NCBI GenBank assembly: GCA_017507855.1
Contig: JAFWAE010000026.1
Coordinates: forward strand, 62,001 to 126,000
Origin: Clostridia bacterium
GTDB lineage: Bacteria; Bacillota; Clostridia; Oscillospirales; RGIG5554
Direction: 5' to 3'
Length of the DNA stretch: 64,000 bases
Below are positions 1 to 64,000 of this stretch, in pieces. Under the pieces are notes generated by a model. The model was given only the letters and a program-made list of their open reading frames with translations. It had not been told where the DNA came from and searched no databases. The position numbers and the translations under genes are program-made. Positions within the stretch are counted from its first letter, which is position 1. Every line of letters begins with the position of its first letter.

Positions 1-967
1 CCTGATGCACGCAACCGGACAGCACCTTGAAGAAGGACATCTTGCCTACGAAGGGGTCGGCAATGGTCTTGAACACCAGCAAAGCGGTGGGGGCGTTGGG
101 ATCGGCTTTACCGTCAACACCCTCGACCATGTCGGGAGAGGGGAAGGCGTGGGTGATCTCGCGCAGCATTAGGTCCATGCCGGCCAAGGTGGCAGAGGAG
201 CCGCACAGCACGGGGGCAATAGAGCCGCTGAGCAGGCCCTGATTCAGCGCGGAGGTAACTTCATCCATGGTAAATTCTTCACCGGCGAAGAATTTTTCCA
301 TCAGTTCGTCGGAGGTTTCGGCCACGGATTCAAAGAGCATGTTGCGCAGCTCTTCCATGCCGGGATAATCTTCAATGTTGGCGGCTTCGGCCGTGGTCTT
401 GCCGTCCTTTTCGCAGATCAGCTTTTTGCAGGTGGACAGGTCGAAATAGGCTACCACCTTGTGGTTTTCCACGATGGGGGCGATCAGCGGGCAAACGGCC
501 AGGCCAAAGGTTTCGCGCAGTTGGGCGAAGGTTTTGGCAAAGTCGCTGTTATCTTCATCCAGTTTGGAAATAAAGAAGGCTTTGGGAATCTTGGCATCCA
601 CCGCATAGCGGTAGGCTTTTTCGGTACCCACTTCCACACCGTTTTTGGCGGGCACCACGATCAGCGCTGTGTCGGCGGCACGGGCGGCCTCGATCACTTC
701 GCCGGCGAAGTCAAAATAGCCGGGAGTGTCCAGCAGGTTGATCTTGCAATCTTTCCATTCGAGGTAAGCGGCGGCGGTCTGAACGGAAACTTTGCGGCGG
801 ATCTCTTCGCTGTCAAAGTCGCAAACGGTGTTCCCGTCGGCGATCTTTCCGAGACGATCCGTTGCTTTGGCGGCAAATAACATCGCCTCTGCGAGAGAGG
901 TCTTGCCTGCGCCGCCGTGGCCCATCAGGCACACGTTTCTGATTTTGCTGGTGGCAAAAGTACTCAT
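1..967 (-). CDS. EF-G-like translational GTPase, FusA2 type (3' part cut off by window edge)
   Basis: This is the N-terminal 322 codons of a translational GTPase of the elongation factor G superfamily. The G1 motif GHGGAGKT is at residues 16-23, G3 DTPG at 80-83, and the G4 position reads SKLD (134-137) instead of the usual NKMD. Canonical EF-G has AHIDAGKT at G1, so this looks like the EF-G paralogue often called FusA2 rather than the main translocase; its exact role is poorly defined in the family. The ATG at 967 follows an AAAGGAG site by 8 bases. The gene has its own promoter about 160 bases upstream and a leader with a strong hairpin. The C-terminal domains lie outside the window. Confidence 0.9.
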   Translation of the reverse strand, partial: MSTFATSKIRNVCLMGHGGAGKTSLAEAMLFAAKATDRLGKIADGNTVCDFDSEEIRRKVSVQTAAAYLEWKDCKINLLDTPGYFDFAGEVIEAARAADTALIVVPAKNGVEVGTEKAYRYAVDAKIPKAFFISKLDEDNSDFAKTFAQLRETFGLAVCPLIAPIVENHKVVAYFDLSTCKKLICEKDGKTTAEAANIEDYPGMEELRNMLFESVAETSDELMEKFFAGEEFTMDEVTSALNQGLLSGSIAPVLCGSSATLAGMDLMLREITHAFPSPDMVEGVDGKADPNAPTALLVFKTIADPFVGKMSFFKVLSGCVHQ

Positions 968-1096
968 AGACGGTTTCTCCTTTGTTTTTCAGCTGTGTGA
1001 GCCTCTGCGCCAGATACTGCCGATGCCTGCCGTTGGGGACGGCAAACACCTTACAAAACTTACGGAAAATTTTGCGCAGCCGATTGCTTCGGCCAA

Positions 1097-1118
1097 CGAA
1101 AGCGGAAAAACGCTTTCG
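1097..1118 (-). other. Hairpin in the 5' leader of the EF-G-like gene
   Basis: A perfect 8-bp inverted repeat, CGAAAGCG and CGCTTTCG, encloses a 6-base loop; one more A-T pair extends it. It sits just inside the predicted transcript start of the leftward gene. It could stabilise the mRNA 5' end or be part of a control element. No U-run follows it, so it is not an obvious terminator. Confidence 0.5.
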
Positions 1119-1130
1119 TGTTTCTTAATT

Positions 1131-1159
1131 ATTATAGTGGATATATTGTCAAAATGCAA
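1131..1159 (-). promoter_or_regulatory. Promoter for the EF-G-like gene
   Basis: Read on the minus strand the site is TTGCAT, a 17-base spacer, then TATAAT. It predicts a leader of roughly 155 bases before the ATG at 967. The 967-1311 gap is thus a divergent promoter region with no convincing gene in it. Confidence 0.7.
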
Positions 1160-1240
1160 GAAGTTTTTTTTAAAAAACCGGTTTTTTTCACACTTTTATA
1201 CAGACAAAGCAAAAAAACGAGGAAAAAATCGGCCGAGGAC

Positions 1241-1269
1241 TTGAAAAATGCGCGTAAGTGCTTTATAAT
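1241..1269 (+). promoter_or_regulatory. Promoter for the membrane-anchored Nudix-like gene
   Basis: TTGAAA and a perfect TATAAT are separated by 17 bases. The predicted start of transcription near 1276 rules out a translation start at the GTG at 1258, which lies inside the promoter, and supports the ATG at 1312. Confidence 0.85.
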
Positions 1270-1311
1270 AGGAAAAGAATTTTGTCGAAAATAGGGGGGA
1301 GAGGGACTTCG

Positions 1312-2769
1312 ATGCTGGCGTTTATCGATTCGGTTTTGGCCGTGGTGGACAGCCCGTGGGCAACGGCGTTTTTGGCCATCGTCGGCTTGGCCACACCCTT
1401 TATGGCCGTCGGCAAATGGGTCCTTTCGCGCACCGAGTTCGAAAAAAAGCGCAGGCAGAACCGCCTCATTAAGATCTGTGCCGGGACGAACAAGGGGCAG
1501 TTGCCCCGCGACAGGCTGTCAGCCTGTACGCTCAGGCTGTACGGAGATGCGGTGAAAAAAGGGCTGGCCTCTGTGGACGCGGCCTATTTTAAAAAGACGG
1601 TATTTACGCAGGAGGCTGCGGAATATGCCCCCACCAAGGCTGAGGAGATGCTGCTGCATTTCCCCATTGCTACCAATCCCCGGTGGTTACTCAGCCGCAA
1701 TCCCGATTTTAACATGAACTTGACTCTGCTTCGCGACCAGGCTGATTTTGAGGAGGACCTGCAAAAGGCCCAGCCCTTTTTGAAGCGCTTCGGCGTGGAA
1801 AAGATCACCGATTTTCTCATTGCCAACAGCAAGGAGGTCTACGGTCAGGAGGAGCCGAAGATCTGGAACGCCCAGACCTTTGACATTACCCGGGTCATTC
1901 CCCGGGAAAACGGACAGGTGGATCTGCAGTTCGTGCGCAGCGATTATTTCCATTATATCAACTATTTTTACGTTTGCCACAAGGAACTGGAGAACGGCAT
2001 TCGCGAGAAAAAGGCACACCAGTCTCTGCGGGCGTTTGATGCGCGCAGGAATTTCAACATAGAAGAGATCGTAAGCGGCAACGAAACGGAGTTGAGCGTA
2101 TCTGCTCCCGTGGGAGTAGTGGCCTTCGCTTTGTTGAAAAACTGCCACGGCGGATACAGCACCTTTATCCAAAAACGGGGCAAGGCCGTGGCGGAATGGG
2201 CGGATCTGTACTCTATTTGCCCGGCAGGCACCTTCCAGCCGCTGGACCAGTTTGACATGGTCTCCACCCGCAAGCAATTTTCCTTTGAATATACCATCCT
2301 ACGCGAGTTTTTGGAGGAGCATTTTGATTTGCCCGAGACCGAACAGACCGACGAGACCCACGTCGATCCTTACGATATCTTCCGCCAAAAGATCAACGAG
2401 GAGGACCTGCAGGCCCCCGGCGAGGTCATTTTGGACGAGGCAGATCTGGAACAACTGCGCCGGGGGTGCTTTACCGGCAACGACAAGCTGAAGATCATCC
2501 GTACGGGATTGATGATCGACATGATCTCCCTCAAGCCCGAGGTCACGGCGATCCTGCTGATCGACGACGAGCACGTGTGCGACCGCCTGCGCGCCTTGAT
2601 GAAGCGGGACCATTGGGAGGGGCATTTCCGCGAAAAGGAGATCAACCGCGAGTTCTTTGATTTTCTGGCAGATACGCTTTGCGTGGAAAGCTTTACGTCT
2701 TCGGGGGCGGTGGCACTGGCCGAAGGCCTGCACTATTGGCGCACGCAGTTAAACGGCAAATTGGACTAG
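1312..2769 (+). CDS. Membrane-anchored protein of unknown function with Nudix-like motif
   Basis: I do not recognise this 485-residue protein with certainty. Residues about 17-37 form one hydrophobic segment, followed by a basic stretch (KKRRQNR), so a short N-terminus and a large cytoplasmic part are likely. Near residues 331-336 the sequence reads REFLEE, which matches the core of a Nudix box, and an upstream PAGTFQP could be the glycine-rich part; the spacing to the upstream Glu is not canonical. The fold resemblance is inference. It recalls standalone relatives of the SMODS-associated Nudix effectors, but no nucleotide cyclase or other defence partner is next to it. The ATG follows a purine-rich GGGGGGAGAGG site and a good promoter. 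Downstream lies uraA after 73 bases. Confidence 0.6.
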   Translation: MLAFIDSVLAVVDSPWATAFLAIVGLATPFMAVGKWVLSRTEFEKKRRQNRLIKICAGTNKGQLPRDRLSACTLRLYGDAVKKGLASVDAAYFKKTVFTQEAAEYAPTKAEEMLLHFPIATNPRWLLSRNPDFNMNLTLLRDQADFEEDLQKAQPFLKRFGVEKITDFLIANSKEVYGQEEPKIWNAQTFDITRVIPRENGQVDLQFVRSDYFHYINYFYVCHKELENGIREKKAHQSLRAFDARRNFNIEEIVSGNETELSVSAPVGVVAFALLKNCHGGYSTFIQKRGKAVAEWADLYSICPAGTFQPLDQFDMVSTRKQFSFEYTILREFLEEHFDLPETEQTDETHVDPYDIFRQKINEEDLQAPGEVILDEADLEQLRRGCFTGNDKLKIIRTGLMIDMISLKPEVTAILLIDDEHVCDRLRALMKRDHWEGHFREKEINREFFDFLADTLCVESFTSSGAVALAEGLHYWRTQLNGKLD

Positions 2770-2842
2770 ACCTTTGCCGCAAGCACAGGGGATTTTCCCT
2801 TCGGGGGATGACCATATAAACTATATTTTGGGAGGAAAACAA

Positions 2843-4243
2843 ATGAAACTGATCTTCGACGTCAACGACAAACCGAAATTTGGCCAGCTGATCGTATTTG
2901 CCATTCAGCAGCTGTTAGCCATCATGGCGGCCACTCTGGTGGTCCCTGTGATCGTGGGGAACGACATGAGCCCTGCGGCCGCCCTGTTCGGTGCAGGTGT
3001 GGGTACGCTGACTTACGTGCTCTTCACCAAAAAGAGAAGCCCCGTTTTCCTGGGCTCTTCCTTCGTTTTCATCAACTCCATGAACGCAGCCTTTGCAGGT
3101 GCCGCTTCCATGGCTCTGGGCTATCTGGGCTTGCTGCTGGGTGCCCTGTTTGCCGGCTTGGTGTACGTGATCATTGCAACGGTGGTCAAATTTGTGGGGG
3201 TTAAGTGGATCGGCAAAATCATGCCTCCCATCGTGATCGGCCCCACGGTGGCCATCATCGGTCTGTGCCTGGCGGGCAATGCGGCCGGTGACATGGCCTC
3301 CGGCGGTTTGAAGTACGTGGCCGAGACCCTGGCTGACGGAACCAACGTCATGGCTTCCGTTTGCTCTCCCCTGATTGCGGTACTTTGCGGCGTGGTGACG
3401 CTGTTTGCGACCATGGTCAGCTCTGTGTACGGCAAAAAATCCGGCAAGCTTATCCCCTTTATTTACGGCATTTTGGCCGGCTACATCTTCTCCTCCGTGC
3501 TGACGTTTATCGGCAATGCGGCCAACGTAGACGCCCTGAAGGTGATCGACTACTCGGCCCTGAAGGCGTTGTTCGCCAACGGTGTCAGCCTGTCCTCCTT
3601 CGTGTCTATGCCTGATTTCACCTTCCTGACGGCCTTTGCCGGCTTCGGTGAGCTGACTCCTTCCTACATCCTGACAGTGGCAGTGGCTTACGCGCCTGTG
3701 GCCTTCGTGGTTTTTGCTGAGCATATTGCCGACCACAAGAACCTTTCCTCCATCATTGAGCGCGACTTGCTGGAGGATCCCGGCTTGTCCCGTACTCTGT
3801 TGGGTGACGGCGTAGGCTCTTTCGTGGGTGCTTTGTTTGGCGGTTGCCCCAACACCACGTACGGTGAATCCGTGGCTTGCGTAGCCATCACCAAGAACGC
3901 TTCCGTGTATACCATTATCGCGGCGGCGATCGGTGCGATCATCATTTCCTTCATCTCTCCCTTCGTGGCTTTTGTCAACAGCATTCCTTCCTGTGTGATG
4001 GGCGGTGTATGCATGGCTCTGTACGGCTTCATCTCCATCTCCGGTATCAAGATGATCCAGGGCATTGATTTCAATGAGAACCGCAACCTGTTTGTGGCCT
4101 CTGTGATCTTCATCGCCGGTGTGGGTGGCCTGAAGCTGGTCTTCGGTCAGGTGACCCTGACCACTGTGGCAACGGCCCTGTTGCTGGGCATTTTGGCCAA
4201 CGTGCTCCTGTCCGGCAAGGACTGCAAGGCGGATAAGGAATAA
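2843..4243 (+). CDS. uraA: Uracil/xanthine permease, NCS2 family
   Basis: This is a 466-residue polytopic nucleobase transporter that imports uracil (or a related base) by proton symport. It starts with the uracil-permease type DVNDKPKFGQ segment, has about 12-14 hydrophobic segments, and carries the NCS2 signature around CPNTTYGES in the second half. Length fits UraA/PyrP. The ATG at 2843 is 7 bases after GGGAGG. There is no other pyrimidine gene nearby, and I saw no clear PyrR-type attenuator in the 73-base gap upstream. A strong terminator follows. Substrate assignment between uracil and xanthine is by motif only. Confidence 0.88.
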   Translation: MKLIFDVNDKPKFGQLIVFAIQQLLAIMAATLVVPVIVGNDMSPAAALFGAGVGTLTYVLFTKKRSPVFLGSSFVFINSMNAAFAGAASMALGYLGLLLGALFAGLVYVIIATVVKFVGVKWIGKIMPPIVIGPTVAIIGLCLAGNAAGDMASGGLKYVAETLADGTNVMASVCSPLIAVLCGVVTLFATMVSSVYGKKSGKLIPFIYGILAGYIFSSVLTFIGNAANVDALKVIDYSALKALFANGVSLSSFVSMPDFTFLTAFAGFGELTPSYILTVAVAYAPVAFVVFAEHIADHKNLSSIIERDLLEDPGLSRTLLGDGVGSFVGALFGGCPNTTYGESVACVAITKNASVYTIIAAAIGAIIISFISPFVAFVNSIPSCVMGGVCMALYGFISISGIKMIQGIDFNENRNLFVASVIFIAGVGGLKLVFGQVTLTTVATALLLGILANVLLSGKDCKADKE

Positions 4244-4271
4244 GCCTGAAAAAAGAAATACGGATTTCGTG

Positions 4272-4307
4272 AAAAAAAGCGCGCACCTCTCCGGTGCGCG
4301 CTTTTTT
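4272..4307 (+). terminator. Rho-independent terminator after uraA
   Basis: The stem GCGCGCACC pairs with GGTGCGCGC around a 5-base loop and is followed by six T. An A-run before the stem would allow weaker function in the other direction. Confidence 0.9.
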
Positions 4308-4389
4308 GTATGCGCTTTGTTTTTGTTTATTATATACAAAAAGATGAGGATAAATTCGCGATGTTTATATATGTTTTTTTGAAAAAAGC

Positions 4390-4418
4390 TTGCTTTTTCC
4401 ATCTTTTTTCGTTATACT
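4390..4418 (+). promoter_or_regulatory. Promoter for the twin ABC exporter unit
   Basis: TTGCTT and TATACT are 17 bases apart. The transcript start expected near 4425 excludes the upstream in-frame start at 4390 and supports ATG 4477. Confidence 0.75.
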
Positions 4419-4476
4419 GCCCTTAACAAACCCCGATTGTTTTATTTCTTTCGCTTTGAAAGCGAGGTGCCGTTTA

Positions 4477-6759
4477 ATGAGAACGATCGATCAGGTTCCC
4501 CCTCACATACTGACGCTGTTGGGGGACAAGGGCTTTGATACGGCAGACCTACGTTTGGCCGTGCGAAGCGACGTGGACATGGACGGGCGCTATGCGGACG
4601 TATGGTTGGTGCTGTGCGGCGATGATTTTGCCGTGCTCAGCGGCTACGACCGCGTGCAAACGGCCCGAAAACCCTTGGCAACTCTTCCGGAGATCAAGCC
4701 CTGTTTTGAACAGCTTGACTACCGGCATTTTGACTTTGCTCAAATGGAAGAGCCCAAGGTGGAGCAACTCATCTCCGGCAATCATCTGAGTGTAAACGTA
4801 GGCGGGGAACGTCAGATCCTTTGCCGTTTTTCGCATACCCGTTTGACGGATATGAATTTATTTATTGCGCTGTTTTCCAAGTTGAAAGAGGGCGGTTGTA
4901 TTACCGATGCCGATTTTGACAGGGAAGACAGCCTTTTTTGTCCCAAATGCGGGATGCGCTATCCCGATCAGGCGCGTAAGCTTTGTCCTAAATGCATGGA
5001 TAAAGGAACGCTGTGGAAAAGGATCCTCTTTTTCTTTGGCAAATACAAGCGTTATGTGGCTCTGTCCATGGGATTTATGGTGCTCAACGTGGTGCTCAGT
5101 ATCGTTTCGCCGCTGGTGGGAAGCCAGTTGCTGTACGACGAGGTGTTGGTGGATGCGGGAACGCCGTGGTACGGGCAAGCGCTATTGTACATTCTGATTC
5201 TGCTGGGCTTCCGTTTGCTGTTGCTGGGCATTCAGGTGCTGCAGGGTCGTACCGTTGCGAAAATGTCTGCCCGCGTAGTGTACGACGTGAAAGATACGGT
5301 CTTTACGGCTATGCAAAAGCTATCCTTAAGCTTCTTCAACAGCCGTCAGACGGGAGGTCTGATGAACCGTGTCAACAGCGATGCACAAAGCCTGTTTGAC
5401 TTCTTTGTAGACGGCGTACCGAATATTGCCGTCAGCGCGACCACTATGATCGGCGTTTGTGTCATCATGTTTACCATGCAATGGAAATTGACGCTGGTGG
5501 TGCTGACCTGTGTGCCGCTGTTCTTCTTTGCCATCCGCTTTACCTTTGCGCTTTTTGACAGGCTGTGGAGGAGACGCTGGTCCAGCTTCCATTCCATGAA
5601 CTCTCAATTGGGAGATTCTCTTTCCGGCATCCGTGTGGTGAAGGCCTTTGCCAAGGAGGGTGTGGAGGGGGCGCGTTTTGAAGCCGCCAATGCCCGCGCC
5701 ACCGCTTCCGACTGCTCCGTGCGCCAACGATCGGCCACCATTTGGCCTTTACTGGGCTTGATCATCAACGTTTCCACCTACATAGTATGGCTGGTGGGTG
5801 GCTGGATGGTGGTCAAGGGTACGCTGACCTTTGGTGAGTATATGACCTTTTCCGCTTATATGAGCATGATCTACGGGCCGGTGGGCTTTTTTGCCCAGAT
5901 CTCCAGCTGGTGGACAAACTGCACCAATTCCATTCAGCGTATTTTTGAAGTGCTGGACGCTCGCCCCGACGTATGTGAGGCGGAAAACCCCGTACCCATG
6001 CCCGAAATGCAGGGGGCGGTGGAATTTAAAGACGTGTCCTTCCATTACGTGGTCAACAAAGACGTCATTAAAAAAGCCAGCTTCGCCATCGGTGCAGGGC
6101 AGACCATCGGTATCGTGGGACGTACGGGCGCGGGAAAATCCACCATTGCCAATCTCATTACCCGCTTGTATGACGTCAGCGATGGCGAGGTGCTCATCGA
6201 CGGGGTGAATATCAAGGACATTGCCATGGAGGATCTGCGTAAAAACATCAGCATCGTTTCCCAGGAGATCTTCATTTTCATGGGGACTATCGCGGACAAT
6301 ATTCGTTACGCCCGCCCCGATGCCACCATGGAAGAGGTGATCGCGGCGGCCACGATTGCCAACGCCCATGAATTTATCGCTAAGCTGCCCGAGGGGTATG
6401 AAACTTACGTGGGAGACAGCCGCAGGCGGCTTTCCGGGGGCGAACGCCAGCGCATTTCCATTGCCCGCGCCATTTTGCGCAACCCCAAGATCCTCATTTT
6501 GGACGAAGCTACCGCCTCTATGGATACTACCACAGAGCGGCGCATTCAGGAAGCCTTGACGCGCCTTGTCAAGGGACGCACTACCGTCATCATCGCCCAC
6601 CGCCTTTCTACCTTGCGCGATGCAGACGTGCTGGCGGTGATCGACGAGGGCAAGGTGGCCGAATACGGCACGCATGCAGAGCTGTTTGCTCGAAAAGGCA
6701 TCTACCATAAACTGTATACGCTTCAGCTGGAAGCACTGAAAAACGTTGGCGTTGAGTAA
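4477..6759 (+). CDS. ABC exporter (fused TMD-NBD) with N-terminal extension and zinc knuckle
   Basis: This 760-residue protein is a type I (type IV fold) ABC exporter half. Residues 1 to about 150 form an extra soluble domain with alternating strands. A four-cysteine knuckle follows (C155, C158, C170, C173, spacing CxxC-11-CxxC). Then come six membrane segments and a complete ATPase: Walker A GRTGAGKS at 548-555, LSGGERQR near 652, Walker B ILILDEA near 672-678 and an AHRLS H-loop. All catalytic residues are present. The ATG at 4477 follows GAGGTG. It is co-transcribed with a DUF1854-type gene and a second exporter of the same layout, so a heterodimer is likely. The cargo is unknown; relatives beside DUF1854 have been labelled cyanophycin-metabolism-associated, and no cyanophycin gene is visible here. 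Confidence 0.88.
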   Translation: MRTIDQVPPHILTLLGDKGFDTADLRLAVRSDVDMDGRYADVWLVLCGDDFAVLSGYDRVQTARKPLATLPEIKPCFEQLDYRHFDFAQMEEPKVEQLISGNHLSVNVGGERQILCRFSHTRLTDMNLFIALFSKLKEGGCITDADFDREDSLFCPKCGMRYPDQARKLCPKCMDKGTLWKRILFFFGKYKRYVALSMGFMVLNVVLSIVSPLVGSQLLYDEVLVDAGTPWYGQALLYILILLGFRLLLLGIQVLQGRTVAKMSARVVYDVKDTVFTAMQKLSLSFFNSRQTGGLMNRVNSDAQSLFDFFVDGVPNIAVSATTMIGVCVIMFTMQWKLTLVVLTCVPLFFFAIRFTFALFDRLWRRRWSSFHSMNSQLGDSLSGIRVVKAFAKEGVEGARFEAANARATASDCSVRQRSATIWPLLGLIINVSTYIVWLVGGWMVVKGTLTFGEYMTFSAYMSMIYGPVGFFAQISSWWTNCTNSIQRIFEVLDARPDVCEAENPVPMPEMQGAVEFKDVSFHYVVNKDVIKKASFAIGAGQTIGIVGRTGAGKSTIANLITRLYDVSDGEVLIDGVNIKDIAMEDLRKNISIVSQEIFIFMGTIADNIRYARPDATMEEVIAAATIANAHEFIAKLPEGYETYVGDSRRRLSGGERQRISIARAILRNPKILILDEATASMDTTTERRIQEALTRLVKGRTTVIIAHRLSTLRDADVLAVIDEGKVAEYGTHAELFARKGIYHKLYTLQLEALKNVGVE

Positions 6760-6772
6760 GGGGGAAAAGAAG

Positions 6773-7342
6773 ATGACAGAGCAAGAATTGAAAAACAACG
6801 ATCTTTCGCAAGAAAAGGAAAGCCTTATGGCGGTGGCGGATATCAAGTATATCACGCCCGAAAACGGCGTGTTCCGCCGCACTGCGGGCAATTTGGTGGC
6901 GCTGACCTTCCGAGGCATGGGAGAAAACGGCGCGGATCTGGAATGCCCCCGTGTGCTGTTGCATCGCTCTTTTCCGTTCACCATGCCCATGGAATATTTG
7001 TCTGTGCAGGACACCGAATTCAATGAGATCGGTATGATCCGCGATCTGCGCGCCTTTGATGAGCAGACGCAGGCTTTGCTTACTCAGGAACTGGAACGAA
7101 AATATTTTTGCCCCGAGATCGTGCGTGTGCTCAGTGTTAAGGAGCGCTTTTCCTATTCTTACTGGGAAGTGGAGACCTCGGCAGGTGCAGTAGAGTTTGC
7201 CGTGCACGATACCTTCCGCAACATTATCCGTGCGGGCAATAATCGCGTGTTGATCCTGGATGTGGACGGAAACCGCTATAATATTACTGATACCGATCAG
7301 CTGGATGCACAAAGTCTCCGCAAGATCGAAATGTATCTGTAA
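6773..7342 (+). CDS. DUF1854-type protein between two ABC exporters
   Basis: This is a 189-residue soluble protein without signal peptide or membrane segment. From memory its body (about 25-189), with blocks such as FRGMGENGADL, FPFTMPMEYLSVQD and the closing DADQ-like DTDQLDAQSLRKIEMYL, fits the DUF1854 family, which is regularly encoded next to ABC exporters with the same odd N-terminal layout. The ATG at 6773 follows a GGGGG stretch, 13 bases after the first exporter gene. It probably acts as a regulatory or coupling subunit of the exporter pair; that is inferred only from gene order. No catalytic motif is evident. Confidence 0.7.
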   Translation: MTEQELKNNDLSQEKESLMAVADIKYITPENGVFRRTAGNLVALTFRGMGENGADLECPRVLLHRSFPFTMPMEYLSVQDTEFNEIGMIRDLRAFDEQTQALLTQELERKYFCPEIVRVLSVKERFSYSYWEVETSAGAVEFAVHDTFRNIIRAGNNRVLILDVDGNRYNITDTDQLDAQSLRKIEMYL

Positions 7343-7375
7343 GCCCTGCGGTGAGCGATTGAAAGAGGTGAGCGG

Positions 7376-9568
7376 ATGAAACTCATTTTTCCCCTTTCGG
7401 GGGAGGCAGGCAAGCAGGTGTACAGCCGTATGGACGGCGCTTCCGTGCTTTGCTGTGTGCCTTTTGACATCGGGCGCGGTGAAAAATATGCAGAGGGCTT
7501 CGTGGTGTTTGACCGTCAGACTCTGCTGATCGTGGAAAACGGGGAGCTTTTGCTGGAATGCCCTATCTCCTCGGCAGAGGAATACACCACCCTCGTTTCC
7601 GTGGGGAATGGTTCGTTGGAATGTAAGATTGACGGGGAGCCCCGCCAGCTTTGTCGCTTCAGCATGCGTCATTATGCCCGTATGGCAACGGTTGCCCGCA
7701 TTTTGCAGGATTTGGCCGAGGGTTGCGAGCATCCTTTTCAAAGCACGGAGGACGAAAACGTTTGTCCCAAATGCAACCGCCGTTATATTAAGGGAACACA
7801 TATTTGTCCTTTTTGTGCTCGGCAGAGTACAGTATTTAAACAATTCTTTTTTCTCAGCCGTCCTTATTGGGGACGCTTGGCTATTGCCACACTGATGTTA
7901 CTCAGCGGCATTGTGTTTTCCTCCGTGACGCCCTTTATTAACCGCCGATTGGTGGACGTGTATTTTACTGGCACGGGAGAAAAGCCGTTGAGTGGCTTTT
8001 TGTGGCTGACGGGAGCCTTGATTGCGCTGTCTCTTGCGGCCGTCTTCATTGACGTGATCCGCGCCCGTTTGATGGTGCGCATCAGCACATCCCTTTCCGG
8101 TGAACTGCGTTCCAAGGTCTTTGCCAAGCTGCAGGCTATGTCCTTGGGGACCTTTTCCAACCGTACCACGGGAGACCTGATGGGCCGTGTGACCAACGAT
8201 ACGGCCGTCATGCAGGATTTTTTGTGTCATACTTTGCCTACGGCTTTGGTTAACGTATTGCAGTTTGCGGTTATTACCGTGATCTTGCTGGTGCTGAACT
8301 GGCGTTTTGCCTTATTGATCCTCATTCCCATTCCGTTGGTGATCTTGTTAGTCAACCGTTTTTGGAGCAAGATCCATTTGCGGTTCCATTTGCAGTGGAG
8401 ACAGTGGGCCAGAGCCAACTCTGTCCTGCACGACATTCTTTCCGGTATCCGTGTAGTCAAGGTGTTCGGCATGGAGGACCGCGAGGTGGAAAAATTTCGC
8501 ACGGCGGTCAAAAAGCACGCCACTATGAGCGAGACGAACGAAAAAATGTGGGCGACTCTATCTCCGGCTTTGAACTTTGTGATCGGCGCGGGTGAGTTTT
8601 TGTTGCTGTACTTCGGTGCCGTGCAGGTGTTGGGCGGTAGTCTGACCACGGGTGAATTGGTGCAGTTTGCCGGCTATGCGGGAATCCTGTACGGGCCTCT
8701 GCGTTGGATCACCTCTCTGCCCAGACAGATCGTCAACTCCCTAACCTCGGCGGCTAAAGTATTCGAGATACTGGACGACCATTCCGATGTGAGCGACGCC
8801 GCAGAGGCAGTGGATATGAAGATCAACGGGCATATCCGGTTTCAGGACGTCAGCTTCGGTTATAAAAGCTACGAGCCCGTGCTGAAAAAGATCACCATTG
8901 ACGTGCAACCCGGGGAAATGATCGGGATCGTGGGCCGCTCCGGAGCGGGAAAATCCACCCTGATCAATTTGGTGATGCGTATGTACGACGCTGACAGCGG
9001 CGAGGTGCTCATCGACGGGGTGAATATCAAAGATATTTCCCAAAACTCACTGCGCACGCAAATGGGTGTGGTGTTGCAGGAGACCTTCCTGTTTTCGGGA
9101 ACCATTTACGACAACATCCGCTATTCCAAGCCCGACGCGACACCCGAGGAGGTCATTACGGCCGCCAAGGTGGCCAACGCCCATCAGTTTATCATGAAGC
9201 TTCCCGACGGGTACAACACCAAGGTGGGAGAAAAGGGCTTCAGTCTTTCCGGCGGCGAACGCCAGCGCCTGTCCATTGCCCGTGCCATTTTGCACGACCC
9301 CAAGATCCTGGTGCTGGACGAGGCCACGGCTTCCTTGGATACGGAAACGGAAAAGCTGATCCAGGACGCTTTGCAAAAGCTGATCAAAAACCGCACGACG
9401 TTGGCGATCGCTCACCGTCTTTCCACTCTGCGCCACGCCAACCGCTTGCTGGTGCTGGATAAGGGAAAAGTCATCGAAATGGGCAGTCACGAGGAGCTGA
9501 TGGCTCAAAAGGGCGCTTATTACGAGTTGGTCATGGCCCAACGTCAAATGTCCAAAATGCAAAAATAA
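7376..9568 (+). CDS. ABC exporter (fused TMD-NBD), second half of the pair
   Basis: This 730-residue protein repeats the layout of the exporter at 4477: an N-terminal soluble domain (about 1-125), a cysteine knuckle (C130, C133, C144, C147, spacing CxxC-10-CxxC), six membrane segments and an NBD with Walker A GRSGAGKS at 520-527, LSGGERQR and VLDEATASLD. The N-terminal domain and TMD are clearly diverged from the partner, but the NBDs share a 32-base identical DNA block. Both NBDs keep the catalytic Glu, so neither ATP site looks degenerate. The ATG at 7376 follows AAAGAGGTG, 33 bases after the DUF1854 gene. A shared hairpin terminator ends the unit. Confidence 0.88.
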   Translation: MKLIFPLSGEAGKQVYSRMDGASVLCCVPFDIGRGEKYAEGFVVFDRQTLLIVENGELLLECPISSAEEYTTLVSVGNGSLECKIDGEPRQLCRFSMRHYARMATVARILQDLAEGCEHPFQSTEDENVCPKCNRRYIKGTHICPFCARQSTVFKQFFFLSRPYWGRLAIATLMLLSGIVFSSVTPFINRRLVDVYFTGTGEKPLSGFLWLTGALIALSLAAVFIDVIRARLMVRISTSLSGELRSKVFAKLQAMSLGTFSNRTTGDLMGRVTNDTAVMQDFLCHTLPTALVNVLQFAVITVILLVLNWRFALLILIPIPLVILLVNRFWSKIHLRFHLQWRQWARANSVLHDILSGIRVVKVFGMEDREVEKFRTAVKKHATMSETNEKMWATLSPALNFVIGAGEFLLLYFGAVQVLGGSLTTGELVQFAGYAGILYGPLRWITSLPRQIVNSLTSAAKVFEILDDHSDVSDAAEAVDMKINGHIRFQDVSFGYKSYEPVLKKITIDVQPGEMIGIVGRSGAGKSTLINLVMRMYDADSGEVLIDGVNIKDISQNSLRTQMGVVLQETFLFSGTIYDNIRYSKPDATPEEVITAAKVANAHQFIMKLPDGYNTKVGEKGFSLSGGERQRLSIARAILHDPKILVLDEATASLDTETEKLIQDALQKLIKNRTTLAIAHRLSTLRHANRLLVLDKGKVIEMGSHEELMAQKGAYYELVMAQRQMSKMQK

Positions 9569-9579
9569 CCTCTGACACA

Positions 9580-9611
9580 AAAACGCTTCGGAAGCTTTCC
9601 GAAGCGTTTTT
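9580..9611. terminator. Bidirectional terminator between converging genes
   Basis: A 14-bp stem (AAAACGCTTCGGAA with its complement) closes a 3-base loop and has T-runs on both strands. It can end both the ABC unit and the leftward ferritin-like gene. Confidence 0.88.
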
Positions 9612-10016
9612 TTATTCGGAGGCGGGCAGGTCGGCGATCAGCACGGGCAGGCGGGCCACCCGTGCGCGGGCCGTTTGCGCCAAGCGCACGAACAGGGCGC
9701 GCAGATAGGCGTCTGTACAGCCGTCGGCCAAAAAAGCATACCGTCGGGCCAAGGTGGCCTCTTCCAAGATGCACCGCTTGAGAAGCTCTTCACAGGGAAT
9801 GGCGGGGAGGTCGGGAACGGGGGCGTTTTGCGGCAGGCGCATGTGCCCGTTTTGCAGGTAGTCGGCTTCCCTCAAAAGGGCGCTGCCGCGGCGGTCCTCC
9901 TCTGCAAAGCCCAGCAGCACGGCACGGCTTCGGGGGACGGAAAGCCCGTCGGCCAGGGTCTCGTATAAAAGGGCCTGCCTTTGGTGAAAAAGGGCCAATT
10001 CCTTCAGCTCGTTCAT
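9612..10016 (-). CDS. Small ferritin-like four-helix protein
   Basis: This 134-residue, all-helical soluble protein has the look of a ferritin-like or rubrerythrin-like bundle: an early helix with HQRQALLYE, then EEDRRGSALLREADY, then LEEATLARRYAFLAD. The repeated Glu/His positions could bind a di-iron centre, but I cannot map a full ExxH pair set, so it may be a metal-free relative. The ATG at 10016 follows AAGGAGG by 8 bases. An upstream terminator separates it from the XRE gene, so it probably has its own weak promoter in the 50 bases between them. The function is not known. Confidence 0.6.
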   Translation of the reverse strand: MNELKELALFHQRQALLYETLADGLSVPRSRAVLLGFAEEDRRGSALLREADYLQNGHMRLPQNAPVPDLPAIPCEELLKRCILEEATLARRYAFLADGCTDAYLRALFVRLAQTARARVARLPVLIADLPASE

Positions 10017-10065
10017 AGTGTCTGCCTCCTTACCGCAATATATGGGCGGTTGGGCAAAAAGGTGC

Positions 10066-10091
10066 AAAAAAAGACACCCTCGGGGGGTGCC
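10066..10091 (-). terminator. Terminator after the XRE regulator gene
   Basis: Read on the minus strand, GGCACCC and GGGTGTC pair with one G-T and are followed by seven T. It ends the leftward deoD operon. Confidence 0.8.
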
Positions 10092-10104
10092 TTTGCAAAG
10101 GGAC

Positions 10105-10758
10105 TTACGGCTGCTTCAGCTTTTCCTCACAGCTTCGGATCAGGCGAAGCATCGCTTGCGTTTCTTGAGGGAAGGCTGCTGAAAGCTCGGAAACGTTGGG
10201 GGAAAAGGGTTTGTCGGTAGCCTGCATCGTCATGGTTTTCAGCCTCATTTCACTGAGGATCATTTCCACGCTGACCAACTCGTTCCACTCTTCCTCTCCA
10301 AGGGCAAACAGGCTTTCGGGATTTTCCGGGTTGCCGCTGTATAAACGGCGAAAGAGCTTGTACAGGCTCATGGACAGAAAATGTCCCGTTTCCAAGGCCA
10401 GATCCTTGGCATCAGCGCGGTTGAGCAGGTCAAACAACAGGCCCGCGGCGTTGGCCACGGTGTTTTTCAGTAACACGGCGTAGGTAGTGCCTCGAAACAC
10501 GTTGTCCTTGGGGGCGGCTTGTTGATTTCGGTTCCGCTCGGCCTCCAGGCCCAGTAAATAATCCGCGCTGACCCCGTAATAGGTGCACGCGGCAAAAAGG
10601 GAAGGCATGGAGCATTCGCGAAGCCCCTGCTCGTAATGGGACAGCATGGATTGGGAAACGCCCAACGCCGTCGCGGCCTCCCGCTGACTGACGCCTTTTT
10701 CCGTGCGCAGCAGGCGCAGACGCTGACCGATCTGTTCGTTAACGGATACTTCACTCAT
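10105..10758 (-). CDS. XRE-family transcriptional regulator
   Basis: This 217-residue protein has an N-terminal helix-turn-helix of the XRE/Cro type (about residues 8-62) with the typical GVSQREAATALGVSQ and MLSHYEQG helices, then YYGVSADYLLG. The remaining 150 residues form an uncharacterised, mostly helical region. It is the last gene of the leftward operon and its start overlaps the end of tadA by 8 bases, so translation is probably coupled. Its targets are unknown; control of the membrane-protein operon it belongs to is a reasonable guess. Confidence 0.85.
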   Translation of the reverse strand: MSEVSVNEQIGQRLRLLRTEKGVSQREAATALGVSQSMLSHYEQGLRECSMPSLFAACTYYGVSADYLLGLEAERNRNQQAAPKDNVFRGTTYAVLLKNTVANAAGLLFDLLNRADAKDLALETGHFLSMSLYKLFRRLYSGNPENPESLFALGEEEWNELVSVEMILSEMRLKTMTMQATDKPFSPNVSELSAAFPQETQAMLRLIRSCEEKLKQP

Positions 10759-11233
10759 TTGACACGGCCCCCTCGGGTTGTTTTTTTCTGCTTCGCAGGT
10801 TACGGAAGAACGAGCTCAGCAAATGGGCGCATTCCTCCTCCAAAACGCCGGAGGTGACCTCCGGACGGTGGTTGACGGGATATTCGTTCAGATTCAGCAC
10901 ACTGCCGTAGGCGCCGGCCTTGGGGTCTTTGGCTCCGTATACCACGCGGTCGATGCGGGCGTTCATAATGGCGCCGGCACACATGGGACAGGGCTCCAGA
11001 GTCACGTACAGCGTGCAGCCGCAAAGCCGCCAAAAGCCCAAACGGCGGCAGGCTTGTTCAATGGCGCGGATCTCGGCGTGGCAAAGGGCGTTTTGGGAGG
11101 TTTCCCGCAGGTTGAATCCGCGGCCGATCACCTTTCCCTCGTGTACGATCACGGCCCCCACGGGGACCTCGCCCCGTTTTTCGGCACAGCGGGCTTGGCG
11201 CAGGGCGCGGCGCATGGCTTCGCGGTCGGTCAT
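10751..11233 (-). CDS. tadA: tRNA adenosine(34) deaminase
   Basis: TadA converts A34 of tRNA-Arg(ACG) to inosine. The 160-residue protein carries the cytidine/deoxycytidylate deaminase zinc site: HAE at 52-54 and PCPMC with C82 and C85. The catalytic Glu is E54. The ATG at 11233 follows GGAGGAA and overlaps the stop of the CPBP protease gene as ATGA. The C-terminus runs into the XRE gene. The enzyme sits among membrane-protein genes, an unusual neighbourhood with no obvious functional link. Confidence 0.93.
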   Translation of the reverse strand: MTDREAMRRALRQARCAEKRGEVPVGAVIVHEGKVIGRGFNLRETSQNALCHAEIRAIEQACRRLGFWRLCGCTLYVTLEPCPMCAGAIMNARIDRVVYGAKDPKAGAYGSVLNLNEYPVNHRPEVTSGVLEEECAHLLSSFFRNLRSRKKQPEGAVSNE

Positions 11234-12249
11234 AGCAATTCCTCCAATAAAGCAAGGATGACGGGTCGGAACAGGGTAAACAGGGTCAAAAGCAGGCAAA
11301 GGGCGTAAAACAGCAAAAGCAGGGGAGAAAAGGCGGCCTTGACCAAGTCCTTTCGGGGCAGAGTTCGCTCCGCCAAAAAGGCAAAGGGGCGCTTTTCCCG
11401 CCACAAAAACCACGCCACACAAAGGGTTCCCGCCACAATGAAGAACTTTTCCCGAAACAGAAACACGCGTGAAAACAAGGCAGGGGAGAGCAGGAAGCGA
11501 AGGTATTGAAAGATCACGGAGGTGGCGTTGTTGATGAAATGGGCTGTGACACCCAGACGGAAATTGTCGTATTTAAGCACGAAAAAGCCGATGCAGAAGC
11601 CCGCGGCCACGGCGTAGGGGATCTGCTGAACGGTGCAGTGTATCAGCCCAAAGGCCAGGGAGGACACCGTCAGTGCCAGGGCTTTTCCGTAAGGGGCCAG
11701 GCTCCGCAAGACGATGCCGCGGAAAAACAGTTCCTCCAGCACGGCCGGCAATACGGCGGAGGAAAGAAAGTACAGAACGGCACCCACAAGGGAGGCGGGC
11801 GGTTGGGAGGAAAGGCCGGGGACCGTAAGGCCGTGCTTTTCCAGCAGGATCGTGATGAAGATGGACAAAAAGCCGAAGATCTCAGAGGCGAATATGGAAA
11901 TACACGTGACCCATATATAGGGGCGCAGACCGCAGGGGGTATTGCTCACGACCCGACGAGGCGAATGCCCCATCAGCTTGAAAAAGACCGCACAAGGGGC
12001 GGCGAACAAGGATATGTAGATCAGGATATGCACGAGTACGCCGGGGGTGGTACTGCGCCCTAACCACGGAGAGACATCCAGCCCCAGGACGGCCAAAAAA
12101 TCCGCCACGGCACTCACAATGCCGGAAACGGCCAGCTCGCTTGCCAGAAGAAGACAGAGCACACCTCCCAACTGCAAGGCCAGCCGATGCAGGTCGCGGG
12201 TACGTGCCTGCTGTTCTTGGGCAGGGACGGGCTCGCACACGGTCTTCAC
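11230..12249 (-). CDS. CPBP-family intramembrane metalloprotease (CAAX protease-like)
   Basis: This 339-residue, about eight-segment membrane protein has the three CPBP (ABI) motifs: EELFFRG at 172-178 with the paired Glu, FGLIH at 200-204 with the second metal ligand, and HFINN at 237-241. The family includes eukaryotic Rce1-type proteases and many bacterial members of unknown role, some tied to bacteriocin immunity. The start is uncertain: the GTG at 12249 has AAGAAG directly before it rather than at normal spacing. It lies 17 bases after the DUF1461 gene in the same leftward operon. The C-terminus has an additional hydrophobic tail. Confidence 0.85.
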   Translation of the reverse strand: MKTVCEPVPAQEQQARTRDLHRLALQLGGVLCLLLASELAVSGIVSAVADFLAVLGLDVSPWLGRSTTPGVLVHILIYISLFAAPCAVFFKLMGHSPRRVVSNTPCGLRPYIWVTCISIFASEIFGFLSIFITILLEKHGLTVPGLSSQPPASLVGAVLYFLSSAVLPAVLEELFFRGIVLRSLAPYGKALALTVSSLAFGLIHCTVQQIPYAVAAGFCIGFFVLKYDNFRLGVTAHFINNATSVIFQYLRFLLSPALFSRVFLFREKFFIVAGTLCVAWFLWREKRPFAFLAERTLPRKDLVKAAFSPLLLLFYALCLLLTLFTLFRPVILALLEELL

Positions 12250-12266
12250 CTTCTTTGTTGAAAAGA

Positions 12267-12911
12267 TCAGTTTCCTTTGCGGGCTTGCCGACGGTCAGAC
12301 AGAAAGCCGAAAAGAAGTTGGGCCACCCCTACGGCCAGCCAGGTACCCAGGATCACCAGGGCGCAAAGCAGGAAAAAGGAGGCGGGAAGCAGGGTGATGA
12401 TGGGATCGGACGAGGGAGAAAAGACCCACAGATCATTGGAGAAAAACAGCTTGTGAAACAGGGTGAAGGCAGGCTGAAAAGCCACCAGGGCCACCGCTGC
12501 GATCCCTGCGGAAAGTCCGGTCAGCGCCGCGCCACAGCCCCTCAGCGCCCGATTCAGAAGCTGTTTTTTGGACAGCCACAGGCATAAAGGAATGAGAAGC
12601 AGGACAGAAACGCCCCCTGTGGCGTAGACGCCGTTAAAAAGCCTTTTGCAATCGGCAAAATGACGGGCACCCCCTTCGCTGAAGGGAAGAGAAGGCAGGG
12701 AAAACGGGGCGTCGGAGAAGGGGGAAAGGTAGTCCATCACAGCTCGATAATTGGCCAAGGCATCCGTTTCGCTGCACAGGGCCGCCGCGGAGCTTTGGCG
12801 GAAAGAGAACTCCCACAGCCCGTCGAACACGTGCACGAAGGCCAGGGCGGATGCGGTAGCCACAGACAGGGAAAGAGCCATCAAGGCCAAAACGGAAAGC
12901 CAACGCTTCAT
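12267..12911 (-). CDS. DUF1461 / TIGR01906-type integral membrane protein
   Basis: This 214-residue protein has an N-terminal hydrophobic segment, an extracytoplasmic loop with YRAVMDYLSPF and HFADCKRLF, then three further membrane segments and a loop with FFSNDLWVFSPSSDPII. That pattern fits the DUF1461 family of small Gram-positive membrane proteins, whose function is unknown. The ATG at 12911 is 10 bases after AAGGAG; the GTG three codons upstream sits too close to the same site. It is part of the leftward operon between another membrane protein and the CPBP protease. Confidence 0.75.
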   Translation of the reverse strand: MKRWLSVLALMALSLSVATASALAFVHVFDGLWEFSFRQSSAAALCSETDALANYRAVMDYLSPFSDAPFSLPSLPFSEGGARHFADCKRLFNGVYATGGVSVLLLIPLCLWLSKKQLLNRALRGCGAALTGLSAGIAAVALVAFQPAFTLFHKLFFSNDLWVFSPSSDPIITLLPASFFLLCALVILGTWLAVGVAQLLFGFLSDRRQARKGN

Positions 12912-12916
12912 GGGTA

Positions 12917-13531
12917 TCACGCTCCTTCCTGAGTCAGGCTTTTTTCAGGGACGCGGGGGACTGCCGTTTCCAGGGAAAACTCTGCCAGAAAAAGGAGAAT
13001 GAGGAGGTTTTCCCAAATGAAAAGGGTATTGTCAAAAAACTCGATCCGAAAGATCAGCCCCGTAAGGCAGAAAACGGAGAAGGCCGAGCTGAGCAGGCCG
13101 AAGATCCGCTGGCAAACGTTGCGGGCAAAAACGGCCATAAAGCCGAAGGAAAGCATCAGGGCGGGGATCAGTACCTCGGCGATGCGGTTGTGTAGGTCTG
13201 TGATCAGTCTGCTTCGGTCGCTGTTGCACGGAAGCCATCCGCACCCCAGCACGCAAAGAACGATGAGGATGTATAGAAGCTTTTGGGCCGGCTTCATTTG
13301 TATTTTTGGAAGATGCAGGCAAATGAACACGGCAATGGCAGAGATCGCGGCGGCAAAAAGCACCGACGTCCAAGGATAAAACCCTACGTAGACGGAAACG
13401 GTCAGCCCCGGATCCATGGGCAGTTGCTTTTCCCGGCAGGCAAAGACCACGGCTACCGCGACGCAAAGGGCATAAAGGGCCACGGACCCAAACAAAAAAC
13501 GCACGCTTTTTCGGGGCAAAAGGCAGAGCAT
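12917..13531 (-). CDS. Multi-span membrane protein of unknown function
   Basis: I do not recognise this 204-residue protein. It has about six hydrophobic segments, near residues 11-30, 47-70, 82-102, 118-136, 141-160 and 167-187, with a conserved-looking extracellular NSDRSRLITDLHNRIAE loop between the third and fourth. The arrangement is loosely like DUF998 or Frag1/DRAM-type proteins, but I cannot place it. The ATG at 13531 has a weak, distant AAAGGA. It lies 36 bases downstream of deoD, and its stop is 5 bases before the DUF1461 start, so the membrane genes are surely co-expressed. Confidence 0.6.
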   Translation of the reverse strand: MLCLLPRKSVRFLFGSVALYALCVAVAVVFACREKQLPMDPGLTVSVYVGFYPWTSVLFAAAISAIAVFICLHLPKIQMKPAQKLLYILIVLCVLGCGWLPCNSDRSRLITDLHNRIAEVLIPALMLSFGFMAVFARNVCQRIFGLLSSAFSVFCLTGLIFRIEFFDNTLFIWENLLILLFLAEFSLETAVPRVPEKSLTQEGA

Positions 13532-13567
13532 GCTTTATACAGTCCTTTCTTTGGGAAGATCAGCAGA

Positions 13568-14284
13568 TCAAGCCATCTCCTTGGCCGTGTGTAAGGCCAG
13601 GCGGATCATGTCGGTAAAGGAGGTCTGGCGGGCTTGGGCATCCAGCGCCTCTCCCGTCAGCAAATGGTCGCTGACGGTCAAAACGGTCAGCGCGCGCTTG
13701 CCTGCGACGGCCGCATTCACGTAAAGGGCCGCCGTTTCCATCTCCACGGCCAAAGCGCCCACCTTGCCCCAAGCGACGGTGTCGCCGGGATCAGGACGGT
13801 AAAAAACGTCGCTGGAAAGAACGTTGCCTACGCTTATAGGCATTTGCAGGCGCGCGGCTGCGTCGGCCGCAGTGCGAAGCAGGGTATAGTCGGCTGTGGG
13901 GGCCACCGTGCCCCCTTGAATGAATTGGGAAGGATAAGAAGAATCGGTGTGAGCTCCCAGGGCCAGGATTACGTCGCGCACTTGCAGGTTGGGGGAAATG
14001 GCTCCCGCCGAGCCCACGCGGATGATGTTTTCCACCCCGAAAAAGTGAAACAGCTCGTAGCTGTAGATGCCCATGGAGGGCATTCCCATTCCGCTGGCCA
14101 TGACGGAAACGGGGCATCCCTCAAAGGTGCCGGTGTACCCCTGCACCCCGCGCACGTTGTTGACCAATACGGCGTCGGAGAGGAAATTTTCAGCAATGAA
14201 GCGAGCGCGCAAGGGATCGCCGGGCATCAGCACGGTGGGGGCAAAATCCTTTGCTGCGGCATGAATATGCGGTGTAGGTGTCAT
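13568..14284 (-). CDS. deoD: Purine-nucleoside phosphorylase, DeoD type
   Basis: DeoD splits purine ribo- and deoxyribonucleosides with phosphate to free base and (deoxy)ribose 1-phosphate. The 238-residue length is that of the hexameric class. Visible motifs are MPGDPLRARFIAE for phosphate binding, RVGSAGAI, and VEMETAALY for the base and ribose site; SDHLLTGE carries the catalytic Asp typical of 6-oxo and 6-amino purine use. It is the first gene of the leftward operon. The promoter spacer contains an inverted repeat that may be an operator. Confidence 0.95.
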   Translation of the reverse strand: MTPTPHIHAAAKDFAPTVLMPGDPLRARFIAENFLSDAVLVNNVRGVQGYTGTFEGCPVSVMASGMGMPSMGIYSYELFHFFGVENIIRVGSAGAISPNLQVRDVILALGAHTDSSYPSQFIQGGTVAPTADYTLLRTAADAAARLQMPISVGNVLSSDVFYRPDPGDTVAWGKVGALAVEMETAALYVNAAVAGKRALTVLTVSDHLLTGEALDAQARQTSFTDMIRLALHTAKEMA

Positions 14285-14353
14285 GAACGGGAACCCCTTT
14301 CTGCACGAGGGCCTCCCCTTGGGCGGCCCGAAATTTCAAGTGACTGTTAAGCT

Positions 14354-14381
14354 ATTATATCACATTTCTTTGTGAAAAAAA
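14354..14381 (-). promoter_or_regulatory. deoD promoter with inverted-repeat operator
   Basis: On the minus strand TATAAT (14354-14359) is preceded by a perfect inverted repeat, TCACA-N6-TGTGA (14360-14375), which fills the space where the spacer should be. The -35 box is poor (T-rich). A weak -35 with an operator in the spacer suggests regulated transcription. The rest of the 14285-14575 gap holds only this and the divergent kinase promoter. Confidence 0.6.
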
Positions 14382-14496
14382 ACCTTTTCCTCAAAAAATG
14401 GAGAGGCTGTGCGTCGAAAAATGCCACACGGAAAGAATGCAAAGGAAAATTTGCAAAGAAAAGCTGAGAGAAAACGGAGAAAATGCAAAAAAATGC

Positions 14497-14525
14497 TTGA
14501 AAAATTTGCAGGATACAGCTATAAT
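14497..14525 (+). promoter_or_regulatory. Promoter for the FGGY kinase gene
   Basis: TTGAAA and a perfect TATAAT are 17 bases apart. Several TTTGCA/TGCAAA words surround it and may be binding half-sites for the LacI-type regulator encoded downstream. Confidence 0.8.
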
Positions 14526-14575
14526 AAAAATAAGATTTTCCATATTCTACTTTAGGAAAGGAATTGCACATCGTT

Positions 14576-16033
14576 ATGAAGTATTTATTTGGCTTGGACA
14601 TTGGCACTACCGGCTGCAAGGCGATCCTGTTTGACGAAAACGGGAAGATCCATGGGGATCATTACATCGAGTATGCACTGCACGTCATCTCGGACAAGGA
14701 GATCGAGCAGAGCCCCAAGGATTGGTGGAACCATTCCGTCAGCTGTATGAAGGGGTGCCTCAAGCAGGCAGGCATCGACCCTGCGGACGTGGCGGGCGTT
14801 TCCGTTTCTTCCCAGGGCATCTCCTTTGTGCCCATGACCGAGGACGGCACGGAGCTGGGCGACGCCATTTCCTGGTTGGATTCCCGCGCTGAAGCCGAGA
14901 CCGAGGAGATCATGGCCCTCAAAGGTGCCGACTGGATGTATCAGCGCACCGGCAAGCGCACCGGCGCGCAGTATATGCTGCCCAAGTTAATGTGGGTGAA
15001 GAAGAATCTGCCCGACGTGTATGCCAAAACCTATAAGTTCCTTATGGCGCACGACTACATCATCTACAAGCTGTGTGGCGCCTTCGTGACCGACCGCACC
15101 ATGGCCGGTGCCACCATGGTCTATGACCTGCACACCGAGGAATGGAGCGAGGAGATCTGTGACGCCTTCGGCATTGATTGCAACAAGATGCCTGCCCTGG
15201 CCTGGGCGGGCGAGCTGGCCGGCCAATTGACCGAGGCCGCTGCCGCGGAGATCGGTCTGACCACGGCCTGCAAGGTGGCTGTGGGTGCGCAGGACCAAAA
15301 GGCCTCTGCCGTGGGCGCCCGTTTGGAGCCCGGCGTGGCCACCCTGTCCCTGGGTACGGCCGGCGCTATGGAGCTGAGCTGCGACCATCCTGTGTTTGAC
15401 GATGCCCGCATGCGCATCCCCTGCTTCTCCTATACCGCGCCCGGCACCTATACCCTGGAAACGGTGATTTCCACCTGCGGTGCTGCGCAGAAATGGTTTA
15501 AAAACACAGTGTTGCCCTACATGAGCTACCGCGAAATGGACGAGATGATCGAAAAGACCCCCGTGGGTAGTAGCGGCGTCATGTTTTATCCCCATTTGAC
15601 CGGCGCCAGCACGCCCATCGGGCGCGACGAGGTGCGCGGTGCTTTTTCCGGTCTGTCCCTGAACGCCGGCGTAGGCGACTTGGCCCGCTCCGTGCAGGAG
15701 GGTCTGGCCTTCCAGCTTCGCCACAACGTGGATGTGGCCGAGGAAATGGGGACGAAAGTCAACGAGATCCACGTCTTCGGCGGCGGCAGCAAGAGCCGCA
15801 TCTGGTGTCATATCATTGCCGGCTGCACCGGACGCAAGGTCGTTTCGTATGCCTGCCCCGAGATCGCTTTGGTGGGCGCGGCGATGCTGGCAGCCAAAGC
15901 CTGCGGAATGGATACGACAGATTTTGCCATGTGCGAAATGATGCCCGTGCGCGAGTTTGAAGCCACGGAAGAGGAAAAAGCCTTGTACAATGATATTTAC
16001 GCCAAATACCGTGCTTTTGAAGACAGACTGTAA
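14576..16033 (+). CDS. FGGY-family carbohydrate kinase (xylulokinase-like)
   Basis: This 485-residue ATP-dependent sugar kinase phosphorylates a keto-sugar or polyol. It has the N-terminal phosphate loop GLDIGTTGCKA, the ISWLDSRA segment, the catalytic Asp in VGAQDQKASAVG, and the C-terminal FGGY signature region HVFGGGSKSRIWCHI. Its closest general type is xylulokinase, but FGGY substrate cannot be read from motifs. The ATG at 14576 is chosen because the protein should begin MKYLFGLDIG; AGGAAAGGA lies slightly far upstream. A LacI regulator follows after 34 bases, then a fucose-isomerase-like enzyme, which would supply a ketose to this kinase. No aldolase or epimerase is in the locus. Confidence 0.87.
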   Translation: MKYLFGLDIGTTGCKAILFDENGKIHGDHYIEYALHVISDKEIEQSPKDWWNHSVSCMKGCLKQAGIDPADVAGVSVSSQGISFVPMTEDGTELGDAISWLDSRAEAETEEIMALKGADWMYQRTGKRTGAQYMLPKLMWVKKNLPDVYAKTYKFLMAHDYIIYKLCGAFVTDRTMAGATMVYDLHTEEWSEEICDAFGIDCNKMPALAWAGELAGQLTEAAAAEIGLTTACKVAVGAQDQKASAVGARLEPGVATLSLGTAGAMELSCDHPVFDDARMRIPCFSYTAPGTYTLETVISTCGAAQKWFKNTVLPYMSYREMDEMIEKTPVGSSGVMFYPHLTGASTPIGRDEVRGAFSGLSLNAGVGDLARSVQEGLAFQLRHNVDVAEEMGTKVNEIHVFGGGSKSRIWCHIIAGCTGRKVVSYACPEIALVGAAMLAAKACGMDTTDFAMCEMMPVREFEATEEEKALYNDIYAKYRAFEDRL

Positions 16034-16067
16034 CTTCGCCTTCTTTATATGAAAGGAGCGTGTTGAT

Positions 16068-17063
16068 GTGGGCCATAATAACACCACACTAAAGGAGATC
16101 GCCGCTTTGGCAAACGTGCATATCTCCACGGTGTCCAGGGCTCTCAGCGGAAGCCCGCTGGTCAAGCCGGACACGGCCGAGCGGGTGCGCGAGGTGGCCA
16201 AACGCCTGGAATACCGCCGCGAAATGCTGCTTAAAGGGGTGGTATCCGGGAAGACCTTTACCGTGGGTGTTCTGATTCCGGATATGTCCAACAGCTTCTA
16301 CGCCGAGATCTGTGGCGGTGTGATGGAGTATCTGCAACGAAACGGTTATTCCGTGCTGCTGGGATGCACCAATTTTTCCGCGAACGAGGAACGGGAATTC
16401 GTGGACCTATTTATTGCCAAAAAGGTGGAGGGGATCGTTTCCGTTTCGGCGCGCTATTCCGACATTCCCCATATTATGCCCGCCGTGTTTATTGAGGCGG
16501 TCCCCGAATGCAAGGAGATCACGGTCGTGTCCATCGACAATTTCGGCGCGGCGGCTCGCATGGCCGAGCATTTGGCCGAAATGGGGCATCGCAGAATCGG
16601 CTTTATCGGCGATACCAAGACCACCATCCAGCGCTTCAGGGGCTTTTCCGCCGGTTTGGAGCGCTTTGGCCTGATCTTGGATCCCAAACTGACGGTCATT
16701 GATGAAGAGCGCATGGAAAAGGGCGGCTACAACAAGATGATGCAGCTGTTGCAACGCCCCGTGCGCCCTACGGCGGTATTTTGTGTCAACGACTATTTGG
16801 CCATTGGCGCTTTGCAGGCTATCAGCGAGGCGGGATTGCGGGTGCCCGAGGATATCTCCGTTGTCGGCTTTGACGGCATTCAGTCTTCCGCTTACGTGCA
16901 GCCTCCCCTGACCACCATCGTACAGCCCAAGGAAAAAATGGGGCAAATGGGGGCCGAGTTGCTGCTAAAGGAGATCTGCGGCGAGCGCGCCCCCGGAGGA
17001 CGCGTGGTCCTGCCCTTCTCCCTGGCTGAGCGAAAGTCGGCGGCGCCTCCCCGCTCAGAGTAA
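16068..17063 (+). CDS. LacI-family transcriptional regulator
   Basis: This 331-residue repressor has a LacI helix-turn-helix (TLKEIAALANVHISTVSRAL, residues about 7-26) with hinge region, then a periplasmic-binding-protein-like sensor (about 60-325), including GVLIPDMSNSFYAEI and VVGFDGI. The GTG at 16068 follows AAAGGAG by 9 bases; an overlapping ATG at 16066 is in another frame. It sits between the sugar kinase and the isomerase and very likely controls both promoters, with the kinase's substrate or its precursor as inducer. That link is from position only. Confidence 0.92.
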   Translation: MGHNNTTLKEIAALANVHISTVSRALSGSPLVKPDTAERVREVAKRLEYRREMLLKGVVSGKTFTVGVLIPDMSNSFYAEICGGVMEYLQRNGYSVLLGCTNFSANEEREFVDLFIAKKVEGIVSVSARYSDIPHIMPAVFIEAVPECKEITVVSIDNFGAAARMAEHLAEMGHRRIGFIGDTKTTIQRFRGFSAGLERFGLILDPKLTVIDEERMEKGGYNKMMQLLQRPVRPTAVFCVNDYLAIGALQAISEAGLRVPEDISVVGFDGIQSSAYVQPPLTTIVQPKEKMGQMGAELLLKEICGERAPGGRVVLPFSLAERKSAAPPRSE

Positions 17064-17090
17064 GTTTTTCATTTGTATTTTTGCATTTTC

Positions 17091-17119
17091 TTGCGTTTTG
17101 GCACCCCTTCCGTCATAAT
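17091..17119 (+). promoter_or_regulatory. Promoter for the isomerase-led gene run
   Basis: TTGCGT and CATAAT are 17 bases apart. A TTTGCATTTTC word precedes it, similar to the words near the kinase promoter, so common LacI-type control is possible. Confidence 0.65.
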
Positions 17120-17171
17120 AAAAACAATGGAAATTTTCCCGTAAAAAATAAAAAAATAAGGAGATCTACTT

Positions 17172-18497
17172 ATGCCTAAGATCGGATTGCTGACCCTCTG
17201 CCACACTGACTATATTTGTCAGGCCATTAACAACCAGCGCGACAATATCGCCAACGCCCTGCGCGACAAAGGCGTGGACGTGGTATACAGCGACACGCTT
17301 TGCGACGACTTTGCGAAGGCATCTGCTGAAGCCCGCCGCCTGATCAAAGAGGACGTGGAAGGCGTGATCTTTTTCCTGGGCTCCTGGATCGAGTGCCCCA
17401 CGGCCATGGCCGCTGTGCGCGAGATGGAGCATTTGCCCATGTGTCTGTTCGGTTTCCCCATGTACGAGGAAAACGGCCGTTTGGAGAGCACCGGTGCCTA
17501 CGTATCCTACGCTATGTTTAAGGGTGTAATGGACCGTGTGGGCTATGCCTACAAGGGCGTGCTGGGCAACACCGACGATCCCGCCGTGCACGAGCAGTTG
17601 CTGTCCTTCTGCGTGGCGGCTTCCGCTTCCGAGCGCATGAAGCGTACCCGTATCGGCCTGGTGGGCTACACCTCCATGAGCATTTACACCGGCACCTTTG
17701 ACCACGTGCTGCTGCGCGCCATCGTGGGTCCCGAGGTAGAGCAGATGGACTCCTATACCCTCATCAACATGGCCGAGGCTGTGTCCGATGCCGAGGTGGA
17801 CGAAGCCATCGACTGGTTGAAGGCTCGCTCCCGCATCCGCACCGAGGTGACCTCCGAGAGCCTGCGCAAGGCCATCCGCCTGTACGTGGCCATGAAGAAG
17901 ACTTGCAACGACAAGGCTTTGGATGCGTTCAATATCAAGTGCCAGTACGAATTCTCCAAGGAGTACAAGGCCGTTCCCTGCGTGCCTGCCTCCATGCTGG
18001 CTGACAGCGGTGTGGTCTCTTCCTGTGAGGGCGACATGATGCTCACCGTTTCCATGACGCTGATGCATTATCTTTCCGGCGCTCCCGTTTCCTACGGTGA
18101 CTCCATGAACAATAACGGCAACGTGGTGAAATTCTCCTCCTGCGGCTTCAATCCCTTCTCCTTCGGCACGAAAGAGACCTGCGAAGTGCGCAACTTCATG
18201 CCCCATCCCGGCTTTACCGGCATCCAGACCAGCTTCGTGCTGCGTCCCGGCCGTGTGACGGTGATGCGCCTGGTGGAGGATGTGGGAAGCTACCACATCG
18301 TGTATATGACCGGCGAAGGCCTGGAGACCGAGCTGCGTCAGGGCTATATGCCTGCGCTGGACGTTCGTTTGGACGGCGACGTGCAGAAATTCCTGGAGAA
18401 CCTGTCCGGTCAGCATTACGCCATTGTGTACGGCGACATTTCCGACCGCATTGAAGACTACGCCCGCATTATGGGCTTTGATGCCATCCGCATCTGA
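17172..18497 (+). CDS. L-fucose/D-arabinose isomerase-like protein
   Basis: This 441-residue enzyme belongs to the L-fucose/L-arabinose isomerase superfamily, which interconverts an aldose and its ketose with Mn2+. Features seen are the N-terminal Rossmann-like half, CVPASMLADSGVVSSCEGD with the candidate metal-binding Glu, PVSYGDSMN with a candidate Asp, and a late GQHYAIVYGD with the His. It is shorter than classical FucI (about 590 residues), as in the uncharacterised fucose-isomerase-like group. The ATG at 17172 follows AAGGAG. It would feed the FGGY kinase upstream; the sugar is not known. Confidence 0.8.
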   Translation: MPKIGLLTLCHTDYICQAINNQRDNIANALRDKGVDVVYSDTLCDDFAKASAEARRLIKEDVEGVIFFLGSWIECPTAMAAVREMEHLPMCLFGFPMYEENGRLESTGAYVSYAMFKGVMDRVGYAYKGVLGNTDDPAVHEQLLSFCVAASASERMKRTRIGLVGYTSMSIYTGTFDHVLLRAIVGPEVEQMDSYTLINMAEAVSDAEVDEAIDWLKARSRIRTEVTSESLRKAIRLYVAMKKTCNDKALDAFNIKCQYEFSKEYKAVPCVPASMLADSGVVSSCEGDMMLTVSMTLMHYLSGAPVSYGDSMNNNGNVVKFSSCGFNPFSFGTKETCEVRNFMPHPGFTGIQTSFVLRPGRVTVMRLVEDVGSYHIVYMTGEGLETELRQGYMPALDVRLDGDVQKFLENLSGQHYAIVYGDISDRIEDYARIMGFDAIRI

Positions 18498-18517
18498 CAC
18501 AACAAAGGAGAAACGGT

Positions 18518-20137
18518 ATGAAACAGAGCAAGCACGCCATTCGCGCAGTTGCGCTTTTGCTGGCTATCTGTTTGGCGGCGGCAGGATTTTACGGGTGCAC
18601 GGCTGCATCCGCAAAGGAGGAAGAAACTGTGTACGACTACAAAAATGTGAAGACGGCCGGCGGTGCCAACGATGGGTCTACCGACATTTCCTCTCTACTG
18701 GTTGAGCTGGACGCTCAAATCAAGCCGGGTGAAGCCCTCTATTTCCCCGCAGGCACCTATTTGGTTGCTTCAGATATGGAGATCGGCTCGCCCGTGGTGT
18801 TGGCGGCCAACGTGAAGCTGCAGGTGGAAGCCGGCGCTCACGCGGTGTTCAACGGCCCTGTGGAGTCCGGCCAACAGCATATCTTCACCGGCGAAGGCAC
18901 GGTGCGCCTGAATTCTCAGGAAAGCTGGGGATATCCCAAGTGGTTCGGGGTGAAAAACAACGGCCGCGAAGCAGATGATGAAGCCTTTCAGAAAGCGGTG
19001 GACAGCTGCCGTATGCTTCGCCTGCCCAACAAGGCCTATCGGCTTTCCGGAATTGTGTTTTCCCATCCCATTACGGTAGAAGGGATCGGCTCCAGCCGCA
19101 TCACGATCCAGGCGGAGGCGACGACGAAGAACTTGTTCACCTTTCGCAGTAGCGACGTCAGCCTGAAGGGACTTTGCATTAAAATGGGCAAGGCGGGCAA
19201 GGACGCCCATTGCTTCTATTTTGACACCGATGCGGTGAGCATGGAAAACATTTCCCTCAAGCAAGTGTACGTGGATGACGGTTACGTGTCCTTTACGGAT
19301 GCGGGAAGCGGCAAACACACAGTCAGCAAGGTGAATTTGACGGCGGTGGACTTCCGCTCTGCCCGTGATACCTGCGTCATTATCCGAGACTTCGCTTCCG
19401 ATCTGGTGTTCACTGAGGTGGTCAATGCCCGTCGCGAAAACAAAAGCGCCGGAGTCTACTGTAACATGCCCGGCTTCATTATTGAAAACGTGGACGGATT
19501 TTTGGGCGAGCATATGGATACCAACGGCGAAGCCAATGCCGTGGGAGCCAACAGCTACGAGCATGATCCCGAGTGGCCCTCCCGCAATTTGGACGGTCAC
19601 GGCATTATTTTCCGCAACTGCAAAAACGTGAAGATCATCCGCACCCTGATGGAATACGTAGGTGCTTCCGGCTTCATTTTCGAAAACTGTTCCAAGCTGA
19701 CGTTGGAAAATTGCGAAGCCTACACCGTGCACCGCGACGGTTTCCGTTTCGTCAACTGCACCGATTCCAATTTCTACGTCACCAAGGCCTGGGGCAACTG
19801 CAACAATAACGTAGACGGCAACAACATCACCATGATCGGTTGCTCCGACATGAACTTTTACAGTGTGCAAACCGGAAACACCAAAAAAGGTGCTCATTCC
19901 GTGTACGTGCAGGATTGCAAGAACATTTTGATCGACACGCTGATGATGGACGGCATGCCAACCGCTGACGTAGGCTTTGTGGATGCTGGTGGAAACGAGA
20001 ATGTGCTGATCAACAATATGACCTGTACCAGCATGAACCTGACCTATACCCTTACGGGGAAGGGCGTGAAGCTGCGCAACGTGTTTTTGCCCAGCAATAC
20101 CTACATTGCAGAGGTAACGGAGGCGGGCACACGATGA
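18518..20137 (+). CDS. Surface lipoprotein with right-handed beta-helix (pectate-lyase-like)
   Basis: This 539-residue secreted protein has a signal peptide ending in AAGFYGC, so C27 is the probable lipid anchor although Phe at -3 is unusual for a lipobox. An N-terminal capping module with LYFPAGTYLV is followed by a second one beginning KWFGVKNNG, then a long parallel beta-helix with repeated FRNCKNVKII and FENCSKLTLENC type rungs. Folds of this kind bind or cleave polysaccharides (pectate lyase, GH28, tailspike). No catalytic residues can be assigned. The stop overlaps the next gene's ATG, and that gene is a paralogue. It probably works on the glycan that yields the locus's sugar. Confidence 0.75.
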   Translation: MKQSKHAIRAVALLLAICLAAAGFYGCTAASAKEEETVYDYKNVKTAGGANDGSTDISSLLVELDAQIKPGEALYFPAGTYLVASDMEIGSPVVLAANVKLQVEAGAHAVFNGPVESGQQHIFTGEGTVRLNSQESWGYPKWFGVKNNGREADDEAFQKAVDSCRMLRLPNKAYRLSGIVFSHPITVEGIGSSRITIQAEATTKNLFTFRSSDVSLKGLCIKMGKAGKDAHCFYFDTDAVSMENISLKQVYVDDGYVSFTDAGSGKHTVSKVNLTAVDFRSARDTCVIIRDFASDLVFTEVVNARRENKSAGVYCNMPGFIIENVDGFLGEHMDTNGEANAVGANSYEHDPEWPSRNLDGHGIIFRNCKNVKIIRTLMEYVGASGFIFENCSKLTLENCEAYTVHRDGFRFVNCTDSNFYVTKAWGNCNNNVDGNNITMIGCSDMNFYSVQTGNTKKGAHSVYVQDCKNILIDTLMMDGMPTADVGFVDAGGNENVLINNMTCTSMNLTYTLTGKGVKLRNVFLPSNTYIAEVTEAGTR

Positions 20138-21747
20138 AGGGATTGTTGAAAAAGATCCTCAGTGTGGGATTGGCTCTGATGCTGAGTGCAGGGCTGACCG
20201 CAGGCTTTACCGCTTGTACGGAAACCGAGGAGAAAGGGCTGAACGCATTTATGGAAGGCGATCTGAACATCATGGATTTTGGCGCCAAGGGAGACGGTGT
20301 TACCAACGACCTAAAGGCCCTGGAAAACGGTCTTAAAGCGGCCAAGGAGCAGGGGGCACGTCTGTATTTCCCTGCCGGTACGTATCGCCTTTCGGATAAC
20401 TGTGTAGTTCCCGATACCGTGACCTTGGTATTGGGAAAAGGGGCCAAACTCAGCGTGGATGCAGAATGCATTTTGAATATCAACAGCACGGTGCACGCCG
20501 ACGAGCGTCAGCAGATCGTCACGGGCGAGGGAGTCCTTCGCTTAGGCGGGTACCTGACGGCCAATCCCTTCTGGTTTGGAGCCAAGGGTGATGGCGTGAC
20601 CGACGATACCGAGGCCTTTAAAAAGGCTTGGAAGGCCTGTGCGCAGATCGACCTGCCCTATACGGAGAACGGCTATTTGCTCAGTGAAATAGAGACTTTC
20701 TCCAATATGGCATTGGTGGGCATTCCCGAAGGGGACAAAAAGCCCGTGCTGAAGGCTGCCTCTGACTGCGAGATCCTGTTTCATACGAGAACGGGGCAGG
20801 GCAATTACAAGATCAGTAACGTGCAGGTGGATATGTCTGCCGCGCCCGACGGTTCTACGGTGTTCCATTACAATACTGCCAGCGGATGGATCCAGGATAT
20901 TTACGTGGATAACTGCGTGTTTACGGATGCGTATCACGTGTTTACCGACTCCCGCGTGGGCAAGGATAACAACTCCTTGATGTACGTGCATCTGGAAGAT
21001 ATCCTGTGCAAGGATTCTCGAAACTCCACTTTTAAGATTTTGGACTTTGAGGGCTTCATTTTCATGAAGCGCTTCACCATTGACAATTCCAATTCCTTTA
21101 CCAAGCATAAGTTGACGGACGGCTTTACGGCCGTGTGGATCGACGAGGTGCGCGGCGATATTCTGGAAGAGATGACGATTATCGGCGGCAATTCCGGTTA
21201 TGCAAACGAGATTGGCTTCTCCTATAAGAACATCGCTTCCGTTTGGTGGGATCGGGTCACGGTCAAAAATTGCGGCGGCCCTGCCATTCGCTTGCAAAAC
21301 TACAATATCCTGGTTTCCCTGATTGACGTAACGGTGGAAAATTGCGGCGGCGGCGTACACACCGCAGGCTCCGGCTGGATGCAGTTGGAGCGGGTACACG
21401 TGACCGGCCGTGCCGGTCAGGAGGGAGCCAAAGAGAATACGCACGGGATCGTCATCGATAGCGGCAACATGGTGCAGCTTCACGACGTGTCCAGCTGTAA
21501 CAATACGGGCAGCGGTATTTACGTGCGTTCCAGCAAACGCATCAGCATCAATAAGGCCGAACTGTGCAATAACGGCGGCTACGGCTATCAGGATTCCGCA
21601 AGTGCTCAAACCATCCTGGCTAACGCTACGGTGACGGGAAACAAAGCGGGGCAGATCAAAAATGCCACCGCCCTTTCCGTGATCGAAAACGTGATCCTGG
21701 AGCAGGGAGGGCAGCCCCAATCTTTTACGGGCGCGGGAAATCGCTGA
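20134..21747 (+). CDS. Surface lipoprotein with right-handed beta-helix, paralogue of preceding gene
   Basis: This 537-residue protein shares order and motifs with the one at 18518. The signal peptide ends in TAGFTAC (C28). It holds two copies of the tailspike/pectate-lyase module hallmark, IMDFGAKGDGVTND near 45-60 and FWFGAKGDGVTDDTEAF near 145-165, then beta-helix rungs such as VTVENCGGGVHTAGSG and CNNTGSGIYVRSSKRISI. The start overlaps the upstream stop (ATGA), so synthesis is coupled. Likely role: binding or degradation of a surface or host polysaccharide. A substrate or catalytic site cannot be named. Confidence 0.75.
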   Translation: MKGLLKKILSVGLALMLSAGLTAGFTACTETEEKGLNAFMEGDLNIMDFGAKGDGVTNDLKALENGLKAAKEQGARLYFPAGTYRLSDNCVVPDTVTLVLGKGAKLSVDAECILNINSTVHADERQQIVTGEGVLRLGGYLTANPFWFGAKGDGVTDDTEAFKKAWKACAQIDLPYTENGYLLSEIETFSNMALVGIPEGDKKPVLKAASDCEILFHTRTGQGNYKISNVQVDMSAAPDGSTVFHYNTASGWIQDIYVDNCVFTDAYHVFTDSRVGKDNNSLMYVHLEDILCKDSRNSTFKILDFEGFIFMKRFTIDNSNSFTKHKLTDGFTAVWIDEVRGDILEEMTIIGGNSGYANEIGFSYKNIASVWWDRVTVKNCGGPAIRLQNYNILVSLIDVTVENCGGGVHTAGSGWMQLERVHVTGRAGQEGAKENTHGIVIDSGNMVQLHDVSSCNNTGSGIYVRSSKRISINKAELCNNGGYGYQDSASAQTILANATVTGNKAGQIKNATALSVIENVILEQGGQPQSFTGAGNR

Positions 21748-21771
21748 CCCTGTTTTTAAGGAGAACTTTTC

Positions 21772-22293
21772 TTGTATAAAAACATCAGAACTCTCACATA
21801 TGCCGCAGCCATCGCTGCGGCTTATGTGGTCTTGACGGCTGTTTTTGCCCCCATTGGCTTCGGCGCGGTACAGTTTCGCGTTTCCGAAGCTTTGACCGTA
21901 CTGCCCTTCTTTTTGCCGGCTGCGGTCCCGGGCCTTTTTGCGGGATGCCTGGTCTCCAACCTGCTTTTTTCCACTCCGCTGGATGCGGTGGTGGGATCTT
22001 TGACTACGTTGGCGGCGGCCTTTTGGGTCAGCCGCATGAAGCACCGTTGGCTGGCACCGCTCCCCACGGCTCTGCTGAACGGCATTTTCGTAGGGGCTGT
22101 GATCACCTACACCTCCGCAGGGCTGACGGCGGCCTCCCTTCCCGTTTTTGCATGGACGGCCTGCACCGTGGCACTGGGAGAAGTGGGCGTGGGCTATTTG
22201 TTGGGTATGCCGCTTTTGCTGGGAGCCGCCAAATGGTTTGGCCGCATTCCGGAGAAAGGAGAAACTCATGGACGAAATGCACACCACAAGTGA
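21772..22293 (+). CDS. queT: QueT-type ECF transporter S component
   Basis: This 173-residue, six-segment membrane protein matches the QueT (DUF988) family, which captures a queuosine precursor for an energy-coupling-factor transporter. The FGAVQFRVSEALTVLPFF segment near residues 30-50 is the family hallmark. The TTG at 21772 is 8 bases after AAGGAG. No ATPase or T component is nearby, so it should share a housekeeping ECF module. The expected preQ1 riboswitch is not found; only 24 bases separate it from the lipoprotein gene. Its 3' end overlaps mutS2 by 26 bases. Confidence 0.82.
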   Translation: MYKNIRTLTYAAAIAAAYVVLTAVFAPIGFGAVQFRVSEALTVLPFFLPAAVPGLFAGCLVSNLLFSTPLDAVVGSLTTLAAAFWVSRMKHRWLAPLPTALLNGIFVGAVITYTSAGLTAASLPVFAWTACTVALGEVGVGYLLGMPLLLGAAKWFGRIPEKGETHGRNAHHK

Positions 22294-24778
22294 ATGGGCG
22301 AGGGAAGAGGGGGTTTCTGTTCAGAACATGCGAGTGCTACGCCGCGGGGAAGATCCCGAGGTGGCCCGTGTGTTGGCTGAATTGGAAGCCAAGCGGCAAA
22401 GCCTTTGCGAAAAAGCCCTGCAAACGCTGGAATTTGGGAAGATCCTGCAGCAGCTGGCTTCCTGCTGTGTGATGGAGAAAGCGGCTGAAGCCGCTGTGGC
22501 CCTGCGCCCCTCCACCGACGAGGAGGCGGTGCGCCGTTTGACCGAGGAGACTACCTGCGCCAAGAGGATGCTGAACCAAAAAAGCCAGCCTCCCTTCTTG
22601 GGCGTGGGGGACGTGCCCCTGCTTTGTGACCGCGCCGCCAAAGGGGCCATGCTGACCATTCCCCAGTTGCTGAGCGTGGAGCGCTTGTTGCGCATGACCC
22701 GTGAGCTGGAGGCCTATTTTGACGGGGCCTCGGTGCCCGCCTTAGAGCCTTACGTGCAACAGCTTCAGCCCCAACGCACTCTGGAGCATACCCTGTCTCA
22801 GGCCTTTGTATCCGAAGAGGCCTTGGCAGATAGCGCCAGCGCCGAGTTGGCTGATCTGCGCCGCCGTTTGCAACGCGCAAACAGCAAGGTGCGGGATATT
22901 TTATCGGAATTTATTCGTCGCCCCGAAAGACAGAAGCTATTGCAAGAGCCCATTGTGACCATGCGGGCGGAGCGTTACGTGATCCCCGTGAAGGTGGAGT
23001 GCAAAAACGCCGTGCCGGGTATCGTGCATGATACTTCCGCATCGGGGCAGACTTTGTTTATTGAACCCATGGCGGTGGTAAGTGCCAACAACGAGATCCG
23101 CGAGCTCCAGGCAGCCGAGCAGGCGGAGATCGAACGCATTTTGTATCATCTTTCCTCTTTGGTGGCCGATGCCCGCCAGCCCATCGCGCAAAGCTATTTC
23201 GCTTGTGGGGCCCTTTGTCTTATTTTTGCCAAGGCAGAGCTTTCCTTCCGTATGAAGGCGGAGGAGGCTGAGCTGGCCACCGACGGGAAAATGGTGCTCA
23301 AACGGGCCCGTCACCCCTTGATCGATCCTCAAAAGGTGGTGCCCATTGACGTAAGTTTAGGAGGGCAGACAAAGCTTTTGGTCATTACCGGCCCCAACAC
23401 GGGCGGCAAGACCGTCACCCTGAAGACCCTGGGGCTTCTCAGCGCTATGGCGCAGTGCGGGTTGCATATTCCTGCCGATTACGGGAGTCGCATAGCTGTG
23501 TTTGGCAGTATTTTGACCGACATCGGCGACGAGCAGAGCATTCAGCAATCCCTTTCCACCTTTTCCGCGCACATGACCAACATTGCCTCCATCGTGGACG
23601 TGCTGGACGCCCGCTCTCTGGTGTTGCTGGACGAGGTGGGAAGCGGCACAGACCCCGTGGAAGGGGCGGCGCTGGCCAATGCCTTGCTGGAGCATATCAA
23701 ATCCTGCGGGGCTATCTGTGCGGCCACCACCCACTATGCGGAGCTGAAGGTCTACGCCCTGCGCACACCGGGGGTGCAAAACGCCAGCTGTGAATTTGAC
23801 GTGGAGACCCTTCGCCCTACGTACCGCCTCATGGTGGGAATCCCCGGGCGTTCCAACGCCTTTGCCATTTCCGAACGCATCGGCATTCCCGCCGGGATCG
23901 TTCGTCGGGCCAAGGAGCTTTTGGACGGGGAGAGCCGCCATTTTGAAGAGGTCATCCAGCATCTGCAAAGCGAGCAGGCCTCTTTGGAAGAGCAGCGCGA
24001 GGAGACGCAACAGCGCCTGACGGAAGCTCGCCGTGCTTCGGAAAGCGCGGAAAAAGCCCGTAAAAAGCTGGAGGAAAATTATCAAAAAGAAATCGAGCAG
24101 GCCCAAAAAGAGGCCCGAAAAATTATAGAGCGCGCCCGTGCGGCGGCCCAACAGGTCACCGATGAGCTGGAAGCTTTGAAAAAACAGCGGGATAAGGCGG
24201 AGCTGGGGCAGGCCCTCAACCGCACCCGCAGTGCTGTCAACCAACAGTTGAAAAAAGCGGAAAGTCATCTGGCTCCCGCGCGCAAAAAGGAGGCCCCCGT
24301 TACGGCCCTGCCTGACCGTCCCCTGCAAAAGGGAGACCGTGTTACGCTGGCTATGACCGGCGGCCGTGCGGAGGTGCTGGAGGCGCCCGACAAAAACGGA
24401 AGGCTTTCCGTGCTGGCGGGTAACGTGACCCTGAAGGTGCGCCTTTCCGATATTCGCGGACCTGTGGAGCGGGGTGAGGAAGGCAAGCCTCGGGAAAAGG
24501 TTACCTCGGCCAAGGTGGTGCGCACGACGGTAAACGTGCCTTTGGAGCTGGACGTGCGCGGCCTGACGGGAGACGAGGCCGTGGCAGAGGTGGATAAATA
24601 TATCGACAGCGCGGTATTGGCGCATTTGCACACGGTGACCATCATTCACGGAAAAGGGACGGGCGTTTTGCGCCAGGTTTTGCAGACCTTCTTGAAAAGT
24701 GACTCGCGAGTAGCCGGCCTGCGCAACGGCAAATACGGCGAAGGAGACTTCGGCGTAACGGTGTGCGAGTTAAAATAG
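22268..24778 (+). CDS. mutS2: MutS2 family ATPase/endonuclease
   Basis: MutS2 suppresses homologous recombination and, in Bacillus, acts on collided ribosomes. The 836-residue protein has the MutS core with Walker A GPNTGGKT at 375-382 and LLDEVGSGTDP as Walker B, a long coiled-coil (about 560-680) rich in Glu/Lys/Gln, and a C-terminal Smr nuclease domain with LDVRGLTGDEA and HGKGTGVLR. The ATG at 22268 has a perfect AAAGGAG, but it yields about 40 extra residues before the usual LEFGKILQQLA start; the extension has no match I know. It overlaps queT by 26 bases. Confidence 0.93.
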   Translation: MDEMHTTSEWAREEGVSVQNMRVLRRGEDPEVARVLAELEAKRQSLCEKALQTLEFGKILQQLASCCVMEKAAEAAVALRPSTDEEAVRRLTEETTCAKRMLNQKSQPPFLGVGDVPLLCDRAAKGAMLTIPQLLSVERLLRMTRELEAYFDGASVPALEPYVQQLQPQRTLEHTLSQAFVSEEALADSASAELADLRRRLQRANSKVRDILSEFIRRPERQKLLQEPIVTMRAERYVIPVKVECKNAVPGIVHDTSASGQTLFIEPMAVVSANNEIRELQAAEQAEIERILYHLSSLVADARQPIAQSYFACGALCLIFAKAELSFRMKAEEAELATDGKMVLKRARHPLIDPQKVVPIDVSLGGQTKLLVITGPNTGGKTVTLKTLGLLSAMAQCGLHIPADYGSRIAVFGSILTDIGDEQSIQQSLSTFSAHMTNIASIVDVLDARSLVLLDEVGSGTDPVEGAALANALLEHIKSCGAICAATTHYAELKVYALRTPGVQNASCEFDVETLRPTYRLMVGIPGRSNAFAISERIGIPAGIVRRAKELLDGESRHFEEVIQHLQSEQASLEEQREETQQRLTEARRASESAEKARKKLEENYQKEIEQAQKEARKIIERARAAAQQVTDELEALKKQRDKAELGQALNRTRSAVNQQLKKAESHLAPARKKEAPVTALPDRPLQKGDRVTLAMTGGRAEVLEAPDKNGRLSVLAGNVTLKVRLSDIRGPVERGEEGKPREKVTSAKVVRTTVNVPLELDVRGLTGDEAVAEVDKYIDSAVLAHLHTVTIIHGKGTGVLRQVLQTFLKSDSRVAGLRNGKYGEGDFGVTVCELK

Positions 24779-24788
24779 GAGGGCGAAC

Positions 24789-25115
24789 ATGCTGTTTCGA
24801 AAAAGAAATGCCGCCCAAAAAGCCCTGGACGAAGGCACGAGATTAACCTTAGAGCGCATGCATAACCAAGCCATCCGTTACGTGTGCCAACGTCAAGAAA
24901 ACGGCGAGGAAAAAATACTGGCCAAGGGGGGCTGTATTACCGTACAGCCCGATTGTGTGGAATTTTGTTGCGGCACGGTGATCTTTGAGGGCGAGCGGGA
25001 AGGCATGCGCGCGGCCGAGCTGATGAGCGGCCAAGGAGTGGTCGTCACCGCCCGTGACCGTTTGGACGGTCTAGAAAAGACCGTGATCGCCTATTACGTG
25101 TATCACCGCAAATAA
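24789..25115 (+). CDS. Small protein of unknown function
   Basis: I do not recognise this 108-residue protein. The N-terminus is basic (LFRKRNAAQKAL) and there is no membrane segment. The middle, GGCITVQPDCVEFCCGTVIFEGE, looks like a small beta structure with three cysteines, and the end reads VIAYYVYHRK. The ATG follows AGGAGGG by 6 bases and is 10 bases after mutS2. The manA gene follows after 17 bases. A PH-like or YabK-like fold is possible but unproven. Confidence 0.65.
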   Translation: MLFRKRNAAQKALDEGTRLTLERMHNQAIRYVCQRQENGEEKILAKGGCITVQPDCVEFCCGTVIFEGEREGMRAAELMSGQGVVVTARDRLDGLEKTVIAYYVYHRK

Positions 25116-25132
25116 AGAAAGGAAGAATCATT

Positions 25133-26065
25133 TTGAAGCGTTGTGCATTGCAATTGGTCCCCTCCCTGAAGCAGGCGGTTTGGGCCGGCAACCGCCTTTG
25201 CGCTGTTTACGGCACTGCAGAGCCCGTGGCAGAGGCCTGGGTGGTCAGCGGACATCCCAATGGGGAAAGTACGGTGACAGGGGGGGCCTACCATGGGCTG
25301 ACCCTGTGGCAGGCAGTGCTGGCCATGGGGAAGGATGCGGTGGCCGAGGGGTTTGACGGGGAGGCCTTTCCCCAGTTGATCAAGCTGATCGACGCGGGCA
25401 GTCCCCTTTCCGTGCAGGTGCATCCGGACGACGGCTTTGCCATGAAATATGAAAACAGCCCCGGCAAGACCGAGGCGTGGTGGGTGGTGGAGGCCGAAGA
25501 GGGTGCCACCTTGGTATACGGATTGAAAAGACCCGTGCAGGGGGAGGAGCTTCGCCGTGCGGCTGAGGAAGGAAGTATGGAGGAGCTGCTCAATCAAGTG
25601 CCGGCCAGGGAAGGAGAGGTCTTTTTCATCCCTGCGGGAACGGTGCACGCCATTGGGCGCGGTCAACTGATCGCCGAGGTGCAACAGCCCAGCGACGTGA
25701 CCTATCGTCTGTATGATTACAATCGCCCGGGGGCGGACGGAAAGCCCCGCCCTTTGCATTTGGACAAAGCTATGCAGGTGGCCTGCTGTGACACGCAACC
25801 CCTGCTTCCCGAAGAGCGCTTCCCCGAAAAGCTCAGCGTACCGGGCTTGTTTGGGGCGGCTCGTTTAGAGGTCAACGGTGCGAAGACTCTTTTGGTAGAC
25901 GCCCGTTCTTATGCGGCTTTGCTGGGCATTGAAGGCACTGTGAAGCTGACTGCTTTGGGAGAAAGCTTTTCTTTGGGCAGGGGAGAATGTGTGTTTGTCC
26001 CTGCCGCATCCGGCGAGATCTGCCTGCAAGGACAGGGAAAGTGCCTGTGCTTCGGCATGGAATAG
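25133..26065 (+). CDS. manA: Mannose-6-phosphate isomerase, class I
   Basis: ManA interconverts mannose 6-phosphate and fructose 6-phosphate with zinc. The 310-residue protein is of the short Bacillus type. It shows VQVHPDDGFA with zinc ligands, GKTEAWWV, the IPAGTVHAIG motif with a further His, and EVQQPSDVTYRLYDY. The TTG at 25133 is 9 bases after AAAGGA. It sits in the long rightward run between a small unknown protein and an aminopeptidase. It may serve general mannose use rather than the upstream sugar locus. Confidence 0.93.
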   Translation: MKRCALQLVPSLKQAVWAGNRLCAVYGTAEPVAEAWVVSGHPNGESTVTGGAYHGLTLWQAVLAMGKDAVAEGFDGEAFPQLIKLIDAGSPLSVQVHPDDGFAMKYENSPGKTEAWWVVEAEEGATLVYGLKRPVQGEELRRAAEEGSMEELLNQVPAREGEVFFIPAGTVHAIGRGQLIAEVQQPSDVTYRLYDYNRPGADGKPRPLHLDKAMQVACCDTQPLLPEERFPEKLSVPGLFGAARLEVNGAKTLLVDARSYAALLGIEGTVKLTALGESFSLGRGECVFVPAASGEICLQGQGKCLCFGME

Positions 26066-26091
26066 ATTATTCACGAAAGGATTTGAAGACC

Positions 26092-27495
26092 ATGAGCAAC
26101 AAAACGGAAAACGAGATCCTGCGGGATTATTTGCTGTCCAGCAAAAAAAGCGGCTTTGATGTTATGGAGGAAGAAGAGCTGAAGCGGGCTTTTGAATATT
26201 GCGAGGGCTACAAGCAGTTTTTAAATGTGGCTAAGACCGAGCGTTTGGCGGCGGCCGAGGCCATTCGCATGGCCAAGGAGAATGGGTTTAAGGAATTTGA
26301 CCCTTCTGCCAAGCTGTCTGCCGGAGATAAGATCTTTGTCAACAACAAAAACAAATCCGTCATTTTGGCAGTTATGGGCACGGAAACCGTGGACAAGGGC
26401 GTGAATCTGGCCGTGTCCCACATCGACTCTCCCCGTTTGGATCTGAAGCAGCATCCTCTGTTTGAAAACAACGGGGTAGGATACCTGAAGACCCATTATT
26501 ACGGCGGCATTAAAAAGTTTCAGTGGGTGACCATTCCCCTGGCCATTTACGGCACGGTGCTTCGCCGCGATGGGGAAAGTGTGGAGATTGCCATCGGCGA
26601 CGGGGAAAACGATCCTGTATTTTGCATTTCCGACCTGCTTCCCCATCTGGGGCAGGAGCAGATGACCAAGCCTCTGCACCAGGCCTTCACGGGGGAAGGG
26701 TTGAACGTGATCTTTGGCAGCGTGCCGCTGAAGGACGACAAGCTTTCCGACAAGATCAAGGTGGCTTTGATGAAGCTGCTCAACGAACGCTACGGCATCG
26801 TAGAGGACGATTTCATGTGTGCCGAGATCGAGATCGTGCCCCAGGGAACGGCCAAGGACGTGGGCCTGGACCGCGCTTTGATCGGTGCCTACGGCCACGA
26901 TGACCGCGTGTGTGCTTACCCCTCTTTGACGGCATTGCTGGAGCTGGAGGCTCCTGTGAAAACGGCTGTTTGCGTGCTGGCTGACAAGGAAGAAACGGGC
27001 AGTGACGGAAACACGGGTATGCAGGGCTCTTATCTGGAATATTTTCTGGGTGATCTGGCTCATATGCAGCAGGTCTGTCCCCACCGTATGATGGAAAACA
27101 CCGTTTGCTTCTCCGCAGACGTAAATGCGGCCTTTGACCCCAATTATCCCGAGGTCAGCGAGCTGAACAACAGCGTGCAGCTGCATTACGGCATGGCGGT
27201 AACGAAATATACGGGTTCCCGCGGAAAAAGCGGAACATCTGACGCTTCGGCGGAATTTATGAATAAAGTGCGCCTCCTGTTGGACGGGGAGGGTGTGCTT
27301 TGGCAGACCGGCGAGCTGGGCAAGGTGGATCAGGGCGGCGGCGGAACCGTGGCCAAATACGTGGCTAATTTGGGGCCCGACGTGGTGGACGTGGGCATTC
27401 CCGTACTGTCTATGCACGCTCCCTTTGAGATCGTATCCAAAATCGACGTATATATGGGCCACAAGGCGTTTTCCGCTTTGTACCATAATCTGTAA
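26092..27495 (+). CDS. M18 family aminopeptidase
   Basis: This 467-residue cytosolic zinc aminopeptidase trims N-terminal, often acidic, residues from peptides. The binuclear metal and catalytic residues are visible: SHIDSPR (His), GHDDRVCAYPSL (bridging Asp), DKEETGSDG (catalytic and ligand Glu), SADVNAAFDPNY (Asp) and MHAPFEIVSK near the end (His). The ATG at 26092 gives the expected N-terminus; in-frame codons upstream belong to manA. It precedes rsmE by three bases. Confidence 0.93.
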   Translation: MSNKTENEILRDYLLSSKKSGFDVMEEEELKRAFEYCEGYKQFLNVAKTERLAAAEAIRMAKENGFKEFDPSAKLSAGDKIFVNNKNKSVILAVMGTETVDKGVNLAVSHIDSPRLDLKQHPLFENNGVGYLKTHYYGGIKKFQWVTIPLAIYGTVLRRDGESVEIAIGDGENDPVFCISDLLPHLGQEQMTKPLHQAFTGEGLNVIFGSVPLKDDKLSDKIKVALMKLLNERYGIVEDDFMCAEIEIVPQGTAKDVGLDRALIGAYGHDDRVCAYPSLTALLELEAPVKTAVCVLADKEETGSDGNTGMQGSYLEYFLGDLAHMQQVCPHRMMENTVCFSADVNAAFDPNYPEVSELNNSVQLHYGMAVTKYTGSRGKSGTSDASAEFMNKVRLLLDGEGVLWQTGELGKVDQGGGGTVAKYVANLGPDVVDVGIPVLSMHAPFEIVSKIDVYMGHKAFSALYHNL

Positions 27496-27498
27496 GCC

Positions 27499-28230
27499 GT
27501 GCCCCGTTTTTTTGTAGAACCCGGCCTTTTGGAACAGGAGCAGGTGGTCTTGACCGGTGACGATGCTCGCCATATCGGGCGTTCTCTGCGCATGCGCGTG
27601 GGGGAAATGCTGGAGCTTTGCGACGGGCAGGGCCACGCCGTCAGAGGCGAGCTGGTGCATATGGAGGCCGAGCGTGTAACGGTGGGCAAGCTTTGCCCGC
27701 TGGAGGAGAGCACGGAGCCCTTTGTGGCCGTAACGGTGTTCCAGGGCCTGCCCAAGGGAGAAAAAATGGAGGCTGTGGTGCAAAAATGTACCGAGCTTGG
27801 GGCGGTGCGCATCGTGCCCGTATGCATGAAGCGCTGCATCGTCACCCCCGAAGGGGGCGCCAAAAAAACAGAGCGCTTGAAGCGCATTGCGCTGGAGGCC
27901 GCGAAGCAAAGCGGCCGCTGTTTGGTGCCCGAGGTGGAAGCCCCCATTTCCTTTGAAGAGGCTTTGCGGCGTTTGAAGGAAGCCACAAGTGCCTTCGTTT
28001 GCAGTGAATACGAGCGTGAGCTGTCCCTGAAAAACTGGGTCGCACAGCAAAAGACCGCCCATGAAACGGCCTTTTTGGTAGGGCCGGAGGGCGGTCTGGA
28101 CGAAACGGAGCTGGCCCGCCTTCGGGAGGAGGGCTTGACGGAGATCACTTTGGGACGGCGCATTTTGCGCACGGAAACAGCGGCGCCGGCCGTGACGGCC
28201 GTTTTGGTCTACGAATGGGGCGACCGCTGA
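27499..28230 (+). CDS. rsmE: 16S rRNA m3U1498 methyltransferase
   Basis: RsmE methylates N3 of U1498 in 16S rRNA using S-adenosylmethionine. The 243-residue protein has an N-terminal PUA-like part (LTGDDARHIGRSLRMRVGE) and a SPOUT domain with the knot motifs VGPEGGLDETELA and LGRRILRTETAAPA. The GTG at 27499 lies three bases after the aminopeptidase stop with no clear ribosome site of its own, so translation is probably by re-initiation. It is the last gene of the rightward run. The converging gene's stop is five bases away and no terminator is visible. Confidence 0.93.
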   Translation: MPRFFVEPGLLEQEQVVLTGDDARHIGRSLRMRVGEMLELCDGQGHAVRGELVHMEAERVTVGKLCPLEESTEPFVAVTVFQGLPKGEKMEAVVQKCTELGAVRIVPVCMKRCIVTPEGGAKKTERLKRIALEAAKQSGRCLVPEVEAPISFEEALRRLKEATSAFVCSEYERELSLKNWVAQQKTAHETAFLVGPEGGLDETELARLREEGLTEITLGRRILRTETAAPAVTAVLVYEWGDR

Positions 28231-28234
28231 TCCT

Positions 28235-28549
28235 TTACAGCAAAATATAAGCCAAAGCCAGCAACAAAAGAGGATCGCCATCCTCCTCCAGCAGGACCCA
28301 CAGCAGGGCCAGCAACAGCCAGGTATCCGCCCCCTTGGAGGGAAAATTCCGTTCCCTTTCCGGGGGAGGAGGGGTGGAGCGGGCCGCCGTATCCGTCGCG
28401 GAGGCGGGAGAGGCCGCAGGATTCGGCGCAACTTCACGAGGATGCACGGCCTGCTGCTGACGGCGGTAAAACTCACGCACGCGGCGCTCGGCCGCCTGTT
28501 GCAGGCGCACGGTTTCCCCGTCTGCAGGGGAAAGTTGCTTGGAATACAT
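28235..28549 (-). CDS. Small protein with hydrophobic C-terminus, unknown
   Basis: This 104-residue protein begins with a charged helical part (VRLQQAAERRVREFYRRQQQ), continues with a Pro/Ala linker, and ends in two short hydrophobic runs, TWLLLALLWVLL and PLLLLALAYILL, separated by EEDGD. Similar tails occur in small clostridial proteins of unknown role, as I recall. The ATG at 28549 is 9 bases after AGGAG; the ATG at 28558 abuts the same site. It is the last gene of a three-gene leftward unit. Confidence 0.6.
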   Translation of the reverse strand: MYSKQLSPADGETVRLQQAAERRVREFYRRQQQAVHPREVAPNPAASPASATDTAARSTPPPPERERNFPSKGADTWLLLALLWVLLEEDGDPLLLLALAYILL

Positions 28550-28564
28550 GAGGCTCATCTCCTG

Positions 28565-28912
28565 TTAAAGGGCTTGAAGGATGTCGTCGGAAAAAAGGGA
28601 AAACATTTCGGCCAGCTTCAGCAATTTGCAGGCCGAGTCGATCTTAGCGGCTCTGGCAGGGCTGACCAACGGCTTTAGGGCGTGCAACAGGGCGATGCGC
28701 TGGCTTTGCACGGGCGCGCTTAACGCACTGATAAGCTTGGCCGCCACGGCCGCTTCCTTAGGGCTTGGTTCCCCGTCTGCGGCAGACTCTGCCACCCCGT
28801 TTTCTTCGGGCGGCGGACCCAGCAGGGCTTGGGCCGCGCCCCGCGCCTTTTCCAGGGCGTTGGGGTCGGACAGAAAGCTTTCCAGCAGGGAGGAGATGTC
28901 GTTGGGGTTCAC
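28565..28912 (-). CDS. Small helical protein, unknown
   Basis: I do not recognise this 115-residue protein. It opens with DISSLLESFLSDPNALEKA, has an acidic Pro-rich linker around 33-52, and then two or three amphipathic helices ending SLFSDDILQAL. It has no signal or membrane segment. The start is a GTG overlapping the stop of the upstream gene (GTGA), so translation is coupled. The next gene of the unit starts 16 bases after its stop. Confidence 0.6.
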   Translation of the reverse strand: MNPNDISSLLESFLSDPNALEKARGAAQALLGPPPEENGVAESAADGEPSPKEAAVAAKLISALSAPVQSQRIALLHALKPLVSPARAAKIDSACKLLKLAEMFSLFSDDILQAL

Positions 28913-29160
28913 GGCAGGTCCGCCAGCAAAAAGCCGATGGCCTTGCCTGCGCGACTGCTTTTAAGCAGGCTTACGGCGGCTTTCAGCTCCGTATGGCTGA
29001 GAGTGCGCAAAAGCCTTTTCAGGCCCGCCGCATCTCCCAGTGCTTTTTTCATGTCTTTGGGATCCATCCCTGCCTTTTTACAGGCGTCCAGCATTCGTTG
29101 GTTCAACTCCCCATCGGGCATTTTCAGCACCTGGCTGACCGTTTTTTCGGAGATGTCCAC
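28909..29160 (-). CDS. Small helical protein, unknown
   Basis: This 83-residue protein leads the three-gene leftward unit. It is helical and Lys/Leu rich (LNQRMLDACKKAGMDPKDMKKAL, then LKRLLRTLSHTELKAAVSLLKS), with no cysteine motif and no membrane segment. The GTG at 29160 follows AAGGAAGG at good spacing. It is divergent from the phosphodiesterase gene, with only 50 bases between. I cannot assign a function. Confidence 0.6.
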   Translation of the reverse strand: MDISEKTVSQVLKMPDGELNQRMLDACKKAGMDPKDMKKALGDAAGLKRLLRTLSHTELKAAVSLLKSSRAGKAIGFLLADLP

Positions 29161-29210
29161 GGGTATGTCACCTTCCTTTCAGTCCATTCTATGCACGGAG
29201 TGTGAAAAAC

Positions 29211-29681
29211 ATGAAGCTTGCCGTTTTTTCGGATACTCACGGCCGATGCGAGGCCATGTTGGCCATGGCCCGACGTATGAAAGGGGTGGATTTGTTCGTT
29301 CACCTGGGGGATCACGTGGAGGACGCCGCCCGTTTAGCCGACGCCGTTTGGCCCGTGCGAACGGTTTGCGTGGCGGGAAACGGGGATTTGGGAAGCGGGG
29401 AAAAGACGGAGCTGGTGCTGGAAACAGGTGGATTTTTGACCGTAGCCGTACACGGGCATCGGCAAAGCGTGAAATTTTCCTCTTTCGGCCTGCTGGCATT
29501 GGCCAAGCAGCGCGGGGCACGCCTGGTGCTTTTCGGTCACACTCACTCGGCAGAGATCTTTACGCAGGATGGGGTGACCTTTGTTTGTCCCGGAACAGCC
29601 GGTGGCATCGGCCATTCCCCCACGGCGGCAATGGTAGAAACAGTCAACGGCGAGCCGTTTTGTCATTTGATCGATCTGTAA
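29211..29681 (+). CDS. Metallophosphoesterase, YfcE/MJ0936 type
   Basis: This 156-residue protein is a small calcineurin-like phosphodiesterase. The metal ligands appear in order: FSDTHG, HLGDHVED, GNGD, VHGH and LFGHTHSAE. Relatives split model phosphodiesters with Mn2+; the natural substrate is not settled. The ATG at 29211 is preceded by GGAG. It is followed after 21 bases by mtaB, so the two are likely co-transcribed. Confidence 0.88.
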   Translation: MKLAVFSDTHGRCEAMLAMARRMKGVDLFVHLGDHVEDAARLADAVWPVRTVCVAGNGDLGSGEKTELVLETGGFLTVAVHGHRQSVKFSSFGLLALAKQRGARLVLFGHTHSAEIFTQDGVTFVCPGTAGGIGHSPTAAMVETVNGEPFCHLIDL

Positions 29682-29702
29682 AAAAACGGGAAGGTGAGGT
29701 TT

Positions 29703-30959
29703 GTGAAATTTTGCATCGTGACCTTGGGTTGCAAGGTCAATCAATACGAAAGCCAAAGCCTTCGTGAAAGCCTGCTTCGCCTGGGCTACGGGGAAAGCCA
29801 AAGCCCCGAAACGGCAGACGTGGCAGTGGTGAACACCTGTTGCGTAACGGGAGAAAGCGAACGCAAATGCCGCAACGCCGTGCACCGCTTGCGTCGCAAG
29901 GCTCCGCAGGCACTGATCGCAGTGTGCGGATGCTTGGCCACCGTCAACGGCCGTTCTTTGGAGCAGGCAGGGGCCGACATCGTGTGGAAGGGGCACGACA
30001 AGCAAAAGCTGGTGCCTGCCATCCACCACCGCCTCGCGGCCAAGGAAACGGAGGCGGAAGCGGCTTTTATCACCGGCTTTGACGAGCGCACTCGGGCTTA
30101 CGTCAAGATTGAGGACGGGTGCCGTAATTTTTGCACCTACTGCATTATTCCTTATGCCCGCGGAAGGATCGTTTCTCGCGAGGAGGAGCAGATCTGCCGC
30201 GAGGTGGAAGAGCTGGTGAGACGCGGCTATCGGGAGTTGGTGATCACCGGCATTGAGATCGCCTCGTACGGAGCGGATAACGGCAAGGAGCTGGGAGGCC
30301 TTTTGCAAAAGCTGGACGCTTTGGAGGGGGATTTCCGTCTTCGTTTGGGGTCGCTGGAACCAAGCTTTGTGACCCCTGCCTTTGCCAAGACTCTGGGCGC
30401 GCTGAAAAAGCTTTGCCCTCATATTCACCTTTCCCTGCAAAGCGGAAGCGATGCCGTTTTGCGGGCCATGAACCGCAAATACGATACGCAAAGATATGGG
30501 CAGGCTGCGGCTCTCCTGCGGCAGGCCATGCCGGGTTGTGAGCTGACCACGGATCTGATCGTGGGTTTCCCCGGAGAAAGCGAGGCTCATTTTCAGGAAA
30601 GTTTGGCTTTTGCGGAGAAAATGGAATTTTTACAGATCCATATTTTTCCTTATTCACCCCGAAAGGGGACGCCTGCGGCCGAAATGGACGGGCAGGTGGC
30701 TCCGCAGGTGAAAAAGCAACGGGCAGCCCGGGCCGCCGAAATGGCCCAGCGGTGCCGCGAGCAACGTTTGGCCGCGCGGGTAGGTACGCGAGCTGAAATG
30801 ATCTGTGAGGCAGACGGTTGCGGGTTTACCCGCGAATATCTCCCCGTGCGAACGGAGGAGAGCCTAAGTCCGGGCGAGGTGGTGCAGGTGCTTTTCACCG
30901 GCACGGACGGAAAATTTCTTTTGGCGAAAAGAGTGGAAAAGCAAGCGTCGGATGCTTGA
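29703..30959 (+). CDS. mtaB: tRNA t6A37 methylthiotransferase
   Basis: MtaB adds a methylthio group to t6A37 of tRNAs reading ANN codons. The 418-residue radical-SAM protein has an N-terminal UPF0004 domain (TLGCKVNQYES), the SAM iron-sulfur motif CRNFCTYC, and a C-terminal TRAM domain. The GTG at 29703 is preferred to the one at 29694 because it has AAGGTGAGG at proper spacing. The purL promoter overlaps its stop codon. Confidence 0.92.
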   Translation: MKFCIVTLGCKVNQYESQSLRESLLRLGYGESQSPETADVAVVNTCCVTGESERKCRNAVHRLRRKAPQALIAVCGCLATVNGRSLEQAGADIVWKGHDKQKLVPAIHHRLAAKETEAEAAFITGFDERTRAYVKIEDGCRNFCTYCIIPYARGRIVSREEEQICREVEELVRRGYRELVITGIEIASYGADNGKELGGLLQKLDALEGDFRLRLGSLEPSFVTPAFAKTLGALKKLCPHIHLSLQSGSDAVLRAMNRKYDTQRYGQAAALLRQAMPGCELTTDLIVGFPGESEAHFQESLAFAEKMEFLQIHIFPYSPRKGTPAAEMDGQVAPQVKKQRAARAAEMAQRCREQRLAARVGTRAEMICEADGCGFTREYLPVRTEESLSPGEVVQVLFTGTDGKFLLAKRVEKQASDA

Positions 30960-30984
30960 AATTTTCCTTGTTATATGATACAAT
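30956..30984 (+). promoter_or_regulatory. purL promoter overlapping the mtaB stop
   Basis: TTGAAA and TACAAT are 17 bases apart. The -35 box includes the last base of the final mtaB codon and its TGA. The short leader (about 33 bases) leaves no room for a purine riboswitch. Confidence 0.8.
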
Positions 30985-31023
30985 AAAACAAGAATTTTGA
31001 ATTTTTAAAACGGGGGTTTTTTT

Positions 31024-34000
31024 GTGGTATACCGTGTCTATTCCGAGAAAAAACGTGAGCACGCCGTGGAAGCGCAAAGCGTGGCGGCAGATCTGCGTGA
31101 AAATTTGGGGCTTACCGCCCTGCGGGAAGTGCGCTTACTGAACCGCTACGACGTGGAAAACATTCCGCAGGATATTTTTGAGCGCGCCAAAAAGACGGTC
31201 TTTTCCGAGCCGCAGGTGGACGAGGTGTACGACACCCTGCCTGCCTTCGGGGCGGATGCGCATTTGCTGGCGGTGGAATATCTGCCCGGTCAGTACGACC
31301 AGCGAGCAGACTCCTGCGCCCAATGCATTCAGATCATGACTCAGCAGGAGCGTCCTTTGGTCAGCACGGCCAAGGTATACGTTCTTGTGGGCGAATTGAC
31401 CGAGCAGGAGGTACAGGCCGCGGCGGATTACCTGATCAACCCCGTGGAAAGCCGCCGTGCGGATATGGCCGAGCGCGCCTCCCTGCAGACCGATTACGAG
31501 GTGCCTCAGCAAGTGGCTACCTTGGACGGATTTTTGGAGCTGGATCAGGCGGGGTTGGCGGATTTCGTGCGTCGTTACGGTCTGGCCATGGACGAGGACG
31601 ACATTGCCTTCTGCCAGGAATATTTCCGCACGGAGCAGCGTGACCCCACCATGACCGAGATCCGCGTGATCGACACCTATTGGTCCGACCATTGCCGCCA
31701 TACCACGTTTTTGACCCGTATCGACAAGGTCACGGTGGCAGATGGGGAGATTCAGGAGGCCTTTGAGCAATATTTGGCCGATCGCCGCCAGGTGTACGGC
31801 GAGCGCTTGGAACGCAAGCCCGTTTGCCTGATGGATATTGCCACCTTGGGTGCCAAGAAGCTGAAGGCAGACGGACTGCTGGAGGATCTGGATGCCTCCG
31901 ATGAGATCAACGCCTGCTCCATTCACATCAAAGCAGACGTGGACGGCAAGCCTGAGGATTGGCTGCTGATGTTTAAAAACGAGACCCATAACCATCCCAC
32001 GGAGATCGAACCCTTCGGCGGCGCGGCCACCTGCCTGGGCGGCGCGATCCGCGATCCCCTCAGCGGACGTACATACGTGTATCAGGCCATGCGTGTGACC
32101 GGTGCGGCAGATCCCCGCCGCCCTGTCAGCGAGACCATTCCCGGCAAGCTTTCCCAAAAGAAGCTGGTCTGCGGTGCCGCTAACGGCTACAGCAGTTACG
32201 GTAACCAGATCGGTCTTTGCACGGGCTTTGTCAACGAGATCTACCACGAAGGCTATGCGGCCAAGCGTTTGGAGATCGGCGCGGTATTGGGTGCGGCTCC
32301 CAAGGAGAACGTACGCCGTTGCCAGCCCCAACCCGGTGATGCCGTGATCCTGCTGGGCGGCCGTACGGGCCGTGACGGCTGCGGCGGTGCAACGGGCTCT
32401 TCCAAATCCCACACGGCCGATTCTTTGACCACTTGCGGCGCTGAGGTGCAAAAGGGCAATCCTCCCGAGGAGCGCAAGCTGCAGCGCCTGTTCCGCAATC
32501 CTGCCGTGACGAAGATGATCAAGCGCTGCAACGACTTCGGTGCAGGCGGTGTGTCTGTGGCCATCGGCGAGCTGGCTGACGGTCTGGATATCGATCTGGA
32601 TGCAGTGCCCAAGAAATACGAGGGTTTGGACGGCACGGAGCTGGCCATTTCCGAATCTCAGGAGCGTATGGCTGTGGTGATCGCGGCCGAGGACACCCAG
32701 CGCTTTATTGAGGCGGCTGCCCGCGAAAACCTGTTGGCTGTGCGCGTGGCTACCGTGACGGATAAAAACCGCCTGTGCATGACCTGGAACGGTCATACCG
32801 TGGTAGACGTTTCCCGCGATTTCCTGAATTCCAACGGTGCGGAAAAGCACACGGAAGCCACCGTGTTGCCCGTGGCCGACGACGATATTTATCAGGTGTA
32901 CGGTGCTTTGAACGGGCAAGCTCCCGCGGAAGGCCTGAAGACCTTGGTGTCCGATTTGAATGTTTGCTCTCAGAAGGGCTTGGTGGAGCGTTTTGACAGC
33001 TCTATCGGAGCCTGTGCCGTCACCAACCCCTACGGCGGCGCTTATCAGCAGACTCCCGTGCAGTTCATGGCCTCCAAGATCCCCATGCTGAAGGGCAAGA
33101 CCGACACGGCCAGCGTAATGGCCTACGGCTTCTCTCCCGCCGTGTCCGAAAAGAGCCCCTATCACGGCGCTATGACGGCTGTGGTGGAATCTGCCGCCCG
33201 CGTGGTGGCTTCGGGTGCCCCTGCAGACCGTATCCGTTTGACCTTGCAGGAGTATTTCCCCCGCACGCAGAACGATCCTCTGCGCTGGGGGTTGCCCATG
33301 GCTGCGTTGCTGGGTGCCTACCGCGCTCAGATCGCCCTGGGGATGCCCGCCATCGGCGGTAAGGACAGTATGTCCGGCACCTTTGAAAAAATGGACGTGC
33401 CCCCCACGTTGGTCAGCTTTGCCGTCAGTGTGACCAAGGCCTCCAAGGTCATCACGCCTGAATTTAAGCGCGCACGCTCCAAGGTGTACGCGATCTTACC
33501 CCGCTATAACGGCTTGACCCCCGATTTTGAAAGCGTAAAGAAATGCTTTGCCCAGGTTCACGGGCTCTGTGAGCAGGGCAAGGTGCTATCTGCCTGGGCC
33601 ATCGGCGTGGGCGGCATTGCCGAAGCGCTGTTTAAAATGGCCATTGGAAACATGGTGGGCTTCTGCGGCCAGGTGCCCGAGGACCTGCTCTATCGCGCCT
33701 GCTTTGGCGGCTTCGTGCTGGAAGGAACTGAAGTGCCCGAGGGGGCTGTCCTTTTGGGCGAGACCGTGTTTGACCGCGTGCTGGAGATCAACGGCAGCAA
33801 GGCAGATCTGGACGAACTGGTCGCCCTGTGGCACAAGCCTTTGGAAAAAGTATTCCCCACCCGTTCCGGCAGGGACGGCGGCGAGGTGGGCACCCATACC
33901 TGTCGGGTGCGTCCTGCCAATATTCACGCCAAGCTGGGGAGCATTGCCAAGCCCCGCGTGCTGATCCCCGTGTTCCCCGGTACCAACTGCGAATACGATT

Positions 34001-34749
34001 CTGCTCGCCGCTTTGAAATGGCAGGGGCGGAGGCTGTGACCCCCGTTCTGCGCAATCTGACGGCCGAAGCTTTGGATGAGTCTTTGGCAGAAATGGCTTC
34101 CTTGATCGATAACAGCCAGATCATCATGATCCCCGGCGGATTTTCCGGCGGCGACGAGCCCGAAGGCTCTGCCAAATTCATTGCGGCCGTCTTCCGCAAC
34201 CCCCGCGTTAAAGAGGCCGTGCTGCGCCTGATGGAACGGCGTGACGGATTGATGCTGGGCATCTGCAACGGCTTCCAGGCTTTGGTCAAGCTGGGCCTGT
34301 TGCCCTACGGCACCATTTTGGACGAAATGCCCGCCGATGCTCCCACCTTGACCTTTAACCATATCGGCCGCCATCAGGCTATGATGGTGCGCACCCGCAT
34401 TTCCAGTGTGAAATCGCCCTGGTTGAGCAAGGTAGAAGCGGGCGATCTGCATACCATTCCCGTGTCTCACGGCGAGGGCCGCTTCTTCGCGGATGAGGCT
34501 CATTTGAAGATGCTCATTGAAAACGGCCGCATTGCCACCCAGTACGTGGACGTAGACGGAAAGCCCACCATGCTGGAGCCCTTTAACCCCAACGGTTCCG
34601 TGGAGGCTATCGAGGGCATTCTCAGCGCCGACGGCCGTATTTTGGGTAAAATGGGGCACAGCGAGCGCATTGGCGACGACCTGGCCAAAAACATGGGCGG
34701 CGCCCGCGACCAGTTCCTATTTGAATCCGGCGTGGAATACTTCAAATAA
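31024..34749 (+). CDS. purL: Phosphoribosylformylglycinamidine synthase, large single-chain type
   Basis: PurL turns FGAR, glutamine and ATP into FGAM, the fourth step of purine synthesis. At 1241 residues it is the fused type holding the linker, two AIRS-like synthase halves and a C-terminal glutamine amidotransferase. The glutaminase domain starts near LIPVFPGTNCEYD; its nucleophile is C1081 in LGICNGFQ and the His is in VSHGEGRFF. The synthase part has MFKNETHNHPTEIEPFGGAAT. The GTG at 31024 fits the expected N-terminus. It is alone, without purFMNHD, and is followed four bases later by tcdA. Confidence 0.96.
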   Translation: MVYRVYSEKKREHAVEAQSVAADLRENLGLTALREVRLLNRYDVENIPQDIFERAKKTVFSEPQVDEVYDTLPAFGADAHLLAVEYLPGQYDQRADSCAQCIQIMTQQERPLVSTAKVYVLVGELTEQEVQAAADYLINPVESRRADMAERASLQTDYEVPQQVATLDGFLELDQAGLADFVRRYGLAMDEDDIAFCQEYFRTEQRDPTMTEIRVIDTYWSDHCRHTTFLTRIDKVTVADGEIQEAFEQYLADRRQVYGERLERKPVCLMDIATLGAKKLKADGLLEDLDASDEINACSIHIKADVDGKPEDWLLMFKNETHNHPTEIEPFGGAATCLGGAIRDPLSGRTYVYQAMRVTGAADPRRPVSETIPGKLSQKKLVCGAANGYSSYGNQIGLCTGFVNEIYHEGYAAKRLEIGAVLGAAPKENVRRCQPQPGDAVILLGGRTGRDGCGGATGSSKSHTADSLTTCGAEVQKGNPPEERKLQRLFRNPAVTKMIKRCNDFGAGGVSVAIGELADGLDIDLDAVPKKYEGLDGTELAISESQERMAVVIAAEDTQRFIEAAARENLLAVRVATVTDKNRLCMTWNGHTVVDVSRDFLNSNGAEKHTEATVLPVADDDIYQVYGALNGQAPAEGLKTLVSDLNVCSQKGLVERFDSSIGACAVTNPYGGAYQQTPVQFMASKIPMLKGKTDTASVMAYGFSPAVSEKSPYHGAMTAVVESAARVVASGAPADRIRLTLQEYFPRTQNDPLRWGLPMAALLGAYRAQIALGMPAIGGKDSMSGTFEKMDVPPTLVSFAVSVTKASKVITPEFKRARSKVYAILPRYNGLTPDFESVKKCFAQVHGLCEQGKVLSAWAIGVGGIAEALFKMAIGNMVGFCGQVPEDLLYRACFGGFVLEGTEVPEGAVLLGETVFDRVLEINGSKADLDELVALWHKPLEKVFPTRSGRDGGEVGTHTCRVRPANIHAKLGSIAKPRVLIPVFPGTNCEYDSARRFEMAGAEAVTPVLRNLTAEALDESLAEMASLIDNSQIIMIPGGFSGGDEPEGSAKFIAAVFRNPRVKEAVLRLMERRDGLMLGICNGFQALVKLGLLPYGTILDEMPADAPTLTFNHIGRHQAMMVRTRISSVKSPWLSKVEAGDLHTIPVSHGEGRFFADEAHLKMLIENGRIATQYVDVDGKPTMLEPFNPNGSVEAIEGILSADGRILGKMGHSERIGDDLAKNMGGARDQFLFESGVEYFK

Positions 34750-34752
34750 ATC

Positions 34753-35445
34753 GTGGACGGACAGTTTGAACGCACACAACGCCTTGTGGGAGCGGAGGCC
34801 ATGGAAAAGCTGGCCTCCTCCCACGTGGCGATCTTCGGCTTGGGAGGCGTGGGCAGTTGGGCTTGCGAGGCCCTGGCCCGTTGCGGCATCGGCCGCTTTT
34901 ACCTGGTGGATGGGGACACGGTGGAAAAAACCAATCTCAATCGCCAGCTGATCGCCCTTCATTCCACCTTAGGCAAGCCCAAGGTGGAGGTTATGGCCCA
35001 ACGCATTACCGACATCAACCCTTCCGCCGCTGTGGAAGCCAGGCAGCTTTTCTTTGACGAAAGCAACGCCGGTGAAATTCCCTTCGGGGAATTTGATTAC
35101 GTGGTGGACGCCATTGATACAGTCAGCTCCAAGCTGTTGCTAATCCGCTTGGCTGTGCAGGCGGGGGTCCCCGTGCTCAGCTGTATGGGAACAGGCAACC
35201 GTTTGGAGGCCGATTCCTTTCGCATTGGAAGGATCGAGCAAACGGAGGGATGTCCCTTGGCCCGCGTGATGCGGCGTGAGCTTCGTTTGCAGGGGATTAA
35301 AGGGGTGCGGGTGCTTTATTCCCCCCAAGCTCCTCACGTGACGTCTCAGGCAGGAGTTTCTCCGGCCAGTATCTCCTTCGTCCCTTCTGCGGCAGGCTTG
35401 AAAATTGCCGGGGAAGTGGTGCGGCAGTTAATGGAAAAAGGATGA
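34753..35445 (+). CDS. tcdA: tRNA threonylcarbamoyladenosine dehydratase
   Basis: TcdA cyclises t6A37 of tRNA to ct6A with ATP. The 230-residue ThiF/E1-like protein has GLGGVGSWACEALARCGIGR for nucleotide binding, VDGDTVEKTNLNRQ, and the late segment SPASISFVPSAAGLKIAG. The GTG at 34753 lies three bases after the purL stop. The stop overlaps the nadA ATG. Together with mtaB it makes two t6A-processing genes in this stretch. Confidence 0.88.
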   Translation: MDGQFERTQRLVGAEAMEKLASSHVAIFGLGGVGSWACEALARCGIGRFYLVDGDTVEKTNLNRQLIALHSTLGKPKVEVMAQRITDINPSAAVEARQLFFDESNAGEIPFGEFDYVVDAIDTVSSKLLLIRLAVQAGVPVLSCMGTGNRLEADSFRIGRIEQTEGCPLARVMRRELRLQGIKGVRVLYSPQAPHVTSQAGVSPASISFVPSAAGLKIAGEVVRQLMEKG

Positions 35446-36365
35446 AAAACATGACGACCTATGAGCTTCAGCAAGAGATCCTGCGCTTAAAAAAAGAAAA
35501 GAACGCCTGCATTTTGGCACATAGCTACCAAGGACACGACGTTTTGGAAATTGCCGATATTTGCGGCGATTCCTTCCGCCTCAGCCAAGCGGCTGCCCAG
35601 GTGGATGCACCGCTGTTTATCGTCTGCGGCGTGCATTTTATGGCCGAAACCGTCAAGTTGCTTTCTCCGGAAAAGAAGGTCATTTTGGCCCATCCTCAGG
35701 CAGGTTGCCCCATGGCGGAGCAATTCGGCCCCGAAGAGGTCTTGGCCTTTCGCAAGGAAAATCCCGATGCGGCTGTGGTCTGCTACGTCAACACCACCGC
35801 GGCGCTGAAGGCGGTCTGCGACGTTTGTGTGACCTCCTCTTCCGCCGTCAACATCGTTAAAAAAATGACCCAAAAGAAGATCCTTTTCATTCCGGACTGT
35901 CATTTGGGAGCCTACGTGGCCTCCCACGTGCCGGATAAAGAGATCGTTTTGTGGAATGGGGGATGTCCCATTCACGCTGGTGCCACCAAGGAAGACGTGG
36001 CGCGGGTGAAGGCCGCCCATCCCAATGCCAAGCTGTTGGTGCATCCCGAATGCTTGCCCGAGGTGGTAGAGCAGGCGGATATGGTGGGCTCTACGGCAGA
36101 TATTTTAAAATATGCCCGCCAAAGCACGGCAAAGGAATTTATTATTGGCACGGAGATCAGCATTGCAGAGCATTTGAGCTTTGAATGCCCGGAGAAAGTC
36201 TTTTATCCCATGTGGCCTAAGCTGCAGTGTGCCGATATGCGCTTGACCACCCTGCCCGACGTGCATCGCGCCTTGTTGGGCACGGGAGGCCTTGTGATGG
36301 AAATGGAGGCCGGGCAGATGGCGCAGGCTCGCCGCTGCATCGACGCTATGATCCGCCTGGGATGA
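35442..36365 (+). CDS. nadA: Quinolinate synthase A
   Basis: NadA condenses iminoaspartate with dihydroxyacetone phosphate to quinolinate, using a 4Fe-4S cluster. The 307-residue protein shows AHSYQGHDVLEIADICGDS, the CGVHFMAETVKLL segment, CPMAEQ, CYVNTTAALKA, CPIHAG and MVGSTADILKY, which together supply the three triad-like domains and cluster cysteines. The usual partners nadB and nadC are not next to it in this window. The ATG overlaps the tcdA stop. Confidence 0.95.
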   Translation: MKNMTTYELQQEILRLKKEKNACILAHSYQGHDVLEIADICGDSFRLSQAAAQVDAPLFIVCGVHFMAETVKLLSPEKKVILAHPQAGCPMAEQFGPEEVLAFRKENPDAAVVCYVNTTAALKAVCDVCVTSSSAVNIVKKMTQKKILFIPDCHLGAYVASHVPDKEIVLWNGGCPIHAGATKEDVARVKAAHPNAKLLVHPECLPEVVEQADMVGSTADILKYARQSTAKEFIIGTEISIAEHLSFECPEKVFYPMWPKLQCADMRLTTLPDVHRALLGTGGLVMEMEAGQMAQARRCIDAMIRLG

Positions 36366-36390
36366 CCTTGTGGTGAAAGGAGGAAGCCCC

Positions 36391-36918
36391 TTGAAGGAAA
36401 GAACGTCCAAACGTAAAGTGGCAGTGATCGTCACGCTGACGGCGCTGGCGCTGGCCTGTGTAGGCGTGTTCACTTGGTTTGTGTGGACTACGTCGCCCGC
36501 ATACGTGGCCAAAGCCACCATTGTGGAAGTGCTGGAAAAGGCCGTGGCCAAGTTGCCGGAGGATACGAAAAGCTTTTACGTGGATCCCCAACGCCTTGAG
36601 GAGGATCCCTCTCTGCACATAGAGGAACTGGGCTATCAGATTATCAATCGCAAGGACGGAGAGCAGGTGCTGGAGTATATCCGCAACAGCCGCTTCGTCT
36701 CTTTGGGTTCCCGCCCTTCCGTGGAGGCAGACAACACCCAATGGCCTGTTATTTACGTAGCGGGCTTTCGCCTGCTGTTCCAAATGGTGCAGGAATATTA
36801 CGTGGTGGAAATGCAATTGACTCCCGAGGACGAGGCGGGGTTGCGGGCTTTGCTGGAAAAGATCCGCACCGAGAACACCCGGTTGACCCCCGATTTTGAG
36901 GGCCAAGTTTGGCCGTAA
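36391..36918 (+). CDS. Membrane-anchored protein of unknown function
   Basis: This 175-residue protein has one N-terminal membrane segment (about residues 10-30) after a basic start, and an extracytoplasmic domain of about 140 residues without cysteines. I do not recognise it. The TTG at 36391 is 7 bases after AAAGGAGG, better placed than the GTG at 36370. It is the last gene before a bidirectional terminator. The domain's mixed alpha/beta character (TIVEVLEKAVAKLPEDTKSF, WPVIYVAGFRLLFQMV) gives no function. Confidence 0.6.
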   Translation: MKERTSKRKVAVIVTLTALALACVGVFTWFVWTTSPAYVAKATIVEVLEKAVAKLPEDTKSFYVDPQRLEEDPSLHIEELGYQIINRKDGEQVLEYIRNSRFVSLGSRPSVEADNTQWPVIYVAGFRLLFQMVQEYYVVEMQLTPEDEAGLRALLEKIRTENTRLTPDFEGQVWP

Positions 36919-36931
36919 ACCCCTATACAAG

Positions 36932-36961
36932 AAAAAGCCTGTGCGTTGCACAGGCTTTTTG
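36932..36961. terminator. Bidirectional terminator
   Basis: The stem GCCTGTGC pairs with GCACAGGC around a GTT loop; an A-run precedes and a T-run follows. It separates the rightward nadA group from the leftward hydrolase gene. Confidence 0.9.
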
Positions 36962-36975
36962 TTTGCGCGATCTGT

Positions 36976-37794
36976 TTATTTGCTCAGGTCGATGAGGGTG
37001 AAGGGATCCTCCAGCAGGCGAGGAATGATGGCCTTGGCATCTGCCGCGATTTCGGGGGACGCCCCTTCGGGAAGATAGGTCAGACCGTCTAAAGGAAGAC
37101 CTGTCAGAACCGCGTACCACAGCATTCCTACCGCAAACACCCCGTTAATGTTCATATGTACCTTGTCTTCCACGTGGAAGGCCTCGCCGTATTTGGTGCG
37201 CAGGCTTTGGAGCAGCGTGGTGACGGGGATGATGCCACTGAAACGCTTATTGGGCCAGATGAATTTGCGGACAGAATCCAAGGAGGCCTCGTGCATGGCC
37301 TGCTGATCAAAATCGTATTTTCCGAAGCTGGGTGTGGTGGAAGTGACGGGATAGGCACAATGGGGACCATAGAAGAATTTGGCATTGGGGCAATGCTTTT
37401 GGATCACGTCCAACAGGTTGTTCAGCGTTTCGCCGAATTGCGCTTCCTCCTTATAGGAGCCCCCTCCTTGGTAAAGGACGACGGTATCCCAGGGCTGGTC
37501 ATCCAGGATGGAGGCGTAATCTACCAAATGATTCAGCTCCTCGGGATCGCAAAATTTTTCCACCGTGGGGCGGTGGTACACCACGCCTGCCTCGTTGGTG
37601 GTGGCAAAATGCTCGTGAATGGCAAAGTCGGAATCCCCGCGGTAGATCACACCCAGGGTAAGATCCTCATAATTTAAGTTGTGAAAAATGGGGCAAAGCT
37701 CCATAGCAGACAGGCGACAATTACTGTGTCCCACGGCCAAAAGCTTCATCTTGCGGGGGCTGGCGCAGTCGGCAGAGCGCAATACGTTATTCAT
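36976..37794 (-). CDS. DUF4886/SGNH-like hydrolase
   Basis: This 272-residue protein resembles the DUF4886 group, a branch of SGNH/GDSL hydrolase-like proteins. A first block, LLAVGHSNC, may carry the nucleophile Ser; a later DTVVLYQGG is block-like, and a C-terminal KVHMNINGVFAVGMLWY supplies the usual His after a charged residue. No signal peptide is seen, so it is probably cytosolic. Possible roles are deacylation of a sugar or small molecule. The ATG at 37794 follows AAAGGGTG. It has its own promoter and stands alone. Confidence 0.65.
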   Translation of the reverse strand: MNNVLRSADCASPRKMKLLAVGHSNCRLSAMELCPIFHNLNYEDLTLGVIYRGDSDFAIHEHFATTNEAGVVYHRPTVEKFCDPEELNHLVDYASILDDQPWDTVVLYQGGGSYKEEAQFGETLNNLLDVIQKHCPNAKFFYGPHCAYPVTSTTPSFGKYDFDQQAMHEASLDSVRKFIWPNKRFSGIIPVTTLLQSLRTKYGEAFHVEDKVHMNINGVFAVGMLWYAVLTGLPLDGLTYLPEGASPEIAADAKAIIPRLLEDPFTLIDLSK

Positions 37795-37825
37795 CCAAGA
37801 CACACCCTTTTTTAGTATATGCCCC

Positions 37826-37854
37826 ATTATATCAAGAAAGCTCTGCAATGTAAA
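37826..37854 (-). promoter_or_regulatory. Promoter for the SGNH-like gene
   Basis: On the minus strand TTTACA and a perfect TATAAT are 17 bases apart. The predicted start is about 30 bases before the ATG. Confidence 0.8.
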
Positions 37855-37886
37855 GATTTAACAGAAAAATTTACAATTTGTCAAGA

Positions 37887-37913
37887 GCCGCCTCGGCCAA
37901 AAGCGAAGGCGGC
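37887..37913 (-). terminator. Possible terminator after the ClpP-like gene
   Basis: GCCGCC and GGCGGC, extended by TCG/CGA with one bulge, form a hairpin 15 bases beyond the stop. The T-run in the sense direction is poor (TCTTG), so termination may be inefficient. Confidence 0.4.
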
Positions 37914-37928
37914 TTTTTCAGGGAAGAC

Positions 37929-38600
37929 TTATTTTCCGCAGGCTCGGTGCAAAAAGCTTAAGGCATCGGAAAGGCCGCCGATGGAATCGATCAGGCCGCT
38001 GTTGACCGCTTCGGGTCCGTCAATCACACTGCCTACATCTGTGACAAGCTCACCTACGCGGAACATCAGGGAATGAAGGGTGTCTTCGCTAATGCGGGAA
38101 TGGCGGGTGATGAAGCGGTTGATGCGCTGTTGCATTTGTTCCAGGCAGGTAAAGCTTTGCTCCACACCCACCACCAGGCCGCTGGTACGCACGGGGTGCA
38201 GGGTCATGGTGGCGGAGGGGACGATAAAGGAACGGTTGGTGCATACGGCCAGGGGGACGCCGATAGAATGGCCGCCACCCAGCACCAGCGAGACGGTGGG
38301 TTTGGACATGCCGGCAATCAGCTCGGCCATGGCCAGGCCTGCCTCTACGTCCCCGCCCGCCGTGTTCAGCAAAAGCAAAAGAGCATCCAAATGGGGGGAT
38401 TCCTCTACCTCCACCAATTGAGGAAGCATGTGCTCGTATTTGGTGGTCTTGTTTTGGGGCGGAAGCAGATAATGGCCTTCGATCTGGCCGATAATGGTCA
38501 GACAGCGGATGTGGAGCTGTCCGCTTTGTACGGTGATGCCCCCCGGATCGGTGGGCGGGGGAGGAGACGCCTGAGGGGCTTCCAGGGGCTGTTCTTGCAT
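37929..38600 (-). CDS. ClpP-fold serine protease, TepA/YmfB-like
   Basis: This 223-residue cytosolic protein has the ClpP/crotonase fold. The serine is in LVLGGGHSIGVPLA and the His in TLHPVR; a Pro-rich N-terminal tail (about 1-22) precedes the core. Length and the IIGQIEGHY start suit the TepA (YmfB) group, whose B. subtilis member degrades small spore proteins or aids translocation, an uncertain role. The ATG at 38600 has an ideal AGGAGGT. The 110-base gap to the dehydrogenase genes holds their terminator, so it has a separate promoter that I could not define. Confidence 0.82.
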   Translation of the reverse strand: MQEQPLEAPQASPPPPTDPGGITVQSGQLHIRCLTIIGQIEGHYLLPPQNKTTKYEHMLPQLVEVEESPHLDALLLLLNTAGGDVEAGLAMAELIAGMSKPTVSLVLGGGHSIGVPLAVCTNRSFIVPSATMTLHPVRTSGLVVGVEQSFTCLEQMQQRINRFITRHSRISEDTLHSLMFRVGELVTDVGSVIDGPEAVNSGLIDSIGGLSDALSFLHRACGK

Positions 38601-38656
38601 ACAACGACCTCCTTTTTGCCCTTTATTCTGCCTCCAAATCAAGAAAATATACAAAA

Positions 38657-38691
38657 AAAGAAAGCCTGCTTTTATCAAGCAGGCTTTCTTG
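38657..38691 (-). terminator. Terminator after the 2-oxoacid dehydrogenase operon
   Basis: On the minus strand AAGAAAGCCTGCTT and its complement close a 5-base loop; CTTTTTTTG follows. This is a strong terminator ending the E2-E3-E1 transcript. Confidence 0.88.
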
Positions 38692-38710
38692 AGGCTTGGA
38701 GAATTGCGGT

Positions 38711-41185
38711 TTACAGACCGACCTTGGCCTTGCGCAGTTCTTCGGCGTTGGTGTAGCTCTTGGTGGAAACGTAGCCGGGCAGGGGGATGAGCTTTTCGTT
38801 GACAGCGTCGATGAACCATTCGGGCTGGGGGAAGAACTCCTTGTCGTACTCGAAAGCGGGAGTGATCCAGTTTTCGGCAGCCACGATCACGGGAGGTGCA
38901 TCCAGGTAGTCGAAGGCCATGGAGGTGATGTGGTGGGCAAAGTCGTTGAGGATATTGCCGCGGGCCACAGCGTCGGAGGCCAACAGGATCTTACCGGTCT
39001 TCTTCACGGACTCGATGACCTTCTCATAGTTGAAGGGTACGATGGAGCGGGCGTCGATCACTTCGCAGGAGATGTTGTACTTTTCTTCCAGGATCTTGGC
39101 GGCATCCAGAGCGCGGTACAGGGTAGCACCGATGGTCAGGATGGTCAGGTCCTTGCCGGGCTTCTTGATGTCGGGTTCGCCCAGAGGAATGGAGTACTGT
39201 TCTTCAGGCACGCCGCCCTCGTGGAACAGCTCGCCCATATCGTAGATGCGCTGGCTCTCGAAGAACACAACGGGATCGGTGCCGTTAAGCACAGTGTTCA
39301 TCAAGCCCTTGGCATCGTAAGGAGTTACGGGGAAGACGACCTTCAGGCCCGGAATGTGGGCGATCAGGGAAGTCCAGTCCTGAGAGTGCTGAGCACCGTA
39401 CTTGGAGCCTACGGACACACGCAGGGTGACCGGTACCTTCAGGTAGCCGGCGCTCATGGCCTGCCACTTAGCCATCTGGTTGAAGATCTCGTCGCCGGCG
39501 CAACCGATAAAGTCGCAGTACATCAGCTCTACCAGAGCGCGGCCACCGGCCATACCGTAACCAACGGCGGTGCCTACGATGGCAGACTCGGCAATGGGAG
39601 AGTTGAACAGGCGATGATAGGGCAGAGCTTCGGTCAGACCGCGGTACACGGCAAAAGCGCCGTTCCAGTCACGCACGTCTTCACCGTAAGCGATGAGGGT
39701 GGAGTCCTCGTAGAACTTGTCCAAGATGGCCTCGAACAGACCGTCGCGGATGTTGTAGACCTTGGTCTTGGGCAGGAGCTTGCCGTTGGCGTCCTTACCA
39801 AAGCGGATGCGGGTCTTGATCTGCTGTACGCGGGGGTTGTCTTCCTTCTTCATGCGCACGTCGGGCTCTTCGGTGCCCAGCGTCTTGACCGTCTCATTGT
39901 TGAACATAATGCCAGCAATGTGGTTGGGGTTCTTGTTGAAGTCGGTGTAGGGGGACAGCTCCAGGTCGGAAGCCAGCATGAACATAGCCTTGTTACGGGC
40001 GATGACTTCGGCAGCGGCGGCATCCACTTCTTCCTGCGTGCAGATGCCGGAGGAGACCAGCTCCTTGGGATAGACGACCATGGGATCGTACTGGGCCCAA
40101 TCGTTGACCTCATCCTGAGTACGGTAGGTCATAACGTCGGAGGTGGAGTGGCCAGACAGACGGTAGGTGATCACGTCCAGCAGAACGGGACCTTCGCCGG
40201 CTTCCAGAATGGCCTTCTTGCGCTTGTAGCACTCGATCAGGGCCAGGGGGTTCCAGCCGTTGACGCGTTCGGCATGCATGCCGTTGGCAGCCATGGCACC
40301 CAGACGGGCCAGCTCGCCGTAGGCCATGGTCTCGCCCTTGGTCTGACCGCCCATGCCGTAGCTGTTGTTGTTGAAGTTGAAGATGATGGGCAGGCCACCC
40401 TTGTAGCCTTCCTCCCACAGCTCGCGGAACTGGTCCATGTTAGCAAAGTTCATGGATTCGTACACGGGGCCGCGGGCGGCAGCGCCGTCACCGGCGTTGG
40501 CCACGATGATACCCTTCTTGTTGTTGCACTTCTTGTACAGAGCCACACCGGTACCCACGGGAGCGGAACCGCCGACGATGGCGTTGTTGGGGAAGATGCC
40601 GAAGGGCAGGAAGAACGCATGCATGGAGCCGCCCAAGCCACGGGAGAAGCCGTTATCCTTGGCAAACAGCTCGGCCATCAAGCCGTACAGGAAGAAATCC
40701 TTAGCCAACTGCTTGGTGGTCTTGGCGGTGGAGTGGGCCTTCACCAGCTCGTACAGACGGCCGCCCTGGACGGTCTGCATGATGTCCAGCAGCTTCTCGT
40801 CAGACAGCTTCTTAATGGCGGACATACCCTTGGCGATAACTTCGTGGTGGCTGCGGTGAGTACCGAAGATGAAGTCGTTTTCGTCCAGCAGGTAGGCCTG
40901 GCCAACGGCCGTGGCTTCCTCACCGATAGCCAGGTGAGAGGGGCCGGGATAGGTGAATTCTTTGTCGTTGTAGTTGCCCTTCAGTTTGATGGTCTGCAGC
41001 ATGGTCTCGAATTCGCGGATGGCAACCATGTCGCTGTAGATGCCCAGCAGATCTTCCTTGGTGTAATTCTTGGCATCGAATTCCTCGCGCATGGTTTTCT
41101 TGTACTGGTTGGCGGGGATGTCGGCCACCTTGATCTTGCCGGCCTTAAACATTTCCTTGGGGGCTACGTATTGGGACTTAGGCAT
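38711..41185 (-). CDS. 2-oxoacid dehydrogenase E1, alpha and beta fused
   Basis: This 824-residue thiamine-diphosphate enzyme decarboxylates a 2-oxo acid and passes the acyl group to lipoyl-E2. Residues 1 to about 390 are the alpha half, with the ThDP motif GDGAAARGPVYESMNFA and YRLSGHSTSD, and about 480-824 are the beta half, with IAYGEDVRDWNGAFAVYRGL, FNSPIAESAIVG and SVGSKYGAQHSQDW. A linker of about 90 residues joins them. Fused E1 is less common than two subunits. Pyruvate, acetoin or a branched 2-oxo acid are all possible. It is the third gene of the operon, 29 bases after E3, with AAAGGAG before its ATG. Confidence 0.9.
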   Translation of the reverse strand: MPKSQYVAPKEMFKAGKIKVADIPANQYKKTMREEFDAKNYTKEDLLGIYSDMVAIREFETMLQTIKLKGNYNDKEFTYPGPSHLAIGEEATAVGQAYLLDENDFIFGTHRSHHEVIAKGMSAIKKLSDEKLLDIMQTVQGGRLYELVKAHSTAKTTKQLAKDFFLYGLMAELFAKDNGFSRGLGGSMHAFFLPFGIFPNNAIVGGSAPVGTGVALYKKCNNKKGIIVANAGDGAAARGPVYESMNFANMDQFRELWEEGYKGGLPIIFNFNNNSYGMGGQTKGETMAYGELARLGAMAANGMHAERVNGWNPLALIECYKRKKAILEAGEGPVLLDVITYRLSGHSTSDVMTYRTQDEVNDWAQYDPMVVYPKELVSSGICTQEEVDAAAAEVIARNKAMFMLASDLELSPYTDFNKNPNHIAGIMFNNETVKTLGTEEPDVRMKKEDNPRVQQIKTRIRFGKDANGKLLPKTKVYNIRDGLFEAILDKFYEDSTLIAYGEDVRDWNGAFAVYRGLTEALPYHRLFNSPIAESAIVGTAVGYGMAGGRALVELMYCDFIGCAGDEIFNQMAKWQAMSAGYLKVPVTLRVSVGSKYGAQHSQDWTSLIAHIPGLKVVFPVTPYDAKGLMNTVLNGTDPVVFFESQRIYDMGELFHEGGVPEEQYSIPLGEPDIKKPGKDLTILTIGATLYRALDAAKILEEKYNISCEVIDARSIVPFNYEKVIESVKKTGKILLASDAVARGNILNDFAHHITSMAFDYLDAPPVIVAAENWITPAFEYDKEFFPQPEWFIDAVNEKLIPLPGYVSTKSYTNAEELRKAKVGL

Positions 41186-41214
41186 GGATAAGACTCCTTT
41201 CTTTTATAAACAGA

Positions 41215-42582
41215 TTAGATTTCAAAGATCGCTTCACGCAGGATCTCGGACACGGAGGGATGGGGGAACACGATCTCCTTGATGTCGTCGATGCGCATCT
41301 CGGTCTCGATCATCATGGCAGCGCCATAAATGATTTCGGAAGAATAGTTGCCGATCATGTGGCAACCGACGATGCGGTTGTACTTTTGATCCACGATCAG
41401 CTTGCAGATGCCGTCGCCGCCTTCGTTTTCGGCCAAGTAACGGCCGCTGAAGGACATGGGCATGGAAACGACCTTCACATCCATACCGGCAGCCTTGGCA
41501 GTCTCTTCGGTCTCACCCACGGTGGCCACTTCGGGGTTGGTGTAGATGACACCGGGAATGGCGTTATAGCGCATGCGGTCGCGCTTGCCCAAAATATTGT
41601 TGACGGCAACCTCTGCTTCGCGGTAGGCGGTGTGGGCCAGCATGGACTTGCCGTTGATATCGCCGCAGGCGTACACGCCGGGCACGTTGGTCTTCATGAA
41701 CTCGTCGGTGACCACGGCACCGCGTTCGCAGTACACGTTCAGGTTTTCCAGACCGTAGCCCGCCGTGACAGCACGGCGACCGATGGAAAGGAGCACCTTG
41801 TCGGCCTTGACGGTGAAGGATTTTCCGTCGCACTCGTAGGTCACGTCAGCTGTGCCCACGCCGGTAACCTTGCAGCCCAGCTTGAAGTCGACGCCCTTCT
41901 TTTCATAGTTCTTCATCAGGATCTTGGAGATCTCGGCATCCGTGGGGCCGGCGATCTTGTTCATCATTTCGATGACGGTGACGTGGCTGCCAACACTGTT
42001 AAAGTAGGAAGCCATTTCCAGACCGATGACGCCGCCGCCGATAATGACCAGCTCGGAAGGAATCTCTTCCAGGTCCAGAATCTCGCGGTTGGTCATCACA
42101 AAGCCTGCCGCAACCCCTTCCTTCACGCCGGGGATGGGGGGCACCACGGGCATGGAGCCGGTAGCCAGCAGCAGCTGTTTGGCCACAAACACCTGGTCGC
42201 CCACTTTGATCTCGAAACCGTCTGCGGTGCGGCCGTTGATGTAGGCCTCGCCGTAGGTGACGGTGACATGGTTTTTCTTCATCTGCATACCAACGCCGCC
42301 TACCAGAGTCTTCACGACCTTGTTTTTACGGGCGATGACAGCCTTTTGGTCAATGGTGGCGCCGGTGGTGGTTACACCGTATTTTTCGCCGTGCGCGGCA
42401 TGGTCGAAGATCTTGGCGCTGTTGAGCAGGGCCTTGGAGGGGATGCAGCCTTCATTAAGACATACGCCACCCAAAGCACGCTTTTCGATCACCATGGTCT
42501 TCAGGCCGGCATGGCCTGCGCGTTCGGCACCCAGGTAACCGCCGGGGCCGCCGCCGATAACGATCAGATCATACGTTTCCAT
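41215..42582 (-). CDS. lpdA: Dihydrolipoamide dehydrogenase (E3)
   Basis: E3 reoxidises dihydrolipoyl-E2 with FAD and NAD+. The 455-residue protein has the FAD motif VIGGGPGGYLGAERA, the redox disulfide GGVCLNEGCIPSK, the NAD motif VIIGGGVIGLEMASYF, and a C-terminal PHPSVSE carrying the catalytic His of the partner subunit. It lacks the extra N-terminal lipoyl domain seen in some complexes. It lies between the E2 and E1 genes; the E2 stop is 14 bases upstream. Confidence 0.95.
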   Translation of the reverse strand: METYDLIVIGGGPGGYLGAERAGHAGLKTMVIEKRALGGVCLNEGCIPSKALLNSAKIFDHAAHGEKYGVTTTGATIDQKAVIARKNKVVKTLVGGVGMQMKKNHVTVTYGEAYINGRTADGFEIKVGDQVFVAKQLLLATGSMPVVPPIPGVKEGVAAGFVMTNREILDLEEIPSELVIIGGGVIGLEMASYFNSVGSHVTVIEMMNKIAGPTDAEISKILMKNYEKKGVDFKLGCKVTGVGTADVTYECDGKSFTVKADKVLLSIGRRAVTAGYGLENLNVYCERGAVVTDEFMKTNVPGVYACGDINGKSMLAHTAYREAEVAVNNILGKRDRMRYNAIPGVIYTNPEVATVGETEETAKAAGMDVKVVSMPMSFSGRYLAENEGGDGICKLIVDQKYNRIVGCHMIGNYSSEIIYGAAMMIETEMRIDDIKEIVFPHPSVSEILREAIFEI

Positions 42583-42596
42583 GATTGTTCCTCCGT

Positions 42597-43928
42597 TTAC
42601 TTAGCCAGGAAAACCGTGAAGTTTTCCAAAGCGGTGCACAGATCCTTCAGGAAGCGGGAGGCGGGAGCGCCATCCAGAGCACGGTGGTCGTAGGTCAGGG
42701 ACAGGGCCATGGCCTGGTAGGCCTTCAGCTCGCCGTTGACCTCACGCACGCGGGTCTGCATGCCGTTGACGCCCAAAATGCCGGTCTGAGGAGGATTGAT
42801 CACGGGGGTGAAACTTTCGATGCCGAACACACCCAGGTTGGAGATGGTGAAGGAGCCGCCCTTCAGCTTCTCGGGGTTGATGTTGCCGGACTGGGCTTCC
42901 TTGGCCAAAGCCTTGGCTTCCACAGAGATCTCGGACAGAGACTTCTGGTCGGCATTCATCAGGGTGGGCACCAGCAGGCCGCGGGGAGTATCCACGGCGA
43001 TACCCATATGCACGTGGGAGAAATAACGCATGGTGTCGCCGTCGATGAGGTTGGCGTTGAGATCCTTATGGTCCTTCAGCACGCGGGACACAGCGTAGAT
43101 GATGATATCGTTGAGGGTGATGTTGCCCATGCCCAGCGCTTCGCCGTTAGCCTTCAGCTGCTTGCGGAAGTTGAGGATGTTGGTAGCGTCGAAGGAGATG
43201 GTATGGGTCAACTGAGCCATGCTCTGCAGAGAGGTGGTCATGGCCTTGGAGATGGCCTTGCGCACGCCGGACATCTTCACGTCCTCATACTCGGCAACTG
43301 CGGCGGCAGGAGCGGAGGCAGCAGCGGCGGGAGCGGCACCCAGATCGTTGACGGATACCTTACCGCCGATACCGGTACCGGCCAGGGACAGATCGGCGCC
43401 GGCAGCAGCCTTGGTGGCGGCGGGGCCCTGCTCGATCAGGCGGCGGATATCCGCTTCGCAGATACGGCCTTCCGCACCGGTGGCAGTTGCGTAACGGGCG
43501 TCCACACCGGCCTTTTCAGCCAGGGCGCGGGCGCGGGGAGAGATTTTCAAAAAGCCTTCGGCAGGAGCGGCGGCGGCAGCGGGAGCGGCCGCGACGGGAG
43601 CCTCAACGGCAGCGGGAGCTGCAGGAGCCGCAGGAGCGGGAGCCGCTTCCTCTTCTTCCGTAGCGGGCTTGAATTCAGCCGTGCTTTCGCCGGGGTTGCC
43701 GATGACGGCCACGTTCAGCATGCAGGGAACGTCGTCTCCGTCGTTGAAAAAGATATCCAGCAAAGTGCCGTCTACCGTAGCCGCTTCGTCCAGCGTGGAC
43801 TTGTCGGTCTCGTAAGTGAACAGCAGATCGCCTGCCTTGACGGTGTCTCCCACAGCCTTGTGCCATTTGGTGATGACACAGCTTTCCACGGAAATACCGA
43901 CCTTGGGCATCATTACCGGGGTTGCCAT
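42597..43928 (-). CDS. Dihydrolipoyl acyltransferase (E2)
   Basis: E2 carries the acyl group on a lipoyl lysine and transfers it to coenzyme A. The 443-residue protein has one lipoyl domain (1 to about 80) with K43 in ETDKS, a flexible Ala/Pro linker (about 95-130), a subunit-binding domain (about 133-170, ISPRARALAEKAGVDA), a second linker, and the catalytic core with DHRALDGA at the C-terminus. The single lipoyl domain fits clostridial or acetoin-type complexes. It is the first gene of the operon, with a long regulated leader. The ATG at 43928 follows AAAGGATG. Confidence 0.92.
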   Translation of the reverse strand: MATPVMMPKVGISVESCVITKWHKAVGDTVKAGDLLFTYETDKSTLDEAATVDGTLLDIFFNDGDDVPCMLNVAVIGNPGESTAEFKPATEEEEAAPAPAAPAAPAAVEAPVAAAPAAAAAPAEGFLKISPRARALAEKAGVDARYATATGAEGRICEADIRRLIEQGPAATKAAAGADLSLAGTGIGGKVSVNDLGAAPAAAASAPAAAVAEYEDVKMSGVRKAISKAMTTSLQSMAQLTHTISFDATNILNFRKQLKANGEALGMGNITLNDIIIYAVSRVLKDHKDLNANLIDGDTMRYFSHVHMGIAVDTPRGLLVPTLMNADQKSLSEISVEAKALAKEAQSGNINPEKLKGGSFTISNLGVFGIESFTPVINPPQTGILGVNGMQTRVREVNGELKAYQAMALSLTYDHRALDGAPASRFLKDLCTALENFTVFLAK

Positions 43929-43989
43929 TTTGCAATCATCCTTTCTTGAATAAAAAAGCGTGTTTGCTATAAAATGGAACGAAATGAAA

Positions 43990-44018
43990 AACACAATGTT
44001 AGAAAATAACAAAATGTT
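43990..44018 (-). repeat. Paired AACA-N3-TGTT inverted repeats in the E2 leader
   Basis: Two copies of AACA-N3-TGTT lie 7 bases apart (43990-44000 and 44008-44018). The bases between them also form TGTTA-N5-TAACA. They occupy the leader downstream of the predicted transcript start, where a bound protein or RNA fold could block expression. Confidence 0.55.
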
Positions 44019-44039
44019 CACGCCATTTCAACCCATTAT

Positions 44040-44053
44040 AACATTTTCATGTT
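44040..44053 (-). promoter_or_regulatory. Inverted repeat over the E2 transcript start
   Basis: AACAT-N4-ATGTT lies immediately downstream of the -10 box and spans the expected start near 44049. It is a third member of the AACA/TGTT set. Confidence 0.5.
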
Positions 44054-44067
44054 AAATTATATCACAA
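44049..44067 (-). promoter_or_regulatory. Rex-like site over the -10 box
   Basis: On the minus strand the 19 bases TTGTGATATAATTTAACAT are an imperfect palindrome that resembles Rex (NADH-sensing repressor) boxes of the TTGTTAA-N4-TTAACAA kind. Matching is partial. NADH-responsive control would make sense for an NADH-producing complex. Confidence 0.4.
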
Positions 44068-44083
44068 TAACTGATAAAGTCAA
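44056..44083 (-). promoter_or_regulatory. Promoter for the 2-oxoacid dehydrogenase operon
   Basis: On the minus strand TTGACT and TATAAT are 16 bases apart. The transcript should have a leader of about 120 bases, which holds the repeat cluster. Confidence 0.85.
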
Positions 44084-44136
44084 GTGGCATTTTCCACAAA
44101 AACAAAGATATTTTTGCTTCTGTATGCAAAAAAGTG

Positions 44137-44165
44137 TTGACAGAACGAAAAAAAGTCTTTATTTT
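44137..44165 (+). promoter_or_regulatory. Promoter for the TrmH-family gene
   Basis: TTGACA and TATTTT are 17 bases apart. The transcript start near 44172 leaves the ATG at 44171 outside the message and supports the TTG at 44207. Confidence 0.75.
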
Positions 44166-44206
44166 ATTGAATGGAAGAAAAAATCACGGAAGGAGGGGCT
44201 GTTACA

Positions 44207-44983
44207 TTGCTGTACGTGGAAAGCCGTCAAAACCCAAAAGTGAAGCAGGCCCTTTCTTTGTTTGAACGCAAGCATCGCCTGCAAAGCGGGCTTTTCGTTT
44301 TTGAAGGGTACAAGCTGGCACAGGAGGCCCTGCGCTCCGGCATTCGGGTGGAGCGGGTGTTTGCCTGCCGCGAGGAATTGCTGGAAACCCTGCCCGAGGA
44401 CACGGAGGGGATCCTGGTCCCCCGGGAGCTGCTGACGGCCATGAGCGGCGGTGTGGGCGGCTACGATGCGTTAAGCGTGGCGCGCATACCTGCACAGCGG
44501 GCACTGCCTTCTTCCCCCGGTCTGCTTGTTTTGGCTGAAGGCCTGCAGGACCCCGGAAACCTGGGCGCGCTCCTGCGCACGGCGGAGGCTATGGGGCTGG
44601 ACGGGGTGGTGCTGGCAGGCTGTGCCGATCTGTGGAACAGCAAAACGGTGCGCGCTTCCATGGGCTCGGTGTTTCGGATCCCTTGCGAACAAACCTCAGA
44701 CCTGCCCGCCCGCATCCGCAGTCTGCGGGAGCAGGGCGTTACGGTATACGCCGCGGCCATGCACGAGCCGCGGGACCTGATCCTGGGAAAAGACCCGCTG
44801 GCCTTTCCCTGCGCCGTGGTCATTGGCAGTGAAGGACGGGGGCTGACGGCACAAACGCTGGAGGCCTGCGACGTATGCCTGCGCATTCCCATGGCCCCCC
44901 CCACGGAATCGCTGAACGCGGCCGCCGCCGCGGCCATGCTGATGTGGGAAATGAGCCGACGGAAGGGGGAACTTGAAACATGA
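44207..44983 (+). CDS. TrmH-family (SpoU) RNA methyltransferase
   Basis: This 258-residue SPOUT enzyme 2'-O-methylates a ribose in rRNA or tRNA. It has an N-terminal substrate-binding domain (FERKHRLQSGLFVFEGYKLA) and SPOUT motifs ALAEGLQDPGNLGALLRTAE-like, VIGSEGRGL and IPMAPPTESLNAA. Target is not defined; relatives near dprA are unassigned YsgA-type. The TTG at 44207 is 10 bases after AGGAGG. It overlaps dprA by four bases (ATGA). Confidence 0.88.
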   Translation: MLYVESRQNPKVKQALSLFERKHRLQSGLFVFEGYKLAQEALRSGIRVERVFACREELLETLPEDTEGILVPRELLTAMSGGVGGYDALSVARIPAQRALPSSPGLLVLAEGLQDPGNLGALLRTAEAMGLDGVVLAGCADLWNSKTVRASMGSVFRIPCEQTSDLPARIRSLREQGVTVYAAAMHEPRDLILGKDPLAFPCAVVIGSEGRGLTAQTLEACDVCLRIPMAPPTESLNAAAAAAMLMWEMSRRKGELET

Positions 44984-46107
44984 CTTTTGAAGAACGCCTT
45001 GGGCAGACCTTATGGATCTGGTATTCCCTTTGTGTGGGTGCCGCCACAAAATCGGGCCCTAAGGGGTTGCGCAGAATGAGTTTGACGGATATCTATCGGG
45101 CCGATGCGGCCACTTTGCGCCGTGTGGGAGGATTTCCCGAAAAGATGGCTTCCCGTTTGGCTGACAAGGATATCGACCGGGCGCAGGAGATCTCGGATTG
45201 GTGCACGGATCGGCAGATCCGCGTGATAGGCCTGACAGACAGCGCTTATCCCGCCTCCTTGGCCGAGATCGAAAACCCGCCTTGCGTGCTGTATATCCGC
45301 GGGAAGCTTCCCGAATTCGGGGAAAAACCGGCCTTTGCCGTGGTGGGCTCGCGAAAAAGGTCCGACTACGGCGGTCACACCGCCCAGACCATTGCCTATG
45401 AGTTGGCCCGCCAAGGGTTTGCCGTGATCTCGGGCCTGGCCCGCGGGATCGATACGGAAGCCCACAAGGGAGCCGTCAAGGCCGGGGGCTATACCGTGGC
45501 GGTGTTGGGGAACGGCTTTGACCGTTGTTATCCCCCTGAAAACGAGTCTATGTTGGAATATATTGCCTCCGCGGGTACGGTGATCAGTGAATATCCGCCT
45601 TTTTCGGAGATCACGCCCTCCAATTTTCCCGTGCGGAACCGCATCATCTCTGCCCTTTCCTCCGCGGTGATCGTAGTGGAGGCACGGCAGGGAAGCGGGG
45701 CATTGATCACTGCGGAACTGGCCCGCAAGCAGGGAAGGAGCGTGTACTCCGTTCCGGGTCTGGCCAACAGTCCTTGGTCTAAGGGCAGCAACGAGCTGAT
45801 CCGCAACGGGGCCAAGCTGATCTCCGGTGCGCGGGACGTGCTGGAGGATTTCGGCTTTGAGCCCCTTTGCGCTCCCGTTTCGCAAGCCCCGTCCCCTTTC
45901 GCCGAAGAAGACCCCCCTGCATCTCTTGTTGAGGGGGAGGGGCCGGAAGCCCGGATCCTTCGGGCACTGAAGCAGGGCCCCAAGACCACCGACGAGCTGG
46001 CAAGGCTGTTGCAGCAGGATGCGGGAACTCTTATGGGCACGCTGACGTTGATGGAAATGAAGGAGGACATCCGCCAAACGGCGGGAGGTCTGTTCCGTTT
46101 AGTATAA
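44980..46107 (+). CDS. dprA: DNA processing protein DprA
   Basis: DprA loads RecA on incoming single-stranded DNA during transformation. The 375-residue protein has a SAM-like N-terminal part (about 1-80), the Rossmann core with VGSRKRSDYG and SGLARGIDTEAHKGA, ITPSNFPVRNRIISALS, and QGSGALITAELA, and a winged-helix-like C-terminus (about 310-375). Many non-competent Firmicutes keep it. It sits directly before topA, an arrangement common in Firmicutes. Confidence 0.95.
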   Translation: MTFEERLGQTLWIWYSLCVGAATKSGPKGLRRMSLTDIYRADAATLRRVGGFPEKMASRLADKDIDRAQEISDWCTDRQIRVIGLTDSAYPASLAEIENPPCVLYIRGKLPEFGEKPAFAVVGSRKRSDYGGHTAQTIAYELARQGFAVISGLARGIDTEAHKGAVKAGGYTVAVLGNGFDRCYPPENESMLEYIASAGTVISEYPPFSEITPSNFPVRNRIISALSSAVIVVEARQGSGALITAELARKQGRSVYSVPGLANSPWSKGSNELIRNGAKLISGARDVLEDFGFEPLCAPVSQAPSPFAEEDPPASLVEGEGPEARILRALKQGPKTTDELARLLQQDAGTLMGTLTLMEMKEDIRQTAGGLFRLV

Positions 46108-46141
46108 CAAAAGAGCCGATCAAGCAGGAAAGGATATGAAC

Positions 46142-48364
46142 ATGGCAAATTTAGTCATTTTGGAATCTCCCACAAAGGCACATACCGTTAAAGGCTTTTT
46201 GGGAAGCGGATATAAGGTGGTGGCTTGCCGCGGCCACGTGCGCGACCTGCCCAAAAGCAAGCTGGGCGTAGATCTGGAAACTTTTGAGCCTTCCTATATC
46301 AACATCCGCGGAAAGGGGGAGCTCATCGACCAGCTGCGCAAGGATGCCAAAGCAGCGGGTAAGGTGTATTTGGCCACTGACCCTGACCGCGAAGGGGAAG
46401 CCATTGCCTGGCATTTGGCCGAGGTACTGCACATTCCGCCTCAGAAGGTGTGTCGCGTTACGTTTAACGAGATCACCAAAACCGCGGTGAAAGCGGGCAT
46501 CAAGGCTCCCCGCGCCATCGATATGAATTTGGTGGATTCTCAGCAAAGCCGACGTATTCTGGACCGTGTGGTGGGCTATCGCATCAGTCCGTTTTTGTGG
46601 AAAAAGGTGCGTAGCGGCCTGTCTGCCGGACGCGTGCAGTCGGTGGTCACCCGCATGATCGTGGATCGGGAGCTGGAGATCCGCGCCTTCCAACCCGAGG
46701 AATATTGGACGCTGACGGCTACCTTGAAGGCGGCCTCTTCCGCCAAGGCCTTTGAGGCCAAGTTCCACGGCACGGAGAAAAAGGCGGTGAGCGTAAAGAA
46801 CGAGGCTCAAATGAAGGCACTTCTGTCTGAATTGGAGGGCAAGGACTACACGGTCAAAACCATTAAAAAGGGCACCAAGCGCCAGAGCCCCGCCGCCCCC
46901 TTTACCACTTCCACCTTGCAGCAGGAGGCCTCTCGCAAGCTGTCCTTCCAGTCCTCCCGCACCATGCGTGTGGCGCAGGAGCTGTATGAAGGTGTGAATA
47001 TCCCCGGGGAAGGGGAAGTGGGTCTGATCACCTATATGCGTACCGACTCGCTGCGCATCTCTGCGGAGATCCAGCAGCAGGCGCTGGCCTATATCGGCGG
47101 GCAATACGGCAGTGAATACGTGCCTGCCTCTGCCCGCGTGTACAAGACTCGCGCGGGGGCACAGGATGCCCACGAAGCCATCCGTCCCACCTCCTTGGCC
47201 TTTGAGCCCTCTTCCATTCGCAAGCATTTGACTTCCGACCAGTTCCGTTTGTATAAGCTGATCTGGGACCGCTTCGTGGCCTCCCAAATGAAGGACGCGC
47301 TCATCGATACCGTCAGTGCCGATATTGCGGCGGGCAAATATATTTTCCGTGCCTCCGGCAACACGGTGAAATTCCCCGGCTTTTTAGCCGTCTACGAGGA
47401 AGGACGGGATGAAGAAAAAGAAAGGGAGGGCAAGCTGCCCGCCTTGGCCGAAGGGGAGACCTTGGTGTTGAAGGGCCTTCTTGACGAGCAAAAATTCACC
47501 CAACCTCCCTCCCGTTATACCGAGGCTTCCATGATCAAGACCATGGAGGAAAACGGCATCGGACGTCCCTCCACCTATACGCCCACCATCTCCACCATCC
47601 TGGAGCGGGGCTACGTGGAGCGTGACGGCAAGCAGCTTCGCCCCACCCCTTTGGGCGAGGTGACCACTCAGTTGATGAAGGAAAGCTTTTCCGAGATCGT
47701 GGACTACGATTTTACCGCCCGCATGGAGCAAAGTTTGGACGATATTGCTTCCGGCGAGGAGGGTGGGAACGAATTTCTCAGGGAATTTTGGAAGGGCTTC
47801 AGCGTGACCCTGGACAAGGCGGAAACGACCTTGGCCGAGGGGCGTGTGAAAGTGCCCGACGTGGAAAGCGATCAGGTCTGCGAGCTTTGCGGGCGCAAGA
47901 TGGTAGTCAAAAACGGCCGCTACGGTAAATTCTTGGCCTGCCCCGGCTATCCCGAATGCAAAAACACCCGCCCCTTGGAAAGCAATAAAAGCGTGGAGAC
48001 CGATCTGATCTGCGAGCTTTGCGGCAAGCCTATGGTGCTTAAAAGCGGTCGTTACGGCAAGTTTTACGCCTGCTCCGGCTATCCGGAGTGCAAAAATATC
48101 CGCCAGATGACCCGTGAAACGGCGGCCCTTTGCCCCAAATGTGGGGGCAAGATCCTGGCCAAACGCTCCCGTAACGGTAAGACCTATTACGGGTGTGAAA
48201 AGCATCCCACTTGCGATTTCATGACGTGGAGCGTACCTACCCAACAGGTCTGCACGGCTTGCGGAAAAAGCATTTTTGTGAAGAGTCGTGTAAAAAAGTT
48301 GGGCATTTGCCTGGCTTGCGGGCATGAGGAGCCCTTGAAGGAGAGCGAAAGTGAACAGGAATAA
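46142..48364 (+). CDS. topA: DNA topoisomerase I
   Basis: TopA relaxes negative supercoils. The 740-residue type IA enzyme has the TOPRIM domain (LVILESPTKAHTVKGFLG, then ATDPDREGEAIAWHL), the active Tyr Y298 in GLITYMRTDS, and four C-terminal cysteine ribbons. The first three have the usual topoisomerase ribbon form, and the last, CTACGKSIFVKSRVKKLGIC, is an incomplete variant. The ATG at 46142 is preferred to the one at 46136 because AAAGGA is then at 7 bases. It overlaps trmFO by 14 bases. Confidence 0.96.
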   Translation: MANLVILESPTKAHTVKGFLGSGYKVVACRGHVRDLPKSKLGVDLETFEPSYINIRGKGELIDQLRKDAKAAGKVYLATDPDREGEAIAWHLAEVLHIPPQKVCRVTFNEITKTAVKAGIKAPRAIDMNLVDSQQSRRILDRVVGYRISPFLWKKVRSGLSAGRVQSVVTRMIVDRELEIRAFQPEEYWTLTATLKAASSAKAFEAKFHGTEKKAVSVKNEAQMKALLSELEGKDYTVKTIKKGTKRQSPAAPFTTSTLQQEASRKLSFQSSRTMRVAQELYEGVNIPGEGEVGLITYMRTDSLRISAEIQQQALAYIGGQYGSEYVPASARVYKTRAGAQDAHEAIRPTSLAFEPSSIRKHLTSDQFRLYKLIWDRFVASQMKDALIDTVSADIAAGKYIFRASGNTVKFPGFLAVYEEGRDEEKEREGKLPALAEGETLVLKGLLDEQKFTQPPSRYTEASMIKTMEENGIGRPSTYTPTISTILERGYVERDGKQLRPTPLGEVTTQLMKESFSEIVDYDFTARMEQSLDDIASGEEGGNEFLREFWKGFSVTLDKAETTLAEGRVKVPDVESDQVCELCGRKMVVKNGRYGKFLACPGYPECKNTRPLESNKSVETDLICELCGKPMVLKSGRYGKFYACSGYPECKNIRQMTRETAALCPKCGGKILAKRSRNGKTYYGCEKHPTCDFMTWSVPTQQVCTACGKSIFVKSRVKKLGICLACGHEEPLKESESEQE

Positions 48365-49673
48365 AGCTTTTGTGATCGGGGCGGGGCTGGCAGGCTGCGA
48401 GGCGGCCTGGCAGCTGGCTGAACGGGGTATCAGCGTGGAATTGTACGAGCAAAAGCCCCACAAAAAAAGCCCCGCGCACAAGGCCGACACTTTTGCCGAG
48501 CTGGTCTGCTCCAACTCCCTGCGGGCGGCCAACGTGGAAAATGCGGTGGGCCTGTTGAAGGAGGAAATGCGCCGCCTCGGCTCGCTGATCATGGAGGCGG
48601 CCGATGCTTGTTCTGTGCCTGCGGGTGGAGCGCTGGCGGTGGACCGAGAGGGCTTTTCCCGGCATATTACTCAACGTATCCGCAACCATCCTTTGATCCG
48701 GGTGATCGAGGGGGAGGTGACCTGCCTGCCTGCGCAGGAAGGGGGGATCGTGGCCACCGGGCCGCTGACGGAAGGGGCGTTTTTTGAGGAGATCCAACGC
48801 CGCTTTGCCCCCAAGCAAATGCATTTTTTTGATGCGGCGGCTCCTTTGATCGAGGCAGACAGCATCAATATGAGCAAGGCCTTCCGCGCCTCGCGCTACG
48901 GAAAGGGCACGGCGGATTATCTCAACTGCCCCATGACGGAGGAGGAATACCTGCGTTTTTACGAGGCGTTGGTTACCGCAGAAGTAGCCCCTCTGCATTT
49001 GCAGGAAGAGCGGGAGCTGACGGTGTTTGAAGGCTGTATGCCCGTGGAAGTGATGGCCAAGCGCGGGCCGCAGACCCTTTGCTACGGGCCGCTCAAACCC
49101 GTGGGGCTGACCGATCCTCATACGGGAAAACGGCCCTTTGCCGTGGTGCAGCTCCGCCAGGACGATTTTGCGGCTTCTCTGTACAATATGGTGGGCTTTC
49201 AGACCCATTTGAAATTTCCCGAGCAGAAGCGTGTGTTTTCCCTGATCCCCGGGCTGGAAAACGCCCGCTTTGCCCGCTACGGTCAAATGCACCGCAATAC
49301 CTATCTGGTCTCGCCCTTGCTTTTGGACGAAAGATACCGCCTCAAGGAAGAGACATGCCTTTATTTTGCCGGGCAGATGACGGGCGTGGAAGGGTATGTG
49401 GAATCGGCGGCCTCGGGGCTTTGCGCCGGTTTGCATCTGGCCCGCGAGCTGCGGGGCATGGAGGCGATGACTTTCCCCGTGACAACGGCGCTGGGGGCTT
49501 TGGGGTCCTATATCGCCCACGCTTCGGCGGAGGATTTTCAGCCCATGAACATTAATTTCGGCATGATGCCCCCCGTTCAGGGGCGTTACAAAAGCAAAAT
49601 GGAGAAAAACCGCGTTTTGGCGGAACGCTCCCTTTCTGCTTTGGCAGAACTCTTGCCCCAAGCCGTTTTGTAA
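48351..49673 (+). CDS. trmFO: tRNA (uracil-54) methyltransferase, folate-dependent
   Basis: TrmFO makes T54 in tRNA using methylenetetrahydrofolate and FAD. The 440-residue protein has FAD motif VIGAGLAGCEAAWQLAE, SNSLRAANVENAVGLLKEEM, and the C-terminal FAGQMTGVEGYVESAASGL. The GTG at 48351 lies inside the topA 3' end, 7 bases after AAGGAG. The dprA-topA-trmFO order is a standard Firmicutes arrangement. Confidence 0.96.
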   Translation: MNRNKAFVIGAGLAGCEAAWQLAERGISVELYEQKPHKKSPAHKADTFAELVCSNSLRAANVENAVGLLKEEMRRLGSLIMEAADACSVPAGGALAVDREGFSRHITQRIRNHPLIRVIEGEVTCLPAQEGGIVATGPLTEGAFFEEIQRRFAPKQMHFFDAAAPLIEADSINMSKAFRASRYGKGTADYLNCPMTEEEYLRFYEALVTAEVAPLHLQEERELTVFEGCMPVEVMAKRGPQTLCYGPLKPVGLTDPHTGKRPFAVVQLRQDDFAASLYNMVGFQTHLKFPEQKRVFSLIPGLENARFARYGQMHRNTYLVSPLLLDERYRLKEETCLYFAGQMTGVEGYVESAASGLCAGLHLARELRGMEAMTFPVTTALGALGSYIAHASAEDFQPMNINFGMMPPVQGRYKSKMEKNRVLAERSLSALAELLPQAVL

Positions 49674-49713
49674 ATGCCTGGCGGGCAAGATGATAAATTA
49701 ATCTGAGAAACGG

Positions 49714-50730
49714 ATGATGAAGATGAAAATTGCTTTGGACGTATACGGTGCGGATCACGCCCCGGAAGAGATCCTGAAGGGGGCTTTTCTTGCCGCGGCC
49801 GACATGCCTGATGACGAGCTGATCCTGGTTGGCCTGCGCGAGGAGATGGAGCGCATTTGCACCCAACGGGGGTGGAGCGCCGGCAATGTGACCATGGAGG
49901 ATGCCACACAGGTCATCACCATGACCGACGAGCCCGCCTCCTCCGTGCGCACGAAAAAGGATTCGTCCTTGGTAAAGGCGGCACAGCTGGTGGCCCAGGG
50001 CCGTGCGGATGCCATGGTCAGCGCGGGCAACACCGGGGCCGTTTTGGCCGCCGCCACCCTGATCGTGAAGCGTATCAAAGGGGTGCGCCGCCCTGCATTG
50101 GCGCCTATTTTACCCACCTATACGGGGCAGGCTATGCTGATCGACTGCGGTGCCAACGTGGAATGCCAGCCTGAATTTTTGCGGCAGTTCGCCCTTATGG
50201 GTTCCGTGTATATGGAGAAGGTGGCGGGAATTGAAAATCCCCGCGTGGCCTTGGCCAACAACGGGGCCGAGGAAACGAAGGGCACGGATCTAGCCGTGCA
50301 GACCCATCAGATCCTCAAAACTCAGCCCATCAATTTTGTGGGCAACGCCGAAGGGCGGGATATTCCCATGGGCAAATGCGACGTGGTGGTGACCGACGGT
50401 TTTACGGGCAACCTGATCCTGAAGACCTACGAGGGTATGGGCAAATTCATCATGCTTTCCATGAAGGATATTTTCTATTCCAACCTGCGCACCAAGCTGG
50501 GGGCCCTGCTGCTGAAAAAGGAAGTGTCGGATTTCCGCAAAAAGATGGACTACACCCAGTACGGCGGGGCGCCCATTATGGGCATTTGCAAGCCCGTCAT
50601 CAAATCTCACGGCTCCTCCAAGGCCGGGGAGATCGGCAATTCCCTGCTGCAGGCCAAGCAATTTTCTCAAAGCGGGGCCATTGAAAGCATCACCCAGCTG
50701 ATGGCCCAAACCGAGGCTGCCGAAGGCTGA
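49714..50730 (+). CDS. plsX: Phosphate acyltransferase PlsX
   Basis: PlsX converts acyl-ACP to acyl-phosphate for phospholipid synthesis. The 338-residue protein has MKIALDVYGADHAPEEIL, SAGNTGAVLAAA, DCGANVECQPEFL and VVVTDGFTGNLILKTYEG, all typical. There are closely spaced ATGs at 49714, 49717 and 49723, and a weak upstream ribosome site; the last gives the most usual N-terminus. No rpmF or fapR is present. It is followed by acpP with an independent promoter. Confidence 0.95.
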   Translation: MMKMKIALDVYGADHAPEEILKGAFLAAADMPDDELILVGLREEMERICTQRGWSAGNVTMEDATQVITMTDEPASSVRTKKDSSLVKAAQLVAQGRADAMVSAGNTGAVLAAATLIVKRIKGVRRPALAPILPTYTGQAMLIDCGANVECQPEFLRQFALMGSVYMEKVAGIENPRVALANNGAEETKGTDLAVQTHQILKTQPINFVGNAEGRDIPMGKCDVVVTDGFTGNLILKTYEGMGKFIMLSMKDIFYSNLRTKLGALLLKKEVSDFRKKMDYTQYGGAPIMGICKPVIKSHGSSKAGEIGNSLLQAKQFSQSGAIESITQLMAQTEAAEG

Positions 50731-50767
50731 ACATTGAAAAAAATTACGTAAATTTTGCCCGAAAGGG

Positions 50768-50797
50768 TTGACAAAACCACCGAATTTATCATATCAT
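50768..50797 (+). promoter_or_regulatory. Promoter for acpP
   Basis: A perfect TTGACA and a TATCAT are 18 bases apart. It allows acpP-rnc to be expressed independently of plsX. Confidence 0.75.
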
Positions 50798-50831
50798 TTG
50801 GGCAGACAAAATTTTAAGGAGGCACTTTTTC

Positions 50832-51050
50832 ATGGAATTGAATAGGGTTTGCGAGATCATTGCCGACCAGTTTGGCTTGGAAAAGGACGATCTGAATGCG
50901 TCCACGACTTTTGAATCTTTAAATGCCGACTCCATCGATATCGTGGAGCTGATCATGGCCTTGGAAGAAGAATTTGACATGCCCTTTAACGACGACGAGA
51001 TCGAAAAGATCAAGACGATCGGGGACGTGGTGGCCTGCTTGAAGCAATGA
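50832..51050 (+). CDS. acpP: Acyl carrier protein
   Basis: ACP carries acyl chains on a phosphopantetheine arm. The 72-residue acidic protein has the attachment Ser S34 in NADSIDIVELIMALEEEF; the usual Leu after Ser is Ile here. The ATG follows AAGGAGG. It overlaps rnc (ATGA). Confidence 0.95.
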   Translation: MELNRVCEIIADQFGLEKDDLNASTTFESLNADSIDIVELIMALEEEFDMPFNDDEIEKIKTIGDVVACLKQ

Positions 51051-51769
51051 ATGACCTTTGGTCCTCCCGCCTTGAGGAGCTGGAAAAAGCTTGCGGCTAC
51101 GTGTTTGCGGATAAAAGCTTGCCGACACGGGCCTTTACCCACTCCTCTTACGCCAACGAGCAACGAAACGGGATGTCCAGCTACGAGCGCTTGGAATTTT
51201 TGGGCGACGCGGTGCTGGAGCTGATCACGGCGGAATTTCTGTACGAAAAGCTGCACGATCACCCGGAAGGGCAGTTGACGAAGATCCGCGCTTCGTTGGT
51301 GTGCGAGCGCACCCTCAGCCGTTTTGCCCGCCAGTTGAAGCTGGGCGAATTGATCGTGCTGGGAAAAGGAGAGGCGCAGGGAGGCGGGGCCAAGCGCGAT
51401 TCCATTTTGGCAGACGTGTTCGAGGCTTTTTTAGCGGCCCTGTATACGGAAGGCGGCTACGAGGTGGCCCGCCGATTTGTGATTCCTTTTTTGGAGGCAT
51501 CCTTGCCTGCCGCCTGTGCAGGTAAGCTTTTTTCCGACTACAAGACCGAGCTGCAGGAGCTGGTGCAAAGCAGCGGTCGGGACGAGATCTTTTACCGCGT
51601 GGTGGGGGAGCGCGGCCCCCAGCACGATTGTGTTTTTACCGTGCAAGTGTATTTAAACAGCAATCTGCTCGGGCAGGGCGAGGGGCGCAGCAAAAAGCTG
51701 GCCGAACAGGCCGCGGCGCGCCAAGCCCTTTGCCTTATGGGCGTGGAAAGCGAAAGCGAGGGCCATTAG
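51047..51769 (+). CDS. rnc: Ribonuclease III
   Basis: RNase III cuts double-stranded RNA in rRNA and mRNA processing. The 240-residue protein has the signature YERLEFLGDAVLEL (46-59) with catalytic acidic residues, SILADVFEAFLAALY carrying the second Asp/Glu pair, and a C-terminal dsRNA-binding domain (about 160-235, SDYKTELQELVQ to KLAEQAAARQAL). Its last four codons lie within the tRNA gene that follows. Confidence 0.95.
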   Translation: MNDLWSSRLEELEKACGYVFADKSLPTRAFTHSSYANEQRNGMSSYERLEFLGDAVLELITAEFLYEKLHDHPEGQLTKIRASLVCERTLSRFARQLKLGELIVLGKGEAQGGGAKRDSILADVFEAFLAALYTEGGYEVARRFVIPFLEASLPAACAGKLFSDYKTELQELVQSSGRDEIFYRVVGERGPQHDCVFTVQVYLNSNLLGQGEGRSKKLAEQAAARQALCLMGVESESEGH

Positions 51770-51836
51770 CTCAGTTGGTCAGAGCTGTCGGCTCATAACC
51801 GATTGGTCCGGGGTTCAAGTCCCTGATGGCCCACCA
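51760..51836 (+). tRNA. tRNA with CAT anticodon (elongator Met, or Ile2)
   Basis: A full 77-base cloverleaf including encoded CCA is seen: acceptor GGGCCAT with ATGGCCC, D-arm GCTC/GAGC, anticodon arm GTCGG-CTCATAA-CCGAT with anticodon CAT (51794-51796), T-arm CGGGG/CCCTG with TTCAAGT. G1-C72 pairing rules out initiator tRNA. The elongator tRNA-Met is most likely; tRNA-Ile2 with lysidine-modified C34 cannot be excluded. The first 10 bases overlap the last codons and stop of rnc. Confidence 0.93.
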
Positions 51837-51873
51837 AAGATCCCCGTTCTGAAGAACGGGGATCTTTCCTTTG
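51836..51873 (+). terminator. Terminator after the tRNA gene
   Basis: A 14-bp stem, AAAGATCCCCGTTC with its complement, closes a TGAA loop and begins at the last base of the tRNA CCA. The tail is TTTCCTTT. It ends the plsX-acpP-rnc-tRNA transcript. Confidence 0.85.
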
Positions 51874-51910
51874 GACAAAATGTTGCATTTTTGCAAAACG
51901 CGTGATTCCC

Positions 51911-51939
51911 TTGACATTTTTTCTCAAATCGTATAACAT
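51911..51939 (+). promoter_or_regulatory. Promoter for the GntP permease with direct repeat
   Basis: A perfect TTGACA is followed after 17 bases by TAACAT. Overlapping the -10 there is a direct repeat of ATCGTATA, with copies 13 bases apart, which may be an operator. Confidence 0.6.
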
Positions 51940-51995
51940 TATCGTATAGTTGCAATGAAATTGCTTGCAGAAAAATCAAATTAAGGGGAATTTGC

Positions 51996-53345
51996 ATGGA
52001 GATCGTTTCTTTGCTCGGCATCGTGTTGGGCTTGGTGGTACTGGTCCTGCTGGCATATAAGGGTCATTCCATCATTTGGGTGGCGCCCGTTTGCGCCGTG
52101 ATCGTGGCCGTGATGGGCGGGCTGAATATTTTGGACGCCTACCTGGGTGACTATATCAAGGGCGCGGCAGATTACATCGTGTCGTGGTTCCCGGCCTTTT
52201 TCTTGGGGGCCGTGTACGGCAAGCTGATGGACATGACCGGCTCTGCACGCTCGCTGGCCAATAAGATCGTATCGATCATCGGACCCAAATTTGCCTTGGC
52301 CGCGGTGACCATTCCTTGCTTGCTGATGACCTACGGTGGCGTTTCCATGTTCGTGGTGGTGTTCGTCATCTATCCCATGGGCTATGCTATTTACCGCGAG
52401 GCAGACCTGCCCCGCACGCTGATCCCCGGAGCGATCGCCTTCGGTGCATTTGGCATTACCATGACGTCCTTGCCCGGCTCTCCTCAGATCCAAAACATTA
52501 TTCCCACCCAATATTACGGCACCACGGCTACCGCGGCGCCCCTGATGGGCATCATTGCCGCCATTCTGATCGCCGTGCCCAGTTACCTGTACCTGGATTG
52601 GCGTATTCGCGACGCCCGTAAAAAGGGCCGCCATTTTGAGGAGGACCCCAAATATGCGGAAAGCGGCGCGGTGGATGCATCCAAGCTTCCCTCCTGGCAT
52701 TGGTTGAGCGGTCTGCTGCCCCTGATCGTGGTGGTGCTGATGCTCAACGTACTGCCCGGTGTGCTGAAAAATGCCGGTCTGGCTGACTGGAACACCAACC
52801 AGGCCATCGTAGTGGCTTTGGTAGGCGGTATTTTGGTCACCTGCCTGATGAATATTCGCCAATTCAAGATCCTGCTGCCCGCCATCAGCAACGGGGCTAA
52901 CAGTTCCTTGACGGCCATTATGAACACGGCCTGTGCTGTGGGCTTCGGCTCTGTGGTGAAGATGGTGCCCGGCTTTGTCGTGCTGAAGAACGCGATGCTG
53001 AACATGCCCGGATCCATTCTGTTCTCCGAAGCGGTGGCGGTCAATGTTTTGGCCGGCGCCACGGGCTCCGCATCCGGTGGTATGTCCATTGCTTTGGAAG
53101 CCCTGGCTCCCCAGTATTTGGAGAAGGCTGCCTCTATCGGCCTGAGCCCCGAGATTTTGCACCGTGTGGCTTCCGTGGCCTCCGGCGGTTTGGACACCCT
53201 GCCTCACAACGGTGCGGTACTGACTTTGTTGGCAGTGTCCAATTGCACGCATAAGGAATCCTATCTGGATATCTGCGTGACCTCCTGCATCATTCCCGTG
53301 ATCGTGTCTTTGGGGATGTCTTTTGTGTGGGGAATGTTTATTTAG
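51996..53345 (+). CDS. GntP-family permease
   Basis: This 449-residue, 12-14 segment membrane protein fits the GntP gluconate/organic-anion permease family. Typical are YGGVSMFVVVFVIYPMG and the late GLDTLPHNGAVLTLL. Members import gluconate, idonate, glycerate or ketoacids; the substrate here is unknown. It has its own promoter, and the only neighbour downstream is a metallo-hydrolase beyond a terminator. The ATG follows AAGGGG. Confidence 0.85.
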   Translation: MEIVSLLGIVLGLVVLVLLAYKGHSIIWVAPVCAVIVAVMGGLNILDAYLGDYIKGAADYIVSWFPAFFLGAVYGKLMDMTGSARSLANKIVSIIGPKFALAAVTIPCLLMTYGGVSMFVVVFVIYPMGYAIYREADLPRTLIPGAIAFGAFGITMTSLPGSPQIQNIIPTQYYGTTATAAPLMGIIAAILIAVPSYLYLDWRIRDARKKGRHFEEDPKYAESGAVDASKLPSWHWLSGLLPLIVVVLMLNVLPGVLKNAGLADWNTNQAIVVALVGGILVTCLMNIRQFKILLPAISNGANSSLTAIMNTACAVGFGSVVKMVPGFVVLKNAMLNMPGSILFSEAVAVNVLAGATGSASGGMSIALEALAPQYLEKAASIGLSPEILHRVASVASGGLDTLPHNGAVLTLLAVSNCTHKESYLDICVTSCIIPVIVSLGMSFVWGMFI

Positions 53346-53355
53346 TCGAGCATGT

Positions 53356-53390
53356 AAAAGGGGGGCTCTTTTCGTCCCCCTTTTTATTTT
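53356..53390 (+). terminator. Terminator after the GntP permease
   Basis: AAAAGGGGG and CCCCCTTTTT form a hairpin, and further T residues follow. Some read-through into the metallo-hydrolase gene 15 bases later is possible. Confidence 0.8.
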
Positions 53391-53407
53391 TTAGAGGAGA
53401 AAAGGCT

Positions 53408-54235
53408 ATGAAGATCAAATTTTTGGGAACGGCTGCTGCAGAAGGAATTCCGGCTCTATTTTGCAACTGCCGTGTGTGCCGAAATGCGCTGGAAAAACGT
53501 GGAAAAGAGGTTAAAACCCGTAGCCAGTCCATCATTGACGACAAGATCCTCATTGACTTTCCTGCCGACACGTATATGCATATGCTCTATAACGGGTTGG
53601 ATCTGAAGACCATTCACACCTGCGTGTTTACCCATTGCCACAGCGACCATTTGTATGAAAGGGATTTTTGGTGCCGTAACAAGGGGATCGGCAACGAGAT
53701 AGAGGACGTGCCCCTGAATGTGTATGTTACTCACGCCGGATATGAGCAGTGTCGCAAATTTGTAGAGCGCAACGTGTTTGACGGCCGCGTTCTGCTCAAT
53801 GAGATCCATCCCTTCGTGCCCTTTGAGGCTGAGGGCTACCGCTTTATTCCCTTGAAGGCCGACCACGACCCCGCCGCCGATCCGGTGTTTTACATCATCG
53901 AGCACGGGGATAAGACCCTACTGTACGCCAATGACACGGGGATCTTCCCCGCGGAAACGTGGGAGTATTTGGCGGGCTACGGCCGCAGGTTCGATATGGT
54001 GTCCTATGATTGCACGGGCATGATTTTGGAGAATTGCCGGCAAAGCCATATGAGTCTTTCCTCCAATGCGGAGGTGCACGAAAGACTGTGCCAAATGGGA
54101 CTTTGCGATGAAAATACCGTGGCCTATGTGAACCATTTCAGCCATAACAGCCGTGCCACTCACGAGGAATTGGTGGAGGCCGCAGACAAATACGGCTTCC
54201 GAGTGTCCTACGACGGGTTGGAAGTGGAATTTTAA
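53408..54235 (+). CDS. PhnP-like metallo-beta-lactamase-fold hydrolase
   Basis: This 275-residue protein has the PhnP-type layout: FLGTAAAEGIPALFCNC, then further cysteines (C19, C21, C24) forming the structural-zinc loop, R/S positions KTRSQSI, and the metal site HCHSDH (76-81). A later DHDPAADPVFYIIEHGD and NHFSHN supply the remaining ligands. PhnP splits cyclic ribose phosphates in phosphonate use, but no phn gene is nearby, so the substrate is open. The ATG at 53408 follows GAGGAG. Confidence 0.8.
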   Translation: MKIKFLGTAAAEGIPALFCNCRVCRNALEKRGKEVKTRSQSIIDDKILIDFPADTYMHMLYNGLDLKTIHTCVFTHCHSDHLYERDFWCRNKGIGNEIEDVPLNVYVTHAGYEQCRKFVERNVFDGRVLLNEIHPFVPFEAEGYRFIPLKADHDPAADPVFYIIEHGDKTLLYANDTGIFPAETWEYLAGYGRRFDMVSYDCTGMILENCRQSHMSLSSNAEVHERLCQMGLCDENTVAYVNHFSHNSRATHEELVEAADKYGFRVSYDGLEVEF

Positions 54236-54316
54236 GCAGTTCCTTTGTCGGCGCCCTTGCGAGTGCGCTGTCGGCCCGTCCGTTTTTGTATAAAACAACG
54301 CAAAAGAGGCGATGAT

Positions 54317-54871
54317 ATGCGTCGTAAAACATTGAAAAAAGCAGTGCTTTGTGCTTTCTTTTTAGCTTTGGGGCTGACCCTTCCTTTTTTGACGGGGCAG
54401 ATCCGTTCGGTGGGAAATATGCTGTTGCCCATGCATATTCCCGTCTTTCTTTGCGGGCTGATCTGCGGCGGTCCGTGGGGGGCGGCGGTGGGCTTTATCC
54501 TGCCGTTGTTCCGCTCGGCCCTGTTTGGCATGCCGCCCCTATATCCGGAGGCGGTGTCTATGGCCTTCGAATTGGCCGTGTACGCCGGAGCGTCCGGCCT
54601 GTTGTACGGGCGTGTGTTTCGCCGCCGTATGGGGGGACTGTATGCCTCCCTGATCGCGGCCATGGTGGCGGGACGTTTGGTATGGGGGGCTGTTAAGGCA
54701 CTGCTACTGGGATTTGGGGGGAAGGCCTTCACCCTGCAGATGTTTGTTGCGGGAGCTTTTATCAATGCCTTGCCGGGGATCGCCGTACAGCTGATTTTGA
54801 TTCCCGGGGTGATGACGGCTTTGCATTTAGTGGAGAAAAAAACGCCTATAAAGTCGGCAAATGGGCGTTGA
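54317..54871 (+). CDS. ECF transporter S component
   Basis: This 184-residue protein has about six hydrophobic segments and the block LLPMHIPVFLCGLICGGPWGAAVGF, typical of substrate-binding S components of ECF vitamin transporters. The ligand is not clear. The ATG at 54317 follows GAGG. It has no adjacent energy module. The 81-base gap upstream shows no recognisable riboswitch. Confidence 0.78.
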   Translation: MRRKTLKKAVLCAFFLALGLTLPFLTGQIRSVGNMLLPMHIPVFLCGLICGGPWGAAVGFILPLFRSALFGMPPLYPEAVSMAFELAVYAGASGLLYGRVFRRRMGGLYASLIAAMVAGRLVWGAVKALLLGFGGKAFTLQMFVAGAFINALPGIAVQLILIPGVMTALHLVEKKTPIKSANGR

Positions 54872-54896
54872 CTTTTGGCGCGCAATCCAGTATACT
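54868..54896 (+). promoter_or_regulatory. Promoter for the zinc-ribbon membrane protein
   Basis: TTGACT and TATACT are 17 bases apart. The -35 overlaps the stop codon of the S-component gene. Confidence 0.8.
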
Positions 54897-54946
54897 GAAG
54901 TCAGCAAGTCTTTTTAAAATTTGTATCTGTAAAGGGGATCGTGTAC

Positions 54947-55636
54947 ATGAAACTGAATTTGGGAGCTAAATTTTGGCTCAAGGTTTTGGCATTGGTGATC
55001 GTGGTCTGCTTCTTCTGCCCGTTCGCTTCCTGCTCGGCAGGGGATGAAAAGGAGTCCTTCAGCGGCGTGGAGCTGGCAACCACCGTTTCCTTGGATAAGG
55101 ATCATGCGGAGTTTTTCAAGGAAAGCGAAGTGGCTCCCAATATCTTTTTGATCCTGGCTTTCGTGTGTGCCGTTGGTGCGGCGGCCTTGCTGTTTTTGCC
55201 CAAGATGAAGAACACGGCCTTGCTGATCATGGCCGTTCACGGCGCGCTGTTTGTGATGCTGGTCATTTTCCGACTCTCCTTTTTTAGCTATTACGATTGG
55301 GGCCAGTATGCGGAATACGCCAAACAAGGCATTGAATTCCGTTGGGGCTACCATTTTTCCATGATCCTTTCCTTAGTGTCGGTCTTCGTGGCGTTTATGC
55401 ACGGCTATGGAATGAAGCTGCTCAACGCCTTCGTGGCGGGCACGCCCGACGCACAGCCCAAGCAGGCTCCCAAGATCTGCTGCGGGCAGTGCGGGGCAGA
55501 AGTGGCGGCCGGTGTTCAGTTCTGCGGCAACTGCGGCGCGGCCCTGAAGCAGGAGCCTGCCAAATGCCCGTATTGCAAAACGGAACTGAAGGGAGACAGC
55601 CAGTTTTGCGGCAACTGCGGTGCCAAGCTGCAGTAA
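54947..55636 (+). CDS. Membrane protein with two C-terminal zinc ribbons
   Basis: This 229-residue protein has a first hydrophobic segment (about 9-28), an exterior loop of some 35 residues, three more membrane segments, and a cytoplasmic tail holding two ribbons, CGQCGAEVAAGVQFCGNCG and CPYCKTELKGDSQFCGNCG, each with two CxxC pairs. Such tails are found in many Clostridia membrane proteins of unknown purpose. The ATG at 54947 is 9 bases after AAGGGG. The gene is followed by another small membrane protein. Confidence 0.75.
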   Translation: MKLNLGAKFWLKVLALVIVVCFFCPFASCSAGDEKESFSGVELATTVSLDKDHAEFFKESEVAPNIFLILAFVCAVGAAALLFLPKMKNTALLIMAVHGALFVMLVIFRLSFFSYYDWGQYAEYAKQGIEFRWGYHFSMILSLVSVFVAFMHGYGMKLLNAFVAGTPDAQPKQAPKICCGQCGAEVAAGVQFCGNCGAALKQEPAKCPYCKTELKGDSQFCGNCGAKLQ

Positions 55637-55657
55637 CGGGCAGGGGAGGTATTGTAT

Positions 55658-56008
55658 ATGCTTGAGCACAAAGGCCCGATATACAGTGAGCTGAGGAGGA
55701 TGAGGCTGAAGGCCGAGCTGTTGGTCAAGCGCCCCTGTTCGCCGGAGGAAAACGAGGCCTACCGCACTTTGACAGAAGGAAACGAGCCTCTTCCCGAGGG
55801 GGTCTACCGCAACGAGGAGGTCTGGGACCTACGGCAGCCCGACAGCTTTTATACGCTGGAAGACGGGGGATTGACCGAGGGAGAAAAGCAGGAATATATC
55901 CTTCTTGCCCAATTGGATCAGCTGCGTGTGATCAAGGGCTGTGTGATCTTCTTCACCGTGCTGACAGTCCTTTCCTTGGTGCTGGCATTGGTGCTCCCGG
56001 CGTTATAA
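55658..56008 (+). CDS. Small membrane protein of unknown function
   Basis: This 116-residue protein has a charged cytoplasmic part and one C-terminal membrane segment (about 93-114). I do not recognise it. The ATG at 55658 follows GGGGAGGT by 7 bases. It lies 21 bases after the zinc-ribbon gene and is probably co-transcribed. Confidence 0.65.
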   Translation: MLEHKGPIYSELRRMRLKAELLVKRPCSPEENEAYRTLTEGNEPLPEGVYRNEEVWDLRQPDSFYTLEDGGLTEGEKQEYILLAQLDQLRVIKGCVIFFTVLTVLSLVLALVLPAL

Positions 56009-56048
56009 GCAAAAAACGAAAAAAATTTTAAAAAAATAAAAAAAGCAC

Positions 56049-56077
56049 TTGACAGGAAAGAAAAAGTGTTGTATACT
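56049..56077 (+). promoter_or_regulatory. Promoter for perR-rbr
   Basis: A perfect TTGACA and TATACT are 17 bases apart. The Fur/PerR-type box lies just downstream. Confidence 0.88.
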
Positions 56078-56082
56078 CTTAA

Positions 56083-56097
56083 TGAAAATAATTCTTA
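56083..56097 (+). promoter_or_regulatory. Fur/PerR-type operator
   Basis: TGAAAATAATTCTTA matches the 7-1-7 pattern TGATAAT-N-ATTATCA at 11 of 14 arm positions, and lies over the predicted transcript start. This suggests autorepression. Confidence 0.65.
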
Positions 56098-56104
56098 TTA
56101 AGGA

Positions 56105-56512
56105 GTGATTTTCATTAGAGAACGAAATACCGTACAACGGGAGCTGATCCTGGAGACGGTCCGTTCCCTGCATACACACCCTACGGCGGAGGAAATATAC
56201 GGGCAGGTCACTGCGCGCTGTCCTTCCGTCAGCCGGGCCACGGTATATCGCAACCTGCATCAGTTGGCCGAGGAGGGGAAGATCCTGCATATCGGGGTTG
56301 CTAACGGACCGGACAGATTTGACGGGACGGTGTCCCAGCATTGCCATTTTCACTGTAAAAAATGCGGCAAGCTGTTGGATCTGGAATTGGCAGATCCCGT
56401 GTTGCCCAAACCATGTCCCGATTGCGGTCATACGGTGACGGGATACGAACTGACCTTCAGCGGCTATTGTCGAGAATGCATCCCTGCCGCCGAATATACA
56501 AAATCAAATTGA
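56105..56512 (+). CDS. perR: PerR-type peroxide-sensing Fur-family repressor
   Basis: This Fur-family regulator of up to 135 residues aligns with B. subtilis PerR at all five regulatory-metal ligands: the His in THPTAEEIY, RFDG (Asp), SQHCHFHC (two His) and LLD (the Asp of PerR rather than Glu of Fur). The structural zinc CxxC pair is CKKC and CREC; an extra CPDC is unusual. The start is uncertain: AAGGAG overlaps the GTG at 56105, so an ATT at 56114 may be the true start. It is 28 bases before rubrerythrin. It likely controls this pair in response to peroxide. Confidence 0.87.
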   Translation: MIFIRERNTVQRELILETVRSLHTHPTAEEIYGQVTARCPSVSRATVYRNLHQLAEEGKILHIGVANGPDRFDGTVSQHCHFHCKKCGKLLDLELADPVLPKPCPDCGHTVTGYELTFSGYCRECIPAAEYTKSN

Positions 56513-56540
56513 CATCATAAATTAAAAGGAGAAATGAACC

Positions 56541-57074
56541 ATGGAACTCAAAGGATCCAAGACCGAAAAAAATCTGGCCGCCGCTTTTGCCGGTGAATCT
56601 CAGGCCCGCAACAAGTACACCTATTTTGCTTCCGTAGCCCGCAAGGAAGGCTACGAGCAGATCGCCGCCATTTTTGAGACCACGGCCAACAACGAAAAGG
56701 AGCATGCCAAGCTTTGGTTCAAGGCTTTGGGTGGTCTGGGCGACACGGCTGCCAACCTGCTGGCTGCTGCCGAGGGTGAAAACTACGAGTGGACCGATAT
56801 GTACGACACCTTTGCCAAAGAGGCCGAGGAAGAAGGCTTTACCGCTTTGGCTGCCCAGTTCCGTATGGTTGCCAAGATCGAAAAGGCTCACGAGGAGCGC
56901 TACCGCGCCCTGCTCAACAACGTGGAAATGAAGGCTGTGTTCGAAAAGGGCGAGCAGACCATGTGGGAATGCCGCAACTGCGGACACCTGGTTATGGGCA
57001 AGAAGGCCCCCCAGCTGTGCCCCGTTTGCCAGCATCCTCAAAGCTATTTCGAGGTCAGAAAAGAAAACTATTAA
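56541..57074 (+). CDS. rbr: Rubrerythrin
   Basis: Rubrerythrin reduces hydrogen peroxide in anaerobes. The 177-residue protein has a ferritin-like di-iron domain (about 1-135) with repeated ExxR/ExxH helices ([28 protein letters not shown]), and a C-terminal rubredoxin domain with CRNCG and CPVCQ. The ATG follows AAGGAG. It is the second gene of the perR unit and ends at a strong terminator. Confidence 0.96.
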
Positions 57075-57088
57075 GCGGTGTTTCTTGG

Positions 57089-57122
57089 CCCCCGTCTTTT
57101 TGGACGGGGGCTTATTTTTTTG
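57089..57122 (+). terminator. Terminator after rubrerythrin
   Basis: GCCCCCGTC pairs with GACGGGGGC around a 6-base loop; TTATTTTTTT follows. Confidence 0.9.
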
Positions 57123-57130
57123 CCTGCCGC

Positions 57131-57159
57131 TTGCTTTTTACAGGGGGATATGATATAAT
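57131..57159 (+). promoter_or_regulatory. Promoter for the lipoprotein gene
   Basis: TTGCTT and a perfect TATAAT are 17 bases apart. Confidence 0.78.
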
Positions 57160-57211
57160 AAGGTGGAATGAGTATTTTTGCATTTTTTTGCCGAAAGGAA
57201 GGTCATTGCAG

Positions 57212-58096
57212 TTGAAATATATACAAAGGGCCCGGTGCTGTGGCGCTGTGGCGCTACTGCTTTGCGGGTTACTGCTTCTTGCCGGCTGCTCGGACGCCAT
57301 GCTGACCGAGGAAGGCAACAATTTAGTCAATAATGCCATTTTGGGCATTGGAGAAGTGCCCTTTGGCAACCAAACGGAGCAGTCCGGTAGTGGGGACGGT
57401 CCCGTTGCCCCTCCGGAGGAGCTGTTTATCAAGATCGTTTCCCAAAGCAGAACGGTGGAGGGGGGCTTTGCCTATTTGGAATACCCCATCGTTTTTGGGA
57501 TGCAGAACGGGGAGACCCAGTTTCAACTCAACGAAATGATGAAGGCCGGCACGGCTCAAAAGCTGGAGGAGACCTTTGAGCCCTTGGCCGCCCAGGCGGT
57601 GGAGCAGGGGCAAATGGTGGCCATGCGCCAGTACGCCACGGTCACCTATCAGCAGGGAAACCTGTTTAACGTGGTCACCAATCTGACGGTGGAGCGGGAC
57701 GGAGTCAAGCTTTCCCAAGACATTACGTCTCAGATCTTCAACCGCATCAGCGGCGAACCTTTGACGAAAAAACAGCTTATCGACCTGAGCGAAGAGGGAA
57801 AGGCTGCCTTTAACGAATACATTACCTTCGCCCTGGATCAGATCACCGAGCTGTTTGGGGTACATACCTTTTCCGGCATTGAGCGTCAGGGCGTGCTGAT
57901 CCTGCAGCCCGGGGACATTCAAATTGCCTTTGCGGCCGGCGAGATTGCCGACAAAACGCTGGGTGAGTTTCGCTTTTCCGTGTATAACGAGCAGACCAAG
58001 CCCTACGTGCTGGTGGAGGGCTTCGTTTCTCCTCAAGTACCTGCGGCCACCGAGGACGTGCCCGTTGCGCCCACCCACCCCGTTACCGAAGAATAG
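57212..58096 (+). CDS. Lipoprotein with extracellular domain, unknown
   Basis: This 294-residue protein has a signal peptide and a perfect lipobox LLAGC with C26. The exported domain (about 60-280) is alpha/beta; order and patterns such as YLEYPIVFGMQNGETQFQLN, LFNVVTNLTVERDG and ISGEPLTKKQLIDLS recall the DUF4163/DUF3298 type found on Gram-positive surfaces, though I am not sure. The TTG at 57212 lies 9 bases after AAAGGAAGG; the in-frame codons upstream belong to other genes. metK follows after 46 bases. Confidence 0.7.
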   Translation: MKYIQRARCCGAVALLLCGLLLLAGCSDAMLTEEGNNLVNNAILGIGEVPFGNQTEQSGSGDGPVAPPEELFIKIVSQSRTVEGGFAYLEYPIVFGMQNGETQFQLNEMMKAGTAQKLEETFEPLAAQAVEQGQMVAMRQYATVTYQQGNLFNVVTNLTVERDGVKLSQDITSQIFNRISGEPLTKKQLIDLSEEGKAAFNEYITFALDQITELFGVHTFSGIERQGVLILQPGDIQIAFAAGEIADKTLGEFRFSVYNEQTKPYVLVEGFVSPQVPAATEDVPVAPTHPVTEE

Positions 58097-58142
58097 GCCT
58101 GAGCCTTTGGCATTACCAACATGATTTAAAGAGGGAACAAAC

Positions 58143-59339
58143 ATGACGAGAAAAATTCTTTTTACTTCCGAATCTGTCACGGAGGGGCATCCCGACAAGG
58201 TGTGCGACCGCATTTCCGACGCGGTGCTTGACGATATTTTGGCCCATGACCCGCAGGCTCACGTAGCTTGCGAGACCACGGCAACTACGGATCTGGTCAC
58301 GGTCATGGGTGAGATCACCTCCACGTATAAGCCCGATATCGACGCCATTGTGCGCCGCACGGTGAGGGATATTGGCTACACGGATCCCGAACTGGGCTTT
58401 TGCGCAGACAGCCTGGAACTGATCTGCCGTCTGGACACCCAATCTCCCGATATTGCCATGGGCGTTCGGGAAGGGGAGGAACAGTTGGGGGCCGGAGACC
58501 AGGGAATGATGTTCGGTTACGCCTGCAACGAGACCGATGAGCTCATGCCCCTGCCTATCGCCCTGGCTCACCGCCTGGCCGAGCGGCTGACCGCCGTGCG
58601 CAAGGAGGGGCTGTTGACCTACCTGCGCCCTGACGGCAAGACCCAAGTAACGGTAGAATATGAAAACGACCGCCCCGTGCGTATCGACACGGTTCTGGTC
58701 TCCACCCAACACACCGCAGAGGTCTCCCAGCAGCAGATCCGCGAGGACCTGCTGGCCCACGTGATCCGCCCGGTGATCCCTGCCGATCTGATCGATGACA
58801 ACACGAAATTGCTGGTCAACCCCACGGGACGCTTCGTGGTGGGAGGACCTCACGGAGATACGGGGCTGACGGGGCGCAAGATCATCGTGGATACTTACGG
58901 CGGCTATGCTCGCCACGGCGGCGGCGCTTTTTCCGGCAAGGATCCCACCAAGGTGGACCGAGCCGCGGCCTATGCTTTGCGTTACATTGCCAAAAACATC
59001 GTGGCGGCCGGCTTGGCAGACCGTTGTGAGCTACAGGCGGCCTACGCCATTGGCGTGGCACAACCCGTTTCCGTTTTGGTAGATACTTTCGGTACGGCCA
59101 AAGTGCCCGAGGAGGAGATCCAACGGGCTGTTTTGGAGGTGGCCGACCTTCGTCCTGCGGCCATTTTGAAGGATTTGGAGCTTCGCCGTCCCATTTACGA
59201 GGACCTTTGCGTTTACGGTCATATGGGTCGCAACGCTGCTCCCTGGGAAAAGTTGGACCTTGCGGAGCGTTTGCGCACCTGTGTAGGACTGGCCGGAAAA
59301 GCTGACGTGAAGATCCATTGCTCCTTAGGGGAACGATAA
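58143..59339 (+). CDS. metK: S-adenosylmethionine synthase
   Basis: MetK makes AdoMet from methionine and ATP. The 398-residue protein has [33 protein letters not shown], and [19 protein letters not shown], all hallmark motifs, with [15 protein letters not shown] in the third domain. The ATG follows AAAGAGGG. No SAM riboswitch fits the short gap before it. Confidence 0.97.
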
Positions 59340-59377
59340 AAATTCACCCGTTTTCAACGGAAAAGAGGTATGCATCC

Positions 59378-60754
59378 ATGAAAAGAAAGGGCCTGTTTAG
59401 GGTATTGAGTCTGGTTTTGGCTTTCTGCCTGGCGGCGCTTCCCGTTGCGGCAGAGAATCTGGATGACTGGGAGGATCTGCTAGCGCGGGAGCCTGTATTT
59501 GCCGACAAGGCGGCAGAGCTGGAAATGCTGGGCCTGTTGGAGGGCACCGGAGCCGGTCTGGAGCTGGATCGCCAGCCTACCCGTGCAGAGGTGGCCGTTA
59601 TGCTGGTGCGTATGCTGGGCCTGCAAGCCTCGGTGCAGGGCGGCACCTACGCCCATCCCTTTACCGACGTACCCGGTTGGGCCTCGCCTTTCGTGGGATA
59701 TTTGTACGAAAATGGGATCACTGCAGGTGTCAGCGATACCCACTACGGTTCTCAGGATCCCTGCACGGCACAGATGTACTGCGCCTTCACCCTGCGCATG
59801 CTGGGTTATTATGAAAAAGAAGGGCATTTCGCTTATGCCGAGGCCATTGATTTTGCTTATGAAAAGGGTTTGATCAGCTCGGATGCGTTTTTGGCCCGCC
59901 TCAAGCGCCTTCCTTTCTGGCGCGACGACATGGCGGCTATTACCTATAACGCGTTGTTCGTCACCGAAAGGGGCTACCGCACTACGCTGTTTGACCGTCT
60001 TTGTGCCATGGCCGCTGTAAACGAAGAGGCGGCGGAGCGTTTGTTTACCATTGAAAAGGTGCTGGAGGCCAAGGTCCGCAACGAGGAAATGGACGAAGTC
60101 TCTTACACTTACACCAAGACCGTCTCCTTCAGCGGGGTAGGGACTCATTCCGAAACCACGAAGATCCGCAAGTTTCAGTACGGGTTTGGCACCGGTGGGG
60201 AGATCAAAGCCGGCGACTGCTACACCACCATCGTGGATGGGGTCAAGCGGGAAGAACGGGCCATGTATTATTATGACGGTGTGATCTACGAAAATCAGAA
60301 CGGCACGCTGAGCACGGTGAAGGGGAGCGAGGCGGACTTTAATTATTACTACACCTGGTTTTCGTATACGGGGGACGAGTATCCCATGTTTACCACCCCT
60401 GTGGACGATCTGTATTACAGCTTTTTGACCTCTCAATGCCTGAAGGCAGAGGAATATGAGTACGTGTTTTATCGGGACGTGGAGGAGGCCAATTACGCTG
60501 CGGCCCACGCCGATGCAGTGGAGTTGCTGGCCCTCAGCGAATGCCCCGTGGAAAAGGCGGGGCTGACCAGCCGCTATCTGCTCAACTCCCGCGGTTACGT
60601 GGTGGAGATGGAGTTGCAGACCGTATTTGAGGCTGTGGCTCCCGACGGAAGCCCCGTTACCGTCACGGTATCCGAGAAAACGGAATACCTGAATCCGGGC
60701 AATTCCCCCAACCTGGTCATTCCCAATCAGGTCATTTATCCTTCTCCGAAATAA
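59378..60754 (+). CDS. Secreted protein with S-layer homology (SLH) repeats
   Basis: This 458-residue protein has a signal peptide (about 1-24, AALPVAA then ENLDD). Residues about 40-180 hold two or three SLH-like repeats (DRQPTRAEVAVMLVRMLG, FTDVPGWASPFVGYLYENGITAG), which bind cell-wall polymers. The rest, with many aromatic residues and no cysteine, is an exported domain of unknown type. It has no similar neighbour. The ATG at 59378 follows AAAAGAGG. A terminator follows. Confidence 0.82.
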   Translation: MKRKGLFRVLSLVLAFCLAALPVAAENLDDWEDLLAREPVFADKAAELEMLGLLEGTGAGLELDRQPTRAEVAVMLVRMLGLQASVQGGTYAHPFTDVPGWASPFVGYLYENGITAGVSDTHYGSQDPCTAQMYCAFTLRMLGYYEKEGHFAYAEAIDFAYEKGLISSDAFLARLKRLPFWRDDMAAITYNALFVTERGYRTTLFDRLCAMAAVNEEAAERLFTIEKVLEAKVRNEEMDEVSYTYTKTVSFSGVGTHSETTKIRKFQYGFGTGGEIKAGDCYTTIVDGVKREERAMYYYDGVIYENQNGTLSTVKGSEADFNYYYTWFSYTGDEYPMFTTPVDDLYYSFLTSQCLKAEEYEYVFYRDVEEANYAAAHADAVELLALSECPVEKAGLTSRYLLNSRGYVVEMELQTVFEAVAPDGSPVTVTVSEKTEYLNPGNSPNLVIPNQVIYPSPK

Positions 60755-60779
60755 GCTTAAAAAAATTAAGAAAAATATC

Positions 60780-60818
60780 AAACAAGCAGACACCGTTCCA
60801 AGTGTCTGCTTGTTTTCG
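60780..60818 (+). terminator. Terminator after the SLH protein gene
   Basis: AACAAGCAGACAC and its complement enclose an 8-base loop, followed by TTTTCGTTT. Confidence 0.78.
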
Positions 60819-60857
60819 TTTGGTTATGTGTTCAAAAAATGAAAAAAACTTTCAAAA

Positions 60858-60904
60858 AAAGCCCAAAAAACTGGAAAAAATGCCTTGACAAAGCCCAAAA
60901 AACT
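60858..60904 (+). repeat. 15-base direct repeat in the rpoB promoter
   Basis: AAAGCCCAAAAAACT occurs at 60858-60872 and again at 60890-60904, 32 bases apart, so on the same DNA face. The second copy fills the promoter spacer. The A-rich 60755-61074 interval holds this, the SLH terminator, the promoter and the leader; no gene is seen. Confidence 0.65.
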
Positions 60905-60913
60905 TGCTAAAAT
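60885..60913 (+). promoter_or_regulatory. Promoter for rpoB
   Basis: A perfect TTGACA and TAAAAT are 17 bases apart. The predicted leader is about 155 bases, with two short hairpins (CCCA-TAC-TGGG and TGCC-N5-GGCA). Confidence 0.85.
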
Positions 60914-61074
60914 ACTAGAATGTCCCATACTGGGTTGTTTTGCCCCTTTGGCACGAAAATTTCAATAAAACGGGTATGTCGTTGTTGAAAATACCCAAGT
61001 TATTTTTTAAAAAACGTGCCTTGTTTGTGGAAAAAGCAGAAATTTCATTTTATAGAACGGAGATGGTCTCTTCC

Positions 61075-64000
61075 ATGCCCAAAGATGTCAAAATGGGAAA
61101 TGTGACCCGGCGGACTTTTGCCCGCCACGATGACATCCTGCCCATGCCCAATTTGATCGAGGTACAGAAAAAATCGTACCAATGGTTTATCGAAGAGGGC
61201 TTGCAGGAAGTTTTGCGCGAGGTATCCCCCATTACGGACAATACCGGCACGCTGAACCTGGAGTTTATCGACTTTACCGTGGATGAAAAGCTGAAATACA
61301 CGGTGGAGGAGTGCAAGGAGCGCGACGTGAACTATTCCGCCCCCTTGCGCGTGCGTGCCCGTTTGGTCAACAAGGAAACCGGCGAAGTCAAAGAGCAGGA
61401 AGTTTACATGGGTGAATTCCCCCTGATGACGGAAAGCGGCACCTTCATTATTAACGGTGCAGAGCGCGTGATCGTGTCTCAGCTGGTTCGTTCCCCGGGC
61501 ATCTACTACGATCGCGCCTTCGATAAGGTGGGTAAGGCTCAGTTTTCCGCCACGGTGATCCCCTATCGCGGTGCCTGGCTGGAATACGAAACCGATTCTC
61601 AGGACGTGTTTTACGTTCGCATCGATAAAAGCCGCAAGCTGCCCGTGACTACGTTGCTGCGTGCTTTGGGTTGCGACACGGACGACAAGATCTACGCCCT
61701 TTTCGGCGACGATGAAAAGATTCGTGCCACGCTGGAAAAGGACACCAGCAATGCGGAAGCCGAAAAGTACGGCACTTCCCCCCGTGAAGAAGCTTTGAAG
61801 GAAGTATACCGCAAGTTGCGTCCCGGCGAGCCTCCCCTGATGGAGCCTGCCGAAAAGCTGATCAACAACTACTTCTTTGATCCCCGCCGCTACGACTTGC
61901 GCAATTTCGGCCGCTTTAAGTTTAACAACAAGCTGGCCCTGGCCGAGCGTATCGAAGGACAGGTCCTGGCCGCTCCCGTGGTCAGCCCCGTTACCGGTGA
62001 GATCCTGGCCGACCAAGGCCAGACCGTTACCGGCGAGATGGTGCGCGTTTTCGAGCAAAACGCTGTCAACGAGGTGTTTATTGCCCTGGCCGACCGCACT
62101 GTGAAGGTGTTCGGCAACAACATGGTGCATCCTCAGGACTTTGTGGACGCTCAGCTTTGCGAGGAGCTGGGCTTCAACGAGCGCGTCTATTACCCCCTGC
62201 TGGCCGAACTGATCGAGCAGGCCGGCGGTGACCGTGAGACGCTGAAAAAGCTGTTGGACGGCCGCCGTGCGGACCTGATCCCCAAGTATGTGCTTACCGA
62301 AGACGTATTTGCCTCCGTCAACTACGTGTTGTGCCTGAGCCACGACCTGGGCAGCATTGACGATATCGACCATCTGGGCAACCGCCGTTTGCGTTGCGTG
62401 GGTGAGCTGATGCAAAACCAGTTCCGTATCGGCTTTGCCCGTATGGATCGTGTGATCCGCGAGCGCATGACCATCCAGGATCTGGACGTGGTCACGCCCC
62501 AGGCGCTGATCAACATCCGCCCCGTGGTGGCTTCTTTGAAGGAGTTCTTCGGCTCCTCCCCTCTGTCTCAATTTATGGATCAGACCAACCCCCTGGCCGA
62601 GCTGACGCATAAGCGCCGTCTGTCCGCCCTGGGCCCCGGCGGTCTGACCCGTGACCGCGCCGGTTTTGAGGTGCGTGACGTACACTACACTCATTACGGC
62701 CGTATGTGCCCTGTAGAAACGCCTGAAGGCCCCAACATCGGTCTGATCTCCTACCTGGCCACTTATGCCCGCATCAACGATTTCGGCTTCCTGGAGGCCC
62801 CCTACCGCAAGGTGGATCCCGTGACCCACAAGGTGACCGACCAGATCGAATACATGTCTGCGGATAAGGAAGACCGCTACTGCATCGCTCAGGCCAAAGA
62901 GCCTTTTAACGAGGACGGTTCCTTTGTGAACAAGGAAGTTGTATGCCGCTACCGCGACGAGATCCTGGAGCTGCCTTACGAAAAGATCGACTACGTGGAC
63001 GTATCTCCCCGCATGGTCGTGTCGGTGGCTACGGCCTTTATTCCCTTCTTGGAAAACGACGATACCTCCCGTGCTCTGATGGGCTCTAACATGCAGAAGC
63101 AGGCTGTGCCTCTGCTGGTGCCCGAATCCCCCATCGTAGCCACGGGTATGGAATACCGTGCCGGTATCGACTCCTGCGTGTGCGTGCTGGCCCGTCAGGG
63201 CGGCACGGTCACCTACGTCAGTGCCGACAGCATCTCCGTGCTGCAGGACGACGGCAAGGAAGTGGCCTACCGTCTCATTAAATTCAAGCGTTCCAACCAG
63301 GGCACCTGCGTCAACCAGCGCCCCATCGTGAAGGTGGGACAGCGTGTGGAGCAGGGCGACGTGCTGGCCGACGGTCCTTCCACCGTCAATGGCGAGATCT
63401 CCCTGGGCCGCAATATGCTCATCGGCTTTATGACCTGGGAGGGCTATAACTACGAGGACGCCGTGCTGATCAACGAGCGTTTGGTGCGCGAGGATGTATA
63501 TACCTCCCTGCATATTGAAGAATACTCTTTGGATGCCCGCGACACCAAACTGGGTCCCGAGGAGATCACCCGCGACATTCCCAACGTGGGCGAGGATGCT
63601 TTGAAGGATCTGGGCCCCGACGGTGTGATCCGCAAGGGTGCCGAGGTACGTGCCGGAGACATTCTGGTGGGTAAGGTCACGCCTAAGGGCGAGACCGAGC
63701 TGACCGCTGAAGAACGCCTGCTGCGCGCCATCTTTGGTGATAAAGCCCGCGAAGTGCGCGACACCTCCCTGCGTTTGCCTCACGGTGAAAGCGGTATCGT
63801 GGTGGACGTGCGCACCTTCTGCCGCGCCGATTCCGACGAGCTGCCCGCAGGCACCAACAAGGTGGTACGCGTCTATATTGCCCAAAAGAGAAAGATCTCC
63901 GTGGGCGACAAAATGGCAGGCCGTCACGGTAACAAGGGTGTTATTTCCCGCATCCTGCCCCCCGAGGATATGCCTTTCCTGCCCGACGGTACGCCGCTGG
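61075..64000 (+). CDS. rpoB: RNA polymerase beta subunit (3' part cut off by window edge)
   Basis: The first 975 codons of the RNA polymerase beta chain are present. Visible are [20 protein letters not shown] near the N-terminus, [20 protein letters not shown], the rifampicin region [20 protein letters not shown] at 498-517, [12 protein letters not shown], and [19 protein letters not shown] near the end of the window. Residues D502, H512 and S517 (E. coli 516, 526, 531) are wild type, so no rifampicin-resistance change is seen. The ATG at 61075 has GGAG at 12 bases; the ATG at 61063 is too close to it. It has its own promoter and lacks the usual adjoining rplJ-rplL. Confidence 0.97.

Follow-up and report, generated by a model that had tools for sequence, protein, structure and literature searches.

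To our knowledge, the glycan-active beta-helix proteins with solved structures, a common kind of protein, are either single chains or homotrimers. The mannuronan C5-epimerases AlgE4 and AlgE6 are single-chain enzymes, and GH55 enzymes carry two beta-helices in a single chain. The SusC/SusD proteins of Bacteroidetes are encoded as a pair that returns at numerous carbohydrate loci within a genome. For the trimeric tailspike glycosidases, one source (PMC6517402) places the active site of the Sf6 tailspike in a cleft between two subunits, and the two catalytic acids of CBA120 TSP3 on adjacent subunits.

Here we describe a locus of a gut clostridial bacterium, with genes for two different beta-helix chains next to genes of sugar metabolism. 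An earlier note on this DNA had listed an FGGY kinase, a LacI regulator, a fucose-isomerase-like enzyme and two beta-helix genes within the window, the 64-kb stretch that was analysed as a whole. The ORFs and their Pfam matches bear out this inventory, with all five genes on the + strand at the positions given there. The FGGY-family carbohydrate kinase (14576..16033, with its start at 14564 or 14576; Pfam FGGY_N 219.7 bits, FGGY_C 105.4) is followed by a LacI-family repressor (16068..17063; Pfam LacI and Peripla_BP_3) and by a ketose/aldose isomerase (17172..18497) that Pfam and NCBIfam place in an unnamed subfamily of about 440 aa within the FucI/AraA superfamily. Next come beta-helix lipoprotein A (18518..20137), 20 nt past the isomerase on the same strand, and beta-helix lipoprotein B (20134..21747), whose reading frame overlaps that of A by 4 nt. 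Both exceed the Pfam gathering cut-off of 27 for PF12708 (Pect-lyase_RHGA_epim), A with 31.2 bits and B with 80.3 bits, and they were assigned to the A and B families by A/B profiles and a tree. A regular-expression check finds a signal sequence and a lipobox-like Cys at both N-termini, in agreement with the earlier prediction of two exported lipoproteins.

The flanks are deoD upstream on the − strand, with lit further out on that same strand, and a QueT-family transporter gene downstream (21772..22293, + strand; PF06177), which starts 24 nt past B and is followed by mutS2. Pfam and NCBIfam thus confirm that the cluster itself holds neither an aldolase nor an ABC transporter gene. A Pfam scan of ten genes in and around the locus detected no SusC or SusD, so this is not a SusCD-type polysaccharide utilisation locus. 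The A/B genes resemble SusC/SusD in genomic logic only: the proteins are unrelated, have no transporter partner, and sugar genes accompany them at only some A/B loci. The Rfam search of the 64-kb window returned one tRNA and nothing else.

We then consider what the sugar genes encode. The curated family nearest to the kinase is xylulokinase (TIGR01312, 353.7 bits), close to the cut-off of 380.25 though below it, so the protein is not a formal XylB member. The product of xylulokinase requires no aldolase, and the 'missing' aldolase may therefore not be needed. For the same reason the partial pathway of the earlier note is doubtful, the more so as the genome search for a transporter that it had proposed found two sugar-type permease pairs elsewhere, on contigs C16 and C11, each with adjoining solute-binding genes. 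The window kinase is not the sole xylulose candidate of this genome, because contig C18 carries xylA-like and xylB-like genes (assigned by eye; the kinase also by an FGGY match).

The name 'fucose-isomerase-like' is correct at the level of the superfamily and fails at the level of the standard enzyme. The Pfam scores are marginal (Fucose_iso_N1 28.3, cut-off 28; AraA_central 28.9, cut-off 24). N1 is the only one found of the three domains of L-fucose isomerase FucI, and TIGR01089 gives 27.9 bits against a cut-off of 850; with such low scores, we dropped a standard fucose pathway. The nearest named NCBIfam family is the sulfoquinovose isomerase SftI (NF048012), with 140.8 bits against a cut-off of 700, and at a score so far below that cut-off sulfoquinovose catabolism was dropped too. 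Residues E286, D288, H415 and D422 are conserved in 7/7 near rows and in nearly all of the 41 distant rows of the alignment, in keeping with an active isomerase.

Relatives of the isomerase are sparse. The 394 genomes of the order contain matches of 19-32% identity and none above 32%, and eight pattern matches in a wider contig collection yielded no confirmed close relative. At the level of the class, 6/391 genomes carry it at 45-53% identity. An FGGY kinase (36-45% identity) lies near the isomerase in five of these six loci, while in the sixth the isomerase is close to a contig end. A creatininase-like gene near the isomerase or kinase also occurs in five of the six, one of them called by Pfam and the rest by N-terminal resemblance to that one. 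A literature search, mainly of openly available papers, found no published kinase-creatininase-isomerase operon. In one complete genome (L273), genes for GH38, URO-D, a solute-binding protein, a PfkB kinase and a true FucI accompany the isomerase, along with two permease-like genes (by eye), and another isomerase-bearing stretch (L270) holds a class II aldolase gene.

Looking upstream of the genes, we find the same 14-mer at two promoters. The candidate LacI-family operator, AGAAAATGCAAAAA, lies at 14478..14491 (+), 5 nt ahead of the −35 element of a strong sigma-70-like kinase promoter, TTGAAA-17-TATAAT (14497..14525, +), which has 11/12 consensus matches. An exact inverted copy at 17078..17091 (−) abuts the −35-like box of a promoter-like sequence ahead of the isomerase, TTGCGT-17-CATAAT (17091..17119, +), a pattern match that is absent from a stricter scan. 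Across the region as a whole, promoter-like sites number 4 against 4.6 expected, no excess over chance. The exact 14-mer occurs just twice in the 64 kb. Allowing up to one mismatch gives 3 matches in the window against 0.06 expected by chance, the third being distant, at 57175. When the two upstream regions were Markov-shuffled, an equally long common word arose in 5/500 cases, and the other loci examined lack the 14-mer, except three overlapping loci of the same region. Because this word is common to the kinase and isomerase promoters, kinase-lacI and isomerase-A-B plausibly form two transcription units of one LacI regulon, with the 14-mer as the putative operator. The short gap and the common strand suggest that A and B are expressed together with the isomerase.

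The AlphaFold2 models of A (pLDDT 87.8, pTM 0.84; 9 sequences) and B (pLDDT 88.3, pTM 0.85; 12 sequences) are both beta-helices. The Sf6 tailspike is among the closest solved structures to each, with Z 35.9 and rmsd 2.2 over 341 residues for A, and Z 36.9 and rmsd 2.2 over 347 for B. Other close matches are the AlgE4/6 epimerases (Z about 35, 13-14% identity), phi29 gp12 and CBA120 TSP3. These alignments run from about residue 100-140 to near the C-terminus, and the first ~110 residues are barely covered. The predicted models match the fold of Sf6/TSP3-type inter-subunit glycosidases at Z 34-37; like those enzymes, A and B would be right-handed parallel beta-helices, superposing over about 340 residues at 2.1-2.4 Å. 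Unlike them, A and B are lipoproteins of a cell and distinct chains, not copies of a single one; they share 12-16% sequence identity with the phage enzymes and are known from sequence and models. By sequence profile, B matches GH55 beta-1,3-glucanase (3eqn, 5m5z) best (E 3e-14), over the short PF12708 motif only, and by structure this enzyme ranks low (Foldseek ranks 33 and 42); its two-helix chain is reminiscent of the A-B fusions described below. The fold similarity does not in itself demonstrate activity of the modelled proteins.

Invariant acids are present in both families. D261 and D334 of A are kept in 22/22 rows, and D272 and D317 of B in 24/24. The family-specific acids are D334 in A and D317 in B, whereas D261 of A aligns with D272 of B. 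By analogy with the inter-subunit sites of Sf6 and TSP3, these acids could correspond to catalytic residues, and from the aspartates together with this analogy we infer a possible composite A:B active site.

The A/B pair of the window is not alone. To separate A from B, we made gene calls on the A/B-bearing stretches and compared the sequences, and A and B profiles were then built. Whole-genome profile searches with these detected nine domains of each family in the 1.55-Mb window genome, all partnered, where PF12708 itself matches 35 stretches across 18 open frames. They form seven adjacent A-B gene pairs, on contigs C11 (two), C25 (three), C45 and C8, and two fusions, B-A on C51 and A-B on C56. 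The regular-expression check predicts most A/B members to be lipoproteins or secreted; the C8 pair and its clade relative in a second genome (L092, G394) have no signal peptide. As its surface part the locus has a self-contained beta-helix module whose two members consistently occur together, one copy among several in the genome; of the results of this analysis, this is the more surprising.

Outside this genome the module is rare. A helix match at E<1e-20 occurs in 3/388 genomes of the order including the window genome, and in the other two (G023, G043) it covers the N-terminal part only. A wider contig scan took the records that carry one short motif, and among the best 80 of these 181 records, near-full-length A/B matches occur solely in three genomes. 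In a sheep-omasum MAG (G394, RGIG6098), 12 domains score as A and 14 as B. The count would be 13 of each if a 133-residue contig-end piece from L092 were taken as A: its B score is the higher one (85.5 against 79.0), yet it begins like the A of locus L234. Two A-B fusions occur in this MAG, as does a tandem array of domains in the order B A B B A B A B. The other two genomes contain two A and one B (G395, BRZ_CP bin94) and one A and one B (G396, a water-buffalo rumen MAG, RGIG8085). The literature search, mainly of openly available papers, found no published description of such a pair.

A tree and invariance counts were made from 46 of the 49 helix domains, omitting three shorter than 330 residues. 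The A (22) and B (24) domains fall on opposite sides of one branch with support of 100/99, which makes the two sister families, and their members are found partnered. Partner distances also correlate. Over 17 unambiguous pairs r is 0.724 (0/20,000 permutations), leaving out an array with 3 A and 5 B (L090) and the unpartnered contig-end members, whose partners are ambiguous or absent. The nine sets of the window genome give 0.902 (22/20,000), the 13 pairs without fusions 0.742 (1/20,000), and the 12 pairs left when one recent copy is removed as well 0.509 (7/20,000). Such correlated divergence is explained equally well by duplication of the pairs as units and by A:B contact. The three A-B fusions form a single clade on each side of the tree and the halves of the B-A fusion are placed elsewhere, which points to two probable origins of fusion, one for each order. 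The existence of fusions and the absence of unpartnered members in the window genome favour a working A/B partnership.

Does the module belong with the sugar genes? The earlier note had suggested one compact glycan-use locus. The 20-nt gap and the common 14-mer agree with this, as does a contig of G395 (C73, locus L236) with the order FGGY kinase (41% identity), isomerase (51/47% identity), A-type helix gene. This last case may reflect recruitment, decay or misassembly, because its A gene has a different nearest relative (the C45 A, 42%), is detected over its first ~265 residues only, has no detectable B on that contig, and follows broken kinase and isomerase frames. A dedicated unit is not what the relatives display. 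In the stretches read, blastp found no helix genes beside the isomerase in any of the six class loci, which speaks against one obligatory system, and the kinase-isomerase genes are missing from 8/9 A/B sets of the window genome. G394 has no isomerase match, and G396 has 23% matches at best. By these distributions, and so by the yardstick that the earlier note had set, the sugar module and the A/B module are separable in both directions, the A/B genes being a module of their own, and the earlier reading is right in part.

We propose, with about even confidence, a LacI-controlled sugar regulon whose surface part is an A:B heteromer, likely carbohydrate-active, with its active site between the chains. 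A and B, as sister right-handed beta-helix proteins, would associate as partners and would most likely cleave or modify carbohydrate at a site between two chains, as in Sf6 and CBA120 TSP3. The task of the local pair would be to free or trim a glycan on the outside of the cell. The sugar would enter through a transporter encoded elsewhere, be isomerised to a ketose and then be phosphorylated, with the pentose phosphate pathway as its likeliest fate. In general, the A/B module probably handles glycans, of plant or other origin, as a two-subunit machine, the glycan being its presumed substrate. A more ambitious version is tentative and, in our estimate, possible more than probable: a beta-helix enzyme that needs both chains and divides its active site between them (one family-specific aspartate per chain), kept in nine sets and drawn into various carbohydrate regulons both within the cell and outside it, would be a portable glycan-processing unit whose role in these gut Clostridia is comparable to that of the paired surface systems of Bacteroidetes.

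The regulon with an enzymatic A:B heteromer has to be weighed against other readings. A and B might instead be non-catalytic surface binding proteins or adhesins for glycan or for host or plant material, sharing one binding surface. Most members are predicted to be at the surface or secreted, the pneumococcal adhesin PfbA is also a fold match (Z 31.6 and 29.8), and no catalytic family matches at its curated cut-off; the BT4146-type rhamnogalacturonidase profile (NF049898), for example, scores B at 39.9 bits over 62 positions against a cut-off of 500. We nevertheless find this reading rather unlikely, given the aspartates kept in each family and the one clade of pairs that lacks signal peptides in two genomes. 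Indeed, the C8 and L092 pairs suit an enzyme better than an adhesin, because they have no signal peptide and because genes for GH38 and a solute-binding protein come after the C8 pair. That tailspikes head the fold matches, and that the N-terminal motif of B has matches among PHROGs tail families, could suggest domesticated phage tailspikes. We regard such an origin as highly improbable: one scan of viral contigs with one motif detected no A/B relative, 50,697 phage records gave 4 partial matches over at most 22% of the query, and PF12708 occurs in cellular control genomes too.

A further alternative concerns the neighbourhood. The pair may stand beside the kinase and isomerase by chance and serve another task, for example on the cell's own envelope polymers, the sugar genes being an ordinary complete pathway. 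The eight A/B sets without these sugar genes and the six class loci without helix genes are as expected from this. It is nonetheless an unlikely account, slightly more so than the adhesin, in view of the same strand, the short gap to the isomerase, the identical 14-mer at both promoters and the A gene directly behind the same isomerase subfamily in G395.

If the A:B heteromer within a sugar regulon is true, this two-family system, with its constant partners and its fusions in either order, would clearly exemplify an enzyme or receptor divided between two paralogous chains. The two aspartates and the one putative operator would give a concrete handle on glycan uptake by poorly known gut Clostridia.

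The neighbours of the A/B sets vary. The order A-B-queT recurs on contig C57 of G394 (L230, 38% identity), where a transketolase gene is also present. AraC and solute-binding genes accompany one C11 set (C11:47k), GH38 (Pfam) and a ROK-like gene (by eye) L232, a GH127-like gene L094, GDSL L233, LacI L229, URO-D the C51 fusion, and a sugar-diacid-type regulator one C25 set (C25:11k). The C45 set and L095, a natural A-B fusion, have housekeeping neighbours only. By plain count, five of the 13 solute-binding matches of the genome, in three loci, adjoin helix genes.

Around isomerases of the window's subfamily (45-53% identity) in six genomes of the class (L270-L275), a creatininase-family amidohydrolase gene adjoins the FGGY kinase and isomerase genes (found in five of the six, one by Pfam and the rest by N-terminal resemblance). 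This creatininase-FGGY kinase-isomerase set is a sugar operon without an established name. The helix genes were absent from this operon in the stretches read.

In a sheep-omasum MAG (G394), a gene for the C-terminal subunit of transketolase is followed directly by A, B and queT (L230, contig C57, 1763-6501). The A-B-queT arrangement is common to L230 and the window, with queT 38% identical. A more distant helix gene set occurs in a different family of the same order (L237-L242; G023 and G043). The tandem genes encode 500-600 aa and the others 980-1250 aa, aligning with A/B over the N-terminal part only.

A Lit lipoprotein intramolecular transacylase gene (12267-12920, minus strand; PF07314, 121 bits) lies two genes off the lipoprotein locus, beyond deoD and an ORF with no family assignment. 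Motif matching also placed a one-mismatch copy of the candidate operator at 57175-57188 (minus strand).

The window's own genome has 13 SBP_bac_1 matches, and its sugar-type permease pairs number just two. The majority of the solute-binding genes lack an adjoining permease, and the solute-binding genes that were read carry ATTPATTP-like linkers. One cluster (L084, C18:1-18000) combines a 1139-aa helix lipoprotein with a LacI-type gene identified by eye, a class II fructose-bisphosphate-type aldolase, a FucI-C-type isomerase and three tandem solute-binding paralogues without adjoining permeases.
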